A program made the translations under genes and the position numbers. The notes beneath the pieces are model-generated. The model searched no databases, was not told the DNA's origin, and saw only the letters and a list, made by a program, of their open reading frames with translations. From Halobacillus sp. Marseille-P3879 (GTDB taxonomy: Bacteria; Bacillota; Bacilli; Bacillales; Halobacillaceae): a stretch of 64,000 nt of DNA. This document shows, piece after piece, positions 1 through 64,000 of this stretch. The stretch lies in the NCBI RefSeq assembly GCF_900240285.1, contig NZ_OESS01000001.1:806001-870000 (forward strand), in the 5' to 3' direction. The stretch's first letter is position 1, and the number at the start of each line of letters is the position of its first letter.

Positions 1-38
1 TATTTTATGGGCACCTATACTGGAATAAGATGAAAGCA

Positions 39-64
39 AATAGGGAGCAAAAACACTCCCTATT
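39..64 (-). terminator. Terminator-like hairpin after the GNAT remnant
   Basis: AATAGGGAG and CTCCCTATT form a perfect 9-bp stem with an 8-nt loop, directly downstream of the stop of the leftward acetyltransferase remnant. The T-run after it is weak. Confidence 0.5.
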
Positions 65-66
65 AA

Positions 67-535
67 TTAGATAGGCAAATGCAAAACATGTTGAGGACCT
101 TTAGGGCCATCATAAGTTTTGTTTTCATCTACAAACCCTGTCTTTAAGTACAGATTTATTGCCACAGTATTTCTTTTGTTAACCCCAAGAACTACTTCAT
201 CGACATCGGGGAAAGTTTCTCTTACAAAAGAAGGTAGTAATCTTAATCCCTCTTTAGCGATCCCCTTGCAAAACTCTGGCTTTTGGATTGTTACTATATC
301 TCTTAACTTTCTCGCCGTCTTCCAATGCGAAATACCCTGCTGGTTCATTATTAGCCAGGATTAATACGTGAGAAGAAGTGTTCGGCACATTCGAATTATG
401 AATTTTTTCTAATGGGAGACTTGTAAAGTTCAGTTGCTCTTCGGGTAAGTAGTAGTCGGATAATAGATCCTTGTATGTATCCTTATACTCAACTAACGTT
501 ATTGATGGATTTATAGTATTGTACTCCAAAAGCAA
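67..535 (-). pseudogene. GNAT family N-acetyltransferase, frameshifted and internally deleted
   Basis: Two overlapping leftward frames together cover one GNAT acetyltransferase. The upstream frame (535 to 254) begins with the N-terminal half, containing EPAGYFALEDGEK, and stops soon after NNPKARVLQGDR. The downstream frame picks up at GIAKEGLRLLPSFVRE and continues through GVNKRNTVAINLYLKTGF to the normal C terminus. The break falls in the strand and acetyl-CoA loop (the Q/RxxGxG/A motif), where about ten residues seem missing as well as the frame being lost. Both halves keep good coding character, so the damage is recent. The substrate is unknown. A sequencing error could explain the frame loss but not the missing residues. 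Confidence 0.8.
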
Positions 536-791
536 ACCTCCAGTTTTTGTAATTAAAATTTATTATAAGACACTGAGAAAATTTAGACAAAGGAATAGTG
601 TTAAACAAGAGACTTGTTTTAATGTCACATAACTCAATTTGGAGTTTTCCGCAAACAGGGAGCTTTTATGGAATAGGGAACTGTTTTGTAGAGAATTTTT
701 ATTTAGCAGTTACTGTTCTCGCCCCGATCTAGATCTTAAGAATGAGGAATTAAGTTGTAAAATTATTGGTTTTTTTCATAAAATTGGTACT

Positions 792-811
792 AGTTTCACT
801 AGTGAAACTAT
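792..811. promoter_or_regulatory. 20-bp perfect palindrome upstream of a secreted protein gene
   Basis: TAGTTTCACTAGTGAAACTA is its own reverse complement over 20 bp. It lies about 16 bp before a possible -10 element TATAAA (827-832) and about 90 bp before the next gene, so it would overlap a -35 region. It has no loop or T-run and reads as a repressor operator. The binder is unknown. The rest of the 536-902 gap shows no gene. Confidence 0.5.
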
Positions 812-902
812 TTGTTCTTCTTTACTATAAACATAACAGGGTACAACAAATTCAAGAAAAAAGTAAAGGAGGAAAATTTTTATTTTACAAAAGAGAGTTT
901 TT

Positions 903-1538
903 GTGTTTCTTACAATGACCACCACTTTATTAATTGGGCTGATGTTATTCCCGATGGCATTTTTGGCAGCTGATGAAACAAAAAAACAAGACTCCATCGA
1001 AGATCTTGAAACTATGACCTATAAAGAAAAAGAAAATTTTTTTGATAAGGAAACAAAAAGAATTAATAATTCGTATGAAGTTAATGAAGTTTTCTCTGAA
1101 AAAGATGAGAAGATAATAAAGGCTGCTGCCAGATTTGAAGAAAACAAAATGAAGCCTCAATTTGTCGATCAGGAATGGCGATTTTTTGGTTCAAGAATAA
1201 ATGACTCTATTGGAATTTCGGGACAAGTGTCAGGGAACGTATATATTGATGTAGGTTGGTGGAACCACACTCTTTCAGTCAATGGAACTGTGGACGGTAC
1301 AAATGGAGTAGATCAATCTCGTGTTCGTGTCCATTTTGTAAGTTATGGTCTTATTGGAAGTAGTGGGGTGGGTAAAACAAACGATTTTTGGTTGAATTCT
1401 GGCTGGGTAAAAAACCACTATGCTACCCTGAATACGTCTCACGACTTTTCTGGTAATATCGTTTATACCACTACAGATGTTTATGGGGAGCTACAAAATA
1501 ACAGAGGTACACTGGTGATTCCAGGAAGAGTCAGATAG
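903..1538 (+). CDS. Secreted protein of unknown function
   Basis: The product of about 211 residues has a hydrophobic N-terminal segment (LLIGLMLFPMAFLA), an acidic/lysine-rich middle that is probably helical (residues about 25-85), and a Gly/Ser/Asn/aromatic C-terminal half that looks like a beta domain (GNVYIDVGWWNHTLSVNG and following). I do not recognise the family. The GTG at 903 has little ribosome site. The good AAAGGAGG (865-872) sits 9 nt before an in-frame ATT at 882, which would add LQKRVFV and give the signal peptide its missing basic n-region. The true start may therefore be 882. A terminator follows at 1586-1620. Confidence 0.6.
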   Translation: MFLTMTTTLLIGLMLFPMAFLAADETKKQDSIEDLETMTYKEKENFFDKETKRINNSYEVNEVFSEKDEKIIKAAARFEENKMKPQFVDQEWRFFGSRINDSIGISGQVSGNVYIDVGWWNHTLSVNGTVDGTNGVDQSRVRVHFVSYGLIGSSGVGKTNDFWLNSGWVKNHYATLNTSHDFSGNIVYTTTDVYGELQNNRGTLVIPGRVR

Positions 1539-1585
1539 AATCGGAAAAATTTAGACGTTGTTGTCAAGTAACATGAACCGTTTTG

Positions 1586-1620
1586 CCCCTTTGGATATGC
1601 CTTGTCCGAAGGGGTTTCTT
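1586..1620 (+). terminator. Rho-independent terminator
   Basis: CCCCTTTGGA pairs with TCCGAAGGGG (one mismatch) and is followed by TTTCTT, downstream of the secreted protein gene. Confidence 0.6.
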
Positions 1621-1736
1621 AGGGTGAAATTTATACGAGGTTATACTACAATCGGGTGTTTTAACGTAATAAAGATTTCTCTTTCAAAGAGATGGAAGTC
1701 CTTGGTTTAATTGGATTCAATAAGAGGGGTGGCCAA

Positions 1737-2213
1737 ATGATAAAGCAAAGAACATTGCCCATTTATGCAGGACTTATTTGGATGCTTTTATTTGCGGCGA
1801 TGAGCTTTTATTGGGCGACTGGAGGAAGGGTTGGGGTCAAGTCTGTAGGCGGAGAGATTTCCCGAAAAGTCCTTAGTGGAGATCAGGATATTATTGCAAT
1901 TGTCTGGTTGACGGGCTTTGTCAAATTGGGAGGAGCCATTATCCTATTATTAATGTTAAAAAAATGGCGTCATGTGAAAATGAATAAAATATTATCGTCT
2001 CTTACAATAGTGGCGGGAGTATTTATGCTTTTATACGGGCTTGTTAATTTTATTACGATTTCGTTAGCTGGACTGCATGTGTTGGATTTTGATTTAAGTC
2101 CTTTTGCTCTCAAGTGGAGGCTTATTTTCTGGGAACCGTTTTGGATGGCCGGCGGTGTTCTATATCTCATGGCAGGCATCAATGGTCGCCAGATCAAATT
2201 AAAGCGAGATTAG
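1737..2213 (+). CDS. DUF3995-type four-helix membrane protein
   Basis: This 158-residue integral membrane protein has four predicted membrane spans (about residues 9-27, 55-75, 88-110 and 130-150). It resembles the DUF3995 family: an early WxxxxG region with a FYWATGGR segment, and a paired aromatic helix near the end (WEPFWMAGGVLYL). I chose the ATG at 1737 because GAGGGGTGG lies just before it. An upstream in-frame ATG at 1692 lacks a ribosome site. It stands alone, and no reaction is known for the family. Confidence 0.65.
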   Translation: MIKQRTLPIYAGLIWMLLFAAMSFYWATGGRVGVKSVGGEISRKVLSGDQDIIAIVWLTGFVKLGGAIILLLMLKKWRHVKMNKILSSLTIVAGVFMLLYGLVNFITISLAGLHVLDFDLSPFALKWRLIFWEPFWMAGGVLYLMAGINGRQIKLKRD

Positions 2214-2420
2214 CTCTAACAATTCTTAGGCTTGAAAAACTGTATGAGTAAAAATCTATCAATTGGGGTGAATTTATATCTTTCCGGTTTATATCAAACG
2301 GGCGCAATTCAAGAATAAGGAATTGGGTCTATTGTTCCGTAATCAGGGGCATTTATTAAGTTATAAAATTTAGCTCAAAAAAACGAGATAATAAGCATAT
2401 TACCTTGGTATCGAGATTTC

Positions 2421-2480
2421 AATTAAAGGGAGCAAATCTGGAACAAAAGGGTTGCTCCTTTAACTTATTTTTATGGGTAG
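2421..2480 (+). repeat. Dispersed hairpin repeat, copy A
   Basis: This about 60-bp segment is a near copy of 4691-4750. Both share GCAAATCTG, AACAAAAGG and TTATTTTTATGGGTAG. Here TTAAAGGGAGCAA pairs with TTGCTCCTTTAA (one bulge). In the other copy the stem bases differ but still pair, so structure appears conserved. It could be a mobile terminator-like element. The rest of 2214-2566 shows no gene. Confidence 0.55.
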
Positions 2481-2566
2481 TTATCTGGAGTAAGAGGTTT
2501 CTATGTTTAATCCACAAAAGGGCCATTATCTTGAATAACTTAACACCTGACTCTTTCTTAAAAATA

Positions 2567-3175
2567 CTATCCTTCGATTTTGAAGCCGGCAGTTTGTATT
2601 GGTCCTTGGGTGATGAGTTTGGAGAGCTGGTTGGCCATCTCTTCAGGTGTAGGCTTCTCCTCTTGGTTTAACCACCATTGGATGACAGCTACGAAGGCAG
2701 CACTGATAAAATGGAGAAGGAGATCTTTCGGGATTTGGAATTGGGTTGAATCCTTCACCACTTCTTTTATGTGCCTGTCGAACTTCTCACGAATCACTTC
2801 TTCTAAATTGTTCCTGAAACCATTGATTCCATTTTTACCGAACATGACTTGATAGAACATCTGATGTTTTTGTACACATTGGTAAACATTGGTGACACTG
2901 CCTTTTAACCTCTGAATAATCACTTCTTGATCTGCCTGGTGGAAAGGCGGATTGATGACGCTGATCAATTCCTGGATGACGTCAGCACTCATTTTTTCCA
3001 GAAGATCATACTTGTCATCATAGTGAAGATAGAAAGTTGCGCGGTTGATTAACGCTTCATCTGCGATCTCTTGAATGGTCATTGCCTCAAAGCCCTTCTC
3101 TTCGATAAACTTCAAGAACGCGTCGTTAATGAGTTTCCTCGTTCTTTTTACTCGTAGGTCTGTTTTCTTAGCCAT
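2567..3175 (-). CDS. TetR/AcrR family transcriptional regulator
   Basis: This 202-residue regulator has an N-terminal TetR helix-turn-helix (residues about 10-57; IADEALINRATFYLHYDDKYDLL) and a C-terminal ligand/dimer domain of the TetR_C_8 sort (FRNNLEEVIREKFDRHIKEVV). It is divergent from the NmrA-family gene at 3473, with about 300 bp between them. It is therefore likely to repress that gene and itself, with release by an unknown small molecule. Start chosen: ATG at 3175 with MAKKTDLRVKRT, normal for the family. The inducer cannot be deduced. Confidence 0.85.
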   Translation of the reverse strand: MAKKTDLRVKRTRKLINDAFLKFIEEKGFEAMTIQEIADEALINRATFYLHYDDKYDLLEKMSADVIQELISVINPPFHQADQEVIIQRLKGSVTNVYQCVQKHQMFYQVMFGKNGINGFRNNLEEVIREKFDRHIKEVVKDSTQFQIPKDLLLHFISAAFVAVIQWWLNQEEKPTPEEMANQLSKLITQGPIQTAGFKIEG

Positions 3176-3336
3176 TTTTTCATCCCTCTTTTATCAAATA
3201 AGCAACACATTTAAATCAGGTGTCGTTTATCATACATATCGTAAAACATTGGTTATTGTAAGTTTCTTGTATTCTTCTATAATGGCATTGTAAACAACAT
3301 AGTGTTAATTAATCAAAAAGTTGTCTATTAAGGCGG

Positions 3337-3432
3337 ATGTATAGGATGGATCTCTTCCTGAATTGGATTGGATATGCAACAGCGCCGATTTTTGTTCTTC
3401 TTCTCGATGCCGGGCTTGACCCTGCCGTCTGA
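3337..3432 (+). CDS. Possible 31-residue leader ORF
   Basis: This short frame MYRMDLFLNWIGYATAPIF... ends 40 nt before the NmrA-family gene, between the divergent TetR and NmrA genes. It has a hydrophobic middle and an acidic end (DAGLDPAV). The ribosome site is poor (AGGCGG directly against the start). It may be a leader peptide, a gene-end remnant or chance. Confidence 0.3.
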   Translation: MYRMDLFLNWIGYATAPIFVLLLDAGLDPAV

Positions 3433-3472
3433 AATGTAAGCTGGGATGACAAAATACAAGGAGGATTTCTAT

Positions 3473-4321
3473 ATGACATATTCAGACAAAACCATTTTAG
3501 TGTTGGGTGCCACGGGAAAACAGGGGGGTGCAGTTGCCAGGAAGTTGTTAGCTGATGGATGGTCCGTGCGCGCGGTTTCGCGGCGCCCGGATCAACCGGC
3601 TGCACAACAACTGCAAAAAAAGGGCGCCACAATCGTTCAAGCGAACATGGATAATCAGCAATCTCTCTTGGAAGCTATGCGAGGGGTTTACGGTGTTTAT
3701 AGTGTTCAACCTTTGTATTCAAAGGATACCGAAAAAGAGATCCAACAAGGGAAAACAGTAGCGGATGCTGCCAAACAGGTCGGCGTCTCACATTTTGTAT
3801 ATGGCTCGGCCGGGGGCGCTGAAAGAGATAGTGGAGTTCCCCATTTTGAAACAAAGTGGGAAATTGAGAAATATATACGTGCTATTGGTTTACCTTTTAC
3901 GATTCTCCGTCCAGCTGGTTTCATGGAAAACTTTATAGGATTTAGTCAAGCTCATGAACAAAAATTGATGATACAGGGATTTATAGATGTGAATACGAAA
4001 TTACAAGTCATCTCTGTGCAAGATATTGGGGCGTTTGCTGCAATTGCCTTTAACAACCCGGAAAAATACAAGGGAATGGCCATTGAAATTGCCGGGGACG
4101 AAGTGACGCTTTCAGAAGTGGCGAAAGTGTTTAGTCAAGTATTTGATAAGCCATGTGAAGTTTTGGAGTCTGCCAGGGTTCAATTTCAGAAAAATAAAAT
4201 GTTTAAATGGTTAGAAACTGATGGGTATCAAGCTGACATCCCTTCACTACGTAAAGTTCATCCGGATTTGCTTGATTTATCAACCTGGGTTAAAAATTCG
4301 GGATGGGATCCATTTGTTTAA
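3473..4321 (+). CDS. NmrA-like NAD(P)-binding protein
   Basis: This 282-residue Rossmann protein of the NmrA/HSCARG atypical SDR group opens with ILVLGATGKQGGAVARKLL, the GxxGxxG dinucleotide motif. It continues with VRAVSRRP (NADP-type basic residues), GVYSVQP and a core HFVYGSAGG...FETKWEIEKYIR, where K takes the usual SDR lysine place. Such proteins act as NAD(P)H sensors or quinone/isoflavone-type reductases, so the reaction is not fixed. The ATG at 3473 was chosen for AAGGAGG (3458-3464). It is divergent from and probably controlled by the TetR regulator. No terminator is evident after it. Confidence 0.85.
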   Translation: MTYSDKTILVLGATGKQGGAVARKLLADGWSVRAVSRRPDQPAAQQLQKKGATIVQANMDNQQSLLEAMRGVYGVYSVQPLYSKDTEKEIQQGKTVADAAKQVGVSHFVYGSAGGAERDSGVPHFETKWEIEKYIRAIGLPFTILRPAGFMENFIGFSQAHEQKLMIQGFIDVNTKLQVISVQDIGAFAAIAFNNPEKYKGMAIEIAGDEVTLSEVAKVFSQVFDKPCEVLESARVQFQKNKMFKWLETDGYQADIPSLRKVHPDLLDLSTWVKNSGWDPFV

Positions 4322-4362
4322 GAAGAAAAAGGTGCTAATCGATAGTTGTGTGCTCTTATTAA

Positions 4363-4518
4363 GCAACAGAAAAGGTAAGGGTATCTTATGAACAGACAAG
4401 AAATGCATCAGATAACAAAGAAAAAAAGGAATTGAGTGCGGCAGAACAGTATCCGGTTAGTGTTGCCATTACAAATGCTTTCGTAAGAGAGGATTGTTCA
4501 CAGGGCAAGAAATTCTAA
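4363..4518 (+). pseudogene. Unidentified coding remnant without a start
   Basis: A 51-codon open stretch with protein-like composition (SAAEQYPVSVAITNAF...) ends in TAATAA, and no start codon or ribosome site begins it. I do not recognise it. The surrounding 4322-4842 gap also holds a short inverted repeat, ACCGTTTT-G-AAAACGGT (4590-4606), and the repeat at 4691. Confidence 0.25.
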
Positions 4519-4690
4519 TAATGTAATTGTGGGATCAGGATGGTCAGTCACAAAACCGCCTCGACTGGACATGGGTTGTTAACCATTCAACCGTTTTGAA
4601 AACGGTGCGAAGGTTGGAAGAACTTCTATCCCCCTTGGGATAATGTCCGTTTTTGCAGGTAACAATTGAAGCCGGAAAAGTACTATACAA

Positions 4691-4750
4691 AATTGAGAGG
4701 GGCAAATCTGAAACAAAAGGATTTGCTTCTTTTATTTATTTTTATGGGTA
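4691..4750 (+). repeat. Dispersed hairpin repeat, copy B
   Basis: Near copy of 2421-2480. Here the stem is GCAAATC/GATTTGC around an 11-nt loop, followed by a T-rich stretch (CTTCTTTTATTTATTTTT). Stem substitutions relative to copy A keep pairing. It lies about 90 bp before the next gene. Confidence 0.55.
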
Positions 4751-4842
4751 GGTTAGTTGAAAAGCTTGTCATTTTATTTTTTTAATCTTTAAAATATATT
4801 TGAAGTAAAAGATTGTTACTTTACTAAGAACGAGGTATGTAA

Positions 4843-5244
4843 ATGAAAAAGAAACCAAAGTTAATTATTTTTATCATCCTGTTTTCTACTAGCTTAGTTT
4901 TGAATCTCTATTTAGGAATAGATCGTTATATTAAAAGTACCTATACCCCTAATTTAGAGGACCAACAAATTTTAGGAGAAATGACAAAAATGGTTTTAGA
5001 AAATGAGCAATATCAAGAAATTGCCTCAAGAGAGACGGTTTATGCGATTAAACAAGGCGTTAGTCGATTCAATGTGGCTGACCCATCTTCTGTTTTTCAT
5101 TATGAAATTTATGTTCAAACCGAGAAAGAATCTTACATATTTAGCTGTACTGATGAGGGTTGTTCAGATGTATCAAATGAAGGCTGGACGTATTCAAGAT
5201 ATAGTGAAGAAGAGCCTATACTTCCTATGGATAATAAAAACTAA
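4843..5244 (+). CDS. Membrane-anchored protein of unknown function
   Basis: The 133-residue product has a lysine-rich start (MKKKPK) and one membrane span or uncleaved signal (residues 7-26, LIIFIILFSTSLVLNLYLGI). A soluble outside domain follows, with two cysteines seven apart in IFSCTDEGCSD (a possible disulfide) and an acidic tail. The fold resembles small exported DUF4467-like proteins, but I cannot name it. The ATG at 4843 follows GAGGTATG. The bidirectional terminator at 5321 lies between it and the convergent LOG gene. Confidence 0.65.
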   Translation: MKKKPKLIIFIILFSTSLVLNLYLGIDRYIKSTYTPNLEDQQILGEMTKMVLENEQYQEIASRETVYAIKQGVSRFNVADPSSVFHYEIYVQTEKESYIFSCTDEGCSDVSNEGWTYSRYSEEEPILPMDNKN

Positions 5245-5254
5245 ATATATACTA

Positions 5255-5300
5255 ATATCAAATTTATTCAACAACCGGGGAGCGATTATGTAATTAAGAA
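5255..5300. repeat. Degenerate intergenic repeat, copy 1
   Basis: TTCAACAACCGGGGAGCGAT followed by AT-rich sequence and a GTAATCAA segment. It resembles 7176-7230 (TTTCAATAATCGGGGAGCGA). Less similar stretches occur at about 2290-2350 and 8196-8260. These look like decayed copies of one short intergenic element. Confidence 0.35.
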
Positions 5301-5320
5301 GCAACTCTCGTAATCAAACC

Positions 5321-5358
5321 AAAACACAGACCAAAGAAAAGCATTGGTCTGTGTTTTC
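5321..5358. terminator. Bidirectional terminator
   Basis: AAAACACAGACCAA and TTGGTCTGTGTTTT pair perfectly over 14 bp around a 9-nt loop, with A and T runs on the two sides. It lies between two convergent genes. Confidence 0.85.
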
Positions 5359-5361
5359 GCG

Positions 5362-5946
5362 TTAAGTCTCAGCTTTAGAAGTAATATAAGTCTTAACTTT
5401 CGGTGGGGCATAGGAATAAAATTGGTCTAATAAACGAGCTGGGTTCGGGTCTGATAAAGCTATAGACAAGTATTTTTCATTTAGGAATTGCTCTTTTGTC
5501 ATGTGTTTTAAAAAAGCTAAAAGAGGATCAAAATAACAATTAACATTCAGAAGGCCGCATGGTTTTTGGTGAAGGCCTAATTGTGCCCAAGTAAAAATTT
5601 CAAAGTACTCTTCTAACGTTCCTGGGCCACCTGGTAAAGCAATAAATCCATCAGCTAGATCTGACATTTGGGTTTTTCTTTCATGCATAGATTCAACAAC
5701 AATCAGTTCAGTTAGGTGCTTATGTGCGATTTCCCTCTTTTCTAGAAAATCGGGCATAACACCAATCACGTGTCCGCCTTCCTCTAAAATCGTATCTGCA
5801 AGAGCTCCCATCATTCCTACACTTGCCCCTCCATAGACGAGAGTAATATCTCTTTTAACCATTTCTTTCCCGAGCTTTTTTGCCCCCTCTATGTAAGCTT
5901 CAGATGCTCCAGGGCTTGAACCGCAGAATACAGCTATTTTTTTCAT
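5362..5946 (-). CDS. LOG family protein (nucleoside 5'-monophosphate phosphoribohydrolase)
   Basis: This 194-residue Rossmann protein of the LOG/YvdD family hydrolyses the N-glycosidic bond of (cytokinin-type) nucleotide monophosphates, giving base plus ribose 5-phosphate. Visible motifs are FCGSSPG near the start, VYGGASVGMMGALAD, SMHERK, and the diagnostic PGGPGTLEE. Length matches the family. The ATG at 5946 was chosen because AGGAGGG sits before it and the protein then begins MKKIAVFCGSS. The longer upstream frame adds nothing conserved. The natural bacterial substrate is uncertain. Confidence 0.9.
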   Translation of the reverse strand: MKKIAVFCGSSPGASEAYIEGAKKLGKEMVKRDITLVYGGASVGMMGALADTILEEGGHVIGVMPDFLEKREIAHKHLTELIVVESMHERKTQMSDLADGFIALPGGPGTLEEYFEIFTWAQLGLHQKPCGLLNVNCYFDPLLAFLKHMTKEQFLNEKYLSIALSDPNPARLLDQFYSYAPPKVKTYITSKAET

Positions 5947-6030
5947 TTTATCCCTCCTAAATTCACCATGAGTATTATACAAAACTTAGAATCCTTTGTT
6001 AAACTATGGCTAATGTAAGGAGGAGTGAAA

Positions 6031-6348
6031 ATGGATGTTACTGAGTTTCAACAATGGATCAAAGAATATTATGAAACTAGAGGGTGGTCAGAGTTAGATA
6101 TTTTTATACGGATTGGCTTTCTAGCTGAGGAAACGGGAGAGGTAGCCCGGGCCATACGATCGCTTGAGATAGGAAGAGATCGTCCAGACGAAAGAGAGGG
6201 GTCTTATACCAAAAATAAACAAGAGTTAACAGAAGAATTAGGGGATGTATTAGGAAACCTCATCATTATTGCAAATAAATATGAGATTCCCTTAGAAGAA
6301 GTGTTCCAAGCACATAAAGAAAAACTTTCAAACCGTTATGATGGTTAA
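6031..6348 (+). CDS. MazG-like nucleotide pyrophosphohydrolase
   Basis: This 105-residue all-alpha NTP-PPase belongs to the MazG-like superfamily. It has the EExxE...ExxD metal pattern in FLAEETGEVARAIRSLE and ELTEELGDVLGNLIIIANKY. Such enzymes hydrolyse (d)NTPs to monophosphate and pyrophosphate for nucleotide house-cleaning. The ATG at 6031 has ideal spacing from AAGGAGG (6017-6023). The in-frame GTG at 6025 lies too close. It is divergent from the LOG gene, which also acts on nucleotides. Confidence 0.85.
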   Translation: MDVTEFQQWIKEYYETRGWSELDIFIRIGFLAEETGEVARAIRSLEIGRDRPDEREGSYTKNKQELTEELGDVLGNLIIIANKYEIPLEEVFQAHKEKLSNRYDG

Positions 6349-6460
6349 CTTTAAGTACAAGCAATATTCATCGAAGTTTACTTAGAATTATGTCTCTCTA
6401 GTATAATGCGAGTATATTTACATTAATAGATTAAAATTCTGTCTGTTAAGAGGTGTATAA

Positions 6461-7087
6461 ATGGATGTAACATTGGTTTTATCTTATTTAGGTGTTGTAG
6501 TATTTCTTACATTAATGCCAGGTCCGGATATTTTATTTGTTATAGCTCAAAGTATCTCTCAAAACAAAAAGGCTGGAATTGCTACTGCAATGGGACTCTG
6601 TTCTGGTTTAATCGTCCACATAAGTGCGGCTGCTTTGGGAATATCTGCAATTATTTATCAATCTGCAATTGCTTTTGCCATTGTAAAATACGCTGGAGCT
6701 ATTTATTTATTATTCCTGGCTTTTCAATCATTTAGAGAAAAAGATACGAATCTCAATGGAACTAATAATAAACGATTGTTCAACTATAAGGCATTGTACA
6801 AGAAAGGGATTCTGATGAATATTTTAAATCCTAAGGTTTCCCTTTTATTTTTAGCGTTGTTACCGCAATTTGTAAATGAATCCATAGGGAATGTAACAGG
6901 GCAAGTATTTATTTTGGGAATGATTACAATGGTTCAGGCGTTGGTTATTTTTGTTGGAATTAGTATTTTATCTGACAACGTACGCTATTTATTTGAGCGC
7001 AACTCTTTTATTGCGAAAAGGATAAACATTATAAAAGGGTCAATATTAGGCGCTATAGGGTTACAGATAGCATTTAGTGAGAAATAA
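6461..7087 (+). CDS. LysE family translocator
   Basis: This 208-residue inner-membrane exporter of the LysE/RhtB superfamily has about six spans. Family signatures visible are TLMPGPDILFVIAQS near the start, GLCSGLIVH, and LMNILNPKVSLLFLALLPQF in the middle. Members export amino acids such as lysine, threonine or homoserine lactones, and the substrate here is unknown. AGAGGTG precedes the ATG. It appears to be a single gene with no visible terminator. The repeat copy at 7176 follows it. Confidence 0.9.
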   Translation: MDVTLVLSYLGVVVFLTLMPGPDILFVIAQSISQNKKAGIATAMGLCSGLIVHISAAALGISAIIYQSAIAFAIVKYAGAIYLLFLAFQSFREKDTNLNGTNNKRLFNYKALYKKGILMNILNPKVSLLFLALLPQFVNESIGNVTGQVFILGMITMVQALVIFVGISILSDNVRYLFERNSFIAKRINIIKGSILGAIGLQIAFSEK

Positions 7088-7175
7088 ACCAAAAGTTATA
7101 GAGTACTCAGGAAAGCCATTGGTCTAAATGATGAGGTAAACCCTGGTAGTTATTTAGAGAGATTATCTCGAAATC

Positions 7176-7230
7176 GATTTTTCAATAATCGGGGAGCGAT
7201 TGTTTAAGGGCGGTTCCATAATCAAGGGGG
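7176..7230. repeat. Degenerate intergenic repeat, copy 2
   Basis: TTTCAATAATCGGGGAGCGA plus a downstream CCATAATCAAGG segment is similar to 5255-5300. It lies directly before the small ORF at 7241. Confidence 0.35.
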
Positions 7231-7240
7231 GAGAGGCGTT

Positions 7241-7327
7241 ATGAACTTTATGGATATACTGATTGGAGTCGGTATTGTTTTCTTTATTTTATTTACATTA
7301 GCTGTGTCCTCAACTTTTCGAAAATAA
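7241..7327 (+). CDS. 28-residue single-span membrane peptide
   Basis: A short gene with a GGGGGGAGAGG ribosome site about 7 nt before its ATG encodes a short polar start, one hydrophobic span (ILIGVGIVFFILFTLAV) and a basic end (RK). This architecture is typical of small membrane accessory proteins. No partner is adjacent: LysE lies upstream and a P-loop kinase downstream. Function unknown. Confidence 0.55.
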   Translation: MNFMDILIGVGIVFFILFTLAVSSTFRK

Positions 7328-7517
7328 GCCTAGAGAGATAGAATCAATGGGAAGTAAAAAACTAGGTTCACTAGTAGAGCAAGGTAAATTTATCTTGAAT
7401 TCGAGTCTTTAGCTAACGGAGAACGATAGTTGTACAGTAGCTATCCACTTATTGTGCTGACAGAGCAGGATTCCATAAGAGAGTTATCAAAAATAGGTAA
7501 CAAAAAGGTGAGGGATT

Positions 7518-8165
7518 ATGGACAAGATACTGCATAAGATAGCTAAATGGGTTAGTAATAAAGAAAGAGAAATTATTATAGGTATTGCTGGTCATGGCGC
7601 TTCTGGAAAGACAACGTTTGCAAATAACCTTATAAAACTATTAGGACAAAATGATGTGAACTATATTAATACTGACCCTTATATTATTGGCTCATCTAAT
7701 ATAAGGAAGTACGCTGTTATTAATTACGAATATAAAAACGAAAATCATCATTATAAAATGACAGCTTGTCACCCAGGGGCTCATAATATAACAGCCTTAG
7801 AACGAGACATACATATGATTAGAGATGGTTTAGATATTTATACAATAGGCACCCATTATAAGGAGAGTCATTTAATTTCTTCCCAAAATAAAGTACATGT
7901 TATAGAAGGTATGAGTGTTACATTTGCTAATCCAAAGTTATTTGATTTAAAAGTTTACTTATATACGGATGGAGAAACAGAATTTATGAGACGGTCTTCT
8001 CGTGATGTTGCTGAGAGAGGAATGGATATAGATTTTTTAAGGCAATCCCATGAAGAGCGTAGAATTCAATATGAATTATTCATGCATCCCTTTCATCAAA
8101 ATTTTGATATTGTTTTAAAAAATTCCGATGAAGAGTATTTTCTTGAAAAAAATGATTTATATTAA
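7518..8165 (+). CDS. Uridine kinase-like P-loop kinase
   Basis: This 215-residue P-loop NTPase has the Walker A motif GHGASGKT at residues about 24-31. It also has a DPY segment (NTDPYIIG) and a lid-like RRSSRDVAERG near residue 155, as in uridine/pantothenate/phosphoribulokinase-type enzymes. It would phosphorylate a small metabolite, perhaps a nucleoside, but the acceptor cannot be assigned. AAAGGTGAGGG lies before the ATG. It is monocistronic and AT-rich like its neighbours. Confidence 0.75.
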   Translation: MDKILHKIAKWVSNKEREIIIGIAGHGASGKTTFANNLIKLLGQNDVNYINTDPYIIGSSNIRKYAVINYEYKNENHHYKMTACHPGAHNITALERDIHMIRDGLDIYTIGTHYKESHLISSQNKVHVIEGMSVTFANPKLFDLKVYLYTDGETEFMRRSSRDVAERGMDIDFLRQSHEERRIQYELFMHPFHQNFDIVLKNSDEEYFLEKNDLY

Positions 8166-8335
8166 AGGCGCGTTAATTTGGGTTTATTCAAGATATTTCA
8201 AAATCAAGTCTTCCGCATAAGGGGATCCATTGTTCAATATAAACGATCGCTTTTTTAACTAACGTAGCGGATTAGTTTAAGTAGGTCAGGGTTCCTGCAG
8301 TAAAATTATACAAGAACATCACAGGGAGATATTAA

Positions 8336-9589
8336 ATGAGTAGAGGAATATATGAACTTATAAATGAAGCACAGTTAAAAAAGTATGCAGAACTTGCTGT
8401 ACGGGCTGGTGTAAATCTGCAGAAAAATCAATTATTAATTATTCATAGTGATATACAAAATGCTACGTTTGCACGTCTAATCCAAACGGCAGCCTACGAG
8501 GCAGGAGCTTCAAATGTATGTATAGATTGGACAGATGAACAGTCCACCAAAGAATTTTACTTACATGCAGCAGATAGCGTCATCGATCACTTTCCTGATT
8601 GGCAGGCTGCCCGTTTTAAGGAGTGGGACGATGCAGGTGCTGCTTACATCCATATTATTTCTGAAAACTTAGAGGTCTTTAACAAGGTTCCTAAAGAAAG
8701 GATAAATCGTTTCCAAAAAGCTTCTCGTACCAAATTGAGGAATTATTATGCGAAAATTAGATCTCACGAGGTACGCTGGTGTCTTCTAGCTGTCCCTAGC
8801 GTTGAATGGGCAACTAAAGTATTTCCCAACCTAAGTAAAGAAGAAGCTTTACAATCATTATGGAAATTAATTTTACAAGGAGCTCGGGCGGATGGGAAGA
8901 ATCCTATAAAAGATTGGGAGAGTCACAATAGAGCCTTCGAGTCTCGAAAAAAGTTCCTAAACGAGAGCCAATTTGAATCTCTGCATTTTACAAATAGACG
9001 CGGAACTGATTTATCAGTTGGTCTACCTGAGAATCATCTCTATATCGGTGGGGGTGTCAAAGATAAAAATGGAGTATCTTTCTTTCCGAACATTCCTACG
9101 GAAGAAATATTTACAGCTCCCCATAAAAATAAGGTGAATGGCAAATTGGTAGGTACTAAACCTCTTATCTATAGGGGGAGTGTCATCGATGAATTTTATC
9201 TAATCTTTAAAGATGGACGGATTACCGACTATTATGCCGCAAAGGGACAGGAAGTGTTGCGAAATCTCATCGAAACAGACGAAGGTTCACATTATCTAGG
9301 TGAAATTGCCTTGGTTTCTAATAAATCTCCTCTTGCTCAGGCAGATACTCTTTTTTACAATACCTTGTTTGATGAAAATACGTCCTGTCATATTGGAATC
9401 GGAAATGCATCTCCCTCCAATATACATAATGGCATTGATCAATCTGAGGAAGAGTTGAAGGAAGCGGGTCTGAATACTTCACTTTTATCAGTCAATGTTA
9501 CCTTTGGTACCGAAGATATGAAAGTAGTGGGCATTAAAGAAGGTGGAACTGAAGTCCTGCTAATGAAGGATGGGGATTTCCAATTCTAA
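8336..9589 (+). CDS. M29 aminopeptidase homologue lacking several active-site residues
   Basis: This 417-residue protein is colinear with the AmpS/AmpT (M29) thermophilic aminopeptidases, which use a dinuclear metal site to remove N-terminal residues. Conserved glutamates are present in PTEEIFTAP (256/257) and LGEIALV (323), and His352 in DENTSCHIGIG. However, the catalytic tyrosine (seven after the His) is Ser359. The family's final N-x-S-x-x-H-x-D-F-M-I-G motif reads NTSLLSVNVTFG, placing Ser385 and Asn387 where the metal ligands His and Asp belong. The gene is otherwise intact and full length. By eye it is a pseudoenzyme or has a changed activity. Confidence 0.8.
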   Translation: MSRGIYELINEAQLKKYAELAVRAGVNLQKNQLLIIHSDIQNATFARLIQTAAYEAGASNVCIDWTDEQSTKEFYLHAADSVIDHFPDWQAARFKEWDDAGAAYIHIISENLEVFNKVPKERINRFQKASRTKLRNYYAKIRSHEVRWCLLAVPSVEWATKVFPNLSKEEALQSLWKLILQGARADGKNPIKDWESHNRAFESRKKFLNESQFESLHFTNRRGTDLSVGLPENHLYIGGGVKDKNGVSFFPNIPTEEIFTAPHKNKVNGKLVGTKPLIYRGSVIDEFYLIFKDGRITDYYAAKGQEVLRNLIETDEGSHYLGEIALVSNKSPLAQADTLFYNTLFDENTSCHIGIGNASPSNIHNGIDQSEEELKEAGLNTSLLSVNVTFGTEDMKVVGIKEGGTEVLLMKDGDFQF

Positions 9590-9782
9590 ATCGTCTACAA
9601 CTTAAAAACAGAGAAAACTGATTTCTGGTGGATTATACTTAGTGCTAGTGATAGTGAAAACAAACTGGGCAGCATTCCTGTGACAAATGAAGATTATGGG
9701 GTATGTTTGTGAAAGAATGGACTTAAACAAACGTGTGCCTTGATAACACTGTTAATACAAGTAAAGAATAGTAATCTCGTCA

Positions 9783-9822
9783 ATAATCACCCTTTTCAAT
9801 TTGACTAGGGTGATTAATTATT
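9783..9822 (+). terminator. Rho-independent terminator
   Basis: AATCACCCT and AGGGTGATT pair over 9 bp around a 13-nt loop, followed by AATTATTT, downstream of the M29 homologue. Confidence 0.6.
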
Positions 9823-9846
9823 TGATCGTGAACATACCTACATAAG

Positions 9847-10008
9847 TTACCTATGAGTTAAAAAACCCTTCACTGAAGATAATTTGCTTTTCTCCCCAAC
9901 CGGATTATGGGTATCCGCCTTCTTTCCTGCAATTAAAACCAACATATTAGGATCATCGTTCGCAAAGCATAGGTATTTAGGGTGAGAGCAGTAAGAACCA
10001 TTTCGACA
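9847..10008 (-). pseudogene. Unidentified coding remnant
   Basis: A 53-codon leftward open stretch with protein-like content (YLCFANDDPNMLVLIAGKKA...) lies between two stops and has no start codon. I do not recognise it. It could be the 3' end of a lost gene. The rest of 9590-10105 shows only the terminator and AT-rich DNA with a TATAAT (10049-10054). Confidence 0.25.
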
Positions 10009-10105
10009 TTATTCCCAAAATTTATAATATTTTCGATTTATTGTTTGTTATAATAAACATGTTTTCAAAGTTTTGGAGCATATATAAGAAAAGTGGAGGG
10101 GTTCA

Positions 10106-10180
10106 ATTGAATTAATTACTTGTTGTTTTTTTACTGCTTTTGGACTGAACATTTTTATGAAATCTATTAAAAAAGGATGA
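10106..10180 (+). CDS. Possible 24-residue peptide with ATT start
   Basis: GTGGAGGGG is followed 5-6 nt later by ATT (10106) opening a 24-codon frame with a hydrophobic core (ITCCFFTAFGLNIF) and a basic tail (KSIKKG). The stop lies within the ribosome-site region of the amidase gene. There is no ATG/GTG/TTG alternative, so this is weak. Confidence 0.2.
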   Translation: MELITCCFFTAFGLNIFMKSIKKG

Positions 10181-10214
10181 AGAGTTTATTATACATAGGA
10201 AATTTAAATGGAAG

Positions 10215-11042
10215 ATGTCGGCCGTAATTTTGTTCGTACTCCTGGCTATTTTTTCGCTGAATGACGGAAGCTTAAGCGCGGAGGAATCTGCGAAAATATT
10301 TATTGATCCGGGACACGGCGGTTCAGATTCGGGAGCTGAGGGGAATGGGCTTCAGGAGAAAGACCTGACGCTGGAAATAGCCCTGCAAACCCAGGGCATT
10401 TTAGATCATGAGTATGAGGGGCATTCTCTTCAGCTGTCACGCACGACGGATCAGAAGGTGTCTTTAGATGACCGAACGGATATGGCGAATAACTGGGGAG
10501 CCGATTATCTTGTTTCCATTCATGTGAATGCTGGCGGAGGTACTGGCTTTGAGTCTTATACATACAATGGAAGTTATCCGGGGAAAGATGAAACGAACCG
10601 TTTAAGCGGAATTGTGCATGATGAGATTGTGAACCAGACGGGATTCAATGACCGTGGAAAGAAGGAAGCAGATTTTCATATGGTGAGAGAGTCGGCCATG
10701 CCGGCTGTCCTTACGGAAAATGGCTTTATTGACAATGGAACGGATGCGGAATACTTAAAATCGGAATCATACTTAACCAACATTGCAAGAGGGCACGCGC
10801 AAGGGATCGCAGATGCTTTAAACCTTACACGCCGGCCGCAGGCATATGTGGAAATTGTGGCAGATTCCTTGTGGACGTATAATTCCCCGGACTGGGATGA
10901 TCGTGGCTCGATCGTGAATAAAGGTGAAGTCTATACAGTTACTCGGGATAAGTTCCCGGTCGGTGACGGGGAAATGTATCAGCTTAAGAGCGGTGTTTAC
11001 ATTTCAGCGCATTCAGAATATGTAAGGTACTTTAGAGAATAG
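10215..11042 (+). CDS. N-acetylmuramoyl-L-alanine amidase with SH3-like tail
   Basis: The 275-residue secreted wall hydrolase has a signal peptide (VILFVLLAIFSLNDGSLSA) and an Amidase_3 zinc domain at about 27-197. Ligands seen are DPGHGG (His), LQEKDL (Glu) and VSIHVNAG (His), plus the catalytic Glu in VLTENGFIDN. A C-terminal SH3b-like wall-binding domain follows (about 205-270). It cleaves the amide between MurNAc and L-Ala. The ATG at 10215 has a poor ribosome site. The reading frame extends upstream through basic residues (HRKFKWK) that would make a better signal n-region but lacks a standard start there. A strong terminator follows. Confidence 0.88.
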   Translation: MSAVILFVLLAIFSLNDGSLSAEESAKIFIDPGHGGSDSGAEGNGLQEKDLTLEIALQTQGILDHEYEGHSLQLSRTTDQKVSLDDRTDMANNWGADYLVSIHVNAGGGTGFESYTYNGSYPGKDETNRLSGIVHDEIVNQTGFNDRGKKEADFHMVRESAMPAVLTENGFIDNGTDAEYLKSESYLTNIARGHAQGIADALNLTRRPQAYVEIVADSLWTYNSPDWDDRGSIVNKGEVYTVTRDKFPVGDGEMYQLKSGVYISAHSEYVRYFRE

Positions 11043-11103
11043 TAGATACTCTATATAATATTGGTTCATAATATTAGAATCGTGAGTCGTATTTTCATAG
11101 ATA

Positions 11104-11150
11104 AATAACCCATCCTTTTACTAAACGAGCGAAGGATGGGTTATTTTTTT
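11104..11150 (+). terminator. Strong rho-independent terminator
   Basis: AATAACCCATCCTT and AAGGATGGGTTATT pair perfectly over 14 bp, followed by a T-run, downstream of the amidase gene. Confidence 0.9.
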
Positions 11151-11257
11151 ATTAGTGATGGTATCTAAGGCGGTCGCCCATCTCCACTCTATCGTATGAG
11201 GTGAGAATTCTAGACGAATATAGGGAATTCGTGACTGTGAATAGGCTGCTCCAGCGA

Positions 11258-11932
11258 TTAATTAATGGAGACACCCGCACTTGCGGCACCTGTTAGAGTG
11301 ACAGCGAGCGGAAGACCTTCTGTAATTTCTGCAGAAAAAACCAGGAGTAATCGTTCCCCGGCCGTGACAGGGATGGATAAAGTATCATTAATTCCGCTGC
11401 TCGTTTCATTAATATCGATAAGGCCTGAATAGGACGGTGATAAAGTAACCGAAGCGTCGGTTGGACTAAAAATATTACTATTTTGAGGGGCGCTATATAA
11501 ATCTGCCCTTACAGTAGCCGTCGACCCTATAAGGTCGATTCCTACGGTCGTACTGAAAAATGCAGACATCGCAGTGATCTCACCATCTCTGGGAACTGAA
11601 AAAGCAAAGTTAGGTATACCTCCCACGTTTCCAAGATCGATGACCCCACCGAGAACTTCTACGCCAGCAATCGAATTTCCAAAACCGACGATGCTTGTCG
11701 TTCCAATTAATCCATCTGCCACCGTAGTTAGTTCAGCTGGAATTGTTCCCGTTGCATAGGGAATAATGGCACTTGCCCCGGCAATGCCTTGTTCCCCTTG
11801 AGGTCCTTGTTCTCCCTGTGGTCCCTGCTCTCCTTGTCTTCCTCTAGGTCCGCGGGGTCCAGTACAATTGTCTTTCGCTTTTGGCACGGGGTAAATGGGA
11901 CAGCACCCGCGATAAGGTCGAATTTTTGCCAA
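11258..11932 (-). CDS. Collagen-like exosporium protein with BclB-type C-terminal domain
   Basis: The 224-residue protein has a short Cys-containing leader (YRGCCPIYPVPK) and about nine Gly-X-Y triplets (GPRGPRGRQGEQGPQGEQG and on, residues 25-51). A C-terminal beta domain matches the BclB exosporium family: SAIIPYATGT, GFGNSIAGVEVLGG, FAFSVPRDGEI, ERLLLVFSAEI, and a final SAGVSI. Such proteins sit on the outer spore surface. The collagen stretch is very short compared with Bacillus cereus BclA/BclB. GAGGTGA precedes the ATG. I infer expression late in sporulation from the mother cell. Confidence 0.85.
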   Translation of the reverse strand: MAKIRPYRGCCPIYPVPKAKDNCTGPRGPRGRQGEQGPQGEQGPQGEQGIAGASAIIPYATGTIPAELTTVADGLIGTTSIVGFGNSIAGVEVLGGVIDLGNVGGIPNFAFSVPRDGEITAMSAFFSTTVGIDLIGSTATVRADLYSAPQNSNIFSPTDASVTLSPSYSGLIDINETSSGINDTLSIPVTAGERLLLVFSAEITEGLPLAVTLTGAASAGVSIN

Positions 11933-12186
11933 TCATATCACCTCATAACATATTTGGATTATCGTATGAGGACGAATGACTAATGAGTAGGCGCTTGCAC
12001 CATATGTGCTTGTTATAAGGAAGAAAAATCCAACGATCAGTCATGAAGTAAAACATAAGTCAGGAATAGCGCCGGTGAAATCGAGGAGAGAGCTTTATAC
12101 TTGAAATACCATCTACTATTGTTATAGTAATTATTATGTAAAACACATCCTTATAAAGGAGACTTAAAAAAGGAGAGAATAGGCGG

Positions 12187-12351
12187 ATGCCAATATATAT
12201 TGCAAATGATTATTTAGTGAAAGATGGTAAAGTCGTTTCCCCGGGACATGAAATTGAAATTACTGAGGAACAGGCGGAGAGGTTAGAAGACAAGGTTAAA
12301 ACTGCACCCGTTACTTCATCTACTAGAGATGGGAATCATTCCTCTATATAA
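12187..12351 (+). CDS. 54-residue small protein, phage-structural-like
   Basis: A short intact gene: AAAAAGGAGAG lies about 12 nt before the ATG. The product begins MPIYIANDYLVKDGKVVSPG and continues EIEITEEQAERLEDKV, then a polar tail. The layout of a short beta strand followed by GxEIEITEEQAERL resembles small accessory proteins of phage head or tail gene sets, but no phage genes are near. Function unknown. Confidence 0.5.
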   Translation: MPIYIANDYLVKDGKVVSPGHEIEITEEQAERLEDKVKTAPVTSSTRDGNHSSI

Positions 12352-12454
12352 AACAGACAATAGAAGCAAGCGGCAGCTGATAGAGGCGTATGATGGAATG
12401 AGTTCGTTGGAAGAGAGGATATTCTCTATTGGATTGGCGTGTTTATTTAAGTGG

Positions 12455-12482
12455 AAGCATCCCTGCGGGGGTGCTTTTTAAT
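12455..12482 (+). terminator. Terminator (AAGCATCCC type)
   Basis: AAGCATCCC pairs with GGGGTGCTT and is followed by TTTAATTT. Almost the same element occurs at 31771-31795, with matching flanks (GGAAGCATCCCT, TTTTTAATTT). It ends the small gene at 12187. Confidence 0.75.
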
Positions 12483-12596
12483 TTGAGATTGGAGCGTAAG
12501 GGGGGATTTTCCCTCTCTATGTTGCTTTTAGTAATGGGTTATCTAGTAGATACTGCCATGCTCAAAGGTGCGGCTGTAATGTTTTTTAATCTTATC

Positions 12597-12721
12597 AAAT
12601 GTAAGAATAATCTTTGGAAATGTAAGAAAAGCTTTTTGAAAGGTCGGAAAAGAAGAACCGAATGTCAAAAAAATACTTGAAATGTAAGAAAAACTCTTTC
12701 AAATGTAATAATTAGCTCATT
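12597..12721. repeat. Tandem array of six units with 21-nt period (locus A)
   Basis: Cores start at 12600, 12621, 12642, 12663, 12683 and 12704 (spacings 21, 21, 21, 20, 21). Units are of the form AAATGTAAGAAAAACTCTTT with variable ends; one unit reads AAAGGTCGGAAAAG. Neither frame is kept because of the 20-nt step, so it is probably not coding. It is related to arrays at 37540 and 53541. Confidence 0.7.
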
Positions 12722-13007
12722 CAGTAAAGCCCTTTGCCGATGTTTAAACTAAATTTTTAATAGATAAAATTTCTAGTTGTGGTTAATTTTACATAAAACA
12801 GGGAAGGGGAAAATAATCCATATATTCTAGAGAGATAGAAAGTAAATTAATACGGGAACAGTAGGGGATATTGATATTCTAGCTTTTAAGATAATATAAG
12901 GATACCCCTTGTTTTCTCATAAATAGTACTCCATTACTTTGTGAGGCCTGAAGGTACAATAATGACTGGAAGAGAAGACATTCCATTTTGAAGAGAGGAG
13001 GAGTTTA
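12722..13007. other. Intergenic, no gene seen
   Basis: AT-rich DNA between the tandem array and the winged-helix gene. I see no convincing promoter or hairpin, only the AGAGGAGGAG ribosome site near its right end. Confidence 0.5.
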
Positions 13008-13337
13008 ATGGTGAAAAAGGAATTATTACCATTACAGCTGGAATGCACGATGTTATTTCAAACCAATCCTACTATGGTTGAAACACTGGCAGGCATAGGA
13101 GTTCGCTTAGGCAGAAAAACAGAAGACCTTCAATCCATCGTAGAAGCACTGGTGCAACAGGGCATTTTACAGAAGTTAGGAGATGAAGCGTCTCCTTTAT
13201 TTTGCTACAAAGAGCCTGTTGTTACTACAACATTATACAAGCTGAAAAACTTGGTGTTGGAATGGTTAAGGTTTTACGAGTTCAAACAGAGGATATACGT
13301 GAGCAGAGGCGGCAAAGAGCAGAAGAAGCAGCTATGA
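13008..13337 (+). CDS. Winged-helix-like protein, C terminus replaced
   Basis: Good ribosome site (AGAGGAGGAG) and ATG. Residues 1-70 look like a small winged-helix domain (ETLAGIGVRLGRKTEDLQ then IVEALVQQGILQKLG), as in short Bacillaceae proteins of about 75 residues that end at a beta hairpin (LFCYKEPVV). From about residue 72 the sequence is the out-of-frame reading of a TadC gene fragment, giving a foreign basic tail. The domain itself may still fold. Its partner or DNA site is unknown. Confidence 0.5.
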   Translation: MVKKELLPLQLECTMLFQTNPTMVETLAGIGVRLGRKTEDLQSIVEALVQQGILQKLGDEASPLFCYKEPVVTTTLYKLKNLVLEWLRFYEFKQRIYVSRGGKEQKKQL

Positions 13338-13441
13338 AGGCGCCAATTAAGATGATGTTTCCGCTGGTTTTGTTTATATTTCCTACCTTATTTATTATTT
13401 TACTTGGACCGTCCATACTGCAGTTTATCGATGCGTTTTAA
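13226..13441 (+). pseudogene. 3' remnant of a TadC-type secretion protein gene
   Basis: In the frame ending at 13441 the translation IIQAEKLGVGMVKVLRVQTE, then DIREQRRQRAEEAAMKAPIK and MMFPLVLFIFPTLFIILLGP, is the C terminus of a type II secretion F-domain/TadC protein (Tad/Flp pilus platform). The first about 230 residues are missing. It joins directly onto the winged-helix gene, so a deletion fused the two. Confidence 0.8.
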
Positions 13442-13567
13442 GAGTTATTCCTGATCATATATTATTAATAGTAAGGGTTACTTGCCAATCATAAATTGAA
13501 CTAAAAGCTTAGGAATTTTTCAGTATACGGGATATTCAGGAACTATATTTCTATTAGCAGATTCACC

Positions 13568-13597
13568 ACCGTCTAAAGGTTCTAGGCGGTTTTTTTT
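13568..13597 (+). terminator. Rho-independent terminator
   Basis: ACCGTCTA and TAGGCGGT (one G-T pair) around AAGGTTC, then eight T residues. It lies downstream of the TadC remnant and probably served the lost tad operon. Confidence 0.75.
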
Positions 13598-13799
13598 CGG
13601 TTTTATGGGAGTTGTAGATGAAACCAGCGCAACTACCTATTTGTGTATATGGTATTTTTTACTTTCCTTTTATAGTAAATAAATTATAGTTATTTCCTTA
13701 TTTAACAATCTATTGATATATATCTGTTTCAATAATCCAGCGGAGTATTGCTTATAAACTTCTTTTGTAGTTAAAAATATCCGCCTAACATTTACAATA

Positions 13800-13827
13800 T
13801 TTAAAATAATCTTAATATTTCCTTAAA
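13800..13827 (+). promoter_or_regulatory. Candidate PhoP box upstream of alkaline phosphatase
   Basis: TTTAAA (13800), CTTAAT (13811) and CTTAAA (13822) recur every 11 bp, matching the spacing of the TTaACA-type direct repeats bound by Bacillus PhoP. A TTTACA also occurs at 13791. The phosphatase start is about 60 bp downstream. Individual repeats are imperfect. Confidence 0.4.
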
Positions 13828-13888
13828 AATACCTAGGTATGTATATGTTACACTTTCGATATATCAAAATCATGGAGGGAGAGTACAT

Positions 13889-15259
13889 ATGTTAAAAAAA
13901 TTAAGTATTATTACAGTGGGCGCAGGTCTCATTTTTGGTGCAGGAGGGAGCTGGGTTCAACAGGCTGATGCCCAAAAGCCGGATTGGGCTGGAGAAGGAA
14001 AACCTGACCATGCAGGTCCTCCCCAAGGAAAAGTTGAAAACGTCATTTACATGATTCCGGATGGTTTTAATGCAGATGACGCTACAAACTACCGCTGGTA
14101 CAAGGGAGAAGATGCCGTTTGGGACGAGCATTTAAAGGGGCTGCACAAAACTTATTCAGATGATTCTAGAGTAACTGATTCCGCAGCTGCTGGAACTGCA
14201 ATGGCGTCTGGCGTGAAAACGAACAATGGTACGGTAGGATTGGATGATGAAGGAAATGAAGTTGAAACCATTCTTGAATCCTCAGAAGAGAAGGGCAAAT
14301 CTACTGGTCTAGTTGCCACATCTACCATTACTCATGCCACACCTGCTGTGTTTGCCTCGCATGTGGAATCTCGTGATAATGAACCTGAAATTGCTAAGCA
14401 AATGCTCGCGAACGACGTAGACGTTATGCTTGGTGGAGGTAAGGATTTCTTCCTGCCAGAGTCTGAGGGGGGAGAACAAGATGAGAATCTACTAGAGCAA
14501 GCTGAAGAAGCAGGGTATACAAATGTGGAAACGCGTGATGCCTTAATGGAAGCTGATGATATTGATGTAGAAGAGGGAGAGAAGCTGCTTGGTTTATTTG
14601 CGGATGGTCCTTTAACTCCTGAAATGGAGCGTGAAGGTACAGAACAGCCTAGTCTATCAGACATGACCGAACGTTCGATTGACGTTCTGGAGCAGGACAA
14701 AGATGGATTCTTCTTAATGGTTGAAGGCAGCCAAATTGACTGGGCCGGCCACGATAATGATCCAACCTGGGCAATGAAAGATACAGAAGCATTTGAACAA
14801 GCTGTGGAAAAAGCCATCGAATTTGCTGAAGAAGATGGAAATACCCTTGTCGTTGTAGCTGGTGACCATGAAACTGGTGGAATGACGGTTGGATCTAATG
14901 GCGAGTACGATACGAAGCCGGAGCTTGTCAAAGATGTAACAGCTACTGGTGCAGCGATGGCTGATGAATTAAATGAAGACCGTTCCAATGTGGAAGAAGT
15001 AGTCGAGAGTCATACGCCGTTTGACCTGACAGAAGAAGATGTTGAAGAAATCCAGGAAGCTGAAGATCCAAAAATGGCCATTAACCATTATGTCAGTGAT
15101 CAAGCCTTAGTCGGCTGGACCAGCGATGGACACACAGGGGTAGACATTCCGGTTTATGCTTACGGCCCGCAGTCCGATTCTTTCAGCGGCATGATTGAGA
15201 ACACCGACCTTCCTAACCTTATGGCAGAAGCCATGAAAGTTGATTTAGGGGATAAATAA
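13889..15259 (+). CDS. Secreted alkaline phosphatase (PhoA family)
   Basis: The 456-residue exported phosphomonoesterase has a signal peptide (residues 1-28, ending QQADA). Active-site features seen are Asp in MIPDGFN, the nucleophile Ser in VTDSAAAGTAMASG, THATPAVFASH, SQIDWAGHDND, AGDHETGG, and the last zinc His in SDGHTGVDIPVYAYGP. These bind two Zn and one Mg and release phosphate from monoesters. The protein is very rich in Asp and Glu (for example DDIDVEEGEK), as expected of a halophile's outside enzyme. GGAGGGAG precedes the ATG. Probably induced by phosphate starvation through the box at 13800. Confidence 0.93.
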   Translation: MLKKLSIITVGAGLIFGAGGSWVQQADAQKPDWAGEGKPDHAGPPQGKVENVIYMIPDGFNADDATNYRWYKGEDAVWDEHLKGLHKTYSDDSRVTDSAAAGTAMASGVKTNNGTVGLDDEGNEVETILESSEEKGKSTGLVATSTITHATPAVFASHVESRDNEPEIAKQMLANDVDVMLGGGKDFFLPESEGGEQDENLLEQAEEAGYTNVETRDALMEADDIDVEEGEKLLGLFADGPLTPEMEREGTEQPSLSDMTERSIDVLEQDKDGFFLMVEGSQIDWAGHDNDPTWAMKDTEAFEQAVEKAIEFAEEDGNTLVVVAGDHETGGMTVGSNGEYDTKPELVKDVTATGAAMADELNEDRSNVEEVVESHTPFDLTEEDVEEIQEAEDPKMAINHYVSDQALVGWTSDGHTGVDIPVYAYGPQSDSFSGMIENTDLPNLMAEAMKVDLGDK

Positions 15260-15310
15260 AACTTACCTTAAAAAAGAGCAGTTCTGATAAAGAAGATGAA
15301 TAAATAGGAG

Positions 15311-15338
15311 AAACGGCAGTCATATGGCTGCCGTTTTT
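15311..15338. terminator. Bidirectional terminator
   Basis: AAACGGCAG and CTGCCGTTT pair perfectly around TCATATGG, with a T-run on the right. It ends the phosphatase gene and, in the other direction, the remnant at 15342. Confidence 0.85.
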
Positions 15339-15341
15339 TAG

Positions 15342-15497
15342 TTAGGTGAGGGTATAGGGCACGCTAAATCGGTCTTTTAAATTAAGAAATTCCGTATATA
15401 TCTTTGGTACATCACTTTTATCAGAGGTTTTTTGCATGGTCAAAATTTCCTTGTGAAAAAGCTGAATTGTTGGGAATGCAGGGGTTTTGTGTTTTTA
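15342..15497 (-). pseudogene. Unidentified coding remnant, C-terminal
   Basis: A leftward open stretch of about 50 codons (TPAFPTIQLFHKEILTMQK, then a segment ending LKDRFSVPYTLT) stops directly before the terminator at 15311. That suggests the true 3' end of a lost gene. No start lies upstream, although an internal ATG exists. Family not recognised. Confidence 0.3.
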
Positions 15498-15597
15498 TCC
15501 CGCATTAGTATCACTCTCTTTCTTATTAAAGTTCAAAACATTTTAGTTACCAATTCAAGAAAATGTTGGTAAGTTACTCTTAAAGAGAGGTGTTTTT

Positions 15598-16326
15598 ATG
15601 TTTAAGAAACTTATATTTTCTGTAATAATTTTAGGAACTGCGATCGTGTGGTTTTTGCCTAATGGGGAGGAAATAGTCTCTGAAACGACCGACGAGGACT
15701 GCTCAGGCGAAAGGTTTTGCTCATTTGAGGAGTTGAATGAAGAGTATGAAGAAGGGAAGGATTGGGAAATTTTAAAAAGTACAGACGGGGATGAACAGTG
15801 GCTCGTAAGCGCCATCCATGGTGGAGGGATTGAAGAAGTGACTTCTTCCCTGACGGAAGCTGTAGCAGGCTCTTCTTATCCTTTTTACACTTTTAAAGGA
15901 AGACTAACGTCGAATAATTTCAGCAATTTACACATTACTTCCACGCGTTTCGATGAACCACAGGCATTGGAAATGGTATCAAACACCAACCACCACATAG
16001 CTATTCACGGTGCATCTGGAGAGGAAGCGAAGACAATGATTGGGGGGATGGATAAAGAACTGAAAGAGGCCGTCCGGAAGCATTTAGAAGAAAAGGGGTT
16101 CAAGGTAACTGAAGCTCCTGACCACCTCAATGGCGATCACCCTGATAACTACACCAACCAGACGAAGAAAGGTCAAGGCGTACAAATCGAGATTACAAGA
16201 GGGCAGAGAAAAGAGTTTTATAAAAACGGCGATATTAGCTTTTCCTCTCGAAACGATCCCTCCAATGAAACAAAAACGTTCAAAGTATACGTGGAAGCCT
16301 TACAAGCAGCGATGAAAGATTATTAA
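15598..16326 (+). CDS. Poly-gamma-glutamate hydrolase family protein
   Basis: The 242-residue exported protein has a hydrophobic N-terminal segment (LIFSVIILGTAIVWFL), then a domain of the Gamma_PGA_hydro/PghP family first known from phage. Signatures are AIHGGGIEEVTSSLTEAVAG (zinc His/Glu region), SNLHITSTRFDEPQAL, HHIAIHGASG, and GQGVQIEITRGQRKEF near the end. It would cut poly-gamma-glutamate, a capsule or compatible polymer. AGAGAGGTG precedes the ATG. A damaged second copy of its 5' end lies at 31031-31170. A hairpin at 16477 separates it from the convergent YdhK-like gene. Confidence 0.85.
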   Translation: MFKKLIFSVIILGTAIVWFLPNGEEIVSETTDEDCSGERFCSFEELNEEYEEGKDWEILKSTDGDEQWLVSAIHGGGIEEVTSSLTEAVAGSSYPFYTFKGRLTSNNFSNLHITSTRFDEPQALEMVSNTNHHIAIHGASGEEAKTMIGGMDKELKEAVRKHLEEKGFKVTEAPDHLNGDHPDNYTNQTKKGQGVQIEITRGQRKEFYKNGDISFSSRNDPSNETKTFKVYVEALQAAMKDY

Positions 16327-16476
16327 TAAAAACGAGGGCTTCCCCCTTCTGCTTTTTCAAAAAATGAAATTAGGGGATAGTTTATTTAGGTAGAGTGCCA
16401 CTTTACTAAATAATCATTCGAGGAAAATAAATGAGGGATAATTTTAAAAGAACAGAATTGTGTTCTTCTAAGTAAA

Positions 16477-16504
16477 AGAGCTTATCCAGAATGTGATAAG
16501 CTCT
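16477..16504. terminator. Hairpin between convergent genes
   Basis: AGAGCTTATC and GATAAGCTCT form a perfect 10-bp stem with an 8-nt loop. T-runs are weak on both sides. Confidence 0.5.
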
Positions 16505-16536
16505 ATAGTAAATAATCATCTTATTTTCATTAAATC

Positions 16537-17409
16537 TTAATCGACCGGTGATAACTCTTTTTCTGTAACCCACTTATGATTTTCTACTTCTTCTCCAGTT
16601 GTAGTTGTAAAATCAACCATATATACAGTAGTATCTACAGCAGCTTCAATCACAGCTGTCGCTCCATCCATTCCTTCCATATGGTCCGCATTTAGGTTCA
16701 CTTCAGTCCCTGGTTCTAACGGAGCTTCACTTGGATCTTCTAATTCTTCATGAATAACCCATTTATGATTCTCTACTGGTTCTCCACCAGTCGTAGGGTA
16801 ATAAGTAACAGTATAAGCGGTAGTCTCAAAAGCCCCTACAATTGTTGCTTCAGCTCCACTCATAGATTCCATGCCCATATGCTCTGCTTCAATGGTGGCC
16901 CTGCTGCCTACTTTATAGGTTGGATTCTCAGCTTCTTGTAATCCTTCAGGAATTTCCCCGGTACTGGACATTTGATTTGCAAAAATAGATTGAATCCTTT
17001 CTTCGACCTCTAAAATGCTGGCTCGGACATCATTGATTCTTAATTCAATCTCTTTAGCGGAGGCATTCGGATCTTCATATTTATTAATAGCATCCAACTG
17101 GTTTTCAGCAGCGTTTAAACGATTAAGTAGAGAATTCAATTCTTCCTGATATTCTTGATAGGACTGTACTTCTTTAGCTGTTAAAGGGGGTTCCTCGAGG
17201 GATTTTTCGATTTCCTCTGTTTCAGATTGAACAGCGTTAGTTTTAATTTCAACTTTATCCACTCGTTTTTCAGCCTTTGTTTCTTTTTGTACTTGTACGG
17301 TTGCTTGTGAAGACGAGTTCACTGGATCTGCAGAAACTTGCCCTATTGAAAAAGTCATTCCAATCACAGCTAAACTAGGAGCTGCTATTTTTGTGAGCCT
17401 TTTATTCAT
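16537..17409 (-). CDS. YdhK-like protein with two DUF1541 repeats and a coiled-coil region
   Basis: The 290-residue secreted protein has a signal peptide ending near VSADP and a charged helical region (about 45-150, like DUF5667). Two copies of the DUF1541 (YdhK) domain follow: GSRATIEAEHMGMESMSGAE...ENHKWVIHEEL and GTEVNLNADHMEGMDGATAV...ENHKWVTEKEL. Each repeat has an HM-GM pattern and NHKWV that could bind metal, though function is unproven. The ATG at 17409 was chosen for GGGAGGG before it. It is not next to a copper exporter here, but the copper oxidase pair lies 1 kb away. Confidence 0.8.
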   Translation of the reverse strand: MNKRLTKIAAPSLAVIGMTFSIGQVSADPVNSSSQATVQVQKETKAEKRVDKVEIKTNAVQSETEEIEKSLEEPPLTAKEVQSYQEYQEELNSLLNRLNAAENQLDAINKYEDPNASAKEIELRINDVRASILEVEERIQSIFANQMSSTGEIPEGLQEAENPTYKVGSRATIEAEHMGMESMSGAEATIVGAFETTAYTVTYYPTTGGEPVENHKWVIHEELEDPSEAPLEPGTEVNLNADHMEGMDGATAVIEAAVDTTVYMVDFTTTTGEEVENHKWVTEKELSPVD

Positions 17410-17679
17410 TTTATATCCCTCCCTGAAGTTTTTAATCATGGATATATATACCTTAGACTGGAATTCTTAAAACATCGTTTACTACTGAGTTCTTTAAGAA
17501 GTTTATCTACAAATGAGAAATAACAAGCACAGGAACAACAGTAGCAACAGTGGCAGAGTATGAAGGTTTGGAGGTTATTGGTATTACGCTGAAAATTGAC
17601 AATTGACTTTTAAGAAGCTAGAGAGTTAATAAACTTTGCTTTTGAAAGTTTTGAACCTGTCTCTAATGAGCTCGATTAC

Positions 17680-18273
17680 GTGAAACTAAAAGATCACAAA
17701 ATAGTGGAAATCATTACGAATGGCGGTACAATTAAAAGAGGGACACAAGAAACGGAGGAGGACGTTGAAACAGGGACAACCGCTGAAAATGAGTCAGATA
17801 AGGACTTAGCTTTTGTTTATAAAGCAGTTTGTAAACATTTGGAGAACGTCTGCAACTGTTACCTGTGCACCAACCAGGGACGCAGTAAATATAATGAAAA
17901 AGAGGTGACTGAAATGTGCGTTTCCAATCATACATTTGAAATCCAGGCTTATCGCATGTTTGAAAAAATAAAAGCATGTTCCATTTATTCACCTGTTGGA
18001 CTCATTTATATGGGAAATGAAACTGTAGATTTAACCGTAGAAGCACCTGAGACGATAAAACTAATCGATAAAATCGTATTAAGAGGGAGAGATGGGACTC
18101 TTTATGAAGTAGAACCGAGCGAAAATGGATTGAAATTTGCTCAGGGTGAGCTTACTTATGAGGAATATGTAGAGGAGAAAAAAACAACTAACAGAAAAGT
18201 TATTACGTACCTTTCTCTCATCACAAGCGCTTTTTTTGCAACGGGATGGGCTTTTATTGAATTATTTGTCTAG
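17680..18273 (+). CDS. Unrecognised protein with C-terminal membrane anchor
   Basis: The frame is 197 codons from a GTG with no clear ribosome site. An in-frame ATG at 17914 has AGAGGTGA at good spacing and would give about 119 residues (MCVSNHTFEIQAYRMFEKIK...). The common part has a beta-rich middle, an acidic KKTT-flanked linker and one C-terminal membrane span (YLSLITSAFFATGWAFIELF). The upstream part has a cysteine cluster (CKHLENVCNCYLC). No family recognised. The shorter form is more likely. Confidence 0.45.
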   Translation: MKLKDHKIVEIITNGGTIKRGTQETEEDVETGTTAENESDKDLAFVYKAVCKHLENVCNCYLCTNQGRSKYNEKEVTEMCVSNHTFEIQAYRMFEKIKACSIYSPVGLIYMGNETVDLTVEAPETIKLIDKIVLRGRDGTLYEVEPSENGLKFAQGELTYEEYVEEKKTTNRKVITYLSLITSAFFATGWAFIELFV

Positions 18274-18403
18274 GTCTGCTGGTTTTCAGTTATATCTTGT
18301 TACAAAATAGTCATAGAAACGGCATACTCTTTTTTATTTTCTCCATAGTTCATTCAAATTTCTTTTTTACTATAAAAAGTATAAAAGTAAAGGGGGAATT
18401 ATA

Positions 18404-19927
18404 TTGAAAAGGTATGCTGGTCTATTTTTATTAGCCTTATCACTTTTAGCAGCTTGTGCTGGTCAGGACCCGGCTGACCAAACCGAAGAAAAAAGTACGT
18501 CAGAAGACAATGTGGAGAGAAACAATAATAATATTACAGTTAGTCTTGAAGCTGAGGAGTCAAAATGGTCGATTAGTGAGAATTTGTCTATAAATGGCTG
18601 GTTATATAACGATTCTCTTCCAGGAGAAGAAATTCGTGTGACTGAAGGAGATCAAGTGAAAGTGAATTTCACTAATTCTCTTGATGAACCAACTGCTGTC
18701 CACTTTCATGGGGTACCGGTTGACAATAAGATGGACGGAGTTCCCGGGGTAACTCAGAATGTGGTGATGCCAGGCGAAAGTTTTACATATGAAATTGATG
18801 CAACTTTGCCTGGCACGTACTGGTACCATTCTCACCAGAATGGTGCGGAACAAGTAATTGATAAGGGGCTTTATGGATCCTTTATTATAGAGGAAGAAGA
18901 TAATAACTATGATACTGATGAAGTAATTATGTTAAGTGAAGTCTCTTCTATGATGAATAAGATGGATGAGGCAGGTATGGAAAGACACGGAATGGATAGC
19001 GAAGGCGGATCTAGTCATATGTCCGAAATGGATGAAAATATGGCCCACCATGATCAAATGAAGGAAATGTATGACACGTTAGTGATTAATGGAAAATCTG
19101 ATCCGAAGCTAAGTGAAGTAAATCTGAGGGAAGGAGAGAAAGCGAAGTTACGATTCGTAAATTCAGGGTTAGCAACAAAGGTGATTGCGATCCCTCATGA
19201 TTTCAAAGTGACCCACTACGATGGACAACCAGTGAATGAACCTGAAACCATTACAGATCATACTGGAATTCGGCTTGGTTCGGCAGAGCGAGTAGATATA
19301 GAGATAGATGCAAGTGATCCAGGAGCTTATGGTATTGAAATTTTTTCTAATGATAATCCAGAGAATCTTCAGGCTGTTGTGCCATTAAGATATGAAGGGG
19401 AAGAGAAAGAAGAGTTAGTAACTCAAGAAGTGAGCGATTATTTAGACATCAGTTCTTATGGCACTTCCAAAGATCAGGAAGACATTCTTCAAGATATTGA
19501 TAATGAAGTTGAAGCTGTTTTGGGTACAAACGATGGAGGCCACACTTACACCATCAATGGAAAGCAGATGGAAACTGACACTGCAGACGGACATGAAATA
19601 TATGAGATAGAAGATGGGGATATCGTAAAAATGAAAATTACAAATGAAACGGACGTAGACCACCCGATGCATCTTCATGGCAGCTTTTTTAAGGTTATGG
19701 CTAAGAACGGGGAAAAAGTATCTGGATCTCCTATTAAAAAAGACACATTAAACGTAAGACCAGGCGAAGAATATGAAATTGTTTTTAAAGCAGATAACCC
19801 TGGGAATTGGCTTTTTCATTGTCATGAATTCCACCATGCTGGTGGAGGAATGGTGAGTGAAATCAAATACAAGGGATTTGAGCCAGCAGAAACCATTGAT
19901 CCTGGTGCTCCTAACCAACCAGAATGA
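18404..19927 (+). CDS. Lipid-anchored multicopper oxidase, CueO-like
   Basis: The 507-residue three-domain cupredoxin oxidase has a lipobox (LLAACAG, Cys18), so it is anchored outside the membrane. The four copper motifs are present: HFHG (100-103), WYHSH (140-144), HPMHLHG (late) and HCHEFHHAGGGM. A Met/His-rich insert at about 185-215 (MMNKMDEAGMERHGMD and on) recalls the Cu(I)-binding loop of CueO. Likely role: oxidise Cu(I) to Cu(II) for copper tolerance, possibly with phenol-oxidase activity. Start is TTG after AAAGGGGG. It is convergent with a cupredoxin membrane protein, which strengthens a copper role. Confidence 0.9.
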   Translation: MKRYAGLFLLALSLLAACAGQDPADQTEEKSTSEDNVERNNNNITVSLEAEESKWSISENLSINGWLYNDSLPGEEIRVTEGDQVKVNFTNSLDEPTAVHFHGVPVDNKMDGVPGVTQNVVMPGESFTYEIDATLPGTYWYHSHQNGAEQVIDKGLYGSFIIEEEDNNYDTDEVIMLSEVSSMMNKMDEAGMERHGMDSEGGSSHMSEMDENMAHHDQMKEMYDTLVINGKSDPKLSEVNLREGEKAKLRFVNSGLATKVIAIPHDFKVTHYDGQPVNEPETITDHTGIRLGSAERVDIEIDASDPGAYGIEIFSNDNPENLQAVVPLRYEGEEKEELVTQEVSDYLDISSYGTSKDQEDILQDIDNEVEAVLGTNDGGHTYTINGKQMETDTADGHEIYEIEDGDIVKMKITNETDVDHPMHLHGSFFKVMAKNGEKVSGSPIKKDTLNVRPGEEYEIVFKADNPGNWLFHCHEFHHAGGGMVSEIKYKGFEPAETIDPGAPNQPE

Positions 19928-19937
19928 GACTAGAAGC

Positions 19938-19980
19938 AGCACCCATGCCGTAGATATAGAAAGGACATGGGTGCTTTTTA
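19938..19980. terminator. Bidirectional terminator
   Basis: AGCACCCATG and CATGGGTGCT pair perfectly over 10 bp, followed by TTTTTA, between the two copper genes. Confidence 0.85.
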
Positions 19981-19986
19981 TTAGGA

Positions 19987-20853
19987 TTATATCACTTTAA
20001 AGGTGCCAAACATTCCGGCTTCTTTATGACCCGGCAGCGTACATATAAATTGATAAGTGCCCGATTCAGCAGCTATGAAGGAGACAGTCTGACTTTCACC
20101 GCCGTTGGTATGTAAATGTATATTGGGGTTGGCATTGTCATGTGAATGTCCACCAGCCGTCATCTCTTTTGCGGGTAAATTAATAATTTCCAGGTCGTGC
20201 TCTAATTTACCTGTATTAACTAGAGACAAGTTCACCACCTCACCAGCCTCTATACTTACATCACCGGGGGTAAAAGTGAATTCGCCAGCTTCCACAACGA
20301 TCTCTTTTTCTTCAAGGGAAGGGGAAGAAGGGTTGGAGAAAAAAGGGCTTAAGGAATGGACGGAAAGGAAAACAAATCCATAAAGAACCATGGTGAACAG
20401 CAGGTTATTAAAATTTTTCTTCATATTTATCTGAGCTTGTATTAATCCAAGTAATAATAATATAGTGGAAAAGCACATAAAAAATAATATCTTTAACAGA
20501 AGCTCCTGATCACGCGGATTTATCATTTCTCCAAGCATGGCACCCATCATGCCACCCATTATCCCAGAGAACATCCCCTCTATAACTGTAAGTAACCCTG
20601 AGGGTAATCCTGACAAGAAGCCAGTGATCATTCCTAGGATCATTCCTAGAATAGTAGAAAAAAATAAGTCTCCACTGAATAAAACACCAGAAATATACCC
20701 AATAAATAAGCCAAAACTCATAGATAATGCCATTGCAATTACCATGCTTGTCATCTGGGGTATGAACTCGCGGTATTTAATTTGGATGGTGATGACAAAG
20801 AGAACACCTAAAAACGTAAAAGTTAATAACATATGCAATGAAATTTGCTCCAT
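19987..20853 (-). CDS. Polytopic membrane protein fused to a C-terminal cupredoxin domain
   Basis: The 288-residue protein starts with about five to six membrane spans (residues 5-185), including a Gly/Met-rich stretch (GMFSGIMGGMMGAMLGEM). It ends with a plastocyanin/azurin-like domain (about 195-288) on the outer face. Type 1 copper ligands are visible as His in GKLEHDLEI and Cys-His-Met in CTLPGHKEAGM. An extra HSHDNANPNIHLH loop could bind more metal. It may pass electrons or copper to the oxidase encoded opposite. The ATG lies in a run after GGGGGGA. Confidence 0.8.
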   Translation of the reverse strand: MEQISLHMLLTFTFLGVLFVITIQIKYREFIPQMTSMVIAMALSMSFGLFIGYISGVLFSGDLFFSTILGMILGMITGFLSGLPSGLLTVIEGMFSGIMGGMMGAMLGEMINPRDQELLLKILFFMCFSTILLLLGLIQAQINMKKNFNNLLFTMVLYGFVFLSVHSLSPFFSNPSSPSLEEKEIVVEAGEFTFTPGDVSIEAGEVVNLSLVNTGKLEHDLEIINLPAKEMTAGGHSHDNANPNIHLHTNGGESQTVSFIAAESGTYQFICTLPGHKEAGMFGTFKVI

Positions 20854-21028
20854 TATTCAGAGTCCCCCCTTGCTGCCTTGTCCATAGTATCTTATGCTGG
20901 GCTATTAGGAATAATACCTTTAACAGAGGTGGAACGCTACGAACAATTTTAAGCTCAAATTGTTCATTCTAATAGTTGTTTGACAGTAATTAACTGGATG
21001 ATGCTAGAGATTTATCTAAATACATTAA

Positions 21029-21058
21029 AAAAAGCCTCTCTTAATAAGGGAGGCTTTC
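21029..21058 (-). terminator. Terminator overlapping the Spo0E stop codon
   Basis: Leftward, AAAGCCTCCC and GAGAGGCTTT pair (about 9 bp), with the TAA of the Spo0E gene in the loop and a T-run after it. The last codons of the gene form the first stem arm. Confidence 0.8.
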
Positions 21059-21220
21059 ATACTTAGTGCTATTTAAGATTCGTTGATAACGGTTCAATAC
21101 TTTATCCAGTTGTTGAGACACACGCAGAACCCTCTGCCCCTTGGGGTTTCTTCTGTATTCTTCATGCATCTCGTTACGTAAGCGTTCAATTTGAACTTTA
21201 AGCTCCCTGGCATTATTCAT
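21041..21220 (-). CDS. Spo0E-like aspartyl-phosphate phosphatase
   Basis: This 59-residue helical-hairpin protein belongs to the Spo0E/YnzD/YisI group, which dephosphorylates Spo0A-P and so delays sporulation. It carries the signature SQQLD with the helical segments LKVQIERLRNEMHEEYRR and DKVLNRYQRIL. The ATG at 21220 was chosen for AAGGATGG before it, giving the usual length. A longer frame upstream has no ribosome site. Single gene, ended by the terminator that includes its own stop. Confidence 0.85.
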   Translation of the reverse strand: MNNARELKVQIERLRNEMHEEYRRNPKGQRVLRVSQQLDKVLNRYQRILNSTKYESLPY

Positions 21221-21356
21221 GTAACCATCCTTATGTATTTTAAATTTTGATATATTGGTTTGTAAAGACACACTCAAACAATATAATAAATGGAATACAT
21301 AAATGCAAGAATTTTAAAGAAAAATTTACACTAGTTTTACAAATTAAGCTGTCGTT

Positions 21357-21794
21357 TTATACTTCTTGAATCATATATGCCGGGATCGTCACCTCTTCCA
21401 TCATATCAATAAATATGTTGACTAAGTTCCCGTCAAATAGAGACCATGCACTTCGACGTAATTCGTTAAAAGCTTCTTCATAACTTAAAGTCTTCCTCTT
21501 ATAATGACGTTGATCTATTGTCATCGTATCAAAAGCGTCACAAATAGAAATAATTCTTCCCTGGAGAGAGATTTCATCACCCACTAAGCGGCGCGGGTAC
21601 CCTGTTCCATCCCATCTATGATCCCTGATATACCTGGCTGCTTTTGTTAATCCGAGGTGCTTACGTACGATGACATTGCCTATATGAGAGTGGCTTTGAA
21701 TGATGGTGAATTCTAGTTCCTCAAACCATTTTTCAAGAATAATAACTTCTTTTTTTATACGAGTAGATATTTCTTGAAGTGTATATTGTGTCAC
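21357..21794 (-). CDS. Degenerate HD-GYP half-domain protein
   Basis: The 145-residue protein matches only the C-terminal part of HD-GYP cyclic-di-GMP phosphodiesterases. HIGNVIV replaces the HPxxG helix, RDHRWDGTGYP (57-67) stands for HHExxDGxGYP, and then ISLQGRIISICDAFDTMT and FDGNLVNIFI follow. The N-terminal HD dyad is missing and the HHE ligands are altered, so catalysis is unlikely. GTG start with AAAGGAGGGA upstream. It may be a remnant or a regulatory half-protein. Short proteins of this kind occur in Bacillaceae. Confidence 0.7.
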   Translation of the reverse strand: MTQYTLQEISTRIKKEVIILEKWFEELEFTIIQSHSHIGNVIVRKHLGLTKAARYIRDHRWDGTGYPRRLVGDEISLQGRIISICDAFDTMTIDQRHYKRKTLSYEEAFNELRRSAWSLFDGNLVNIFIDMMEEVTIPAYMIQEV

Positions 21795-22017
21795 TAAGAA
21801 TCCCTCCTTTAATTACAGAAAATTCTTTTAAATTGTACCATGATTAGTGAAGTTCGAGGAAATATATGATTTACTCCTATAATGGTCCCGAATTATTTGG
21901 AAGCTGTTTTGTAAACAAAAAATGTTTAGTGTCGATATTAAGCAAGAAAGCAAATCTGCTATTAAATATAATTTATATTTTACGAGTTAATATGCCATAG
22001 GGAGCGGGTGGACAAAG

Positions 22018-22255
22018 TGTATAAAAAAGCAGTGGACTATTTTTACTTATAATTTTATTACTATTAGGTTGTAGTAAAGATGAATCTAGTGAAGAACATC
22101 CTGGGAAGGAAGTGAATGACCAAAAACACCGTTATATGAAAATCAGGAAAACAGCTTTTGGGTTTCTGAAACCCCAGGATGGAAACTAGATAAAAAGAAT
22201 CTCAGGAACAAACTAAAGGGAAGGGAACCAACAAAAGAAGGAATGAAGAGGGACG
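22018..22255 (+). pseudogene. Frameshifted lipoprotein gene
   Basis: GTG after GGGAGCGGG begins MYKKAVDYFYL and stops. In the next frame a lipoprotein signal continues, LIILLLLGCSKDESSEEHPG, and a further shift leads to NQENSFWVSETPGWKLDKKN. At least two frameshifts break a small lipoprotein (lipobox LLLGCSK). Family unknown. The rest of 21795-22465 holds only the terminator at 22420. Confidence 0.6.
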
Positions 22256-22419
22256 AAAGCCCTCCCACCTCTAAGGACTTTTCTTAAGCTCATTTTCCTG
22301 ACATCATGAAAAGCAACAGGATTGAGCGCAGAGCCATCCATATTTTGCACTTTTCCCCATCTAGTGCCCTATCAAAGAAGCGGACTCGCAAACTGCGTAT
22401 TCTTAGCTCAATAACAAAA

Positions 22420-22462
22420 AAAGCCCCCTTCACCAGGCTGTGATGCCAGGGAAGGGGGCCTT
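22420..22462 (-). terminator. Terminator of the LCP/glycosyltransferase operon
   Basis: Leftward GGCCCCCTTC...GAAGGGGGCTTTTTTTG forms a 9-bp GC stem with a long loop and T-run directly after the LCP stop codon. Confidence 0.85.
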
Positions 22463-22465
22463 TGA

Positions 22466-23389
22466 TTATTCTTCTAATTCTAAATGATCTTTTAAGGTAC
22501 TGGAGAGTTCCTCTACCTTTTCTTCATCCGGCTCATAATAATAAGTATCATCGATTGTATTGTCTTCACCCTCGATTTCATGCTGTTCGATAGTTTCACG
22601 GGCGTCTCGATAGTTGGATTGAATGTCCCAAATTTCTTTTAAGCTGTAATTGGTTCGTATATTGTCCTCTAAGACGCCGAAGATCTCTTCTACTTTTGTA
22701 ATAGAGGAGAAGTCTGCGCCTTTGTCCATAATTCCTTTAATAACTTTACGCTGTCTCTCCTGGCGGCCCAGGTCACCGCGCGGGTCATCCTTTCTCATAC
22801 GAGAATATTTGACTGTTTCCTCTCCATTTAATTGAATAGGCCCTTCTTTAAAATGTACGCCTTTGTACGTGAAATCCAGCTCATTATCGATTTCCACTCC
22901 ATCTACGGCATCTACCATATCCTGAAAGCCTCTCATATCCATACGGATAAAATAATCAACCGGGACATCGAGGAAATTTTCTACGGTTCTCAGGGTCATT
23001 TCCGTTCCACCGAATGCATAAGAGTGGTTAATTTTATCTTTTTTGTTTTCTCCGATGATTTCAGTATATGTATCCCGGGGGATGCTGACCATATGGGTGG
23101 AGGCTTTATCAGGATTGACCGTTAATAGGACAAGCGCATCGCTCCGTTGATTTGTATCCCCTTTACCTCCGGGTTCATCGATACCCATTAGTAATACGGA
23201 AAAAGGATCTCCATCCTCAAAGTCGATGGCTTCAAGACGGTCTTCTGATTCCTTTCGATCAATGTCTTCCTGTATGTTGGTAAAGGTGGAAGTTACTAAG
23301 TTCCATCCGTAACTTCCTGCTGCCACTGTTAATACTCCTATGCTGGTTAGAAAGACAAGCATAATTCTTTTCCACTTTGTTTTATTCAT
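22466..23389 (-). CDS. LytR-CpsA-Psr (LCP) family wall polymer ligase
   Basis: The 307-residue membrane protein has one N-terminal span (IMLVFLTSIGVLTVAAGSYGW) and an outer LCP domain. Key parts are VLLMGIDEPGG, NQRSDALVLLTVNP, MVSIPRDTYTEI, INHSYAFGG, and the arginine-rich YSRMRKDDPRGDLGRQERQR. LCP proteins move polymers such as teichoic acid or capsule from lipid carriers to peptidoglycan. The C-terminal tail is acidic (EEGEDNTIDDTYYYEPDEEK). ATG at 23389 with a GTGAGG site; an earlier GTG at 23401 would overlap the glycosyltransferase stop (GTGA). Coupling to that gene suggests the two make and attach one polymer. Confidence 0.88.
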   Translation of the reverse strand: MNKTKWKRIMLVFLTSIGVLTVAAGSYGWNLVTSTFTNIQEDIDRKESEDRLEAIDFEDGDPFSVLLMGIDEPGGKGDTNQRSDALVLLTVNPDKASTHMVSIPRDTYTEIIGENKKDKINHSYAFGGTEMTLRTVENFLDVPVDYFIRMDMRGFQDMVDAVDGVEIDNELDFTYKGVHFKEGPIQLNGEETVKYSRMRKDDPRGDLGRQERQRKVIKGIMDKGADFSSITKVEEIFGVLEDNIRTNYSLKEIWDIQSNYRDARETIEQHEIEGEDNTIDDTYYYEPDEEKVEELSSTLKDHLELEE

Positions 23390-23397
23390 ACGTAACC

Positions 23398-24780
23398 TCA
23401 CTTCACTTGCTGGCGGTAGGATAGTGTATCTGATGATGAATCCAGGTTATATTTTCTTCCGGTACGAGAGACCTTCTTCCAATCTTTGTTAAAGAAGTAA
23501 GCGATGCTGCCGTACATGACAAAGTACATGGTGACGAAGCGATGTACAAACACATCATAGACAACGGTATTCAACAGAGAAAACCTGTCGCCTTTTTCAA
23601 AAGTAAATCCATATTGTTGCACCTGTCTGAGAGCTAATAGGTTATAGATGAAATTAAATAAGAAGATATAAGATAAATAAACAATAATAAAACCTATAAA
23701 CATAAATGCCATATTCATCAACGCGTTCGCCACAAAAAAACCTGCCGTAATATAGGCAGCCAGAATGCCGACAAAGAAAGATTCAATAATGTAGAAAAAA
23801 GAGACTGCTTTCGTAAATACGGTTTTTCCTAAGAATCCTCGAAAGTAAACAAGACAGTCCATATATGATTTCTGCCAGCGAATCCGCTGTTTAAATAAGT
23901 CTTTCCACGTCTCCGGCAGTTCCGTATAACTGATGGCGTCCGTAATCAATAACACTTTTTTATCCTTTTGCTTCGCGATGAACCGGTGAATCTTCAGGGT
24001 GATATCGATGTCTTCACCAACAGAGGAACGATAACCGCCGACATCAATCAGGACGTTCTTTTTAAAAATGCCGAAGGCCCCGGATATAATCGCTAATGCC
24101 TTGAAGCGTGCCAATGATAACTTTGTCACGTAAAATGCCTTAAAGAAATCAAGCATTTGGACACGAATGAGCATTTTGGTTCCAGCTAAAGACAGTTTTT
24201 TCAAAGGGTTGGACGTTTTGGTCTGCAGTACGTGCACCATTCCGCCCGCCGCTACCACATTCGGGTCAGCAAATTTATCATTTACTACGTTTAAGGATGG
24301 GGCTGTTAATACCGTATCGGCATCAAGGGTCACGACTAACTCCTTAGAAGCATATTCAATCCCTGCATTTAAAGCATCAGCCTTCCCGCCATTTTCCTTG
24401 TTGAGCACATAAATGTTGGGGTAAATGCTCGATTGGTATACTTGAACTACTTTTTCGTGGGGAAGCTTACCTAGAGAGGACTTGTCGCAGGGTTTTAGGT
24501 GTAACTGTTGGTGCAGTTGAGTTAAAGTGCTGTCCGTAGACCCATCATTGATATAAAGAACTTCAAAATTATGGTAATCCAATTTCTTCATACTACTTAC
24601 CGATGTTTCAATGATCCCGGCTTCATTGTAAGAGGGAACTAAAATACTGATCCCTTTCTCCGATTGAACGTTTTGACGGGTCGATTCATCCTCTTCCTTG
24701 AACCAGGGCAGACAATGAAACAAGTGCAGGATCGGGAAAAATAAACATAGACAAAAAAACACGATTGCAAAAACTTCCAA
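23398..24780 (-). CDS. Membrane family 2 glycosyltransferase (processive type)
   Basis: The 460-residue protein has one N-terminal span, a GT-A cytosolic domain and at least four C-terminal spans. Motifs are ISILVPSYNEAG, YINDGSTDST, KADALNAGIEYA, the TLDADTV DxD, SVGEDIDITLKI, and QRIRWQKSYMD (QxxRW). Together these mark processive beta-glycosyltransferases such as poly-N-acetylglucosamine or hyaluronan synthases. It would build an exopolysaccharide at the membrane. First gene of a two-gene operon with the LCP ligase. The sugar is not identifiable from sequence. Confidence 0.85.
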   Translation of the reverse strand: MEVFAIVFFCLCLFFPILHLFHCLPWFKEEDESTRQNVQSEKGISILVPSYNEAGIIETSVSSMKKLDYHNFEVLYINDGSTDSTLTQLHQQLHLKPCDKSSLGKLPHEKVVQVYQSSIYPNIYVLNKENGGKADALNAGIEYASKELVVTLDADTVLTAPSLNVVNDKFADPNVVAAGGMVHVLQTKTSNPLKKLSLAGTKMLIRVQMLDFFKAFYVTKLSLARFKALAIISGAFGIFKKNVLIDVGGYRSSVGEDIDITLKIHRFIAKQKDKKVLLITDAISYTELPETWKDLFKQRIRWQKSYMDCLVYFRGFLGKTVFTKAVSFFYIIESFFVGILAAYITAGFFVANALMNMAFMFIGFIIVYLSYIFLFNFIYNLLALRQVQQYGFTFEKGDRFSLLNTVVYDVFVHRFVTMYFVMYGSIAYFFNKDWKKVSRTGRKYNLDSSSDTLSYRQQVK

Positions 24781-25095
24781 TATTAAGCTCCTCTTCTGAA
24801 CAATTTACGTTACATATTCCGTCAAACTTCTCCCTATTACAAGGGTTTAATAAAGAAATCTAACGGAAGACTCAGAGAAGGATCCTGTGTTTTAGCTATA
24901 TTAAAAAGAAATGTATAGTTCCTGATTCTATCTATGCAGGAAAAATAATCTACATTGTTAATAGAGTTAACCTATAACCAACAAGACTTATGTAAAAGTT
25001 ATTCTATTATCATTTTTGTTTTTGTTACTAATCTTTTAAGTCATTGCAGTTTGACCGTTTTAAGGTTATATAGTATTCTACTAAAAAATAAAAAG
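24781..25095. other. Intergenic between divergent operons
   Basis: AT-rich DNA holding the promoters of the leftward glycosyltransferase operon and the rightward riboswitch transcript. No ORF with a ribosome site was seen. Confidence 0.5.
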
Positions 25096-25190
25096 TGTCA
25101 TCACCGCTAGGGGAGCTTTATGCTGAGAGAAGAAATTTCGACCCTTTGAACCTGATCTAGTTTGTACTAGCGTAGGGAAGTGGAGTGAGT
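25096..25190 (+). promoter_or_regulatory. TPP (THI-box) riboswitch
   Basis: The conserved THI-element pieces are present in order: GGGGAGC (25110), GCTGAGAGA (25122), ACCCTTTGAACCTGATCTAG (25141) and ACTAGCGTAGGGAAG (25166). TCATCAC and GTGGAGTGA can close P1. It lies in the leader of the NCS2 permease operon with a terminator at 25236. When thiamine pyrophosphate binds, the terminator should form and switch the four genes off. Confidence 0.95.
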
Positions 25191-25235
25191 CTATTAGTTG
25201 TTGAATGTTCATTTTTTAAATTCTTCCTATATAGA

Positions 25236-25267
25236 AGTCACCCCACGATCTGGGGTGGCTTTTTTGT
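25236..25267 (+). terminator. Riboswitch expression-platform terminator
   Basis: CACCCCA and TGGGGTG pair around CGATC, with GCTTTTTTG after. It sits between the TPP aptamer and the ribosome site of the first gene, so it is the likely switched element. Confidence 0.88.
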
Positions 25268-25287
25268 ATGTGAGGAGGATTTTAGAA

Positions 25288-26610
25288 ATGAGACAAGAGG
25301 AAAAAAGTACATCTTTGACGGTGGGTGTTGAAGAAAAACTCTCACCGGCAAAAAGCTTTCTTTATGGTTTGCAGCACGTATTCGTTTCTAATGTTTGGCT
25401 TGATCCGATTTACGTGGCCGCTTTAATCGGTTTACCACTAGGGTTATCAGCAAATATGGTGAATGCTATCTTTATTGCTGCTGGTCTGGTCACACTTGTC
25501 CAGGCGACAAGGTTTGTCCGTTTGCCTGTGGTTCAAGGTCCGTCAGCAGCTTTTGATGCCTTAATGATCAGTGCGGGTAAATCACAGAATTTAGGAGCTG
25601 CAGGCGGCGCTATTATTGTAAGTGCATTGATTGTATTCTTACTGGCGATTACTGGTTTGTTAAGCAGGTTAAGGTCATTCTTTACCCCGGTAGTTACCGG
25701 GACAGTGATTTTTATTGTTGGGGTTGCGCTTTCTGGTTTCACTTTAGAGTTGTTTTTAGGAGGAGCACCTGGGTCAGAGACATTTCTAAACGGCGGCGTA
25801 CTCACGATGTCGATCACTTCAGCACTGATCGTTCTTTTGTTATCTGTATTTGGGAGAGGAAAACTGCGCTCTTTTTCATTTTTAATCGCTCTTGTTATTG
25901 GAGATCTTATCGGATTGCTATTTGGGTATATTAATTTTTCTACCGTAGCAGAAAGCAGTTGGTTTGGTTTACCACAATTTCTTCCCTATGGGGAGCTTAC
26001 GTTTGACTGGATTACATTCGGTGCATTCTTCTTCGCTTACCTTGTGGCGGTGATTGAAGCCATGGGGGTTTACCATGCAGCTGCTGAAATGGTTGACGTT
26101 AAATTAGATGATAGACGAATTCGCGGGGGATTTGCCGGCGAGTCTTTAGGGTCGCTGGCCTCTACGTTGATCGGGGGATTCCCCACTACAGCCTACGGAC
26201 AAAACGTAGGGTTATTGCGTTTAACGGGCGTAGGGTCGCGTCACGCTGTAAAAGTAGCCGCTCTTATTTTCCTTATCCTGGGTTTCGTGCCAAAAGCGGG
26301 GGCGTTGTTAGCTGTTACTCCCCACGCTGTGGTCGGAGGAATCTTTTTACCGGCAGCCGCATCCCTCATTTTCACGGGACTCAATATTTTAGGAGGGATG
26401 AAGAAAACAGACGCGAACTTTATGATCGCCGGTATCTCTATTTTACTGGCAATTGCCTTGCCAGACTTTTTTGAAGAGACGGAAGGCTGGCTGGGGGATT
26501 TGCTCGGTAACACTATTTTAGTCGGAGGTATATGTGCGGTTCTATTACAACTTATACTGGTTCAGTTTCCAGACTGGCTCAGTTTAAAAAAAGGAGTAGA
26601 AAAACAATGA
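25288..26610 (+). CDS. NCS2 (nucleobase:cation symporter-2) family permease under TPP control
   Basis: The 440-residue polytopic permease has about 12-14 spans. NCS2 features are GLQHVFVSNVWLDPIYVAAL near the start, VQGPSAAFDALM (the QGP region), AVIEAMGVYHA (the conserved helix 8 Glu) and GGFPTTAYGQNVGLLRLTGV. The family imports purines, pyrimidines or ascorbate. Because a TPP riboswitch leads the transcript, the substrate is probably a thiamine precursor resembling a pyrimidine. ATG 25288 was chosen for GTGAGGAGGA; an in-frame start at 25198 lies before the terminator hairpin. Stop overlaps the next ATG (ATGA). Confidence 0.88.
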   Translation: MRQEEKSTSLTVGVEEKLSPAKSFLYGLQHVFVSNVWLDPIYVAALIGLPLGLSANMVNAIFIAAGLVTLVQATRFVRLPVVQGPSAAFDALMISAGKSQNLGAAGGAIIVSALIVFLLAITGLLSRLRSFFTPVVTGTVIFIVGVALSGFTLELFLGGAPGSETFLNGGVLTMSITSALIVLLLSVFGRGKLRSFSFLIALVIGDLIGLLFGYINFSTVAESSWFGLPQFLPYGELTFDWITFGAFFFAYLVAVIEAMGVYHAAAEMVDVKLDDRRIRGGFAGESLGSLASTLIGGFPTTAYGQNVGLLRLTGVGSRHAVKVAALIFLILGFVPKAGALLAVTPHAVVGGIFLPAAASLIFTGLNILGGMKKTDANFMIAGISILLAIALPDFFEETEGWLGDLLGNTILVGGICAVLLQLILVQFPDWLSLKKGVEKQ

Positions 26611-27692
26611 GACAGCAGACGAAACAGATGATTGAGCAGCTTATTTCTTTTATTATATATCGACGATCGACAGATAAAGATTTTCAGGATTTGGCACTCT
26701 CCTTATTTTCTTATCAATTTGAATACAACCTTCCTTATAAAAAGTATTGTCAAAAAAGGAGAAAAACCCCCTTGACGGTCCAGCACTGGCAGGAGATCCC
26801 TGCCTTGCCGATCCAGGCATTTAAGGAACTACCTTTAACCTGTGAGTCAACCACAGAACCTGAGTCCGTGTTTTTGACTAGTGGAACGACAAATGTGGAG
26901 AAACGCGGGCAGAACATTCATCCTACTTTAGCCGTGTGGGATGTATCAATGATGACCGCTTTTAAACAATTTGTATTGCCGGATCAACAGACTGCGACCA
27001 TTTATGTGCTTTCTCCTGCGGAAGATTTGAATCAGCAGTCTTCTTTATCCCGTTATTTAACCAACGCAGTCAAGCATTTCGGCACAGAAGACAGCCGTTT
27101 CTTCTTTAAAGAAGAGGGACTTGAAATGGCGGCTTTAACTGCCGCTTTAAAAGAGAAGGAAAGCAAACGAGAACCTGTTTTACTGATGGGCGCCTCATCT
27201 GCTTATGTTCACTTTATAGACTATTGTATGGAGCGTGATCTTACCTTCCATCTCCCGGAAGGCAGTCGGATATTTGATACCGGCGGATTTAAAGGACAGT
27301 CTCGAGAGCTGACTCGTGAAGAAATGTATGAATCTTTTGCCAGGGTATTTGACGTTGATCCAAACAACTTTATTAACATGTACGGGATGACAGAATTAAG
27401 TTCCCAGATTTACGAAGTGACCGCCCAGTCTCCGAGATTCGAGAAGGTAAACCCGGATTGGGTAAAGACCCTCGTGCTGGATCCGGATACATTACGTCCC
27501 GTAAAAGCCGGGGAAATTGGTGTGCTGGCTCATTATGACTTAGCTAATTGGAATTCCTGTATGGCGGTCTTAACCGAGGATATTGGTTACGAAACAGAGA
27601 ATGGATTTGTACTACTAGGTCGAGTGGAGGGTTCAGAAGCACGCGGCTGCTCCATCGCAGTGGACGAGCTTATGAAGGCAAATGGAAAGTAG
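26607..27692 (+). CDS. LuxE-like acyl-protein synthetase (acid-activating subunit)
   Basis: The 361-residue member of the LuxE/PaaK-type adenylate-forming family activates a carboxylic acid with ATP and holds it as a thioester on its own cysteine. Seen: FLTSGTTNVEKRGQ (phosphate loop), RIFDTGGFKGQSRELTREE, NMYGMTELSSQIYE, and a C-terminal RGCSIAVDEL with Cys348, in the place of the LuxE acyl-acceptor Cys. ATG overlaps the permease stop by 4 nt with AAAGGAG before it. Next to a LuxC-like reductase, so the pair should turn an acid into an aldehyde. No luciferase genes are near. Confidence 0.88.
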   Translation: MRQQTKQMIEQLISFIIYRRSTDKDFQDLALSLFSYQFEYNLPYKKYCQKRRKTPLTVQHWQEIPALPIQAFKELPLTCESTTEPESVFLTSGTTNVEKRGQNIHPTLAVWDVSMMTAFKQFVLPDQQTATIYVLSPAEDLNQQSSLSRYLTNAVKHFGTEDSRFFFKEEGLEMAALTAALKEKESKREPVLLMGASSAYVHFIDYCMERDLTFHLPEGSRIFDTGGFKGQSRELTREEMYESFARVFDVDPNNFINMYGMTELSSQIYEVTAQSPRFEKVNPDWVKTLVLDPDTLRPVKAGEIGVLAHYDLANWNSCMAVLTEDIGYETENGFVLLGRVEGSEARGCSIAVDELMKANGK

Positions 27693-27701
27693 GGATCCTT
27701 A

Positions 27702-29153
27702 ATGAACAAAGAACAACAAGAGACTCAGGCATATTTCATTCCTGACACGATTCAATTGACGTCGTTTACTACGAGGGAATTTGAGTCGAAACAAGGGAAG
27801 TTAATTTTAAAATCTCCTACCCTTTCAGGAAAAGATATTCAATTCATTACAGACACCATAAAGGCTAATCAGAAAAATTATCTTGACAGGCTCCAGACTA
27901 CTGAAGTAATCGACATTGTGGACGCAGCGGTCCAGAAATGGCTGGATCCTGATTATCATTTGAGGAAATTTGCAGAGAAATGGCTGCCCGTGATTACAGG
28001 TTATGATGCAGAAATGATCCGGCTTGAATTAAAACGATTCCTGCGCACCTTTCGTAAACAAGAGCTGCTTCGTTTTTTAGTGGAGGAATTTGACGATCCA
28101 GCTGTACTCGATGATTTTCGTCCCAGAAAAAAAGGGGGTCTCAGCAAAGCCTATGGTCCCAATCTTATCTTGCACTTTTTTTCAGGGAACGTGCCAGGAC
28201 TCCCCGTTTGGAATTTGGTCATGGGGTTACTGATTAAGTCGGGACAGCTTGGCAAAACGTCTTCATCAGAGCCGCTCATGCCTGTATTATTTGCTAAGTC
28301 CCTGGAGGAAGTTAATCCTGAGCTGGCAAAGACATTAGCGGTGCTGCCGTGGAAAGGAGGAGAAGAACAGCTTGAGCAGCCAGCTATAAAAGCAGCCGAG
28401 GCTGTTGTGGCCTATGGCTCAAGTGACTCAGTAGAAAATATAAGGAAGCGGGTTCCTGCTCACAAGCGATTTTTAAGCTATGGTCATAAAATTAGTTTCG
28501 CAATGGTTGGTCAGGAAGCCCTGACAGTGGATCGCTATAGGGCCTCAATCCACAGGGTAGCTGAAGATGTTTCTGTCTATGATCAGCAAGGATGTGTATC
28601 TCCTCAAATCATTTATGTAGAACAAGGGGGAAGTGTGAGCCCGAGAGAATTTGCTCAGCTCTTAGCTAAAGAAATGGACCATTATAATCACAAAAAACCA
28701 AGAGGGCCCCTCCTTGAAAATGAAGCCTTAGCTATTCAGTCTTTTCGCAGCCAATATGAATTTCAAATGGAAAGTAGTGTGTACGGCCATCCTGCCGATA
28801 CAAGCTGGACAGTGGTCTATCATTCAGAACCTGGATTTGAACCTTCCCCTTTAAATCGGGCTGTCCATGTGTTTAGCTGTACACACTTAGAGCAGGTATA
28901 TCCTAAGTTGACGGCATTCTGTCAATATTTACAAACGGTTGGTGTGGCTGTTAGACCAAACCGGTTGTTTAAGCTATCTGAAGACCTGGGAAAAGCGGGA
29001 GTCAGCCGGGTTTGTTCCGTAGGGAAGATGGCGCAGGCCCCTGCTGGCTGGCACCATGACGGGGAATTCAATTTATTAAACCTCATTCGCTGGACAGATA
29101 TTGAAACCAGTGCTGAACGACACGCCGAACATTATGATGAAGATTCAGAATAA
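27702..29153 (+). CDS. LuxC-like acyl reductase (aldehyde-forming)
   Basis: The 483-residue protein belongs to the LuxC acyl-CoA reductase family, within the aldehyde dehydrogenase fold. Typical stretches are HFFSGNVPGLPVWNLVMGLL, LPWKGGEEQ, VVAYGSSDSVENIRKRVP and the catalytic DQQGCVSPQ with Cys298. It would accept the acyl group from the LuxE-like protein and reduce it with NAD(P)H to the aldehyde. The start at 27702 has only a weak site (AGGGATC), suggesting translation coupled to the gene before. The chain is as long as LuxC. Here the substrate is probably not a fatty acid, given the TPP riboswitch. Confidence 0.88.
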   Translation: MNKEQQETQAYFIPDTIQLTSFTTREFESKQGKLILKSPTLSGKDIQFITDTIKANQKNYLDRLQTTEVIDIVDAAVQKWLDPDYHLRKFAEKWLPVITGYDAEMIRLELKRFLRTFRKQELLRFLVEEFDDPAVLDDFRPRKKGGLSKAYGPNLILHFFSGNVPGLPVWNLVMGLLIKSGQLGKTSSSEPLMPVLFAKSLEEVNPELAKTLAVLPWKGGEEQLEQPAIKAAEAVVAYGSSDSVENIRKRVPAHKRFLSYGHKISFAMVGQEALTVDRYRASIHRVAEDVSVYDQQGCVSPQIIYVEQGGSVSPREFAQLLAKEMDHYNHKKPRGPLLENEALAIQSFRSQYEFQMESSVYGHPADTSWTVVYHSEPGFEPSPLNRAVHVFSCTHLEQVYPKLTAFCQYLQTVGVAVRPNRLFKLSEDLGKAGVSRVCSVGKMAQAPAGWHHDGEFNLLNLIRWTDIETSAERHAEHYDEDSE

Positions 29154-29165
29154 GGAGGTAAGAAA

Positions 29166-29933
29166 ATGGATTTGAAAGGAAAAATTGCATTAGTAACCGG
29201 GGCGAGCCGGGGGATTGGTGCTGAGATTGCAAAAGCTTTTGGAGAGGAAGGGGCATTCGTTATTGTTAATTACCTTCAAAATGAAGAAAAAGCAGAGACA
29301 GTTGTTGACCATATTAAAAATCAAGGCGGGGAATCCATAGCTTTGCAGGCAGATGTTACTGACGAGAAATCAGTCCAAGACCTGGTCGCAAAAGTAGTCG
29401 ATTCGTTTGGAGCCATTGACGTCGTCGTCAATAATGCATTGCCTTCTTATACATTCAACCCGAAAACGCGAAAAGCGGCGTGGGCCATGAAATGGGAAGA
29501 CTATCAGAAACAAATTGAAGGGAGTATAGGCGGAGCTTTCCATGTGTGTAAAGCGGTTATGCCTTATATGAAAGAACAAAATAGTGGACGAATTATCAAC
29601 TTACTAACGAACTTAATCGATCTTCCTCTAGTCCCTTACCACGACTATACGACAGCCAAAGCTGGGCTTCTCGGATACAGCCGCAACCTCGCAGCGGATC
29701 TTGGTCCATTTGGAATAACAGTGAATTGTGTAGCGCCGGGATTGACATACCCAACAGATTCAAGCATGGAAACAAAAGAAGACGTACGTGAGGAAATTGC
29801 TCGTCTTACGCCGATGGGGAAAGTCGCTTCACCAGAAGACATTACCGGAAGTGTCCTGTTTTTTGCTTCCGATTGGGCATCGTTTGTTACCGGGCAGTGT
29901 ATTCGTGTGGATGGCGGATTAGTAATGAAATAG
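29166..29933 (+). CDS. Short-chain dehydrogenase/reductase ending the TPP-controlled operon
   Basis: The 255-residue classical SDR has TGASRGIGAEIAKAF (cofactor loop), DVTDE, VNNALPS (NNA variant of NNAG), and the active-site YTTAK. The residue 13 before that tyrosine is Thr, not the usual Ser (INLLTNLID). It ends PGLTYPTDSS...VTGQCIRVDGG, like FabG-type enzymes. In this operon it could reduce the aldehyde made by the LuxC-like protein to an alcohol. AAGGAGG precedes the ATG, 12 nt after the reductase. A terminator at 30027 closes the operon. Confidence 0.85.
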   Translation: MDLKGKIALVTGASRGIGAEIAKAFGEEGAFVIVNYLQNEEKAETVVDHIKNQGGESIALQADVTDEKSVQDLVAKVVDSFGAIDVVVNNALPSYTFNPKTRKAAWAMKWEDYQKQIEGSIGGAFHVCKAVMPYMKEQNSGRIINLLTNLIDLPLVPYHDYTTAKAGLLGYSRNLAADLGPFGITVNCVAPGLTYPTDSSMETKEDVREEIARLTPMGKVASPEDITGSVLFFASDWASFVTGQCIRVDGGLVMK

Positions 29934-30026
29934 TGATAAAAAATATATTGTGAAGATAGCAGGAGGCTGCGATAAGATAATAGAGACGGTAACCTTCACC
30001 TTTCCACAACAATCCTGCAGGATGAA

Positions 30027-30060
30027 AGAAACCCGTCAAAAAATACAACGGGTTTCTTAA
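30027..30060. terminator. Bidirectional terminator
   Basis: AGAAACCCGT and ACGGGTTTCT pair perfectly over 10 bp around an 11-nt loop, between the convergent SDR and cell wall hydrolase genes. Confidence 0.8.
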
Positions 30061-30080
30061 GGATGATCATCTTTTCGTTT

Positions 30081-30719
30081 TTAATCAGCATACTCAGCAA
30101 AAAGGTGGTCTTCAATCCTTACACTCGGTGTTGTATTTGTAAATATCCACTCAGAAGTTGAAGTCTTAGGGTTATAAAAATAAGTAGCACCTGAGGTAGG
30201 ATCCCAACCCTTCCAAGCATCCTTGACAGCTTGATATGCTGTGGAAGTTGGAATTAAATCGTATTGACCATTATGTACAGGCGTGAAAGCATTCTCCTGA
30301 TGAATAACTTCTTCTATCGTTGAAGGAAATTCTGAGGAGTGTAAACGATTTTTAATAACAGCAGCTACTGCTACTTGTCCTTCATAGGATTCTCCCCGTG
30401 CTTCTCCGTTTACTGCTTTTGCGACTTTTTCGATTTCACCCAGTTGCCTCAATGTTTGCTGGCCTACGGCACCATCGACTGGAAGGTTAAAGTCTTCTTG
30501 AAGCTGGCGGATGGCTTCTTCTGTCAACTTTCCATAGTAGCCGGTTGGTTTGACCTCCAGGTAACCTAATAATGCCAGGTCTTCTTGCACTTCAACAACT
30601 TGTTGTCCTGAAACCCCTGTCTTAAGAATAGATTCATGAGCAAAGGATTGTTTAGGAAAGTTAGATGAAATTAATAAACATCCCAAAATAGAAAATAAGA
30701 TTTTTACTTTTAACGACAT
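30081..30719 (-). CDS. SleB-like cell wall hydrolase with peptidoglycan-binding domain
   Basis: The 212-residue secreted protein has a signal peptide ending near QSFAHE and a PG_binding_1 domain (about 30-85; VVEVQEDLALLGYLEV and QLQEDFNLPVDGAVG). A Hydrolase_2 domain follows, as in SleB/CwlJ (AKAVNGEARGESYEGQVAVA then VIKNRLHSSEFP), with the catalytic Glu in NGEARGE. SleB lyses spore cortex at germination as a lytic transglycosylase. The usual partner gene ypeB is absent, so this may be a paralogue. ATG 30719 chosen for AAGGAGG at 30727-30733. An upstream in-frame start is unsupported. Confidence 0.87.
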   Translation of the reverse strand: MSLKVKILFSILGCLLISSNFPKQSFAHESILKTGVSGQQVVEVQEDLALLGYLEVKPTGYYGKLTEEAIRQLQEDFNLPVDGAVGQQTLRQLGEIEKVAKAVNGEARGESYEGQVAVAAVIKNRLHSSEFPSTIEEVIHQENAFTPVHNGQYDLIPTSTAYQAVKDAWKGWDPTSGATYFYNPKTSTSEWIFTNTTPSVRIEDHLFAEYAD

Positions 30720-31030
30720 ATAACAGCCTCCTTGAAAAACTAATATGCATTGTTTGAATGTCTCACACTTCCTTACTGAGCAGGCTGAATTATGCCTTCC
30801 TATTGCCCTCCGACCTTTCTGCATTACGGAGAGGGACTATCACTAAGTAATGTGGTATTTGTTTCCTGATCATCCAATATTTATTTCCCCATTTTTTTGG
30901 TCAAATAAACTTAACTTTCAACCTCGTATAGATAGAGACAGATCATCCTAAAATGCTTCCTGTTTTTCGAATTTCTTTTTGCGCCATGTTAACTTTCTAA
31001 ATTTTAAGCATTTTAGTTTCTGTTTAAGGA

Positions 31031-31170
31031 AAATATTGTTACGGTACTCTTAAAAAAAGAGGCGGTGTTATGTATATGAAATTCAGGTTTCAGCGTAAGG
31101 GAACGATCTAGCAGCTGAGACAACCGAAGAAGACTGCTCGGGTGACGGATGTTTGAGGAGCTGAATGAAT
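31031..31170 (+). pseudogene. 5' remnant of a second poly-gamma-glutamate hydrolase gene
   Basis: From 31031 the upstream and start region parallels 15561 onward (shared GTACTCTTAAA / GTTACTCTTAAA, a ribosome site and ATG). GCAGCTGAGACAACCGAAGA then encodes AAETTEEDCSGD, matching SETTDEDCSGE of the intact protein, and GAGGAGCTGAATGA matches its EELNE. About 50 nt of the membrane segment and the whole enzyme domain are gone, with frame breaks. The rest of 30720-31306 holds nothing I recognise. Confidence 0.65.
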
Positions 31171-31306
31171 GGCCCTGTCCCGGGTCGGAATTTTTTTAGG
31201 TTTTGTAGATGTAAAAAAGAAATCATGGAGGATGGACCGGCATAATGGTCGTTCAAAAGTGTATGAGGAAGAGAAGAAGATCTTGAATTTGAAAGGCGGA
31301 ATAAGT

Positions 31307-31753
31307 ATGATATGGTTTTTTCTTGCAGTATTTGCTCTGTTAGCCGGCATGGCCCTGCCCACACAATTTAGTATCAACGCGGTTTTACGTTCACAAGTGG
31401 TGAGCCCCTATTTAGCCTCTTTGATTTCTTTTTTTATTGGAACGTTTGTACTGCTTGTGGTTACACTAACTCTGGATAAAGGATTAAAAATACATAAAGA
31501 ATTGTTTCAGCAGCCGTGGTGGATTTGGACAGGTGGGGTATTAGGGGCTTTTTATGTTTTAGCCACGATCGTTCTGATTCCAAAATTAGGAGCCGCCAAT
31601 ACTATTGCATATATTTTAGCCGGACAGATTTTTATGTCGATTGTGATTGACCATTTCGGCCTTATTCATGTTCCCGTTCATGAAATAAGTCTGCCTCGAA
31701 TTGGGGGAGCGATATTAATTGCAGCAGGTGTTATTCTCGTTCAAAAATTTTAA
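31307..31753 (+). CDS. YdcZ/DUF606 family DMT-type membrane protein
   Basis: The 148-residue protein has five predicted spans and belongs to the DUF606 (YdcZ) part of the drug/metabolite transporter superfamily. The start FFLAVFALLAGMALPTQFSI is typical, as are WWIWTGGVLGAFYVL and GAANTIAYILAGQIFMS. Members are half-length and often work as pairs, but only one gene is here. ATG 31307 chosen for GAAAGGCGG. The open frame upstream is the degraded region after the hydrolase remnant. Substrate unknown. Confidence 0.85.
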   Translation: MIWFFLAVFALLAGMALPTQFSINAVLRSQVVSPYLASLISFFIGTFVLLVVTLTLDKGLKIHKELFQQPWWIWTGGVLGAFYVLATIVLIPKLGAANTIAYILAGQIFMSIVIDHFGLIHVPVHEISLPRIGGAILIAAGVILVQKF

Positions 31754-31770
31754 TCGAAGACCACGATCGG

Positions 31771-31795
31771 AAGCATCCCTAAAGGGGTGCTTTTT
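31771..31795 (+). terminator. Terminator (AAGCATCCC type, second copy)
   Basis: AAGCATCCC and GGGGTGCTT with TTTTTAATTT after it. Nearly identical to 12455-12482, including flanks. Confidence 0.8.
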
Positions 31796-31846
31796 AATTT
31801 GGAGGAATGTTTATAAACGAAAAAGGATTGACCACAGGTTCAGTTC

Positions 31847-31886
31847 TTTTTTTATTCAAACAAATTTTTAGTTTGAATAAAAAAAA
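31847..31886. promoter_or_regulatory. 15-bp inverted repeat ahead of the D-amino-acid operon
   Basis: TTTTTTTATTCAAAC and GTTTGAATAAAAAAA pair perfectly around a 9-nt spacer, a few bases upstream of the -35 element. A second small palindrome GTTTGTTGACAAAC (31888-31901) overlaps that -35. It may be an operator for the YheO-type regulator, though the A/T-rich arms could also act as an UP element. Confidence 0.45.
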
Positions 31887-31891
31887 GTTTG

Positions 31892-31920
31892 TTGACAAAC
31901 ATCTGAATTAAATTTATAGT
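31892..31920 (+). promoter_or_regulatory. Sigma-A type promoter of the D-amino-acid operon
   Basis: TTGACA (31892-31897), a 17-bp spacer, and TATAGT (31915-31920). It lies 50 bp before the regulator gene and is a near-consensus match. Confidence 0.7.
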
Positions 31921-31969
31921 TTAGTTACACAATTTTCTAAAAATTAAATCTATTGATCAAAGGCAGGTT

Positions 31970-32635
31970 ATGATCTTGGAACATATTAACGAAGAACTGG
32001 ATTTTTTGAAGTCTTTTATTAAAGGAATCGCTAATCATTTTGGTGAGAGCTGTGAGACCGTTTTGCTCGACGTTTCCAATCATGAGGAATATGGAAGCGG
32101 TTTAATTGTTGCGATTGAGAACGGTCATATTACAGGGAGAAAGGTAGGAGATACGGGGACTAACTTAGGGTTGGAGATTTTAAGAGGGACAGAAAGTTCT
32201 GGAGATAAGCACAATTATATGACCCAGACGAAGGATGGAAAGATGCTTCGTTCCACGACGATGTACATAAGGAATTCTGAGGGGCAGCCAATTGGCTGTA
32301 TCTGTATCAATTTGGATATTACGGATCTTGTTATGGCGGAGAATACCATCAGGCAGTTCACACGAACGGATGATATCAACACAGAAGTGAATGAAGTGTT
32401 CGTCAACAATGTCAACGATGTGTTAGACATGCTGATCACAGAAGCCCAGGAACATGTGGGTAAACCTGTGGCCCGCATGAACAAAGAAGAAAAAATGAAA
32501 GGTATTCATTATTTGGATAAAAAAGGAGCCTTCTTGATTAAGAAAGCGGGGGATACGATTTGTTCCCACTTCGATATTTCCAAATACACGCTTTACAACT
32601 ACCTTGAAAAGGCCAGAGATAACGGCTCGGATTAA
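31970..32635 (+). CDS. YheO/DauR-type transcriptional regulator (PAS + HTH)
   Basis: The 221-residue regulator has an N-terminal YheO-like PAS domain (about 8-120; SCETVLLDVSNHEEYGSGLI and GQPIGCICINLDITDLV). A C-terminal HTH_22 follows (about 165-217; GAFLIKKAGDTICSHFDISK then YTLYNYLEKAR). DauR, a relative in Pseudomonas, represses D-arginine use. The genes after it are for D-amino acids, so a similar job is inferred here. It is first in the operon behind the promoter at 31892, so self-regulation is probable. Confidence 0.87.
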   Translation: MILEHINEELDFLKSFIKGIANHFGESCETVLLDVSNHEEYGSGLIVAIENGHITGRKVGDTGTNLGLEILRGTESSGDKHNYMTQTKDGKMLRSTTMYIRNSEGQPIGCICINLDITDLVMAENTIRQFTRTDDINTEVNEVFVNNVNDVLDMLITEAQEHVGKPVARMNKEEKMKGIHYLDKKGAFLIKKAGDTICSHFDISKYTLYNYLEKARDNGSD

Positions 32636-32790
32636 AAACTTGAATCAGGGTCCTTCATTAAAGGTCCCTTAAAATACATACACCTAAGAACAGCTTGCAG
32701 AATAGATAACGCTTCTAAGAAGATTTTTCCTCCACGACGGTTTTTGATGTAGGTTTGCTATGTGAAAACAAATTAAAGGAGAGGTACAGA

Positions 32791-34278
32791 ATGGGAGAAG
32801 CGCAGTTGGTGTATTTCTTAGTATTTCTTGGCTTTCTTTTGGCTATGGTTGCTGTCGGGGTTATCGTCAGCCGGAGTGTGAAGAGCGGGGAAGACTTCCT
32901 GATGGGAGGACGCGGTTTAACAACACCGCTATTAATTGGAACGACTTTAGCGACATTAGTCGGGACAGGCTCCAGCATGGGGGCTGTGGGTTATGGCTTT
33001 GCGAATGGCTGGGCCGGGGCGCTTTATGGGATAGGCGGTTCGGTCGGGATGTTCCTGCTGCTGCTGTTATTTGCTGACGTTCGTAAGTATAATTTTATGA
33101 CCTTCTCTGAGGAACTCAGCTTTTATTATGGAGCCAATAAATTAGTGAAGGGTTTAACTTCGATTATTCTTTACGTGGCCTGTATTGGCTGGTTGGGAGC
33201 GCACATTATCGGCGGGAGTTTGTACTTAAGCTGGATTACCGGCATTGATCCTGTTCTTTCCAAAGTTATTGTGGCGTTAGGATTTGGTTTATACACGTTA
33301 ATCGGCGGTTACCTGGCAGTCGTCTACACCGATGTTGTGCAGGGGATGATTTTATTTGTTGGATTCATTCTGTTGACGGTACTCTCCGTCGTTGCGATTG
33401 GAGGATTTAGTGAAGTGAGTGCGAATGTCACTCCGGAAATGGGCTCCTTCTTAGGTCTTCAGCAGGTGGGCATCATTCCTGCGATTTCTTTAGCCGTTGT
33501 GATTGCGGTTGGAGTGTTGGCCACTCCATCTTACCGGCACCGTATCTATTCTAGTAAAAATGCCCTGACGATTAAAAAAGGCTTCCTTATTACGGGTATT
33601 CTTTTTGCACTATTCTCTTTATTCCCTGCGATCGTCGGGATGTCAGCCAGTATTCTGAACCCGGGGATGGATTCAGAGTTCGCCTTCCCGTACTTAGCTA
33701 CGGAAGTTTTTCCGTTATGGATTGGAGCGATTGTTCTCATTGCAGGTCTTAGTGCCACGATGTCTTCAGGCAGCTCCGACTTTATTGCGGCTGTAACGAT
33801 CCTGCTTAGAGATGTGTTTGAGCTTTTTACCGGGCGGCTTCCAGAAAAAGAAAAAATGGTTTTATATTCAAGAATTTCACTCGTACTTACGCTTCTGCTG
33901 GCTTTGTTCTTCACGTTATTTACGAACAACATTATTACGTACATTTCTAATTTTATATCTACTGTCATGGCCGGCTTATTTGTAGCGGCACTGCTCGGTA
34001 AGTTCTGGAGCCGTGCAAATTGGCAGGGAGGCATCGCCAGTTTAATCGGAGGCTCTGTGACGTCATTTATTATTTTAAGCAGCGAGAGTATGACAGCCTT
34101 TTGGGGAAATCCAATTCTTCCCGCGATTATGGTGGCGATAGCCGCTAACATTGTCGTCAGCCTGCTTACCCCGGCGCAAGCCATTTCAAAAGAAGAGGCG
34201 CTTCGCATTCTGGAAGAAGAACGAACGCGACTGGATGAGGGGACCACCGTTATCCCTGATCAGAAGAATGTACAATAG
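32791..34278 (+). CDS. Sodium:solute symporter (SSS family) of the D-amino-acid operon
   Basis: This Na+-coupled transporter of about 495 residues has about 13 spans. SSS features are FLMGGRGLTTPLLIGTTLAT, GTGSSMGAVGYGFANG (unwound helix), WLGAHIIGGSLYL and GLSATMSSGSSDFIAAVTIL (Na2 site region with SSGSSD). From context it should import N-acyl-D-amino acids or D-amino acids. ATG 32791 after AAAGGAGAGG. It is separated by 11 nt from the PLP enzyme gene. The 155-bp gap before it has only a weak imperfect hairpin (32648-32670). Confidence 0.87.
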   Translation: MGEAQLVYFLVFLGFLLAMVAVGVIVSRSVKSGEDFLMGGRGLTTPLLIGTTLATLVGTGSSMGAVGYGFANGWAGALYGIGGSVGMFLLLLLFADVRKYNFMTFSEELSFYYGANKLVKGLTSIILYVACIGWLGAHIIGGSLYLSWITGIDPVLSKVIVALGFGLYTLIGGYLAVVYTDVVQGMILFVGFILLTVLSVVAIGGFSEVSANVTPEMGSFLGLQQVGIIPAISLAVVIAVGVLATPSYRHRIYSSKNALTIKKGFLITGILFALFSLFPAIVGMSASILNPGMDSEFAFPYLATEVFPLWIGAIVLIAGLSATMSSGSSDFIAAVTILLRDVFELFTGRLPEKEKMVLYSRISLVLTLLLALFFTLFTNNIITYISNFISTVMAGLFVAALLGKFWSRANWQGGIASLIGGSVTSFIILSSESMTAFWGNPILPAIMVAIAANIVVSLLTPAQAISKEEALRILEEERTRLDEGTTVIPDQKNVQ

Positions 34279-34289
34279 GAGGATTTTAT

Positions 34290-35381
34290 ATGGATCACAC
34301 CCCTTATATCGAAATCGATGAAAAAATTTTACTGAAAAATATTAGAAAAATGAGCAAATTAGCCAGGGAAAATGGGGTGAACTTAAGGCCTCACATTAAA
34401 ACACACAAAATTCCCCGTATCGCTAAAATGCAATTAGCGGAAGGAGCGGTCGGGATTACCGTTGCCAAAATTTCAGAAGCTCAAGTGATGGCTGAATACG
34501 GAATTGATGATATTTTCATTGCCTATCCCGTTGTCAGCGAGGCTAAGGCAGAGGAAATCTGTGCTCTTAATCAAAAGCTGTCTAATTTAATAGTAGGCGT
34601 AGACAGCAGAGAAGGAGCAGAAGTACTGAATACATGTGCGCAGAAACACGGGCAAACGTTAAACGTGCGGCTGGAAATTGACACAGGGTTAGCCAGGACA
34701 GGCGTGGATCTGCAGCATGCACTTCGTTTAGCTGAACAAATCAACCGGCATGAGGCCCTGCATTTACAAGGAATCTTTACATTTAAAGGGCCTGTTTATA
34801 AGGGAGAAGCGACGACCGACACCGATAAGGCAGGCATAGAGGAAGGGGAGGTGATGGCAGCCTTAGCCGCTCAGCTGGAGGAGAGCGGAATCAAAGTAGA
34901 AGACGTGAGTGTAGGCTCCACTCCAACCGCAGCTTCGGTCGTTGCAGTAGAAGGCGTAACGGAAATCCGCCCGGGAACGTACGTCTTTAACGATTCGATG
35001 CAAGTGAAGTTAGGCGTCAGTGAAAGGGATGATTGTGCAGCGCAGGTAGTGACTACTGTTGTCAGCCGGCCGTCTGAAGATCGTGCAGTTATCGACGGAG
35101 GCAGTAAAACGTTTGCCACAGACGTGCAGCCTAATCATGCGCCGCTTTACTTAAAAGGATTTGGCGCAATTCAAGGGTATCCAGAAGCTGAATTTGCTCG
35201 CATGAACGAAGAGCATGGGGTGATTTTAACCAATGATCACGAATTAAAAATTGGAGACCAGGTAAAAGTGATCCCTAACCACATTTGCAGCACGATCAAT
35301 CTTCATAACTATGTACATTTGAAAAAAGAGAACGGTGAGTATGAAAAGGTAAAGGTCGAAGCAAGAGGAATGCTACAGTAA
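34290..35381 (+). CDS. D-threonine aldolase / D-serine dehydratase-like PLP enzyme
   Basis: The 363-residue fold-type III (alanine racemase-like) enzyme of the DSD1/D-TA family has the PLP lysine in LRPHIKTHKIPRIAK. It also has EIDTGLARTGVD, VSVGSTPTAA (phosphate binding), EIRPGTYVFNDSMQ and the metal pair His-Cys in IPNHICSTINLHNY. Such enzymes cleave D-threonine to glycine plus acetaldehyde, or deaminate D-serine. Which one cannot be told here. AGGAGG precedes the ATG. Its place between a symporter and a D-aminoacylase fits breakdown of the freed D-amino acid. Confidence 0.87.
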   Translation: MDHTPYIEIDEKILLKNIRKMSKLARENGVNLRPHIKTHKIPRIAKMQLAEGAVGITVAKISEAQVMAEYGIDDIFIAYPVVSEAKAEEICALNQKLSNLIVGVDSREGAEVLNTCAQKHGQTLNVRLEIDTGLARTGVDLQHALRLAEQINRHEALHLQGIFTFKGPVYKGEATTDTDKAGIEEGEVMAALAAQLEESGIKVEDVSVGSTPTAASVVAVEGVTEIRPGTYVFNDSMQVKLGVSERDDCAAQVVTTVVSRPSEDRAVIDGGSKTFATDVQPNHAPLYLKGFGAIQGYPEAEFARMNEEHGVILTNDHELKIGDQVKVIPNHICSTINLHNYVHLKKENGEYEKVKVEARGMLQ

Positions 35382-35392
35382 GGAGGCCCAGC

Positions 35393-37006
35393 ATGTTCGA
35401 TACGTTTATTACCAATGGCAAAATCGTAGATGGCACAGGCAATCCGTGGTTTTACGGAAACGTCGGCATTAAGGATGGAAAGGTCGCTTACGTCGGAAAC
35501 GATCGTGCGCATCATGCTAAAGAAATCATCGATGCGAACGGAAGAATGGTGTCTCCAGGCTTTATTGACGGCCATTGCCATTCGGACTTAATGCTTCTCG
35601 ATTTCCCGGAAAGTGAGATTAAGCTGCAACAGGGAGTCACGACAGAAGTGGTAGGAAACTGCGGGTTAGCCCCGGTTCCCGTCAATCCACTCTATAAAGA
35701 AGATCTGCAGAGCTATGTCGAGCCTGTGTTAGGGAAAGCCAATAAGGATTGGAAGTGGCAGACGATCAGTGATTACTTCAATGAACTGGATAGCAGCCTG
35801 ATCTCAGAAAATGTGGCTTCTTATGTTGCTCATGGTTCATTGCGGATTGCGGTGATGGGTTTTGAAAACAGGCCGCCCACGAAAGAAGAAATGGAAGAGA
35901 TGAAATACATTCTCGAACAAGGAATGAAAGCAGGAGCCATCGGTTTATCGATCGGACTGTTATATTCTCCCGGAAGCTACTCTACGAAAGAAGAGCTCGC
36001 CGAACTATGTCAGGTGGTGGCTAAGTATAACGGGCTGTTCTCCACTCATATTCGAGGCGAAGGCAACAATTTGATCCCGTCTGTAAAAGAAGTGATCTGG
36101 ATTGCTGATCAAGCAAACGTCCCTCTTCATGTCAGTCATTTAAAAGCAGCCGGCAGAAGAAACTGGGGCAAGGTTCAGGAAGCGATGGAATTAATAGAGA
36201 AAGCGAGAAGTACAGGAATGGATGTCACCTGCGACGTGTATCCTTATTCTGCGGGATCAACAATGTTGACCACTTTGCTGCCGCCATGGGCTCTAGAGGG
36301 AGGACTAACATCCGTCTTAGAAAGATTGAAAAATCCTCGCACGAGAGAAAAAATAAAACAGGAACTCAGCGAAGAACAAGAGGAGTGGGATAACCTTGTG
36401 GCTTCCACAGGGTGGGAGAGCGTCATTATCTCCTCCATTCATTCTCCTCAGCTTAAGAAATATGAAGGCAGCTCCGTAGCCTCTATCAGCAAAGAAAATG
36501 GCAAAGATCCAGTAGACCAGGCTTGTGAACTATTAATAGAAGAAAACGGAAATATCGGGATTGTTTTTTTCCATATGGATGAACAAGACGTAAAGCACGT
36601 CATGCAATACCAGAATGCTTTAATCGCATCCGACAGTTTAACGTGTTACACAGGAAAACCCCACCCGCGGCTTTACGGAACGTTTCCACGAGTGTTCTCT
36701 AAATATGTGAAACAGGAAAACATCCTTTCCATTGAAGACGCCGTAAGAAAAATGACCTCTTTCCCAGCCAGAAGGTTCGGGTTAGGAAAGCGGGGGCTTT
36801 TAACAGAAGGATACGCCGCCGACGTGGTGATCTTTGACTTCAATGAAATCGAAGATAAAGCTACCTATGGTGACCCGGAAAATTATCCTGAGGGCATTGA
36901 ATATGTATTCGTAAACGGAAAACTGACGACGAGAGACAAGCAGCATACTTCCGAAACATGCGGCTGCTTTATTAACTCCGCATCCCAAACTATTCTTACG
37001 AGGTGA
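35393..37006 (+). CDS. N-acyl-D-amino-acid deacylase (D-aminoacylase)
   Basis: The 537-residue amidohydrolase-superfamily enzyme releases D-amino acids from N-acyl forms. It shows FIDGHCHSDLMLL (HxH metal site), VVGNCGLAPVPV (Cys ligand), AIGLSIGLLYSPG (Glu/Leu variant loop), PLHVSHLKAAGR, and SDSLTCYTGKPHPRLYGTFPRV (catalytic Asp region). The composite beta barrel ends are present at both termini. AAGGAGG precedes the ATG, 11 nt after the PLP enzyme gene. It is followed by RidA after 7 nt, so the set is one operon. Confidence 0.9.
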   Translation: MFDTFITNGKIVDGTGNPWFYGNVGIKDGKVAYVGNDRAHHAKEIIDANGRMVSPGFIDGHCHSDLMLLDFPESEIKLQQGVTTEVVGNCGLAPVPVNPLYKEDLQSYVEPVLGKANKDWKWQTISDYFNELDSSLISENVASYVAHGSLRIAVMGFENRPPTKEEMEEMKYILEQGMKAGAIGLSIGLLYSPGSYSTKEELAELCQVVAKYNGLFSTHIRGEGNNLIPSVKEVIWIADQANVPLHVSHLKAAGRRNWGKVQEAMELIEKARSTGMDVTCDVYPYSAGSTMLTTLLPPWALEGGLTSVLERLKNPRTREKIKQELSEEQEEWDNLVASTGWESVIISSIHSPQLKKYEGSSVASISKENGKDPVDQACELLIEENGNIGIVFFHMDEQDVKHVMQYQNALIASDSLTCYTGKPHPRLYGTFPRVFSKYVKQENILSIEDAVRKMTSFPARRFGLGKRGLLTEGYAADVVIFDFNEIEDKATYGDPENYPEGIEYVFVNGKLTTRDKQHTSETCGCFINSASQTILTR

Positions 37007-37013
37007 AATCAAA

Positions 37014-37475
37014 ATGATCAATGTAGAAGAAAAAATTAACGAATTAGGCATTCATATTCCTGACGCACCAAAGCCGGGAGCCGTATACGTACCCGCTAAA
37101 ACAGTCGGCAACCTTGTGTACACCTCTGGCCAGGACTGCCGAGTAAACGGCACCCTGCTCTATGAAGGAAAACTCGGAAGTGACCTGACCGTGGAACAAG
37201 GGTACGAAGCGGCCCGGCAAACGATGATCAACTGCCTGGCCGTCCTGCAGGCAGAGATCGGCGATTTAAGCAGAGTCAAGCAGGTGGTCAAGCTGTTGGC
37301 TTTTGTGAACTCAGCCCCCGGATTTGTAGAACAACCCTACGTCATCAATGGAGCATCAGAATTGTTGGAAGAGATCTTCGGTGAAAAAGGAGAACATGCC
37401 CGTTCGGCGATTGCATCCAATGAATTGCCGTTTAATACACCTGTTGAGATTGAGATGATTGTGGAAATTGAATAG
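37014..37475 (+). CDS. ridA: RidA/YjgF family enamine/imine deaminase
   Basis: The 153-residue trimeric RidA-family protein hydrolyses reactive 2-aminoacrylate and other imines. The catalytic arginine is in HARSAIASNELPFNTPVEIE, and NLVYTSGQ is also typical. PLP dehydratases release such enamines, which explains its place as last gene behind the D-amino-acid PLP enzyme. The chain is longer than E. coli RidA (128), with an extended N terminus as in YjgF-like group members. AGGTGAA precedes the ATG. A terminator follows within 10 bp. Confidence 0.88.
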   Translation: MINVEEKINELGIHIPDAPKPGAVYVPAKTVGNLVYTSGQDCRVNGTLLYEGKLGSDLTVEQGYEAARQTMINCLAVLQAEIGDLSRVKQVVKLLAFVNSAPGFVEQPYVINGASELLEEIFGEKGEHARSAIASNELPFNTPVEIEMIVEIE

Positions 37476-37483
37476 AAGTTGAG

Positions 37484-37510
37484 AAAAGACAGCTATTGCT
37501 GTCTTTTTTC
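37484..37510 (+). terminator. Terminator of the D-amino-acid operon
   Basis: AAAAGACAGC and GCTGTCTTTT pair perfectly around TATT, then a T-run, 9 bp after the ridA stop. Confidence 0.9.
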
Positions 37511-37539
37511 GTGAAAGGAAAGAGTCGTATTTTCCTGAA

Positions 37540-37600
37540 GATGTTCATATTTCGGCTGAATTGTTCATAAACATCTCGAAATGTTCATAAGTTCTCAATC
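37540..37600. repeat. Three-unit tandem array with 20-nt period (locus B)
   Basis: TGTTCATA recurs at 37542, 37562 and 37582, exactly 20 nt apart, in units like AAATGTTCATAAGTTCTCAA. It lies between two convergent genes. The layout resembles the 21-nt arrays at 12597 and 53541, with a different core base (TTC for TCA/TAA). Confidence 0.6.
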
Positions 37601-37602
37601 AA

Positions 37603-38085
37603 TTACTTCCGAACGTATTTCAAAAATCCGATAAAAATAAGCACCGAGCCCGCGACATTACACAGCACCCTAAAACCATGGACAACAAGAAACTCCCGTG
37701 CCGTCTTCGTTAAAAACTCCACACTATGAACATTCGCACCTTCAATAAACATGATCTCATTTCGCGGCCATTCAAAGATCATCGATGTCGCTCCCTCAAG
37801 GACGATCATCAGCATGCTGGCGAGCACCCACCACTTCACCCGCTGATAACGCCACGCCAGTACGACGGCGACAATTCCTGTTAATATGCTTAAGAAGCCA
37901 AGCGGCGGGAAGTAGGTGTTCGGTGCTGCTACTGCCATGAATTCCATCCCGAGTTCAAAGGAATGCGGGATGTCGTGAAATATATTCGGGTACACCATAA
38001 AGGTCTGTAATAAGATACTCCCCAGCATAATCAACTGGATCCATAAATGTCCGGCGATCAAACCAAACGTAAATTTCTCTCTCAT
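37603..38085 (-). CDS. Four-span membrane protein, DUF1772-like
   Basis: The 160-residue protein has four predicted spans (about 12-30, 58-78, 85-103 and 137-156). It has a polar segment with WPRNEIMF between spans three and four and a closing R/VLCNVAGSVL helix. This recalls anthrone-oxygenase/DUF1772 proteins, but the match is loose. It is the second gene of a pair with 38099, 13 nt apart. The pair is divergent from a two-component system that may control it. Function unknown. Confidence 0.6.
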   Translation of the reverse strand: MREKFTFGLIAGHLWIQLIMLGSILLQTFMVYPNIFHDIPHSFELGMEFMAVAAPNTYFPPLGFLSILTGIVAVVLAWRYQRVKWWVLASMLMIVLEGATSMIFEWPRNEIMFIEGANVHSVEFLTKTAREFLVVHGFRVLCNVAGSVLIFIGFLKYVRK

Positions 38086-38098
38086 TTATTTTTCCTCC

Positions 38099-38476
38099 TT
38101 AGTTGATTGCTTTTTTACATCCGGCTGCGATCACACCTGCAGCTGTTCCCCAGATCGCATTGGTTATCAGCACACTGACAATGCCAAACGGATGAGTCAG
38201 CGGTCCCTGAAGCTCTCCGGTAACAATCGGCGACATGACCGCACTGATTACGATGGCAAACATTCCATAGGCCACTCCTGCATAAAGCAGCGTAATCACT
38301 GGACGCGATACGTTCTTCCATACAACAAAAGCTATCCAGACGACGGTGATCACGAGGGTGATCGCTAGACTGGCGGCTGGCTGGCCAATGAGGTTGAGTA
38401 GTCCGAGACTGCTAAGCAGCGGGCGGATGAGCGCGATGGTGCCCAGACCTAAAATTAATTTCCAAGATGGATTCAT
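38099..38476 (-). CDS. Small four-span membrane protein of unknown function
   Basis: The 125-residue hydrophobic protein has four predicted helices (LILGLGTIALIRPLLSSLGL, LAITLVITVVWIAFVVW, PVITLLYAGVAYGMFAIVIS, GIVSVLITNAIWGTAAGVIA). No family recognised. First gene of the leftward pair, starting 174 bp from the divergent histidine kinase, with inverted repeats between them. AGGAGTG precedes the ATG. Confidence 0.65.
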   Translation of the reverse strand: MNPSWKLILGLGTIALIRPLLSSLGLLNLIGQPAASLAITLVITVVWIAFVVWKNVSRPVITLLYAGVAYGMFAIVISAVMSPIVTGELQGPLTHPFGIVSVLITNAIWGTAAGVIAAGCKKAIN

Positions 38477-38537
38477 TGTGTTTCACTCCTTTGCTGTCTC
38501 TATCATAGAAAGCTTTTCTAAATAAACTCTTGCTGAA

Positions 38538-38588
38538 TTCTTAACGATTTATTAAATCGCTGATCCGGTCCGTTAAGAAATTCTTAAG
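38538..38588. promoter_or_regulatory. Inverted repeats between the divergent membrane pair and the two-component system
   Basis: TTCTTAACG (38538-38546) and CGTTAAGAA (38571-38579) are exact inverse copies, followed by another TTCTTAAG (38581). Between the arms CGATTT-ATT-AAATCG adds a second small palindrome (38545-38559). The site is suited to binding by the encoded OmpR-type regulator. Confidence 0.5.
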
Positions 38589-38649
38589 ATTTATCGTTTA
38601 GAATGGAGAAGGAGAGATAAAAATGGAAAGCGAAAGAAGGTGAACGCCT

Positions 38650-39750
38650 GTGTCGATTCGAAAACGGCTGCTATTATCCAATCTGGGTATGATTGTTCTG
38701 CCGATCATTGCCCTGCTGATTATGGAAATTCTATTAGGTCTTCTCATGTTCCGCGTCTTCCATTTAGATGTGGAAAGCAGAATTGAAACCTTTACGCAAA
38801 TCCGTTTTATCGGGATTATTCTTATTCTCATCTTGACGAACGGACTGTTAACCTACTATGTTGCGAGAACCATTATTAAGCCAGTGCGAGAGCTTTCAGA
38901 TGCGGCGGGTAGAATTGCCGATGGGGAGCTTGATTTTCAAGTGAAACCTGAACGCCGGGATGAACTCGGGGAGCTGGCGGAAAGCTTTGAAACGATGAGA
39001 AGAAAGCTGCAGGAAGCGGAAGAACTGCAGTACAAATATGAAGAAAGCCGCAAAGAACTGATCGCCAGCATATCGCATGATTTGAAAACACCGATTACTT
39101 CTATAAAAGGCTACGTAGAAGGGATTGTTGACGGTGTAGCTGATACGCCGGAGAAGCTACAGCGCTACGCGACGATCGTTTATAAAAAGGCTGACGAAAT
39201 GGATCACCTGATCGATGAGCTGTTTTTATATTCCAAGCTCGATGTGCAGCGCGTGCCGTTTCATTTTGAAAAAGTCGACCTGTACGCTTATTTTGAGGAT
39301 TATTTAGAAGACGTAAAGCTAGATACGGATGTGGAAGTAGAGCTCCGACCCCAAGGGAAGCGAAGCTTTTTTGTAGCAGCCGACCGGGAGCAGTTGAACC
39401 GCGTTGTCACCAACTTGATCAAAAATAGTCTCAAGCATATGGACAAAGAAGATAAGCTCCTGAAGGTCACCCTTAAGGAATACGGCGGCAGGATTGAAGT
39501 CACCATCCAGGATAACGGAGAAGGCATACCTAAAGCTCACCTGCCGCACATTTTTGAACAGTTTTACCGGGCTGATGCTGCGCGCGGTAAAGCGGATGGT
39601 TCAGGTCTCGGCCTTGCCATTGTGAAAAAAATTGTGGAAGAGCATGGCGGCGACGTGGCTGCCGATAGTGAAGAAGGGAAAGGTGCAACGATAAGCTTTA
39701 CGTTAGAGAAATGGAAGGAGGAAGAGGATGGAGCGGATCTTAGTCATTGA
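38650..39750 (+). CDS. Sensor histidine kinase
   Basis: The 366-residue membrane kinase has two spans (about 9-33 and 55-75) with only a short outside loop. A HAMP domain (about 76-128), HisKA with the phospho-His in ASISHDLKTPITS, and HATPase_c with NLIKNSLKH, DNGEGIP and GSGLGLAIVKKIV follow. The short loop suggests sensing within or at the membrane, as for envelope stress kinases. GTG start after AAGGTG. Its end overlaps the response regulator gene by 23 bp. Kinase-before-regulator order is less usual. Confidence 0.9.
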   Translation: MSIRKRLLLSNLGMIVLPIIALLIMEILLGLLMFRVFHLDVESRIETFTQIRFIGIILILILTNGLLTYYVARTIIKPVRELSDAAGRIADGELDFQVKPERRDELGELAESFETMRRKLQEAEELQYKYEESRKELIASISHDLKTPITSIKGYVEGIVDGVADTPEKLQRYATIVYKKADEMDHLIDELFLYSKLDVQRVPFHFEKVDLYAYFEDYLEDVKLDTDVEVELRPQGKRSFFVAADREQLNRVVTNLIKNSLKHMDKEDKLLKVTLKEYGGRIEVTIQDNGEGIPKAHLPHIFEQFYRADAARGKADGSGLGLAIVKKIVEEHGGDVAADSEEGKGATISFTLEKWKEEEDGADLSH

Positions 39751-40414
39751 AGACGAACGGGAAATTGCCGAACTGGAACGCGATTATTTAGAAATGAATG
39801 GGTTCGCCGTCGATATTGAAGGGGATGGAGAAGCGGGACTGCAAAAAGCACTACAGGAAGACTACGATCTTCTTTTGCTTGATTTAATGCTGCCGGGGAC
39901 AAGCGGATTTGAGATTTGTAGAAAGGTAAGAAAAGAGAAGGAACTGCCCATCCTCATGATTACCGCAAAAACGAGTGATATTGATAAGGTGAGAGGACTC
40001 GGTCTTGGAGCCGATGATTACATCGTCAAACCCTTCAGCCCCAATGAACTCGTCGCCCGTGTGAAAGCTCACTTAACCAGATATCAGCGCCTTGTCGGTA
40101 AAGAAGATAATAAGAAGGACATTCGAGTGAGAGGACTGCACATCGACAGCTCCTCGCGACGGGTTTTTGTTAATGGAGAAGAGAAAACACTCACCGCGAA
40201 GGAGTTTGATCTGCTTGAATTTATGGCCCTTCATCCGAATCGGGTGTTCAGCAAAGATGACTTGATGGAGCGGATATGGGGATTTGATGCTCTGGGGGAT
40301 AACACCACGGTGACGGTCCATGTCAGAAGGATTCGAGAGAAAATCGAAGAGAATGCCTCAAAGCCGACGTTTATTGAAACGATCTGGGGCGTGGGGTACC
40401 GGTTTTTGGCATAA
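39728..40414 (+). CDS. OmpR-family response regulator
   Basis: The 228-residue regulator has a receiver domain (1-118) with the acidic pair in VIEDERE, the phospho-acceptor Asp in LLLDLMLPG, Thr in MITAKTSD and Lys in DDYIVKPFSPNE. It is followed by a winged-helix DNA-binding domain (about 130-226; RRVFVNGEEKTLTAKEFDLL, NTTVTVHVRRIREKI, WGVGYRF). It pairs with the kinase just upstream. Likely targets are its own promoter and the divergent membrane pair. Part of its receiver sequence exists again as debris at 41661-41836. Confidence 0.92.
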   Translation: MERILVIEDEREIAELERDYLEMNGFAVDIEGDGEAGLQKALQEDYDLLLLDLMLPGTSGFEICRKVRKEKELPILMITAKTSDIDKVRGLGLGADDYIVKPFSPNELVARVKAHLTRYQRLVGKEDNKKDIRVRGLHIDSSSRRVFVNGEEKTLTAKEFDLLEFMALHPNRVFSKDDLMERIWGFDALGDNTTVTVHVRRIREKIEENASKPTFIETIWGVGYRFLA

Positions 40415-40497
40415 GAAGCTGAGATGGGTCGAAGCTCTCGCCTTTTTATAGGGGAGGGTAATAGCGTCAGTTTTTTCTGAAAAAAAGAAGATTATGG

Positions 40498-40503
40498 TAT
40501 AAT
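40498..40503 (+). promoter_or_regulatory. Likely -10 element of the hydroxyacid dehydrogenase gene
   Basis: TATAAT lies 123 bp before the start codon. The -35 position (TTCTGA) is poor. Confidence 0.4.
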
Positions 40504-40625
40504 CCAAATCAAATGCAAATTGGAATATATAAGAGCACTTGTCAGAACAAGCATCGGTTCTCACGACTGAGTACACAATTAGAAAAAACTTATGCGGAGT
40601 TAGAAGGGTAAAAGGAGGAGAACGG

Positions 40626-41603
40626 ATGAAACCAAAAGTTTATATCGCTAAACCTGTCTCACAGCAAGTAGAAAACTATATCGCCGAGTACTGTGATTAC
40701 AGGATGTGGCGGGGAGAAGAGAATATCCCTAAAGAGGTCTTAATGGAAGAAATCCAGGATGTAGAAGGGCTGATGATTCCTAAAGCGAAAGTCGATGAAG
40801 AATTTATAAAGAAAGCATCCCACTTAAGAATAGTAAGCCATATAGCAGTTGGCTATGACACGTTAGATACAGATCTTATGTCTGAACACAATATCATCGG
40901 GACCCATACACCATACGTGCTCGATGATACAGTGGCCGATTTAATCATAGGACTGATGCTGTCTAGCGCAAGAAGGATCAGTCAGCTTGATCACTATGTG
41001 AAAGCTGGAAAGTGGGATAAATCAGATGATCCTTTCTTTTTATCTAAAGACGTCCATCATGCCACGCTGGGCATTATCGGCATGGGCAGAATAGGAGAAC
41101 AGGTGGCGAAACGGGCAAGTCTAGGATTTGATATGAACGTTCTCTATTGTAACCGCAGCCCCCGTCCTGAAGCTGAAGAAAAATATGGAGCGGAAAAGAA
41201 AACAATGGAACAAATTCTTAAGCAGTCCGACTTTGTGCTGACGATGGTTCCTTTAACAGATGAAACTCAACATTTAATCGGGGATAAAGAATTCAAGCAG
41301 ATGAAAAAAGATGCGATTTTCATTAATCCCTCAAGAGGAAAAGTAGTCGATGAGACCGCCCTCATTGGCGCCTTAGAAGCAAACGAAATTGGCGGCGCTG
41401 CCTTAGACGTTTTTGAAAAAGAACCCGTTGACCCAGCCAATCCTTTAGTGACGATGGAAAACGTGGTGATGACACCTCATATTGGTTCAGCTACCGCGGA
41501 TGCACGTGAAGCTATGGCGATGAAAGCAGCAGAGAATCTGGTAGCCGGTGTGACTGGTGGGAAACCTGAGAATGTAGTCAAAGAGTTGAAGCATTTAGTT
41601 TAA
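40626..41603 (+). CDS. D-2-hydroxyacid dehydrogenase (glyoxylate/hydroxypyruvate reductase type)
   Basis: The 325-residue NAD(P)-dependent enzyme belongs to the D-isomer-specific family. It has LGIIGMGRIGEQVAKRA (cofactor loop), then CNRSPRP with basic residues favouring NADP. The catalytic set is Arg in INPSRGKVVDE, Glu in DVFEKEPVDP and His in MTPHIGSAT. It would reduce glyoxylate or hydroxypyruvate to glycolate or glycerate. ATG 40626 chosen for AAAAGGAGGAG. The upstream in-frame start is unsupported. Single gene. Confidence 0.9.
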   Translation: MKPKVYIAKPVSQQVENYIAEYCDYRMWRGEENIPKEVLMEEIQDVEGLMIPKAKVDEEFIKKASHLRIVSHIAVGYDTLDTDLMSEHNIIGTHTPYVLDDTVADLIIGLMLSSARRISQLDHYVKAGKWDKSDDPFFLSKDVHHATLGIIGMGRIGEQVAKRASLGFDMNVLYCNRSPRPEAEEKYGAEKKTMEQILKQSDFVLTMVPLTDETQHLIGDKEFKQMKKDAIFINPSRGKVVDETALIGALEANEIGGAALDVFEKEPVDPANPLVTMENVVMTPHIGSATADAREAMAMKAAENLVAGVTGGKPENVVKELKHLV

Positions 41604-41660
41604 TGGTAATTAAAGAACATTAGATGATCTCTGTTGGGAACAGGGGTCATCTTTATTCTT

Positions 41661-41836
41661 TATCTAATTCTGCCTGGGCAAGTGGATTTGAGATTTGAAA
41701 ACCCATACTCATGATTACCGCAAAAACCAGCGTTATAAGGTGAGAGGACTCGAACTTGGAGCCGATGATTGCATCGCTAACCCCTTCGGCCCCAATGAAC
41801 TCGTCGCCCGGGTGAAAGTTCACCTTACTACTAATA
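41661..41836 (+). pseudogene. Decayed duplicate of a response-regulator receiver domain
   Basis: The stretch closely follows about 39879-40080 of the resident response regulator. Shared runs include GGATTTGAGATTTG, CTCATGATTACCGCAAAAAC, GGTGAGAGGACTCG, CTTGGAGCCGATGATT and CCCCAATGAACTCGTCGCCC. Small deletions and stops (GATTTGAAAACC) break the frame. Only this piece is present, so it is a partial copy, not a whole lost gene. Confidence 0.85.
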
Positions 41837-41840
41837 ATTC

Positions 41841-42713
41841 TTAACAAACCCTATAACGCTGTTTTACTTGATCATAGGATGGCATGCCTTGCTGAGCTCC
41901 AAAATACTCCACCGAGTAAGAAGCAGCTATATTAGCATGAGTGATCGCTTCTTCTATGACATAACCACTTCCTAAGAAATAAGCTAGAGCTCCATTGAAA
42001 GTATCCCCAGCACCAGTGGTATCTGTTACCTTTGATTTATAGGTGGGGATAATCGTGCCATTATACATAGCTCCTCTTGGGCCAAGGGTGGTAATAAGCT
42101 TAGAAGAATAATCATTGACTATGTGTTCAATTGAAAATACCTTTCTAGCTTCCTCTTCATTTGGGGTGATATAAGTACAATTTTCGATCAGTGATGATGA
42201 AAGAGCCCTGGAAGGTGCAGGGTTTAATATAAACGGTATACTTTCCCTTGCACATAAGTTTGCGCACCATTCTACTGTTTCTATAGGAATTTCCAGTTGA
42301 GCTAATATTACATCACTTGTTAAAATGCGGTGTTTGTATTTTTTTATAAAATCAACTGTAACGTTGGAATTTGCGCCTGGCACTACCATAATTCTGTTAT
42401 CTTTATTATTCAAAATGACATTCGCTATTCCTGTAGAAGCCTCTGCATCGATTTCGATCATTGAGTAATTAAAGTTTTCTTCTTCAAAATAGTTTAGTAG
42501 TTTCTTTCCCATTAGATCTTTTCCAACTTTTCCAAGGAAACAGACATCAGCCCCTAATTTTGCTGCAGCTATAGCCTGGTTAGCTCCTTTGCCGCCAGGC
42601 GTCATGAAGTAATCTTTACCAAAAATGGTTTCTCCTTGCTGAGGTAGTTCATCTACAGTTGTAAATAGATCCATGTTAATACTTCCAATCACTGTTACTT
42701 TAGGTTGGTTCAT
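41841..42713 (-). CDS. PfkB/ribokinase-family sugar kinase
   Basis: The 290-residue PfkB kinase has [11 protein letters not shown], the [16 protein letters not shown] motif and [18 protein letters not shown] with the catalytic Asp. It is the last gene of the leftward tct operon. With a DapA-type lyase at the operon's head and a tricarboxylate-type transporter between, it probably phosphorylates an acidic sugar or deoxy-sugar, not plain ribose. The ATG at 42713 was chosen for AAGGTGG at good spacing. An earlier GTG at 42725 lies too near the stop of tctA. Confidence 0.85.
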
Positions 42714-42726
42714 CCAACATACCACC

Positions 42727-44211
42727 TTACGCTGCTTCTGATTTTTTATTAAATGCTTTTCTAATGAGGGGAACCAAAAGAGTTAATAAAGCTAAACCTA
42801 ATAGTATTAGAGAAATAGGTGTTGTAAAAAAGATCATATAAGGCTGCTCATGGTTATTAATAAGAGCTCTCCGGAAATTAGATTCCGCCATCGGACCTAA
42901 GATAAGTCCTAAAATTAACGGCCCAAGAGGGTAATCAAGTCTTCTAAAGAGCAATCCAATAAGACCACTAATAAACATAACCCAAACATCGAATACACTA
43001 TTGTTAAGAGCATAGGAACCAACTACACTAAATAAAATAACGGAGATCCAAATATATTCTTGCTTTAATAGCATGATTCTAGAAAATAATTGAGCGCCAA
43101 ACAAACCTACTACAATGACGACGATATTAGAAATCAGGAGTAAGCCGAAGATTGTATACACGATGTCCGGGCTCTCCATGAAAAGGTTAGGCCCAGGTTG
43201 TAGTCCATACATCATTAAAGACCCAATTAGTATTGCAGTCACTGCATCGCCAGGCAATCCTAATGTCAGCATAGTAGTAAAAGCGCCGCCAATTACCCCA
43301 TTGTTGGCAGTACAGGTAGCAGCTAGTCCGCCCAGAGAACCGTTGTTGTATTCTTCTTTTTTCTTACCTTTTGCAAAACGCTTGCTTTGTTCCCAAGTCA
43401 CTATAGATGCAATGTCTCCTCCAGCCCCTGGTATGGCTCCTATAAATGTAGAAACGATAGAAGACATCGCGAAAGGTTTGCCCATTTCTTTGTGTTCTTT
43501 TCTAGACGGAAGTATTCTGCCAATTTTTTGCTTTGCTTTTTCTATTTTTTGAGGATTTTCCAATACCTGATTAAAAATTTCTCCTACACCGAATAACCCA
43601 ATCATAATAGGAATAAAAGATATACCCTCGTAAAGAGCACTCTGGTCAAAAGTAAACCGGGGGGTACTCATAATAGGGTCGAGACCTATTGTTGCAATGA
43701 ATAAGCCGATAAATCCAGTGAGTAACCCCTTAGTAATCGATTTACCCGATATACCAATCATCATCGAGAGGCCAAAAATGGCTAAAGCAAAGTATTCGGG
43801 GGCACCAAAACTAAGGGCAAAACTGGAAATTGGCTGGGCCAATAAAATAAGGAAGATCGTGCTTATAATACCTCCCAGTCCTGAATAGATAGCATTTATA
43901 CCTAAAGCAAGCCCTGCTTTTCCTTGTTTGGTCAACGGGTAGCCATCAAAAGTGGTCGCCATAGATGCCGGAGTCCCAGGTGTGTTAATTAATATGGCAG
44001 GGATTCCACTAGCAAAAATTCCGGTACAATAGATAGAGATTAGCATAGCTAAGCCCTGTTCAGGAGGGAGCCAAAAAGTTAAAGGAGTAAGAATAGCAAT
44101 CCCCATTGTCGCTGTTAGACCTGGTAAAGCACCAATAAATAACCCTAAGATGCTGCCAATTAATATAAAAGTTATTGTACCTAATTGAAAGATTTCACTT
44201 AAAAAAGCCAT
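42727..44211 (-). CDS. tctA: Tripartite tricarboxylate transporter permease TctA
   Basis: The 494-residue large permease has about 11-12 spans and belongs to the TctA family. Typical stretches are GALPGLTATMGIAILTPLTF, GTPASMATTFDGYPLTKQGK, GAIPGAGGDIASIVTWEQSK and LTLGLPGDAVTAILIGSLMM. With TctB and TctC it imports carboxylates by binding-protein-dependent secondary transport. GGGAGGGA precedes the ATG. Coding order C-B-A is the usual one. Confidence 0.93.
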   Translation of the reverse strand: MAFLSEIFQLGTITFILIGSILGLFIGALPGLTATMGIAILTPLTFWLPPEQGLAMLISIYCTGIFASGIPAILINTPGTPASMATTFDGYPLTKQGKAGLALGINAIYSGLGGIISTIFLILLAQPISSFALSFGAPEYFALAIFGLSMMIGISGKSITKGLLTGFIGLFIATIGLDPIMSTPRFTFDQSALYEGISFIPIMIGLFGVGEIFNQVLENPQKIEKAKQKIGRILPSRKEHKEMGKPFAMSSIVSTFIGAIPGAGGDIASIVTWEQSKRFAKGKKKEEYNNGSLGGLAATCTANNGVIGGAFTTMLTLGLPGDAVTAILIGSLMMYGLQPGPNLFMESPDIVYTIFGLLLISNIVVIVVGLFGAQLFSRIMLLKQEYIWISVILFSVVGSYALNNSVFDVWVMFISGLIGLLFRRLDYPLGPLILGLILGPMAESNFRRALINNHEQPYMIFFTTPISLILLGLALLTLLVPLIRKAFNKKSEAA

Positions 44212-44225
44212 ATAGGTCCCTCCCT

Positions 44226-44648
44226 CTAAAGAATGATGTTAAATCCCTGGGTGAAAATATAATATACAGAAATACTAAGGATGATAGAGAACAATAGAGA
44301 GGGAAGCAGCTTAATTTTTAAAATTATTCCCATTATAAATAAAAACCCTACGGAAATTACAAGAAAAGGAAGAGTGTTAAACAAAGAAATAAATACCAGA
44401 AAAGTAAGGGCAAACAATGTTAGACGTTTACCCGAACTTGTGATTGGAATCGCTTCCTTTCTCATTTTTAATGATGTGAAAATTTCGATAAACGTTAAAA
44501 GCATTATAATAGCCAATAATACTCTAGGGAAAAAGGAGGGGCCTACTCCTTGCTGGTTAAGAGAATTATTGAATTGAAACGTTTCCCGAAATAAATAAGC
44601 ACAAATGATAAAGATTGTTATATTTATTCCTATACGTAATTTCTTCAT
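44226..44648 (-). CDS. tctB: Tripartite tricarboxylate transporter small subunit TctB
   Basis: The 140-residue protein has four spans, including ITIFIICAYLFRETF near the start, and the QGVGPSFFPRVLLAIIM segment typical of TctB. It is the small membrane part of the carboxylate importer, encoded between tctC and tctA with 14-26 nt gaps. Confidence 0.88.
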   Translation of the reverse strand: MKKLRIGINITIFIICAYLFRETFQFNNSLNQQGVGPSFFPRVLLAIIMLLTFIEIFTSLKMRKEAIPITSSGKRLTLFALTFLVFISLFNTLPFLVISVGFLFIMGIILKIKLLPSLLFSIILSISVYYIFTQGFNIIL

Positions 44649-44674
44649 CCTAATGCCCTCCCCGGGGAGAAACC

Positions 44675-45655
44675 TTATTCTTCCAGCTCTATAGTAGGAA
44701 TTAATTCGTTAAAGTAGTCATATTGTTCCTGAGCATATTGCTCAAATTCTTCACCAGACTTATAGGCTGGGGTCATACCGCGATCTTCCATAAGTTCTTG
44801 GAATTCATCACTCTCTGCTGCATCTTCGAATGATTCTCTTAACTGAGAAAGTGCATTTTCAGGAGTATCTTTCGGTGCAACAAATCCTCCCCACCCAGCG
44901 ACAGAAACATCATAACCTTCTTCTTCTAAGGTAGGTGTGTCCGGTACGGAAGGGTCTCTTTCCTCTCCCATAACTGCTAACACTTTTAAGTCTCCACTGT
45001 CGACTCCACCTTTTACTTCTGAAGGGCTTACAGATACAGCTGAAATATGATCTCCCATTAAAGCGGTGACTGCAGGAGCGGCTCCTTCATAAGGAACATA
45101 TTGCATTTCAATATCTGTTTCTTGAGCGAAAGCAGCAGCAGCAATATGCCATATTGAACCGGTTCCAGAATTACCTATCTGAATCTCCCCGGGATTTTCT
45201 TTCGCATAATCAATGAATTCTTCGATCGTATCGTAAGGAGCATCTGCAGGAACAGTAATAGCGGCAGGAATAGTCATCAACTGTCCAATAAACTCATAAT
45301 CCTTTGGAGTAATATCTGCTAGTTCTAAGCTCTCTAACATGGACATTTCGACTGGAACGTATCCAACCGTGTGCCCGTCTGGTTTAGCATTTTTTGTTGC
45401 AAGCATTCCAGTTGCTCCAGAGCCTCCTGTTTTATTAGTAACAGTAAATGGAACATCGAGGCTCTCTTCCATCTCAGAAGCAATTGTTCTAGATACTAAA
45501 TCTGAAGCACCACCTGAATCAAACGGCACTACGACTTCTATTTGGTCATCAGGATAATCTGGATCAGTCTCTCCTTGACTAGAACTTGTACTTCCGCAGG
45601 CACCTAGAAGCAATGTGAAACACAATAACATGAATACGCTTACTTTTTTATACAT
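44675..45655 (-). CDS. tctC: Tripartite tricarboxylate transporter substrate-binding lipoprotein TctC
   Basis: The 326-residue lipoprotein has the lipobox LLLGACGS (Cys20) and a periplasmic-type binding fold of the Bug/TctC family: IEVVVPFDSGGASDLVSRTI, VTNKTGGSGATGMLATKNAK, IQIGNSGTGSIWHIAAAAFA and LMGDHISAVSVSPSEV. It catches a carboxylated substrate outside the cell. The protein is strongly acidic, fitting a halophile. The ligand is not predictable, but the kinase and lyase of the operon point to a sugar acid. Confidence 0.9.
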   Translation of the reverse strand: MYKKVSVFMLLCFTLLLGACGSTSSSQGETDPDYPDDQIEVVVPFDSGGASDLVSRTIASEMEESLDVPFTVTNKTGGSGATGMLATKNAKPDGHTVGYVPVEMSMLESLELADITPKDYEFIGQLMTIPAAITVPADAPYDTIEEFIDYAKENPGEIQIGNSGTGSIWHIAAAAFAQETDIEMQYVPYEGAAPAVTALMGDHISAVSVSPSEVKGGVDSGDLKVLAVMGEERDPSVPDTPTLEEEGYDVSVAGWGGFVAPKDTPENALSQLRESFEDAAESDEFQELMEDRGMTPAYKSGEEFEQYAQEQYDYFNELIPTIELEE

Positions 45656-45674
45656 AAAATGTATATCCCCTTTT

Positions 45675-46682
45675 TTAAATGGATTTACATGAATCCCCTT
45701 TGATAAGTGTGGGTTTCATGACTTTTTTTTGTGCAGCGAACCTTTCCATTAACGTCAAGCGGTTTTTTAACATAATAGATGCTTCAATACCAATGCGTTT
45801 GGTAGGCTGGGTCATTAAAGTTAACTTTGGGTTTACTAACTCCCATTGAGAATTGTCACCAAAAGCGATAACAGATATATCTTCTGGAATTTTCATATCC
45901 TGATCTCTTATGGCTTTTAACACTCCTGCTGTCATCGTATTGTTACATGAATATATAGCTGTAGGTGGTGTAGGCTGCATCAATAATTCTATAGTAGCTC
46001 GGTATGCCAAATCTTCTTTGAAATCTGCTGGATGAATTAATGAAGGATCTGTTTCGATTGATAGATCCTCTAAGGCTGCTATCGCACCAGTAAAGCGGTC
46101 GCGACCAATTGAATTTTTTTGATGTCCATAAATTATACCAATCCGTTTATGTCCTAATTGATATAAGTATTTGATGCTTTCATATGAACCGAAGTAGTTG
46201 TCATCGACAATTAAATCTGTCTCTACTTCATCAACTTCCCTATCAATTGCAATCACTGGAATATTCATTTTTTTAATAGATTCGATTAAGTCTCCGTTTT
46301 CCCCAGTCGGTATGATGACTAAGGCATCTACTTGCTGCTCTATAATAATTTTTAAAGAAGTTTTCTCGATTTCAGGATTATCATTATGGCTAAGCAGTAG
46401 CATGTGAGAATTTAACGAACGAATCATTTCCTCCACATCTTTTGCAATAGACATAAGGTAAGGGTTTGAGATATCAGAAGTTAATACAGCAATTTTATTG
46501 GACTTGGCTGCTTTTAAGCTTCTGGCATTTGCGTTTACGCTATAACCAAGTTTGTTTATTGATTGTAAAACAGCATCAAGCGTCGATTTGCTAACATAAC
46601 CTTTATTGTTTATAACTTTTGAGACTGTTGCTATTGAAACTTGAGCGTCTTTTGCTACATCTTTTATCGTAACTTTTTTCAT
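45675..46682 (-). CDS. LacI-family regulator of the tct operon
   Basis: The 335-residue regulator has an N-terminal LacI helix-turn-helix and hinge (TIKDVAKDAQVSIATVSKVI, then ARSLKAAKSNKIAVL). A periplasmic-binding-like sensor domain follows (IPVIAIDREVDEVETDLIV, HKRIGIIYGHQ, YSCNNTMTAGVLKAI). It sits between the DapA-like gene and tctC, so it is made from the operon it should control. The two TAAAACGTTTCACT sites at 47693 and 47769 are its likely operators. Confidence 0.9.
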   Translation of the reverse strand: MKKVTIKDVAKDAQVSIATVSKVINNKGYVSKSTLDAVLQSINKLGYSVNANARSLKAAKSNKIAVLTSDISNPYLMSIAKDVEEMIRSLNSHMLLLSHNDNPEIEKTSLKIIIEQQVDALVIIPTGENGDLIESIKKMNIPVIAIDREVDEVETDLIVDDNYFGSYESIKYLYQLGHKRIGIIYGHQKNSIGRDRFTGAIAALEDLSIETDPSLIHPADFKEDLAYRATIELLMQPTPPTAIYSCNNTMTAGVLKAIRDQDMKIPEDISVIAFGDNSQWELVNPKLTLMTQPTKRIGIEASIMLKNRLTLMERFAAQKKVMKPTLIKGDSCKSI

Positions 46683-46756
46683 TTACAGTTAACCTCCGTG
46701 AAAATAGTAGTTTCGTATAATATCAAAGCACGGAAGTTCTAATTCTTCAAACATTT

Positions 46757-47668
46757 TTAAGAGTTTGTATAGAGTTTTTTGTGGATATTCCATTCATTGA
46801 TCTCTTGTTCCATAGTTTTCATTGTTTCTACGGAAAGGTTCATTTGTGGACTTCTCATCGAACCAGCTAGTATGCCGCGAAGCTCTAAGGCTTTCTTGAA
46901 GTAGGACATGTTCGCTCCGGCTTTTAATATTTCAATAATCTGATTGGCATGCTTCTGCATTTCTTGAGCTTTCGTAATTCTTCCATTATAGTAATGCTGT
47001 TTAATCTCCACAAAAGGTTCTGGATACACGCCTGAAACCCCTGATACAACACCGTCACATCCCATGGCTAAAGCAGGTAGAAGTAAAGTATCTGCTCCAG
47101 TTAAAACAGAAAATTCTCCTGGCTGAATTGATAAGTAATCTTTTAATTTTATGAAATCAGGATAGCTATATTTAATACCCACTATGTTTGTGAAACCTTC
47201 AGCTAATTCTTTTACAACTTCAAATGACAAATCATTACCTGAACATTGAGGAATGTTATAAAGATAAATTGGAAAATTGCTAGGAAGAGACTTTGCAATT
47301 TGTGTATAGTATTCCTTAATCTCCTCATCGTTTGCATTAAAGAAGCTTGGCGATACTGCACCAATACCATCGGCTCCCGCTTCTAGTGCATGGTGAGCAA
47401 GCTCTAACGTATCTTTGGTAGTCATCGCGCCTACATGGATAAAAACATTCACTCTCTTATCCGTAGTCTGTATTACTTTTTCAGCAATCTTCTTACGTTC
47501 ATCAAGAGTGAGCTTAAACATTTCACCTGTTGTTCCTAATGGGAAAAGACAATCAACTCCTTTTTCTATTAAAAAATTAGTTAGTTTCTCTGTTTCCTCT
47601 AGGTTTACATCCTCATTTTCGTGCAGAGGAGTAACCATTGCAGTAGTGATGCCAAATAGTTTCTTCAA
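46757..47668 (-). CDS. DapA-family (dihydrodipicolinate synthase-like) lyase/aldolase
   Basis: The 303-residue class I aldolase-type barrel has FPLGTTGEMFKLT (GTTGE), the catalytic Tyr in PIYLYNIPQCSG and the Schiff-base Lys in NIVGIKYSYPD. The family includes KDG aldolase, N-acetylneuraminate lyase and keto-deoxy-sugar-acid dehydratases. The context of a PfkB kinase and a carboxylate importer suggests a sugar acid. Start is TTG at 47668 (GGAGG 7 nt before). The longer ATG frame has no site. First gene after the promoter at 47711. Confidence 0.85.
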   Translation of the reverse strand: MKKLFGITTAMVTPLHENEDVNLEETEKLTNFLIEKGVDCLFPLGTTGEMFKLTLDERKKIAEKVIQTTDKRVNVFIHVGAMTTKDTLELAHHALEAGADGIGAVSPSFFNANDEEIKEYYTQIAKSLPSNFPIYLYNIPQCSGNDLSFEVVKELAEGFTNIVGIKYSYPDFIKLKDYLSIQPGEFSVLTGADTLLLPALAMGCDGVVSGVSGVYPEPFVEIKQHYYNGRITKAQEMQKHANQIIEILKAGANMSYFKKALELRGILAGSMRSPQMNLSVETMKTMEQEINEWNIHKKLYTNS

Positions 47669-47692
47669 ATAAAGTCCTCCTATCACATTTAA

Positions 47693-47706
47693 TAAAACGT
47701 TTCACT
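47693..47706. promoter_or_regulatory. LacI-type operator O1
   Basis: TAAAACGTTTCACT, with the central CG of LacI-family sites. It lies just downstream of the leftward -10, around the transcription start. An exact copy occurs at 47769. Confidence 0.65.
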
Positions 47707-47710
47707 GTTT

Positions 47711-47739
47711 TATATATTATTAACATAAGGTTTTGACAA
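47711..47739 (-). promoter_or_regulatory. Promoter of the leftward tct operon
   Basis: On the minus strand: TTGTCA (-35, from 47739), a 17-bp spacer, then TATATA (-10, to 47711). It is bracketed by the two operator copies. Confidence 0.65.
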
Positions 47740-47768
47740 AATAATATTTGTTTTTAATAATTAAATAG

Positions 47769-47782
47769 TAAAACGTTTCACT
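47769..47782. promoter_or_regulatory. LacI-type operator O2
   Basis: An exact second copy of TAAAACGTTTCACT, 76 bp from the first, upstream of the -35. The spacing is near seven helical turns, so looping or blocking from both sides is possible. Confidence 0.65.
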
Positions 47783-47797
47783 ATTTAGAGTATAAAA

Positions 47798-47811
47798 AGA
47801 AATCGCTTTCA
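47798..47811. promoter_or_regulatory. cre-like site 1
   Basis: AGAAATCGCTTTCA fits the CcpA consensus TGWAARCGYTWNCW at 12 of 14 positions. Confidence 0.4.
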
Positions 47812-47851
47812 AATCAACCCCATAATTTAATTTTTTAAAAAATATATTTTT

Positions 47852-47865
47852 TGAAAGCGGTTTCC
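47852..47865. promoter_or_regulatory. cre-like site 2
   Basis: TGAAAGCGGTTTCC fits the CcpA consensus at all but one to two positions. It lies about 80 bp before the PRD regulator gene, so carbon catabolite control of the rightward PTS operon is likely. Confidence 0.5.
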
Positions 47866-47945
47866 GGATTAGTTGGGAAAATGTTCTCGCTAGTTGAGTG
47901 TGAATAACTGGATTATTATGAACTCAGAAGGAAGGAGGGAATAAA

Positions 47946-49412
47946 GTGAAACCAAGACAGAGTCAACTGCTCCAAATATTAAAAGAGGCTGAAGGTGATT
48001 ATGTCTATGGTAATTACTTAAGTGATCAGTTGGAGGTGAGCTTAAGAACAATTAGAAATGATGTAAAGGAAATTAATGAAGTAGTTTTAAAAGATGCACT
48101 AATCGAGTCTAACAATCGATTCGGGTACAGGCTTACAGGGACTTTAGGAGAGATGAAAGCTTCTTCCTATCAAAACTTTGAGGAGCGAGCTTTCTTTATA
48201 GTTAAAACTCTTATAGAGGCAAAAGATTATACGGTTTATGCAAATCTGGCTGATCAAATCTATTATTCTGCAAGAACGATTAGGCTAGATGTGCAAAAGC
48301 TTTCAAAAATATGTGGACAAGATTTTAGAGGATTAGAGATTCAGGCCAAGCCTTTCTATGGGATAAAACTTATTGGTCAGGAGTTGGAAAAACGCGCTCT
48401 TTTAGAAGAAATGATTCAGAAAGAGAATCATTCTGAAAGGGAAATTATTCATAATGCATTTCTTATGTTCCGCGAATGGTACAGCAAAGAAGAACTAGAA
48501 CAAATCTTAAACATTATAAAAAGTACATTGAGAAATTCTTCATTAACCATCTCTTTAAAAGTGTTAGATCAATTATTTATTCACCTACTAATTAACGTAC
48601 GAAGAGTAAAGAATGGTTGTTTAGTAAATGTAGATTCCCTCGGTAATCATCTATTACCTTTACAAGAGAAAGAATTGTCTCTCCACATACTAGAAAATAT
48701 TGGACTTAACTTTAATATAACTTTTCCAAAGGAAGAAATAACTTATTTTGCTGTATTTTTAATTAGCAAAAAAGTCTGCAATAGAGAAACTCACATTAAC
48801 CAAAAAAGTAATGAAAAGAATAAAACTATGATGAATGCTATGAAGCAAGCGTTATTGAGGATAGAAAAACAATTTGGTCACCCTTTATTGACAGACGACC
48901 AGCTTCTAATGGGGCTGTACTACCACGTAGAACGATCTATTTACCCCCTTAAATACAGTATGCAAATTGATAACCCATTCATTGAGAAAATTAAAAAGAA
49001 ATACTTGCAGTCTTATTACATGGGAGTATTTTTTGCACAGGAAATGGAACGGACGATTTGTGTATCCATTGATGAAAATGAAATTGGGTTTATCGCCCTC
49101 CATATACAAGCAGCATTAGAGCGAATAGATAAAAAAACTCATGTAATGGAACTTGCAGTAGTTTGCAGCAGTGGGATAGCAACCTCTAGTTTACTTAAAC
49201 AAAAAATTGAAAAAAGCCTTCCAGAAATAAAAGTACAAGGAATTTATTCAACTACCAACACGGAACTAATTCCGGAAAATGTAAATTTAGTTGTTTCTAC
49301 TGTACCCATAGATATTAGTCAGAAGAAAGTCTTATTAGTAGAAGAGTTTTTGGAAGAGAAAGACTTAGATTTAATTAAAAAACAATGTACCTTAATTTAT
49401 TCACGAAAATGA
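47946..49412 (+). CDS. PRD-containing PTS-regulated transcription activator (LicR/MtlR type)
   Basis: The 488-residue activator has an HTH_11 at the start (YGNYLSDQLEVSLRTIRNDV) and a second HTH (YANLADQIYYSARTIRLDVQ). Two PRD domains follow with phosphorylatable His (FIHLLINVRRVKNG, MGLYYHVERSIYPL), and a Gat-type EIIB domain (about 395-485; AVVCSSGIATSSLLKQKIEK). The EIIA domain that usually ends such proteins is encoded as the next, overlapping gene. It should activate the PTS operon after it. GGAAGGAGGG lies before the start. Confidence 0.9.
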   Translation: MKPRQSQLLQILKEAEGDYVYGNYLSDQLEVSLRTIRNDVKEINEVVLKDALIESNNRFGYRLTGTLGEMKASSYQNFEERAFFIVKTLIEAKDYTVYANLADQIYYSARTIRLDVQKLSKICGQDFRGLEIQAKPFYGIKLIGQELEKRALLEEMIQKENHSEREIIHNAFLMFREWYSKEELEQILNIIKSTLRNSSLTISLKVLDQLFIHLLINVRRVKNGCLVNVDSLGNHLLPLQEKELSLHILENIGLNFNITFPKEEITYFAVFLISKKVCNRETHINQKSNEKNKTMMNAMKQALLRIEKQFGHPLLTDDQLLMGLYYHVERSIYPLKYSMQIDNPFIEKIKKKYLQSYYMGVFFAQEMERTICVSIDENEIGFIALHIQAALERIDKKTHVMELAVVCSSGIATSSLLKQKIEKSLPEIKVQGIYSTTNTELIPENVNLVVSTVPIDISQKKVLLVEEFLEEKDLDLIKKQCTLIYSRK

Positions 49413-49804
49413 TGGGCAGAGAGCGTTTTGCTATCTTTGATGTAAATAACAAAGAAGAATTAATATCGAAATCTTTGATCCATTTTGGTTTAGAACACTG
49501 TCAAAAAAGCATACTAGCACGTGAAGCAATATCTAGCACTGATGTAGTAAGTGGTGTAGCTCTGCCTCATCCATTAAGTGAATATTATCAAGAGACAGCC
49601 ATTTACGTGGTAATCAATAAAAAAGGTATTCAGTGGGGGAAAAACAAAGTTCAGTTGGTGTTGTTCTTGTTTCTGAATGAAGATGACCGCATCAACTATG
49701 ATCAATTGTTTCGCGAACTTTATTACTTAGTTACGTCAGAAGAAAAATTAACGGAAATTTATGAAGTTAGCTCTTATGAGCAATATATAAAAGTTTTAAA
49801 TTAA
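49409..49804 (+). CDS. PTS EIIA domain protein split from the activator
   Basis: The 131-residue EIIA of the fructose/mannitol type has the phospho-His in VALPHPLSEYYQE. The ATG at 49409 overlaps the activator's TGA (ATGA), and no ribosome site of its own is seen, so translation is coupled. In LicR/MtlR proteins this domain is the fused C terminus. Here it is a separate chain that can be phosphorylated on its own. It is not the transport EIIA, which is encoded at 50720. Confidence 0.8.
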   Translation: MMGRERFAIFDVNNKEELISKSLIHFGLEHCQKSILAREAISSTDVVSGVALPHPLSEYYQETAIYVVINKKGIQWGKNKVQLVLFLFLNEDDRINYDQLFRELYYLVTSEEKLTEIYEVSSYEQYIKVLN

Positions 49805-49825
49805 TAACATTAGGAGGAATGATGG

Positions 49826-50704
49826 ATGTTAGTAACTATGAAAGAATTACTTCAAGTCGCGTATAAGGAAAAATTTGCAGTTGGATCATTTAATGTTTCT
49901 AATAGCGAACTTGTCAGGGCGATTTTAGCTACCGCTGAGAAAAAGAAATCTCCAGCCATTCTGCAAATTCACCCGAATGAGATAGATTTGGTGGGGGATG
50001 AATTTGTTTCTTATTGTAAGGAAGCAGCTTATAAAGCGAAGGTTCCTGTAGTTATCCACTTAGATCACGGAGAAAGTATGGATGATGTAATAAGAGCAAT
50101 TAGAAATGGCTATACCTCAGTTATGATGGATGGATCTCACCTTCCATACGAAGAAAATGTAAGGAAAACTAGAGAAGCGGTAGAATACGCTCACTCTGTA
50201 GGTGTTTCTGTAGAAGGAGAGTTAGGCACTATAGGAGATAATGGAAATAGCAGTGAAGGAGGTTCAAGCCAAATTCTCTACACAGATCCAGAACAGGCGA
50301 TAGATTTTGTGGAACGAACAAATGTAGATACATTAGCAGTAGCTATAGGTACCTCTCACGGATTTTATCCAAAACATCTCGAGCCTAAAATACAAATCGA
50401 CCGCCTTCAAAAGATCTATAACAACGTTAAGGTGCCTTTGGTCCTTCATGGAGGTTCAGATAATCCTGATGAAGATATTAAAGAAAGTACGAAATATGGA
50501 ATTGCAAAAATCAACTTATCCAGTGATATGAAGAGAGCTTTTTTCAATCAATTGCGAGACACCTTATCTCAAAAAGCGGAAGATTTTGAACCAGATGTTC
50601 TATTCCCAGAAGCAAATGAAGCGGCCAGGAGAGTACTTGAGAATAAAATGGATCTTTTTGGATCTACAGGTAAAGCTGAATTATATCAGCTAAGCAGATT
50701 TTAA
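49826..50704 (+). CDS. Class II ketose-bisphosphate aldolase
   Basis: The 292-residue zinc aldolase of the FbaA/GatY/KbaY family has zinc ligands in HLDHGE (His), AIGTSHGFYP (His) and LVLHGGSD (His). VSVEGELGTIGD and the closing INLSSDMKRAFF are also typical. It cleaves fructose- or tagatose-1,6-bisphosphate-like substrates to dihydroxyacetone phosphate and an aldehyde. It lies between regulator and transport genes, so it acts on the sugar brought in by this PTS. AGGAGG precedes the start. Confidence 0.87.
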   Translation: MLVTMKELLQVAYKEKFAVGSFNVSNSELVRAILATAEKKKSPAILQIHPNEIDLVGDEFVSYCKEAAYKAKVPVVIHLDHGESMDDVIRAIRNGYTSVMMDGSHLPYEENVRKTREAVEYAHSVGVSVEGELGTIGDNGNSSEGGSSQILYTDPEQAIDFVERTNVDTLAVAIGTSHGFYPKHLEPKIQIDRLQKIYNNVKVPLVLHGGSDNPDEDIKESTKYGIAKINLSSDMKRAFFNQLRDTLSQKAEDFEPDVLFPEANEAARRVLENKMDLFGSTGKAELYQLSRF

Positions 50705-50719
50705 TAAAGGAGTAAATCA

Positions 50720-51181
50720 ATGAATCTATCAAAAGTGATGCAACCCGAAATAATTGACTTGTCTCTATCAGCAACTAATAAAAAGGAAGCAATAGAAGCA
50801 TTAGCGGATTTGATGTCTACCCATGGTTATATAGGAAGCAAAGAACAATTTGTTGCAGATGTATATGAACGAGAATTACAAGGAAAGACAGGAATCGGTG
50901 ATCATATCGCTATTCCTCACGGAAAGTCTGAAAGCGTTATCAAAAATGCTATAGCTATTGGAAGGCTGCAGGGTGAGATTGAATGGGAAACGTTAGATGG
51001 TGAGCCTGTAAAAGTGATTTTATTATTTGCAGTAAAAAAAGAAGATAGTAATACTCTTCATATAAAAATGCTTTCACAAGTAGCTGGAGCTTTAGCTGAT
51101 GAAGCTATATGTGAACAGTTGCTTCACTCAAATAATGCTATGGCTATTATTGATGCTTTCCAAACAGAGTACCAATCATGA
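50720..51181 (+). CDS. PTS fructose-type EIIA
   Basis: The 153-residue EIIA of the fructose family has the phospho-His in HIAIPHGKSESV, within GIGDHIAIPHGKS, and the usual NALxxA-like helices. It takes phosphate from HPr and passes it to the EIIB encoded next. AAAGGAG precedes the ATG. Its stop overlaps the reading frame before the EIIB start (ATGAGG). Confidence 0.9.
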   Translation: MNLSKVMQPEIIDLSLSATNKKEAIEALADLMSTHGYIGSKEQFVADVYERELQGKTGIGDHIAIPHGKSESVIKNAIAIGRLQGEIEWETLDGEPVKVILLFAVKKEDSNTLHIKMLSQVAGALADEAICEQLLHSNNAMAIIDAFQTEYQS

Positions 51182-51192
51182 GGAGGGGAAAA

Positions 51193-51510
51193 ATGAAAAT
51201 TGTAGGAGTAGCAGCGTGTACAGCAGGTATTGCCCACACTTATTTAGCAAAAGAAAAATTAATTAAAGGAGCCGAGTCTTTAGGTCACCAGATTCGTGTT
51301 GAAACTCAAGGCACAATTGGGGTAGAAGAAGAGTTAACGGCTGATGAGATTAAAAGTGCAGAGTTAGTCATTATTGCTGCAGACGTCAATATTAATGGAA
51401 AGGATCGATTTAGTGATAAGCCTGTTGTTAAAGTTCCGACACATGTGGTTATTAAATCTCCAAAGAATTTAATCAAAAATGCAGAAAAACAAATGAGACA
51501 AAACCAATAG
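51193..51510 (+). CDS. PTS fructose-type EIIB
   Basis: The 105-residue cytosolic EIIB starts MKIVGVAACTAGIAHTYLAK, with the phospho-Cys in ACTAGIAHT, and has VETQGTIGVEEELT and VIIAADVNI typical of FruA-type B domains. The ATG at 51193 was chosen for AGGAGGGG. An ATG at 51178 overlaps the EIIA stop and is less likely. Separate A, B and C chains occur in this system. Confidence 0.9.
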   Translation: MKIVGVAACTAGIAHTYLAKEKLIKGAESLGHQIRVETQGTIGVEEELTADEIKSAELVIIAADVNINGKDRFSDKPVVKVPTHVVIKSPKNLIKNAEKQMRQNQ

Positions 51511-51521
51511 GAGGCTTACTA

Positions 51522-52613
51522 ATGAATGTAGGGGCTGAACTAAAAAAACATTTGTTAACTGGTATATCTTACATGATTCCATTAATTGTAGCTGCTGGGA
51601 TATGCATAGCCTTAGGTCAAATTATTGGAGGACCTGATGTAGCAGATAATGAAGGTAGTATCGCTTATTATATTAATCAAATTGGCGGATGGGGTATGAG
51701 TCTTGTTGTACCTCTCTTCACTGCAGCAATTGCATTATCGATCGCTGACCGACCTGGGTTAGCTCCAGGCTTAATTATTGGATTCATATCTAATGAAATC
51801 GAGACAGGATTTATTGGAGGAATAGTTGGGGGTCTATTAGTTGGTTATTTCGTATTGTTCTTAAAGAAAAAGTTAAAAATGCCTCAGTCTATGCAAGGTC
51901 TTATGCCTGTCATGATTATTCCAGTTTTAGCCACAGTAGTTTGCGGCCTCATAATGATTCTATTAATCGGACGCCCAGTTGCCGGACTACAAAACGCCTT
52001 ATTAGAATTTTTATCTTCTATGCAAGGAGGATCCAGGTTTTTTGTAGGAGGAATTATGGGGGCAATGGCCAGTTTCGATTTTGGGGGACCGGTAAACAAA
52101 ACTTTATCCTTGTTTGCGGATGGATTATTAGTTGAAGGGGTTTATGGTCCACAGGCAGTCAAATTCATCGGATCAATGGTTCCTCCTTTTGGAATAGCAT
52201 TATCATTCCTGATTACTAGATATAAATATACTAAAATGGAAAAAGAAGCTCTCAAAGCAGCGTTTCCAATGGGAATATGTATGATCACAGAAGGTGTTAT
52301 TCCTATTGCAGCCAGAGATTTAATTCGAGTTGTCTCTAGTTGTTCTATCGGTTCAGCCGTAGGTGGAGGTTTAGCCATGGTATGGAATGTTGGGAGTCCG
52401 GTTCCTCATGGTGGAATGTTTGTAGTCCCCTTAATGGAAAATCCAGTGTTTTTTGTTATATCTCTTCTTATAGGAAGTACAGTCACGGGAGGCATGTTAT
52501 CTCTTTGGAAACCAGCTGTAACGGCAGAAGATGAATTGGAGAATCTCGAAGAAGAGGAAGAGGAAGAGGAAGATGATATTGGGGAGTTTGATCTCACCAG
52601 GGGTGTTCAGTAA
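51522..52613 (+). CDS. PTS fructose-type EIIC with acidic tail
   Basis: The 363-residue membrane permease of the fructose EIIC family has about nine spans, with HLLTGISYMIPLIVAAGICI at the start, PGLAPGLIIGF, and the substrate loop MITEGVIPIAARD. After the last span the protein ends with an unusual acidic tail (ELENLEEEEEEEEDDIGEFD, about residues 337-356) encoded by GAAGAG repeats. Last gene of the PTS operon, ended by the hairpin at 52663. The sugar is probably a ketohexose. Confidence 0.9.
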   Translation: MNVGAELKKHLLTGISYMIPLIVAAGICIALGQIIGGPDVADNEGSIAYYINQIGGWGMSLVVPLFTAAIALSIADRPGLAPGLIIGFISNEIETGFIGGIVGGLLVGYFVLFLKKKLKMPQSMQGLMPVMIIPVLATVVCGLIMILLIGRPVAGLQNALLEFLSSMQGGSRFFVGGIMGAMASFDFGGPVNKTLSLFADGLLVEGVYGPQAVKFIGSMVPPFGIALSFLITRYKYTKMEKEALKAAFPMGICMITEGVIPIAARDLIRVVSSCSIGSAVGGGLAMVWNVGSPVPHGGMFVVPLMENPVFFVISLLIGSTVTGGMLSLWKPAVTAEDELENLEEEEEEEEDDIGEFDLTRGVQ

Positions 52614-52662
52614 CCACTTAATCCAAACCGAGAAGGAAGAAGCTAAAGTAATATACTGGATG

Positions 52663-52690
52663 AAGCAGGTCAAATATTGACCTGCTTTAT
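52663..52690 (+). terminator. Terminator of the PTS operon
   Basis: AAGCAGGTCAA and TTGACCTGCTT pair perfectly over 11 bp around ATA, followed by TATTTAAAT. Confidence 0.75.
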
Positions 52691-52826
52691 TTAAATAAAT
52701 TTTAGTGATCACCGACCATATTAATAAAAATGGAGATGTTTCACTTTGAGTAGGCACTTCTTTAATAACACCTGGAGAACCTTCAGAAAAAACCAAAAAG
52801 GAAAACACCTTTTGAGACCATTCCAG

Positions 52827-53324
52827 CTAGCATCTAGCTATTTCCGTGGCTGTTAACGTCGCAGGACCGACGACAAACAGCTCCGAATCCTCATCCAGCT
52901 TCTCCACCGTGATTCCATAGGCCACGGCTTCTTCATCTGTTTCTATCTCATCGACAAACAGGAGAGGGATCGGCTGGCCGAAATCATCTCCGCCTTCGGA
53001 TTCAATTTCCACGGCGATACTATAAATGATTTCCTCCTGATCGCCCGTGACTCTTAGAATTCTGGCCACGACTGTTCCAGGCTCCTCTGAATTGTTATTT
53101 ACAAACAGTAAGCCATTAAGAGAGACGACGTTTCCTGCTTTTACACGGTCAAGGAGGACGGTTGCAATCACGCCTTCGTCTTCAAATGGAATCGGTACTT
53201 GCAAGGAATAATCCTGGTTATCGTAAGCGAACTGCACGAAGTTGTTCCGTTTTTTACGGGTCTTTGGATTGGGATTCAGCAATGTGTTTAATAGAGACTG
53301 CTTATTAAAATGGTTTTTGTTCAT
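52827..53324 (-). CDS. Acidic protein of unknown function, possibly spore-surface beta domain
   Basis: The 165-residue protein has a basic start (NKNHFNKQSL...TRKKRNN) and then a beta-strand-rich acidic domain (SLQVPIPFEDEGVIATVLLD, VVSLNGLLFVNN, IIYSIAVEIESEGG, LFVVGPATLTATEIA). The strand pattern recalls the jelly-roll C-terminal domains of exosporium proteins. That is a guess, since no motif proves it. No signal peptide. ATG 53324 chosen for GAAGGGAAGGTG. Single gene between the PTS operon and the 21-nt array. Confidence 0.55.
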   Translation of the reverse strand: MNKNHFNKQSLLNTLLNPNPKTRKKRNNFVQFAYDNQDYSLQVPIPFEDEGVIATVLLDRVKAGNVVSLNGLLFVNNNSEEPGTVVARILRVTGDQEEIIYSIAVEIESEGGDDFGQPIPLLFVDEIETDEEAVAYGITVEKLDEDSELFVVGPATLTATEIARC

Positions 53325-53540
53325 AGGGTACACCTTCCCTTCTATTTAAAAAGAGCATTCTCTCTAGTATTCTATGATTTATCCTAGAAAATGCGAGGGA
53401 TGAGGGACCAGCTGATGCGCACAATTTTTTTTATAGGAAGCGGTTGGTAAGCCCGGGCAGTACCCTGAAGATTATGCTTGTGTAGCCAGGCTGTGAATTC
53501 ACAGGAGCAGGTCCACGTAGTAAAGCATCCAGTGTGGCGG

Positions 53541-53665
53541 TTATGTCAGGAAAAATGCTGGGAACGTCAGAAAAACTGCTCCAAATGTCAGAAATAATGC
53601 CAGGAATGTCAGAAAAACTGCCCCAAATGTCAGAAAACACCCCTCAAATGTCAGAATAACTCTCC
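53541..53665. repeat. Tandem array of six units with exact 21-nt period (locus C)
   Basis: TGTC/CGTC cores start at 53544, 53565, 53586, 53607, 53628 and 53649, always 21 nt apart, in units like AATGTCAGAAAAACTGCCCC. Because 21 is a multiple of three, both strands stay open here (an MSEKLPQ-type heptad rightward). The relatives at 12597 and 37540 contain 20-nt steps, so coding is unlikely. It lies upstream of a LacI-family gene. Confidence 0.8.
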
Positions 53666-53710
53666 GGCTCTTCTAACATTGACAATATTCTGAATCTATT
53701 TTACCTTAAG

Positions 53711-53724
53711 TGTAAGCGCTTTTA
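53711..53724 (+). promoter_or_regulatory. cre-like site ahead of a LacI-family gene
   Basis: TGTAAGCGCTTTTA matches the CcpA consensus at 13 of 14 positions, 20 bp before the start codon. It would block transcription when better carbon sources are present. Confidence 0.6.
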
Positions 53725-53744
53725 TGTATAAGGAGATAAACGAA

Positions 53745-54743
53745 ATGACGTCATCTAAAGATGTAGCAAAACTCGCAGGAGTCTCGCAGTCGACGGTTTC
53801 CCGGGTGTTAAATACCCCGGAAAAAGTCGACAAAACCAAATATGAAAAAGTAGTACAAGCCATGAAGGAACTGAATTACCGTCCGAATTCTATCGCAAGA
53901 TCGTTGGTCAAGAAACAGACGAAGTCGATTGCGCTGCTTTCAGGTCCGCTGCACAACCCGTTTTTCGTAGAAACGACCACGTCGATTGTTAATTACTCTA
54001 AGCAAAGGGGGTATAACGTCAACGTTCATTTTGAGAATTTCGGTGATAATATGTCGGTTTATCAGGATGTGCTGGAACGAGAAGTTGACGGGATTATTTT
54101 ATCGTCGATTTTATACGATGATCCGATTTTTCCGGAGCTGAAAAAGCAAAACGTTCCTTTTATGATGTTTAACCGTAAGCATCGTGAAGGGGGGAACTAT
54201 GTGGAGATGGATAATGTTCAGGCTGGCAGAATGGCGACGGAGCATTTAATTGCTTTAAATCACAAGAATATTGTTTGTATTGGCGGGCCTTCTACCATGA
54301 CGACTTTTCAAGGGCGTTACGAAGGCTTCAGGCAGGTGATGGAGGAGAACGGGCTGGAAGTTTCGGATCATAATGCCCGGATCACGGATACGAGTGAAGA
54401 GGCGATTCGCGATGTGATTACAGCAATCCTCGCTGAAAAGAATCGGCCTACGGCTATTTTTGCAGCTACCGATTCGATTGCCATTTTCGTTCTGGATGAC
54501 TTAATCCAGAAAGGGTACAGCGTCCCGGAAGATATCAGCTTAATTGGAGTGGATAATATCGAATTAAGCAGCCACCATTCCTTTCAGCTTACAACCGTTG
54601 GTATGCTGGAAGAATCGAATTTAGGTCAGCTGGCGATTGAGAATTTAATTGAACAGATCGAATCGCCGGAGCGGGAATGTATTCAAGAAACCTATCCCGT
54701 GCAATTAGTCAGGCGATCCACCACAAGAGAGATTCAGCCTTAA
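53745..54743 (+). CDS. LacI-family transcriptional regulator
   Basis: The 332-residue regulator has the LacI HTH and hinge (TSSKDVAKLAGVSQSTVSRV, YRPNSIARSLVKKQTKSI) and a sugar-binding-type sensor domain (FMMFNRKHREGGNYVEMDN, PTAIFAATDSIAIFVLDDL, LIGVDNIELSSH). ATG 53745 chosen for AAGGAG at 53730. It leads the following symporter/dehydrogenase genes. The exact palindrome just after its stop and the copy at 55210 are its likely operators. Confidence 0.9.
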   Translation: MTSSKDVAKLAGVSQSTVSRVLNTPEKVDKTKYEKVVQAMKELNYRPNSIARSLVKKQTKSIALLSGPLHNPFFVETTTSIVNYSKQRGYNVNVHFENFGDNMSVYQDVLEREVDGIILSSILYDDPIFPELKKQNVPFMMFNRKHREGGNYVEMDNVQAGRMATEHLIALNHKNIVCIGGPSTMTTFQGRYEGFRQVMEENGLEVSDHNARITDTSEEAIRDVITAILAEKNRPTAIFAATDSIAIFVLDDLIQKGYSVPEDISLIGVDNIELSSHHSFQLTTVGMLEESNLGQLAIENLIEQIESPERECIQETYPVQLVRRSTTREIQP

Positions 54744-54761
54744 TTTGAATACGTATTCAAA
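54744..54761. promoter_or_regulatory. 18-bp perfect palindromic operator
   Basis: TTTGAATACGTATTCAAA directly follows the stop codon of the LacI-family gene. The 14-bp core TGAATACGTATTCA recurs at 55210-55223. The central CG suits LacI-family binding. Confidence 0.7.
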
Positions 54762-54863
54762 CGATGCGATAAGGAGGTGGTTGGTGGATTTAAGTCTATG
54801 AAGGATTTATGCTGTCCATCCAGTAAAAGGCTTTAAGAATACGTAACCATTGAGGGGAGCTGA

Positions 54864-55370
54864 ATGTTTATGTACATGCTTCAGGAGGCTGACAACATTG
54901 TATTACCTGCTCAATGTACTATGGTCTATTATCCTTACGCCGTGTCTGAATGGTCCGTGGAATATAAGCCCCTGCCGATTATGAAAAAGCGGAAAGAAAA
55001 GATGAGGGTCGTCTCCAACTTGTTCCATAAAGAAACGACGCTGTTTGAATGGCCGATGGAAAAAATGAAAACGCTGTCAGTTGAGAAGCAGGGGATTTTT
55101 TTACCAGAGCAGTATGAAGAAGCGGAGCGCCAGGATCAATCCGCTGATTTGCTGCGTAATCTCTACCTTCATAAAAGAAAAGTCTGGTCGAACCCAGTGA
55201 TCAAGTGTTTGAATACGTATTCACTGTATGTCACTTATGCGGTTTTTCAAGATGACAGCAAGGGGAAGCAGAGGTATCAAATGATCGAGATGGCTTCCGG
55301 GCACAAGGCGGATTTACTTCACCATAAGAGGATCTATGATTACTTAAAAACCAGGGAGGTGATCATATGA
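54864..55370 (+). CDS. Unrecognised 168-residue protein leading the symporter operon
   Basis: The soluble protein has a basic middle (MKKRKEKMRVVSN), several tryptophans (SEWSVEY, FEWPMEKM, RKVWSNP) and no signal peptide or membrane span. I do not recognise it. GAGGGGAG precedes the ATG (54864; an ATG two codons on is also possible). Its end overlaps the next small gene (ATGA), so it is translated with the symporter set. An operator copy lies inside its coding part at 55210. It may be a regulator or an enzyme of the pathway. Confidence 0.65.
   Translation: MFMYMLQEADNIVLPAQCTMVYYPYAVSEWSVEYKPLPIMKKRKEKMRVVSNLFHKETTLFEWPMEKMKTLSVEKQGIFLPEQYEEAERQDQSADLLRNLYLHKRKVWSNPVIKCLNTYSLYVTYAVFQDDSKGKQRYQMIEMASGHKADLLHHKRIYDYLKTREVII
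55210..55223. promoter_or_regulatory. Internal copy of the LacI-type operator
   Basis: TGAATACGTATTCA, a perfect 14-bp palindrome identical to the core at 54746-54759, lies within the coding sequence of the 168-residue protein, 464 bp downstream of the first copy. It is probably an auxiliary operator or roadblock. Confidence 0.6.
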
Positions 55371-55459
55371 CGTTCCTATATATTATGGCTGTTATTATTT
55401 TTGGGACATGGATCGGGATGGCTTTGGTGCTGTTTAGAACCAATTTCTTAAATAAATAA
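55367..55459 (+). CDS. 30-residue symporter-associated membrane peptide
   Basis: A small gene with a near-perfect ribosome site (GGGAGGTGAT) and an ATG overlapping the previous stop encodes one membrane span (LYIMAVIIFGTWIGMALVLF) and a short basic end (RTNFLNK). Such peptides are often encoded directly before SSS symporters and are thought to support them. Here the symporter starts 13 nt later. Confidence 0.75.
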   Translation: MTFLYIMAVIIFGTWIGMALVLFRTNFLNK

Positions 55460-55472
55460 GGGGGGATTCGAA

Positions 55473-56978
55473 GTGGATAGTGTTGTGGTTTATTCGTGGA
55501 TATTTATGGCGGTCTTTATCGGAATTATGCTTGCCATGGGTTTTATCGGAATGAAAAAGACCAGGACTTCGGAAGATTTTGCAACGGCCCGATCCAGTTA
55601 TGGACCGATGACGATTGCTCTCGTAATCAGTGCAGGGATCTCAAGCGGCTCTACATTTATGGGGATGCCGGGACTGGCCTATGATTTAGGCACACCGAGT
55701 TTGTGGTATCCGCTTTTATATCCCGTGGCGACTGTGATCGGGATGTTATTTGTCGCAAAAACGATTAAAAAATATGGGGATGAATTCGGAACACGGACGA
55801 TTCCTGAATTTATCGGAGATCGTTTTAAAAGTGAATTCCTGCGCATTGTTTTAACGGTGATTTCTATTCTATTAATCTTCTATGTCGTTTCCCAGCTTGT
55901 TGCAGCTGCCACGATGTTTCAAATTATGATGGGGGTAGAATACCACTGGGGTATTATGATTACGGGGGTTGTACTGGCGATTTATGTGTTTATGGGTGGC
56001 TCCCATTCAGACATTCTCACCGATTCGATTCAAGGTTTTCTCATGTTGATTACATCCCTCGTCGTCGTTGGCGTTTTCGTATTTAGTGTTGGAGTGGAAG
56101 GTGGCTTTGGGGATATGATCTCCACGATAAAGGAAAGGAACCCGACTGGCGGCTTTGATCAGCTGTTCCTTCCTGGTGACAATACGTATGGCTCATTTTG
56201 GCTGGTGGCCCTACTGTTTATCGCCCACCTTCCCTTTGGTATTTTACCACATTTAGGGAACAAATTCTTAGCCGTAAAATCCAACAAAGATATGAAGAAG
56301 TTAATTATGTACTGCACGATTTTCGCAACGGTTCTTCCTTTAATGGGTCTTGGCGGTATGCTTGGGATCGCCGTGATTGATCCAGGGATGGAGATTCGGC
56401 CCGATCAGGTCATTCCTGTTTTATTTCAGGAGATTTTTCCTCCATTCCTGGCAGCGTTCCTGGCTGTTACGGTTCTTTCTGCGATTATGTCCACCTCGGA
56501 CGGCTTGATTGTTTCTTTAACGCAGTTATTAGCCAATGATCTCTTCCGTAAGTCTGTTGTTCCGAGAACGAAGATCGGTAAAGATCAAGCAGAGAAAGCT
56601 GAACTGGTGATCAGCCGTTACTCTACGTTTGTGGTCATCCTTATCGCTTCCATCATGGCATGGAATCCGCCGCAGTATCTCTCTATCTTCATGTGGATTG
56701 GAATTGGAGGAATCGTCTCCGCCACCGCAGGTCCATTAGTGGTCGGAGCGCTGTGGAGCCGGGCGACGAAAGCAGGAGCTATTACTTCTCTGATGGCAGG
56801 TACACTTTCTTATTGGTATATTTACCTGCCGATCGGCATGGGAGTCAGTAATCCATTTGCGGCGGCCGGTGCAGGGGTTCTGTTAAGTATGATCACGATG
56901 GTGGTATTTACTTTAATAGCCGGGAAGAAAGAGGAATCGACTATGGAATCTACGAAAGAAGTATCGATCAATTCTTAG
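55473..56978 (+). CDS. Sodium:solute symporter (SSS family)
   Basis: The 501-residue Na+-coupled transporter has about 13 spans. SSS features are FATARSSYGPMTIALVISAG, GISSGSTFMGMPGLAYDLG, MGGSHSDILTDSIQGFLM and FLAVTVLSAIMSTSDGLIVS (Na2 site). GTG start after AAGGGGGGA. It lies between the small peptide gene and two dehydrogenases for an omega-hydroxy acid, so it probably imports a short carboxylate such as 4-hydroxybutyrate. This is inference from context. Confidence 0.88.
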   Translation: MDSVVVYSWIFMAVFIGIMLAMGFIGMKKTRTSEDFATARSSYGPMTIALVISAGISSGSTFMGMPGLAYDLGTPSLWYPLLYPVATVIGMLFVAKTIKKYGDEFGTRTIPEFIGDRFKSEFLRIVLTVISILLIFYVVSQLVAAATMFQIMMGVEYHWGIMITGVVLAIYVFMGGSHSDILTDSIQGFLMLITSLVVVGVFVFSVGVEGGFGDMISTIKERNPTGGFDQLFLPGDNTYGSFWLVALLFIAHLPFGILPHLGNKFLAVKSNKDMKKLIMYCTIFATVLPLMGLGGMLGIAVIDPGMEIRPDQVIPVLFQEIFPPFLAAFLAVTVLSAIMSTSDGLIVSLTQLLANDLFRKSVVPRTKIGKDQAEKAELVISRYSTFVVILIASIMAWNPPQYLSIFMWIGIGGIVSATAGPLVVGALWSRATKAGAITSLMAGTLSYWYIYLPIGMGVSNPFAAAGAGVLLSMITMVVFTLIAGKKEESTMESTKEVSINS

Positions 56979-56997
56979 AAAAGGAGAGTTTTAAAAA

Positions 56998-58161
56998 ATG
57001 AATTCTTTCATTACACCGCAGAACATTTATCACGGAGTGAACTCAATTGAACAGCTGAGAACGATCATTCAGGATTTAAATGTGAACCATGTGTTTTTGC
57101 TGACAGACCCTATGCTGAAAGAGCTTGAAGTCATCCGCCCGATTGAAGAGATCTTAGAAAAAGAGGGAACGCGATACACGATTTCAACAAACGTCGTCCC
57201 TGAGCCTCCTTTAGCCATTGGCAATGAAGTGCTTCATGAAATAAGAGAAAGTCAACCGGATCTTGTGATCGGCGTTGGCGGAGGCAGTGCGCTGGATCTG
57301 TCAAAAGCTTCTGCTGTACTCGCGGATCACGGAGGAACGGTAGAAGATTATTTGAATTTAACAGGTACGAGAGAGCTCCACTCTCCCGGGATCCCGACGG
57401 TTCTTATTCCCACTACGGCGGGCACAGGAGCAGAAGTCACAGATATTGCTGTTTTTTCCTTAGACGATACGAAAGACGTGATTACTCATAAGTATCTACT
57501 AGCGAATTACGCCATCGTCGATCCGCAGTTCACTTACACCCTGCCGGCAAAAGTGACGGCAGCGAGCGGAGTTGATGCTTTGACCCATGCGATTGAAGCC
57601 TTTACTTCTGTGAACGCCACGCCGTTAACAGATACTTTGGCTTTAGATGCGATGAAACGCATTGTAGATAATTTAAGAAGTGCCGTCTGGAATCCCAGGG
57701 CTTATGAGGCTAGAAAAGAAATGTCACTCGGCAGCTTAATTGCCGGCCTCAGCTTCTATAATGCCGGCGTAGCAGGCGTGCATGGGCTGGCTTATCCGCT
57801 TGGAGGATTATTTAAGATCCCTCACGGCGAAGCGAATGCAGTTCTACTACCGTACGTTTACCACAGGATCTGGCCTTCTTGTTTAGAAAAAATGTTTACG
57901 CTCGGAGAGGTTTTCTCCATACCTCAAGAAGGGAAGAGTAAACGAGAAGTAGCTTTAGAGGTTGTGGAAGCTCTCCATGAACTCGTAAAAGACGTCGGCC
58001 TGCCGACTACAATCTCCGACTACAACATCACTCAGGATGATATCGAACAATTAACGAGCAATGGCACGAAGCAGACCCGTTTACTGGCAAGAAGTCCGAT
58101 GCCTTTTGACGAGAAAAGCATTCGCAGCGTTTATCAGCATGCGTTTGCCGGATGGAAATAA
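56998..58161 (+). CDS. Iron-containing alcohol dehydrogenase (4-hydroxybutyrate dehydrogenase-like)
   Basis: The 387-residue group III alcohol dehydrogenase has VIGVGGGSALDLSKASAVL (NAD loop), IPTTAGTGAEVTDIAVF, and metal ligands in SGVDALTHAIEAF (Asp, His), GVHGLAYPLGG (His) and IPHGEANAVLLPYV (His). It would oxidise an alcohol to an aldehyde with NAD. Next to a succinate-semialdehyde dehydrogenase, a 4-hydroxybutyrate substrate is the simplest reading; related diols are possible. AAAGGAGAG precedes the ATG. Confidence 0.9.
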   Translation: MNSFITPQNIYHGVNSIEQLRTIIQDLNVNHVFLLTDPMLKELEVIRPIEEILEKEGTRYTISTNVVPEPPLAIGNEVLHEIRESQPDLVIGVGGGSALDLSKASAVLADHGGTVEDYLNLTGTRELHSPGIPTVLIPTTAGTGAEVTDIAVFSLDDTKDVITHKYLLANYAIVDPQFTYTLPAKVTAASGVDALTHAIEAFTSVNATPLTDTLALDAMKRIVDNLRSAVWNPRAYEARKEMSLGSLIAGLSFYNAGVAGVHGLAYPLGGLFKIPHGEANAVLLPYVYHRIWPSCLEKMFTLGEVFSIPQEGKSKREVALEVVEALHELVKDVGLPTTISDYNITQDDIEQLTSNGTKQTRLLARSPMPFDEKSIRSVYQHAFAGWK

Positions 58162-58179
58162 TTTAGAGGAGGAATACTG

Positions 58180-59628
58180 ATGAAAATGCAGCACAGTGAG
58201 TTAAATCTATTAAACTATGTAGATGGAGAATGGGTAGGAGAAAACTTGGAAACCTTTGATGTTATCAACCCGGCTACCCAGGAACGAGTAGGAACGATGC
58301 CAGTCGGTACGAAGGAACATGTGCTCACCGCGATTGAAGGGGCAAAGAAAGCCTTGGAACATTGGAAGGAATTATCGGCGGAAGAACGAGCCAATTACCT
58401 GGAGAAATTCTATCAGCGGGTCATCGAACGCCAGGAAGAAATCGCGCGCATTCTCACGCTTGAAAACGGCAAGCCGCTGAAGGAAGCAAAAGGAGAAGTC
58501 TTATATGCCGCTTCCTTCATTAAATGGTACGCAGAAGAAGGAAAACGAGTCTATGGAAGAACCATTCCATCGAAAGGACCAGGCCAGCGAATCCAAGTAT
58601 TGAAGCAACCCGTGGGGGTTGTCGCAGCCATCACACCATGGAACTTCCCGGCCGCAATGATCACAAGAAAACTGGCACCGGCTCTTGCGGCAGGCTGTAC
58701 GTTCATCGTAAAACCACCAAAAGAAACACCACTGACCGCAGCCAAATTACTAGAATGCGCCCAGGAAGCTGGTATCCCGCAAGGCGTGGTGAATATGACC
58801 GTTGCACCAAACGAACTATTCAGCGAAACCATTCAAGAGAGCAAAGACGTCCGAAAATTGACCTTCACAGGATCCACCGAAGTCGGAAAATTACTCATGA
58901 AGCAGAGTGCGGATGAGATGAAAAATATTTCTCTTGAACTCGGAGGGCAGGCCCCGTTAATCGTTTTCGATGATGCGGACGTAGACACAGCTGTAGAAGG
59001 AACGATTGCCTCTAAATTCCGAAACGCAGGCCAGACGTGCATCTGCGCCAACCGCCTGTATGTCCAGAGCGGAATCTATGATGAATTCGTAAGCAAGTTG
59101 AAAGACAAGATCAAAGAACTTAAAGTAGGGAACGGACTTGAAGAGGGCGTAGACATCGGCCCGCTCATCAACCAAAAGGGTTATGACAAAGTGGTAAGCC
59201 ATGTTAAAGATGCCAAAGAAAAAGGTGCAGAAGTCGTCATTGGTGGAGACGCCGATCGTTATGAAGCTCCATTTTACGAACCGACCCTTCTGCTTGGTGC
59301 CAAAGACAACATGCTGTGTATGACCGAAGAAACCTTTGGACCAGTCGTACCGGTCCAAAAAGTAGAATCCGACGAGGAAGCCGTCCGCCTGGCTAATGAT
59401 ACGCCATTTGGATTAGCTGCCTATTATTTCACGGAAAATATGAACCGCGGTACAAAGATTGGAGAAGCGCTGGATTATGGCATTATAGGCTGGAACCACG
59501 GCGCCCCTTCAGCCCCTCAAGCTCCGTTTGGAGGAATGAAGCAAAGCGGACTAGGAAGAGAAGGGGGAGCGGAAGGCATAGAAGCGTTCCTTGAGACAAA
59601 ATATCTATCGATTGGCATTAAAGAATAG
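58180..59628 (+). CDS. NAD(P)-dependent succinate-semialdehyde-type dehydrogenase
   Basis: The 482-residue aldehyde dehydrogenase is of the GabD type. ITPWNFPAAMITRKLAPALA, the catalytic Glu in SLELGGQAPLIVFDDAD, the nucleophile Cys in NAGQTCICANRLYVQ, and a closing PFGGMKQSGLGREGG are visible. It oxidises succinate semialdehyde or a like aldehyde to the acid, which enters the TCA cycle. TCIC holds a second Cys two on, as in the redox-switched GabD enzymes. GAGGAGG precedes the start; terminator at 59691. Confidence 0.9.
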   Translation: MKMQHSELNLLNYVDGEWVGENLETFDVINPATQERVGTMPVGTKEHVLTAIEGAKKALEHWKELSAEERANYLEKFYQRVIERQEEIARILTLENGKPLKEAKGEVLYAASFIKWYAEEGKRVYGRTIPSKGPGQRIQVLKQPVGVVAAITPWNFPAAMITRKLAPALAAGCTFIVKPPKETPLTAAKLLECAQEAGIPQGVVNMTVAPNELFSETIQESKDVRKLTFTGSTEVGKLLMKQSADEMKNISLELGGQAPLIVFDDADVDTAVEGTIASKFRNAGQTCICANRLYVQSGIYDEFVSKLKDKIKELKVGNGLEEGVDIGPLINQKGYDKVVSHVKDAKEKGAEVVIGGDADRYEAPFYEPTLLLGAKDNMLCMTEETFGPVVPVQKVESDEEAVRLANDTPFGLAAYYFTENMNRGTKIGEALDYGIIGWNHGAPSAPQAPFGGMKQSGLGREGGAEGIEAFLETKYLSIGIKE

Positions 59629-59690
59629 TGTAGGTGTTGAACAAAAAGGTTCTAAGGAAAAGATATAGTGATAGTATAGTTTACCTGCAA

Positions 59691-59730
59691 AAAGCCTTGA
59701 AAAGTTACCATCTTTTCAAGGCTTTTAATG
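59691..59730 (+). terminator. Terminator of the symporter/dehydrogenase operon
   Basis: AAAGCCTTGAAAA and TTTTCAAGGCTTT pair over 13 bp, then TTAATG. A close copy lies at 62354-62392. Confidence 0.85.
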
Positions 59731-59982
59731 TTTGGAATGGGGATAATGCACTCCACTCCCTCCGGCTGATCCCCCTGTGACAACTCTCCGGTCGAAACGA
59801 GAAGGGGTCCGCATAAAAAAAGAGGTGCAGAACTCAAGGAGATCCTTCTGGTTGGTCGGATGTTTCCCTTTCTTCATGCCTCTGGTAATTTTTGTGATTG
59901 GGAATTATTGTTTATAGTTTGCCCCGGATGCTCATACATATCTATTAGTACCATAATGATGGTGGGAAAGCAGGTGTCTTTT
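59731..59982. other. Intergenic before the flavin oxidase gene
   Basis: No gene with a ribosome site seen. An in-frame open stretch upstream of 59983 belongs to no recognisable domain. No clear promoter. Confidence 0.4.
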
Positions 59983-61446
59983 ATGAGAGAAGAAGTATGT
60001 GAGTTAGACTATCCAGATGATTTTCTTTCTATAATTAGAAACGGATTAGACAAAATGTCGCAGCCTAGGCAGGTAATAATTATTGGAGGAGGGATGGCAG
60101 GACTTGTTGCCGCTTCCCTTCTAAAACAAGCAGGCCATCAAGTTACCATTTTAGAAGGGAATAATCGTATAGGCGGAAGAGTTCATACCGTTCGACAGCC
60201 CTTTACTGCAGGCAATTACTTAGACGTTGGCGCTATGCGGATACCGGACAACCATGCCCTTGTGTTGGAATACATTAAAAGGTTTCAGCTGCCTGTTCAT
60301 TCTTTTATTAATTCTTCGCCTGATGATTTGATTTTCGTAAATAACGTATTAACGACTAGAAAAGAATATGAGGAAAACCCTGATATTCTAAATTTTCCAG
60401 TAGAAGAAGATGAAAAAGGAAAAACGGCCCTCGAACTGCTTCTTGAGGCTACCCAGCCATTTTTAGATCTATATAAAGAGAGTTCTCCTGAAGAACAGGA
60501 AAGATTAGAAGAGGAATTTGCTGATTATTCCATGGGAGAGTTTCTACGGTTAAATCCGCTTGGGAAGCCACTGTCTTTAACCGCTATTAGAAGTATTGGA
60601 GTGATGCTGGGTATTGAGGGGTTCCCTAACTTTTCTTTCGTCGATATTTTAACAGACATCATCTATCCGATCTTTAGTAATACCGTGGAGTTCTTAGAAA
60701 TTGAAGGAGGAAATGATCATTTACCGTACTCATTTCTAAAGGAACTTCGTCCAAATATCCATCTCAATCGGAAAGTGGAACGTATAGATCAGACAGGGGA
60801 TCGAGTACGAGTGCAAACTCGAGATCCGCAGACAGGAAAAATTGATCAATACGAAGGAGACTATGCGATTGTAACGGTGCCGTTCCCCGTCTTTCAGTTT
60901 GTTGATGTAGTACCCTATCACTCTCTTTCCTTTGAGAAATGGAAGGCTATTCGAGAATTAACGAATATCCCGGCTATTAAAATTGGAGTCGAATTTAAAA
61001 GTCGCTTTTGGGAAAAAAGAAAGGCAGGAAATGCTGTATCGGATCGAACAACCCGCTTTTCTTATATTCCCAGTCATGGAATCGGTTCAAAGGGACCGGC
61101 TGTGATGCTCGCCAGCTACAGCTGGGGAGAGGATGCTATTATTTGGGCAAGCGTGCCTTCGGATGAGATGACTCGAGAAGTTCTAAAAGACTTGGCCAAA
61201 GTTTATGGGGATATTGTGTATAAGGAATATATGCAGACCGTAGCTTTTAATTGGTCATTAAATCCTTATTCAGCAGGATGCTTTACTCTCTTCAGTCCTG
61301 GTAAGGGAGAGGACTTTACTGAAGTTATTCGAAGACCTGAAGGCCGGCTTCATTTTGCTGGAGAACATACTTCTTCCTTTCATGGCTGGATTGAAGGGGC
61401 CATCGAATCAGGCATACGTGCAGCCTGTGAGGTCAATGCCCGGTAG
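59983..61446 (+). CDS. FAD-dependent amine/L-amino-acid oxidase
   Basis: The 487-residue flavoprotein of the amine oxidase (monoamine/L-amino acid oxidase) family has the dinucleotide motif VIIIGGGMAGLVAASLLKQA (about 28-47) with EGNNRIGGRVHTVR. The closing FAD motif is RLHFAGEHTSSFHGWIEGAI. It would oxidise an amine or L-amino acid to imine with O2, giving H2O2. ATG 59983 chosen for AGGTG before it. Earlier in-frame starts lack sites. It ends at a terminator at 61466 and is monocistronic. The substrate is uncertain. Confidence 0.88.
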   Translation: MREEVCELDYPDDFLSIIRNGLDKMSQPRQVIIIGGGMAGLVAASLLKQAGHQVTILEGNNRIGGRVHTVRQPFTAGNYLDVGAMRIPDNHALVLEYIKRFQLPVHSFINSSPDDLIFVNNVLTTRKEYEENPDILNFPVEEDEKGKTALELLLEATQPFLDLYKESSPEEQERLEEEFADYSMGEFLRLNPLGKPLSLTAIRSIGVMLGIEGFPNFSFVDILTDIIYPIFSNTVEFLEIEGGNDHLPYSFLKELRPNIHLNRKVERIDQTGDRVRVQTRDPQTGKIDQYEGDYAIVTVPFPVFQFVDVVPYHSLSFEKWKAIRELTNIPAIKIGVEFKSRFWEKRKAGNAVSDRTTRFSYIPSHGIGSKGPAVMLASYSWGEDAIIWASVPSDEMTREVLKDLAKVYGDIVYKEYMQTVAFNWSLNPYSAGCFTLFSPGKGEDFTEVIRRPEGRLHFAGEHTSSFHGWIEGAIESGIRAACEVNAR

Positions 61447-61465
61447 GCTTTTTAATAAAAAGAAA

Positions 61466-61499
61466 CAGGGAGAACCCATTGACGTTCTTCCTTTTTTTA
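61466..61499 (+). terminator. Terminator of the flavin oxidase gene
   Basis: GGGAGAAC and GTTCTTCC (one G-T pair) around CCATTGAC, followed by seven T residues. Confidence 0.75.
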
Positions 61500-61661
61500 A
61501 TGGGCCCGGCTTGGGCATAAACTTTAAGATTCAATCCTCGAGGAGAGTAGATAAGCGTTATTACTTCACTCTCTCTTAATTTCTGAATCTCTAACCTCCT
61601 ACCTATTCACTTTATTTCGCTTTACATACAATAAAGTAGTTTTACTCAGGAGGTGAAAGAT

Positions 61662-62108
61662 ATGGATAAATTTATCGCAAAGCTAAAAGGAAAAAACGAA
61701 GTACCTCAACCAGTCGATACAAAGGCAACTGGCTTCGCTAAATTCCTCGCAAATGATGACTGTACAAAAATTAAGTTTGAGCTGGAAGTCTGTGATATTA
61801 AAAATTTTGTGCAAGCGCATATCCATCTGGGGGCACCAGGTGAAAACGGGCCTGTGCTCGCTTTCCTTTTCGGGGCGGATTTAATGACTTTAGAGGACCA
61901 GCATGGGATCAGCACATGCCGGGGAGTCATCAGGGGAGTGATTACAGATAAAGACATCGTTAAAAATAATGAAGGAATTAAATGTGTGAGAGGCTTACTC
62001 GAATGTATGGAAGAGAAAATGACCTACGTAAACGCGCACACTGAACAAAATCCTGACGGAGAAATACGAGGGCAGATTATTCCTCTTCATCAAGAATACG
62101 ATTGTTAG
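61662..62108 (+). CDS. CHRD-domain protein
   Basis: The 148-residue protein is made of one CHRD domain (named from chordin): FIAKLKGKNEVPQPVDTKAT, VQAHIHLGAPGENGPVLAFL, and YVNAHTEQNPDGEIRGQI. Bacterial members are usually exported, but no signal peptide is seen here. At least six cysteines could form disulfides or bind metal. AGGAGGTGA lies before the ATG (61662), a very strong site suggesting high expression. Biological role unknown; spore or surface location is possible. Confidence 0.85.
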   Translation: MDKFIAKLKGKNEVPQPVDTKATGFAKFLANDDCTKIKFELEVCDIKNFVQAHIHLGAPGENGPVLAFLFGADLMTLEDQHGISTCRGVIRGVITDKDIVKNNEGIKCVRGLLECMEEKMTYVNAHTEQNPDGEIRGQIIPLHQEYDC

Positions 62109-62235
62109 GTTTACCTACTACTCACTATCAATGCTAACTTTAATTGGAGGTCGTTTCCAGCCTATGGTGACGGGCTCCCTAAGAATAAACACCCCATAAG
62201 TATGTAATTAACAAAGGGAAAAACTAAATGCTGCA

Positions 62236-62305
62236 AAGGTAGCCTATAGAATTATAGGCTGGAGCCATGGTTGCTCGTCTGGAATGAAATGCAACTAAAA
62301 GATAT
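62236..62305 (+). pseudogene. 3' remnant of an aldehyde dehydrogenase gene
   Basis: AGAATTATAGGCTGGAGCCA resembles the intact dehydrogenase at about 59480 (GGCATTATAGGCTGGAACCA, encoding GIIGWNHG). GGAATGAAATGC resembles the following GGAATGAAGC (FGGMKQSG), with about 45 nt missing between. Only this tail remains, ahead of a copy of the same terminator. 62109-62235 holds nothing else I recognise. Confidence 0.4.
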
Positions 62306-62353
62306 TACTCTCAATTGTGTGTCAAAACTCCAAAACAGCTTGTTTAAATAATT

Positions 62354-62392
62354 AAAGCCTTGAAAAGTCAAAATCCTTTTCAAGGCTTTAAT
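62354..62392. terminator. Bidirectional terminator, second copy
   Basis: AAAGCCTTGAAAAG and CTTTTCAAGGCTTT pair perfectly over 14 bp. It is a near copy of 59691-59730 and ends the leftward TRAP operon. Confidence 0.8.
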
Positions 62393-62424
62393 TGAGTTTT
62401 AATCGATGAATTCTTAACTTAGAG

Positions 62425-63696
62425 CTAAAGAATATCAGTAAGGTATAGTGAGATATCAGGGAAGATAACAATTAGAATCAGCACTACAACAAATATGGCA
62501 AAGAAAGGAATAACCCCTCGTATGACCTTTTCGACTTTTTCTTCAGTTATCCCGCTAACTACAAATAAATTTAAACCAACAGGTGGTGTGATCATTCCCA
62601 ACTCCATGTTTACTACCATAATGATTGCAAAGTGAATGACATCTATATCCAGCGTCGCAATGATAGGTAAAAAGATTGGGAGCGTGATCAAAATGATCGC
62701 AGTTGGCTCAAGGAACATTCCAAGGATAAAAAACAATATACTGACTATAAGTAAGAATGTCCATTTGTTGAATCCACTGTCGCTTACCCATGAAGCAAAA
62801 TCCTGAGGTACTTGCTCTGTAGTTAAAAACATTCCAAACACAAGCGCAGCGGCAATAATCAAGAAAATCATCGCAGTTGTATTAATAGATTCTAGTAAGA
62901 TTGAATTGAATTTTTTAATGGACAGCTCCTTGTAGACTACTACGGAAACAATAAGGGAATATAACACAGCGATAAATGACGCTTCTGTTGGTGTGACTAT
63001 TCCTGTATAGATGGAACCTAGAATTAAAACAGGCATGATCAATCCCCATGTAGCCTTTAGTGTAGGCATCCACCTATCTTTTAGTGGAACCTTCTCCAAC
63101 CCGCCGTACCCTTTTCTATATGCGACAAATACAGCATAAGCTATCAATGTTAATCCTAGTAGGATCCCAGGTAAAATTCCTGCAGAGAAAAGTCTGCCCG
63201 TCGATTGTTCTGAGACTGATCCATAAAGTATGAGAGGGATGGAAGGGGGGAGTAATATACCAAGTGTGCCGGCAGCAGCTACTAACCCCATAGAATATCT
63301 TTTATCATACCCTGCTTTTACCATCATGGGAATCATGATAGCCCCAATTGCAGCAGCTGTTGCCGGGCTTGATCCGGAAATTGCAGCAAATATCATACAA
63401 GTTATGACGGTAACAACGGATAAGCCGCCTCTTGTATGACCAATCCAGGCTTGTATGCAACTGATTAAATACTTGGAAATCCCTCCGTTCGCCATGATTA
63501 ACCCTGCAAATACAAATCCCGGGATAGCCATTAACGTAGTACTGTTGACACCGGTGAACATTTTCTGAATCACGGTATCAATTGAAAAGTCAACCAACCA
63601 TAGCCCGATTACGCTTGATAAAGCAAGACTAATTGCAATTGGTACACGAAGAAAAGCGAAAAAGAACAATAGCAGTAATACTATACCTGCCTCCAT
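62425..63696 (-). CDS. dctM: TRAP transporter large permease (DctM)
   Basis: The 423-residue membrane protein has about 12 spans and belongs to the DctM family: IPGFVFAGLIMANGGISKYL, TCMIFAAISGSSPATAAAIG (GSSPA), LLPPSIPLILYGSVSEQSTG and ITPPVGLNLFVVSG. With DctQ and a DctP binding protein it imports carboxylates (C4 acids, sialic acid, ectoine and others) using Na+. GGAGGAGG precedes the ATG. The dctP gene should lie to the right of the window. Substrate unknown. Confidence 0.93.
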   Translation of the reverse strand: MEAGIVLLLLFFFAFLRVPIAISLALSSVIGLWLVDFSIDTVIQKMFTGVNSTTLMAIPGFVFAGLIMANGGISKYLISCIQAWIGHTRGGLSVVTVITCMIFAAISGSSPATAAAIGAIMIPMMVKAGYDKRYSMGLVAAAGTLGILLPPSIPLILYGSVSEQSTGRLFSAGILPGILLGLTLIAYAVFVAYRKGYGGLEKVPLKDRWMPTLKATWGLIMPVLILGSIYTGIVTPTEASFIAVLYSLIVSVVVYKELSIKKFNSILLESINTTAMIFLIIAAALVFGMFLTTEQVPQDFASWVSDSGFNKWTFLLIVSILFFILGMFLEPTAIILITLPIFLPIIATLDIDVIHFAIIMVVNMELGMITPPVGLNLFVVSGITEEKVEKVIRGVIPFFAIFVVVLILIVIFPDISLYLTDIL

Positions 63697-63746
63697 TTAC
63701 ATCCTCCTCCTGGTATTTTAAGTTTTTCATTGACAGTTGAGTTTTG

Positions 63747-64000
63747 TTACTCAACTTTTCTTACGGGTGTAGATTCATTTTGTTGCTCCTTTGTATAGAT
63801 CTCTTTCTTAATAAAGAATCTAAAGGCTTTCTCACAAAAACGTATGAACAATAATGTGCCAGCTATCGGCATGATTAAATAATTTATCCATATTGGGAAA
63901 CCGACGTCTATCGTTTTAATTCCTTGAGCGTAGGCGGTTAATACCATATCGACTCCTGTCTGGATGATAAAAATACTAAAGGCTATCCCAAGCGCTAAGG
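63747..64000 (-). CDS. dctQ: TRAP transporter small permease (DctQ), partial
   Basis: The C-terminal part of a DctQ-type four-span protein. The frame runs on past the right edge (LALGIAFSIFIIQTGVDMVL then PIWINYLIMPIAGTLLFIRF), so the start is outside the window. The last span and a polar tail (KKEIYTKEQQNESTPVRKVE) are seen. It forms the membrane complex with DctM, encoded 50 bp downstream. Confidence 0.85.
   Translation of the reverse strand, partial: LALGIAFSIFIIQTGVDMVLTAYAQGIKTIDVGFPIWINYLIMPIAGTLLFIRFCEKAFRFFIKKEIYTKEQQNESTPVRKVE

What the first reader, a model, noticed from the sequence alone, without database searches (positions are those of the whole stretch)
25096..29933. TPP-riboswitch operon joining an NCS2 permease to a LuxE/LuxC/SDR carboxylate-reducing set
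Seen: a complete THI-box with terminator, then four tightly packed genes (ATGA overlap, gaps of 9 and 12 nt): NCS2 permease, LuxE-like synthetase with RGCS acyl-acceptor Cys348, LuxC-like reductase with Cys298, and an SDR. Known: LuxE activates an acid and holds it as a thioester, LuxC reduces it to an aldehyde, SDRs reduce aldehydes to alcohols, NCS2 carries nucleobase-like rings, and TPP riboswitches govern thiamine genes. Inference: the operon imports a carboxylated thiamine fragment (for example the 5-carboxy form of the HMP pyrimidine, or thiazole acetic acid) and reduces it to the alcohol used for thiamine synthesis. I know of no described pathway of this form.
Basis: partly seen in the sequence, partly recalled or inferred. 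Interest (0 to 1): 0.88.

Follow-up and report, generated by a model that had tools for sequence, protein, structure and literature searches.

The report
Vitamin B1 fragment reduction-salvage operon
A gene set controlled by a vitamin B1 sensor appears to take in an oxidised (acid) fragment of the vitamin and reduce it back to a usable building block; related sets occur in several groups of bacteria, but the chemistry has not been tested.

Summary
Observation confirmed: a TPP riboswitch with terminator, then NCS2 permease, LuxE-like, LuxC-like and SDR genes, packed as described. The thiamine link is real. Of 48 loci examined with a LuxE relative at 41% identity or more (Bacillota, Bifidobacterium, Pantoea, Azospirillum, Pseudomonas), 47 have a TPP riboswitch upstream; the other starts at a contig edge. 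LuxC is in 48, SDR in 47. Twelve operons also hold thi genes: thiazole-half genes in all 12, thiD-thiE in 5, pyrimidine-specific ones in none. NCS2 (32 loci) is replaced in 9 by an ABC transporter with an NMT1/THI5-like binding protein. Best reading: import of a carboxylated thiamine fragment and its ATP/NAD(P)H-dependent reduction to the alcohol when TPP is low. I favour 4-amino-2-methylpyrimidine-5-carboxylate to HMP: four of 38 operon genomes lack the thiazole kinase ThiM, and seven of 28 lack ThiC but keep ThiG, none the reverse. Thiazole-5-acetate is a serious rival, since the operon often adjoins ThiM or ThiW. No substrate was tested; ten full-text searches showed no description of this route. 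New variant of thiamine-precursor salvage.

The parts
25099..25195 (+). TPP riboswitch aptamer (THI element)
   Evidence: RF00059, 71.8 bits, positions 1-105 of 105; aligned with 35 riboswitches upstream of relatives
25233..25263 (+). rho-independent terminator, probable expression platform of the riboswitch
   Evidence: 13-pair stem with T tail; z -5.2
25288..26610 (+). NCS2 (SLC23) permease, predicted importer of the acid
   Evidence: Pfam Xan_ur_permease 226 bits; NCBIfam NCS2_1 87.2 over its cut-off 40, xanthine permease model 325 under its cut-off 414; solved relatives SLC23A1, UapA, UraA
26607..27692 (+). LuxE-like acid-activating enzyme (adenylation, then thioester on Cys348; role by homology)
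   Evidence: Pfam LuxE 84.7 bits; Cys348 conserved; AF2 model mean pLDDT 85.7, loop 344-350 under 50; PaaK-type ligases, ClxA and EhpF among its structural matches
27702..29153 (+). LuxC-like acyl-thioester reductase (Cys298; role by homology)
   Evidence: Pfam LuxC 371 bits; Cys298 in 32 of 32; only solved sequence relative 7xc6_A
29166..29933 (+). SDR oxidoreductase, predicted aldehyde-to-alcohol step
   Evidence: adh_short 163 bits; NCBIfam PRK08642 310.8 over its cut-off 292

Best explanation
When TPP is low the riboswitch lets transcription run through its terminator into NCS2-LuxE-LuxC-SDR. The NCS2 permease imports an oxidised (carboxylated) thiamine fragment. The LuxE-like enzyme activates the acid with ATP and holds it as a thioester on Cys348, the LuxC-like enzyme (Cys298) reduces it with NAD(P)H to the aldehyde, and the SDR reduces the aldehyde to the alcohol, which enters thiamine synthesis. 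The acid is most likely 4-amino-2-methylpyrimidine-5-carboxylate and the product HMP, which ThiD phosphorylates and ThiE joins to the thiazole phosphate. Shown here: riboswitch, gene set, conserved cysteines, linkage to thi genes, co-occurrence. Inferred: direction of control and of the reactions, cofactors, transport, identity of the acid. I put the general scheme (some carboxylated thiamine fragment reduced for re-use) at about 0.8 and the pyrimidine version at about 0.5.
For: (1) TPP riboswitch upstream in 47 of 48 loci with LuxE at 41% identity or more: 41 at Rfam gathering score, L088 at 49 bits, below it, five by a model built here from others. LuxC in 48 of 48, SDR in 47, the exception being a contig that ends inside LuxC. 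(2) In 12 of 48 the same run of genes (same strand, gaps under 600 nt) holds thi genes: NCS2-LuxE-LuxC-SDR-ThiM-ThiD-ThiE (L018, L039), ThiM-ThiD-ThiE-NCS2-LuxE-LuxC-SDR (L026, L044), ThiF-like-NCS2-LuxE-LuxC-SDR-ThiD-ThiE (L017). (3) Structural matches of LuxE include aromatic-acid adenylating enzymes: PaaK1 and PaaK2, ClxA with an aminohydroxybenzoate, EhpF. (4) For the pyrimidine: no ThiM in G253, G296, G229 and G014 although they carry the operon, so an HET product would be a dead end there. Of 28 operon genomes seven (one a metagenome draft) lack ThiC but keep ThiG, none the reverse, two lack both. In one genus the partner alternates between a thiazole-making set (G296: TenI-ThiO-ThiG-ThiF) and the thiazole kinase (G317: ThiM), as expected if the operon supplies the other half. 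NCS2 carries nucleobases, and the replacing ABC transporter has an NMT1/THI5-like binding protein, the family of the pyrimidine-binding protein 3ix1; thiazole importers listed in PMC6593275 are ThiW and ThiU (passage).
Against: No substrate, activity or phenotype was tested. Apart from ThiD and ThiE the operon neighbours are thiazole-half genes (ThiM 5, ThiW 4, ThiF/ThiG/TenI-ThiO-ThiG-ThiF 3 loci) and pyrimidine-specific genes (ThiC, TenA, YlmB, YkoEDC) are in 0 of 12, although in TPP loci of these genomes pyrimidine genes mostly cluster with each other; taken as like-with-like this favours the thiazole. In L023 NCS2 is lost and ThiW kept beside LuxE-LuxC-SDR. ThiC is commoner with the operon in the class sample (10 of 11 against 185 of 387, p 0.005, kinship not corrected), and three of the four ThiM-less genomes have ThiC, so the operon is mostly an extra route. 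The ABC binding proteins lack the DWTPN stretch of two ThiY-type proteins fetched here. Other LuxE structural matches are not aromatic-acid enzymes (2-hydroxyisobutyryl-CoA ligase). G014 is a metagenome draft in which ThiG was not found either; G229 is 95% complete.
Confidence: 0.5

Rival explanations
1. Same machine, other half: the operon imports 4-methylthiazole-5-acetate and reduces it to hydroxyethylthiazole (HET), which ThiM phosphorylates.
For: ThiM directly follows SDR in L018, L039 and L125 and is in the operon in L026 and L044; ThiW, the thiazole ECF component, lies between riboswitch and operon in L021, L023, L030 and L085; a related SDR (48% identity) heads TPP-SDR-ThiM-ThiD-ThiE-ThiW in L046; ThiM is present in 27 of 28 operon genomes as a full-length match over 170 bits, 19 of 28 over the curated cut-off; PaaK structural matches act on an arylacetate.
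Against: No ThiM in G253 and G296 (100% complete), G229 (95%) or the draft G014; in the class sample ThiM (E at most 1e-30) is no commoner with the operon (8 of 11 against 306 of 387, p 0.71); none of 28 operon genomes has lost ThiG while keeping ThiC.
Confidence: 0.27
2. The substrate is a whole-vitamin acid, thiamine acetic acid, reduced back to thiamine.
For: Thiamine acetic acid is a thiamine metabolite in the rat (title of Amos and Neal 1970, seen only in the reference list of PMC7575681); the best solved sequence match of the L088 binding protein, 4nmy, is by recall a thiamin-bound protein (for L090 it is 3qsl); it would need no ThiM.
Against: Five operons include ThiD and ThiE, which repair of whole thiamine does not need; NCS2 carriers handle small single molecules such as nucleobases.
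Confidence: 0.08
3. A fatty-acid or unrelated-acid reductase that happens to be under thiamine control, or SDR and LuxC working in the oxidative direction to degrade thiamine fragments.
For: Pfam and NCBI names come from the bioluminescence fatty acid reductase; the only solved sequence relatives found are LuxE and LuxC of 7xc6.
Against: NCBIfam LuxE and LuxC equivalog models are far from met (73 of 550 and 125 of 750 bits); TPP riboswitch in 47 of 48 loci and ThiD, ThiE, ThiM, ThiW or ThiG beside it in 12 do not suit lipid metabolism; a breakdown path would not be expected under a TPP riboswitch with terminator.
Confidence: 0.07

Closest known systems
HMP salvage routes: TenA-YlmB-ThiXYZ, YkoEDC, CytX
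   Same: TPP-riboswitch-controlled uptake of a thiamine pyrimidine breakdown product feeding ThiD and ThiE
   Different: TenA, YlmB, YkoEDC were not found in the operon; the predicted chemistry is carboxylate reduction, not deformylation, hydrolysis or plain uptake; the importer is NCS2 in 32 of 48 loci and in 9 an ABC transporter only distantly like ThiXYZ
Thiazole salvage: ThiW or ThiU with ThiM
   Same: TPP control, in 9 of 48 loci the same operon (ThiM 5, ThiW 4)
   Different: Adds activation and two-step reduction; ThiM not found in 4 of 38 operon genomes
Lux fatty acid reductase LuxC-LuxE (with LuxD)
   Same: LuxE and LuxC homologues in tandem, both cysteines kept
   Different: Equivalog models not met, TPP control, transporter and SDR in the operon, order LuxE-LuxC
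EhpF-EhpG of griseoluteic acid (phenazine) synthesis (pathway by recall; EhpF structures 3hgv, 3hgu and 3l2k are listed as phenazine antibiotic biosynthesis protein)
   Same: An aromatic heterocyclic carboxylate activated by an ANL enzyme of this fold, then reduced towards hydroxymethyl
   Different: Antibiotic synthesis, not vitamin salvage; no riboswitch or permease known to me

Membership tests
TPP riboswitch (RF00059) | Covariance-model score over the gathering threshold | tested here: met
   71.8 against 54.3 bits
LuxE acyl-protein synthetase (Pfam PF04443) | Pfam gathering score; C-terminal Cys (acyl acceptor by homology) | tested here: met
   84.7 against 24.9 bits; Cys348 in 31 of 32. 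That it takes the acyl group was not tested
Bioluminescence LuxE / LuxC (NCBIfam NF052244, NF052251) | Equivalog cut-offs 550 and 750 bits | tested here: not met
   73.4 and 125.4 bits
LuxC reductase (Pfam PF05893) | Pfam score and catalytic Cys | tested here: met
   371 against 21 bits; Cys298 in 32 of 32, aligned with 7xc6
NCS2 permease | Pfam PF00860 and NCBIfam NCS2_1 cut-offs | tested here: met
   226 against 27, and 87.2 against 40 bits
PbuX xanthine permease (TIGR03173) | Cut-off 414 bits | tested here: not met
   325.4 bits
Thiazole (HET) salvage | ThiM present to use the product | tested here: inconclusive
   Not found in 4 of 38 operon genomes (G014, G229, G253, G296), found in 34 including the window's own; so met here, not in all carriers
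Known HMP salvage systems | TenA, YlmB, YkoEDC or ThiXYZ in the operon | tested here: not met
   TenA, YlmB, YkoEDC and a ThiY-type reference in 0 of 48 operons by tblastn; 9 have a distantly ThiXYZ-like ABC transporter. CytX was not among the references
Reduction of a carboxylated thiamine fragment | Enzyme activity on a pyrimidine or thiazole acid | not testable with these tools
   Needs purified enzymes

The most novel reading that the evidence does not exclude
A widespread reductive repair route for oxidised vitamin B1 fragments: under a TPP riboswitch, bacteria take up the carboxylic acid that oxidation of thiamine or HMP leaves behind and reduce it through an acyl-enzyme to the alcohol, a further way to obtain the pyrimidine half besides (by recall) ThiC, TenA/YlmB, direct HMP uptake and THI5. 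It recurs in Bacillota, Bifidobacterium and Pseudomonadota, sits on small Lactobacillaceae plasmids, and uses interchangeable importers.
Probability: 0.5. Interest if true: 0.85.

Novelty: new variant of a known kind. Interest (0 to 1): 0.72.

Why it matters
Oxidised thiamine fragments are usually counted as lost vitamin. If true, several soil, gut and food bacteria can win them back, which changes how B1 auxotrophy and cross-feeding are predicted: PMC6593275 (passages seen) found the thiazole transporter ThiW in only 64% of thiazole auxotrophs, and PMC5627462 (passages seen) suggests an unknown thiazole uptake. It would also give a new function to LuxE/LuxC-like proteins that databases name after fatty acids, and it makes the question directly testable with four genes.

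Tried and rejected
Bifidobacterium as a test of ThiM dependence: 10 of 112 genomes of the genus sample carry the operon (an 11th hit at 19.8 bits dropped; the genomes of L034, L035, L036 and L038 are not among the sample's hits), but ThiM is nearly universal there (101 of 112 match at E 0.001, one of them, G135, weakly; none over the curated cut-off), so it cannot discriminate. HMP uptake as a test: ThiC-less operon genomes mostly also have TenA-YkoEDC or a ThiY-type ABC transporter, so NCS2 is not their only route. In the class sample (398 Bacilli) 22 genomes had a LuxE match; 11 weak ones (below 46 bits) were dropped as other LuxE families. Three Armatimonadota loci (L041-L043, 34-37%) have no TPP riboswitch and were left out of the 48. 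Of 27 plasmid records at 42% or more I fetched 10; of the 17 others at 23-26%, L095 sits in another cluster and L096 on an E. coli lux construct, both left out. L119 repeats L037 and was counted once. Fatty-acid and breakdown roles were considered and put low (rivals). Pocket analysis was not possible because no model coordinates are given. Literature: searches (20 of 117 papers listed; 30 of 189 listed) showed no paper on this operon; subscription journals are mostly not held.
Full report
What is there. The window (LuxE 90% identical to Halobacillus sp. A5) holds a full-length TPP riboswitch at 25099-25195 (71.8 bits), a terminator at 25233-25263, then four genes on the + strand with an ATGA overlap and gaps of 9 and 12 nt: an NCS2 permease, a LuxE-like enzyme, a LuxC-like reductase and an SDR. 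The genes up- and downstream (glycosyltransferase-like, LytR-like, cell-wall hydrolase-like; names by eye) show no link.

The same genome. It has seven TPP riboswitches. The other six precede ThiW-TenA-ThiD-ThiM-ThiE, ThiC, YlmB-TenA, YkoEDC, TenI-ThiO-ThiG-ThiF and ThiT. Ten of these genes were checked against NCBIfam: ThiW, TenA, ThiD, ThiM, ThiE, ThiC and ThiT pass their cut-offs, YlmB passes deacylase models, TenI scores best but below its cut-off, YkoE has no match; the other names are by eye, with ThiG later found at 78% or so in relatives. So the strain appears able to make thiamine itself and has known salvage routes; the operon in question is an additional TPP-controlled unit. Only 2 of 11 genomes of the genus, the own one included, have it.

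Relatives. A pattern scan of one genome per species gave 31 loci; plasmid records gave 44 hits, 27 of them at 42% or more; a sample of 398 Bacilli genomes gave 11 strong hits (own included) and 11 weak ones. Strong hits are at 41% or more and 300 bits or more, weak ones below 46 bits, so this is a separate LuxE subfamily. I compared 48 loci: the window, 28, 10 of the 27 plasmid records, and 9 of the class sample after removing the repeat L119. Two of the plasmid loci (L086, L087) are identical in LuxE. LuxC is in 48, SDR in 47, NCS2 in 32, an ABC transporter in 9, neither in 7; of the 7 one contig ends early (L122) and one keeps apparent remnants of NCS2 (L023). A TPP riboswitch lies upstream in 47: 41 over gathering, one at 49 bits (L088), five by model R1. 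The exception, L017, starts at a contig edge. The LuxE tree (47 rows, L091 left out) has two well-supported sides, one with NCS2 (33 rows, including the NCS2 deletion) and one with ABC or no transporter (14 rows). Two Lactobacillaceae plasmids (10 and 21 kb) encode the same four proteins by accession.

Partners. Twelve of 48 loci have thi genes in the same run, same strand and gaps under 600 nt: ThiM in 5, ThiW in 4, and in 3 a ThiF-like end (L017), ThiG about 490 nt downstream (L028; ThiH and ThiF follow) or TenI-ThiO-ThiG-ThiF (L120); ThiD and ThiE in 5. Pyrimidine-specific genes are in none; in L127 a YkoE gene is divergent. Two readings exist. Like-with-like: the operon is on the thiazole side. 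Complement: the operon supplies the pyrimidine and its partner the thiazole. The second is favoured by a pair in one genus: in G296 the partners are TenI-ThiO-ThiG-ThiF and no ThiM was found; in G317 (7% contamination) the partner is ThiM. L017 reads ThiF-like-NCS2-LuxE-LuxC-SDR-ThiD-ThiE in a draft genome in which ThiC, ThiM and ThiG were not found.

Presence and absence. ThiM: 27 of 28 as full-length matches over 170 bits, 19 of 28 over the curated cut-off; in the class sample (E at most 1e-30) 8 of 11 operon genomes against 306 of 387 others. It is missing from G253, G296 and G229, confirmed with PF02110, where HET would be useless; all three have ThiC. Over both sets ThiM is missing from 4 of 38. 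ThiC: 19 of 28 and 10 of 11, against 185 of 387. ThiG over 300 bits: 26 of 28. ThiC absent with ThiG present: 7 of 28; the reverse: 0; both absent: 2. ThiG was not searched in the class sample.

Enzymes. The AF2 model of LuxE (mean pLDDT 85.7, Cys loop 344-350 under 50) matches best acyl-CoA ligase BT_0428, PaaK1 and PaaK2 with phenylacetyl adenylate, ClxA with 3-amino-4-hydroxybenzoate, 2-hydroxyisobutyryl-CoA ligase, and further down EhpF (first 50 rows); TM-scores are 0.58-0.64 over the query, and fold likeness does not fix the substrate. The only solved sequence relatives of LuxE and LuxC at E 1 are chains of 7xc6. Recalled: EhpF and its partner EhpG are thought to reduce a phenazine carboxylate, a near precedent for reducing a heteroaromatic acid.

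Transport. NCS2 proteins carry nucleobases, urate or ascorbate (solved relatives SLC23A1, UapA, UraA). CytX is listed as an HMP importer (PMC6593275, passage) and is by recall of the nucleobase-carrier family NCS1. The replacing binding protein is NMT1/THI5-like (177 and 161 bits), with the pyrimidine-binding 3ix1 among its matches, but lacks the DWTPN stretch of two ThiY-type proteins fetched here, so its ligand may differ.

Verdict. Observation confirmed; thiamine role well supported; reduction of a carboxylated thiamine fragment is the best mechanism (about 0.8); pyrimidine acid about 0.5, thiazole acid about 0.27, thiamine acetic acid about 0.08. Papers: passages seen in PMC6593275 and PMC5627462, one reference-list passage in PMC7575681, otherwise search listings only.

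Noticed in passing
L046:402-1163 (Mesobacillus) and L052:375-1196 (Peribacillus): A second SDR of the same family (48% and 46% identity to the window's) lies right behind its own TPP riboswitch, once heading SDR-ThiM-ThiD-ThiE-ThiW and once with no recognised thi gene behind it, so this SDR type may have a thiamine role without LuxE/LuxC.
   Followed up: partly
L069:144-1989 (Tuberibacillus genome G023): A TPP riboswitch precedes a cystine-type ABC binding protein and permease (below model cut-offs) in a genome where ThiC and ThiG were not found; possibly an unrecognised thiamine or precursor importer.
   Followed up: partly
L086 and L087: The TPP-NCS2-LuxE-LuxC-SDR operon with the same protein accessions sits on a 10 kb Lactiplantibacillus plantarum plasmid and a 21 kb Levilactobacillus brevis plasmid, both from South Korea.
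   Followed up: partly
L091:8001-11296 (Pseudomonas silvicola megaplasmid): The operon behind a TPP riboswitch lies in several frames in LuxE, LuxC and SDR, so it looks broken.
   Followed up: no
L040:8001-9043 (Pullulanibacillus camelliae): The LuxE gene lies in two frames, while NCS2, LuxC and SDR are whole; a frameshift or a sequencing error.
   Followed up: no
L023:7690-7935: NCS2 appears deleted, with apparent short remnants of both ends (by eye) between ThiW and LuxE, while LuxE-LuxC-SDR stay open.
   Followed up: partly
L041-L043 (Armatimonadota): More distant LuxE-LuxC pairs (34-37% in LuxE) without TPP riboswitch or NCS2 nearby; perhaps a related reductase of other function.
   Followed up: no
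L095 (Priestia megaterium plasmid): A LuxE-family gene beside a fatty acyl-AMP ligase, a carrier protein, an iron-sulfur scaffold protein and a cysteine desulfurase: another LuxE cluster of unknown role.
   Followed up: no
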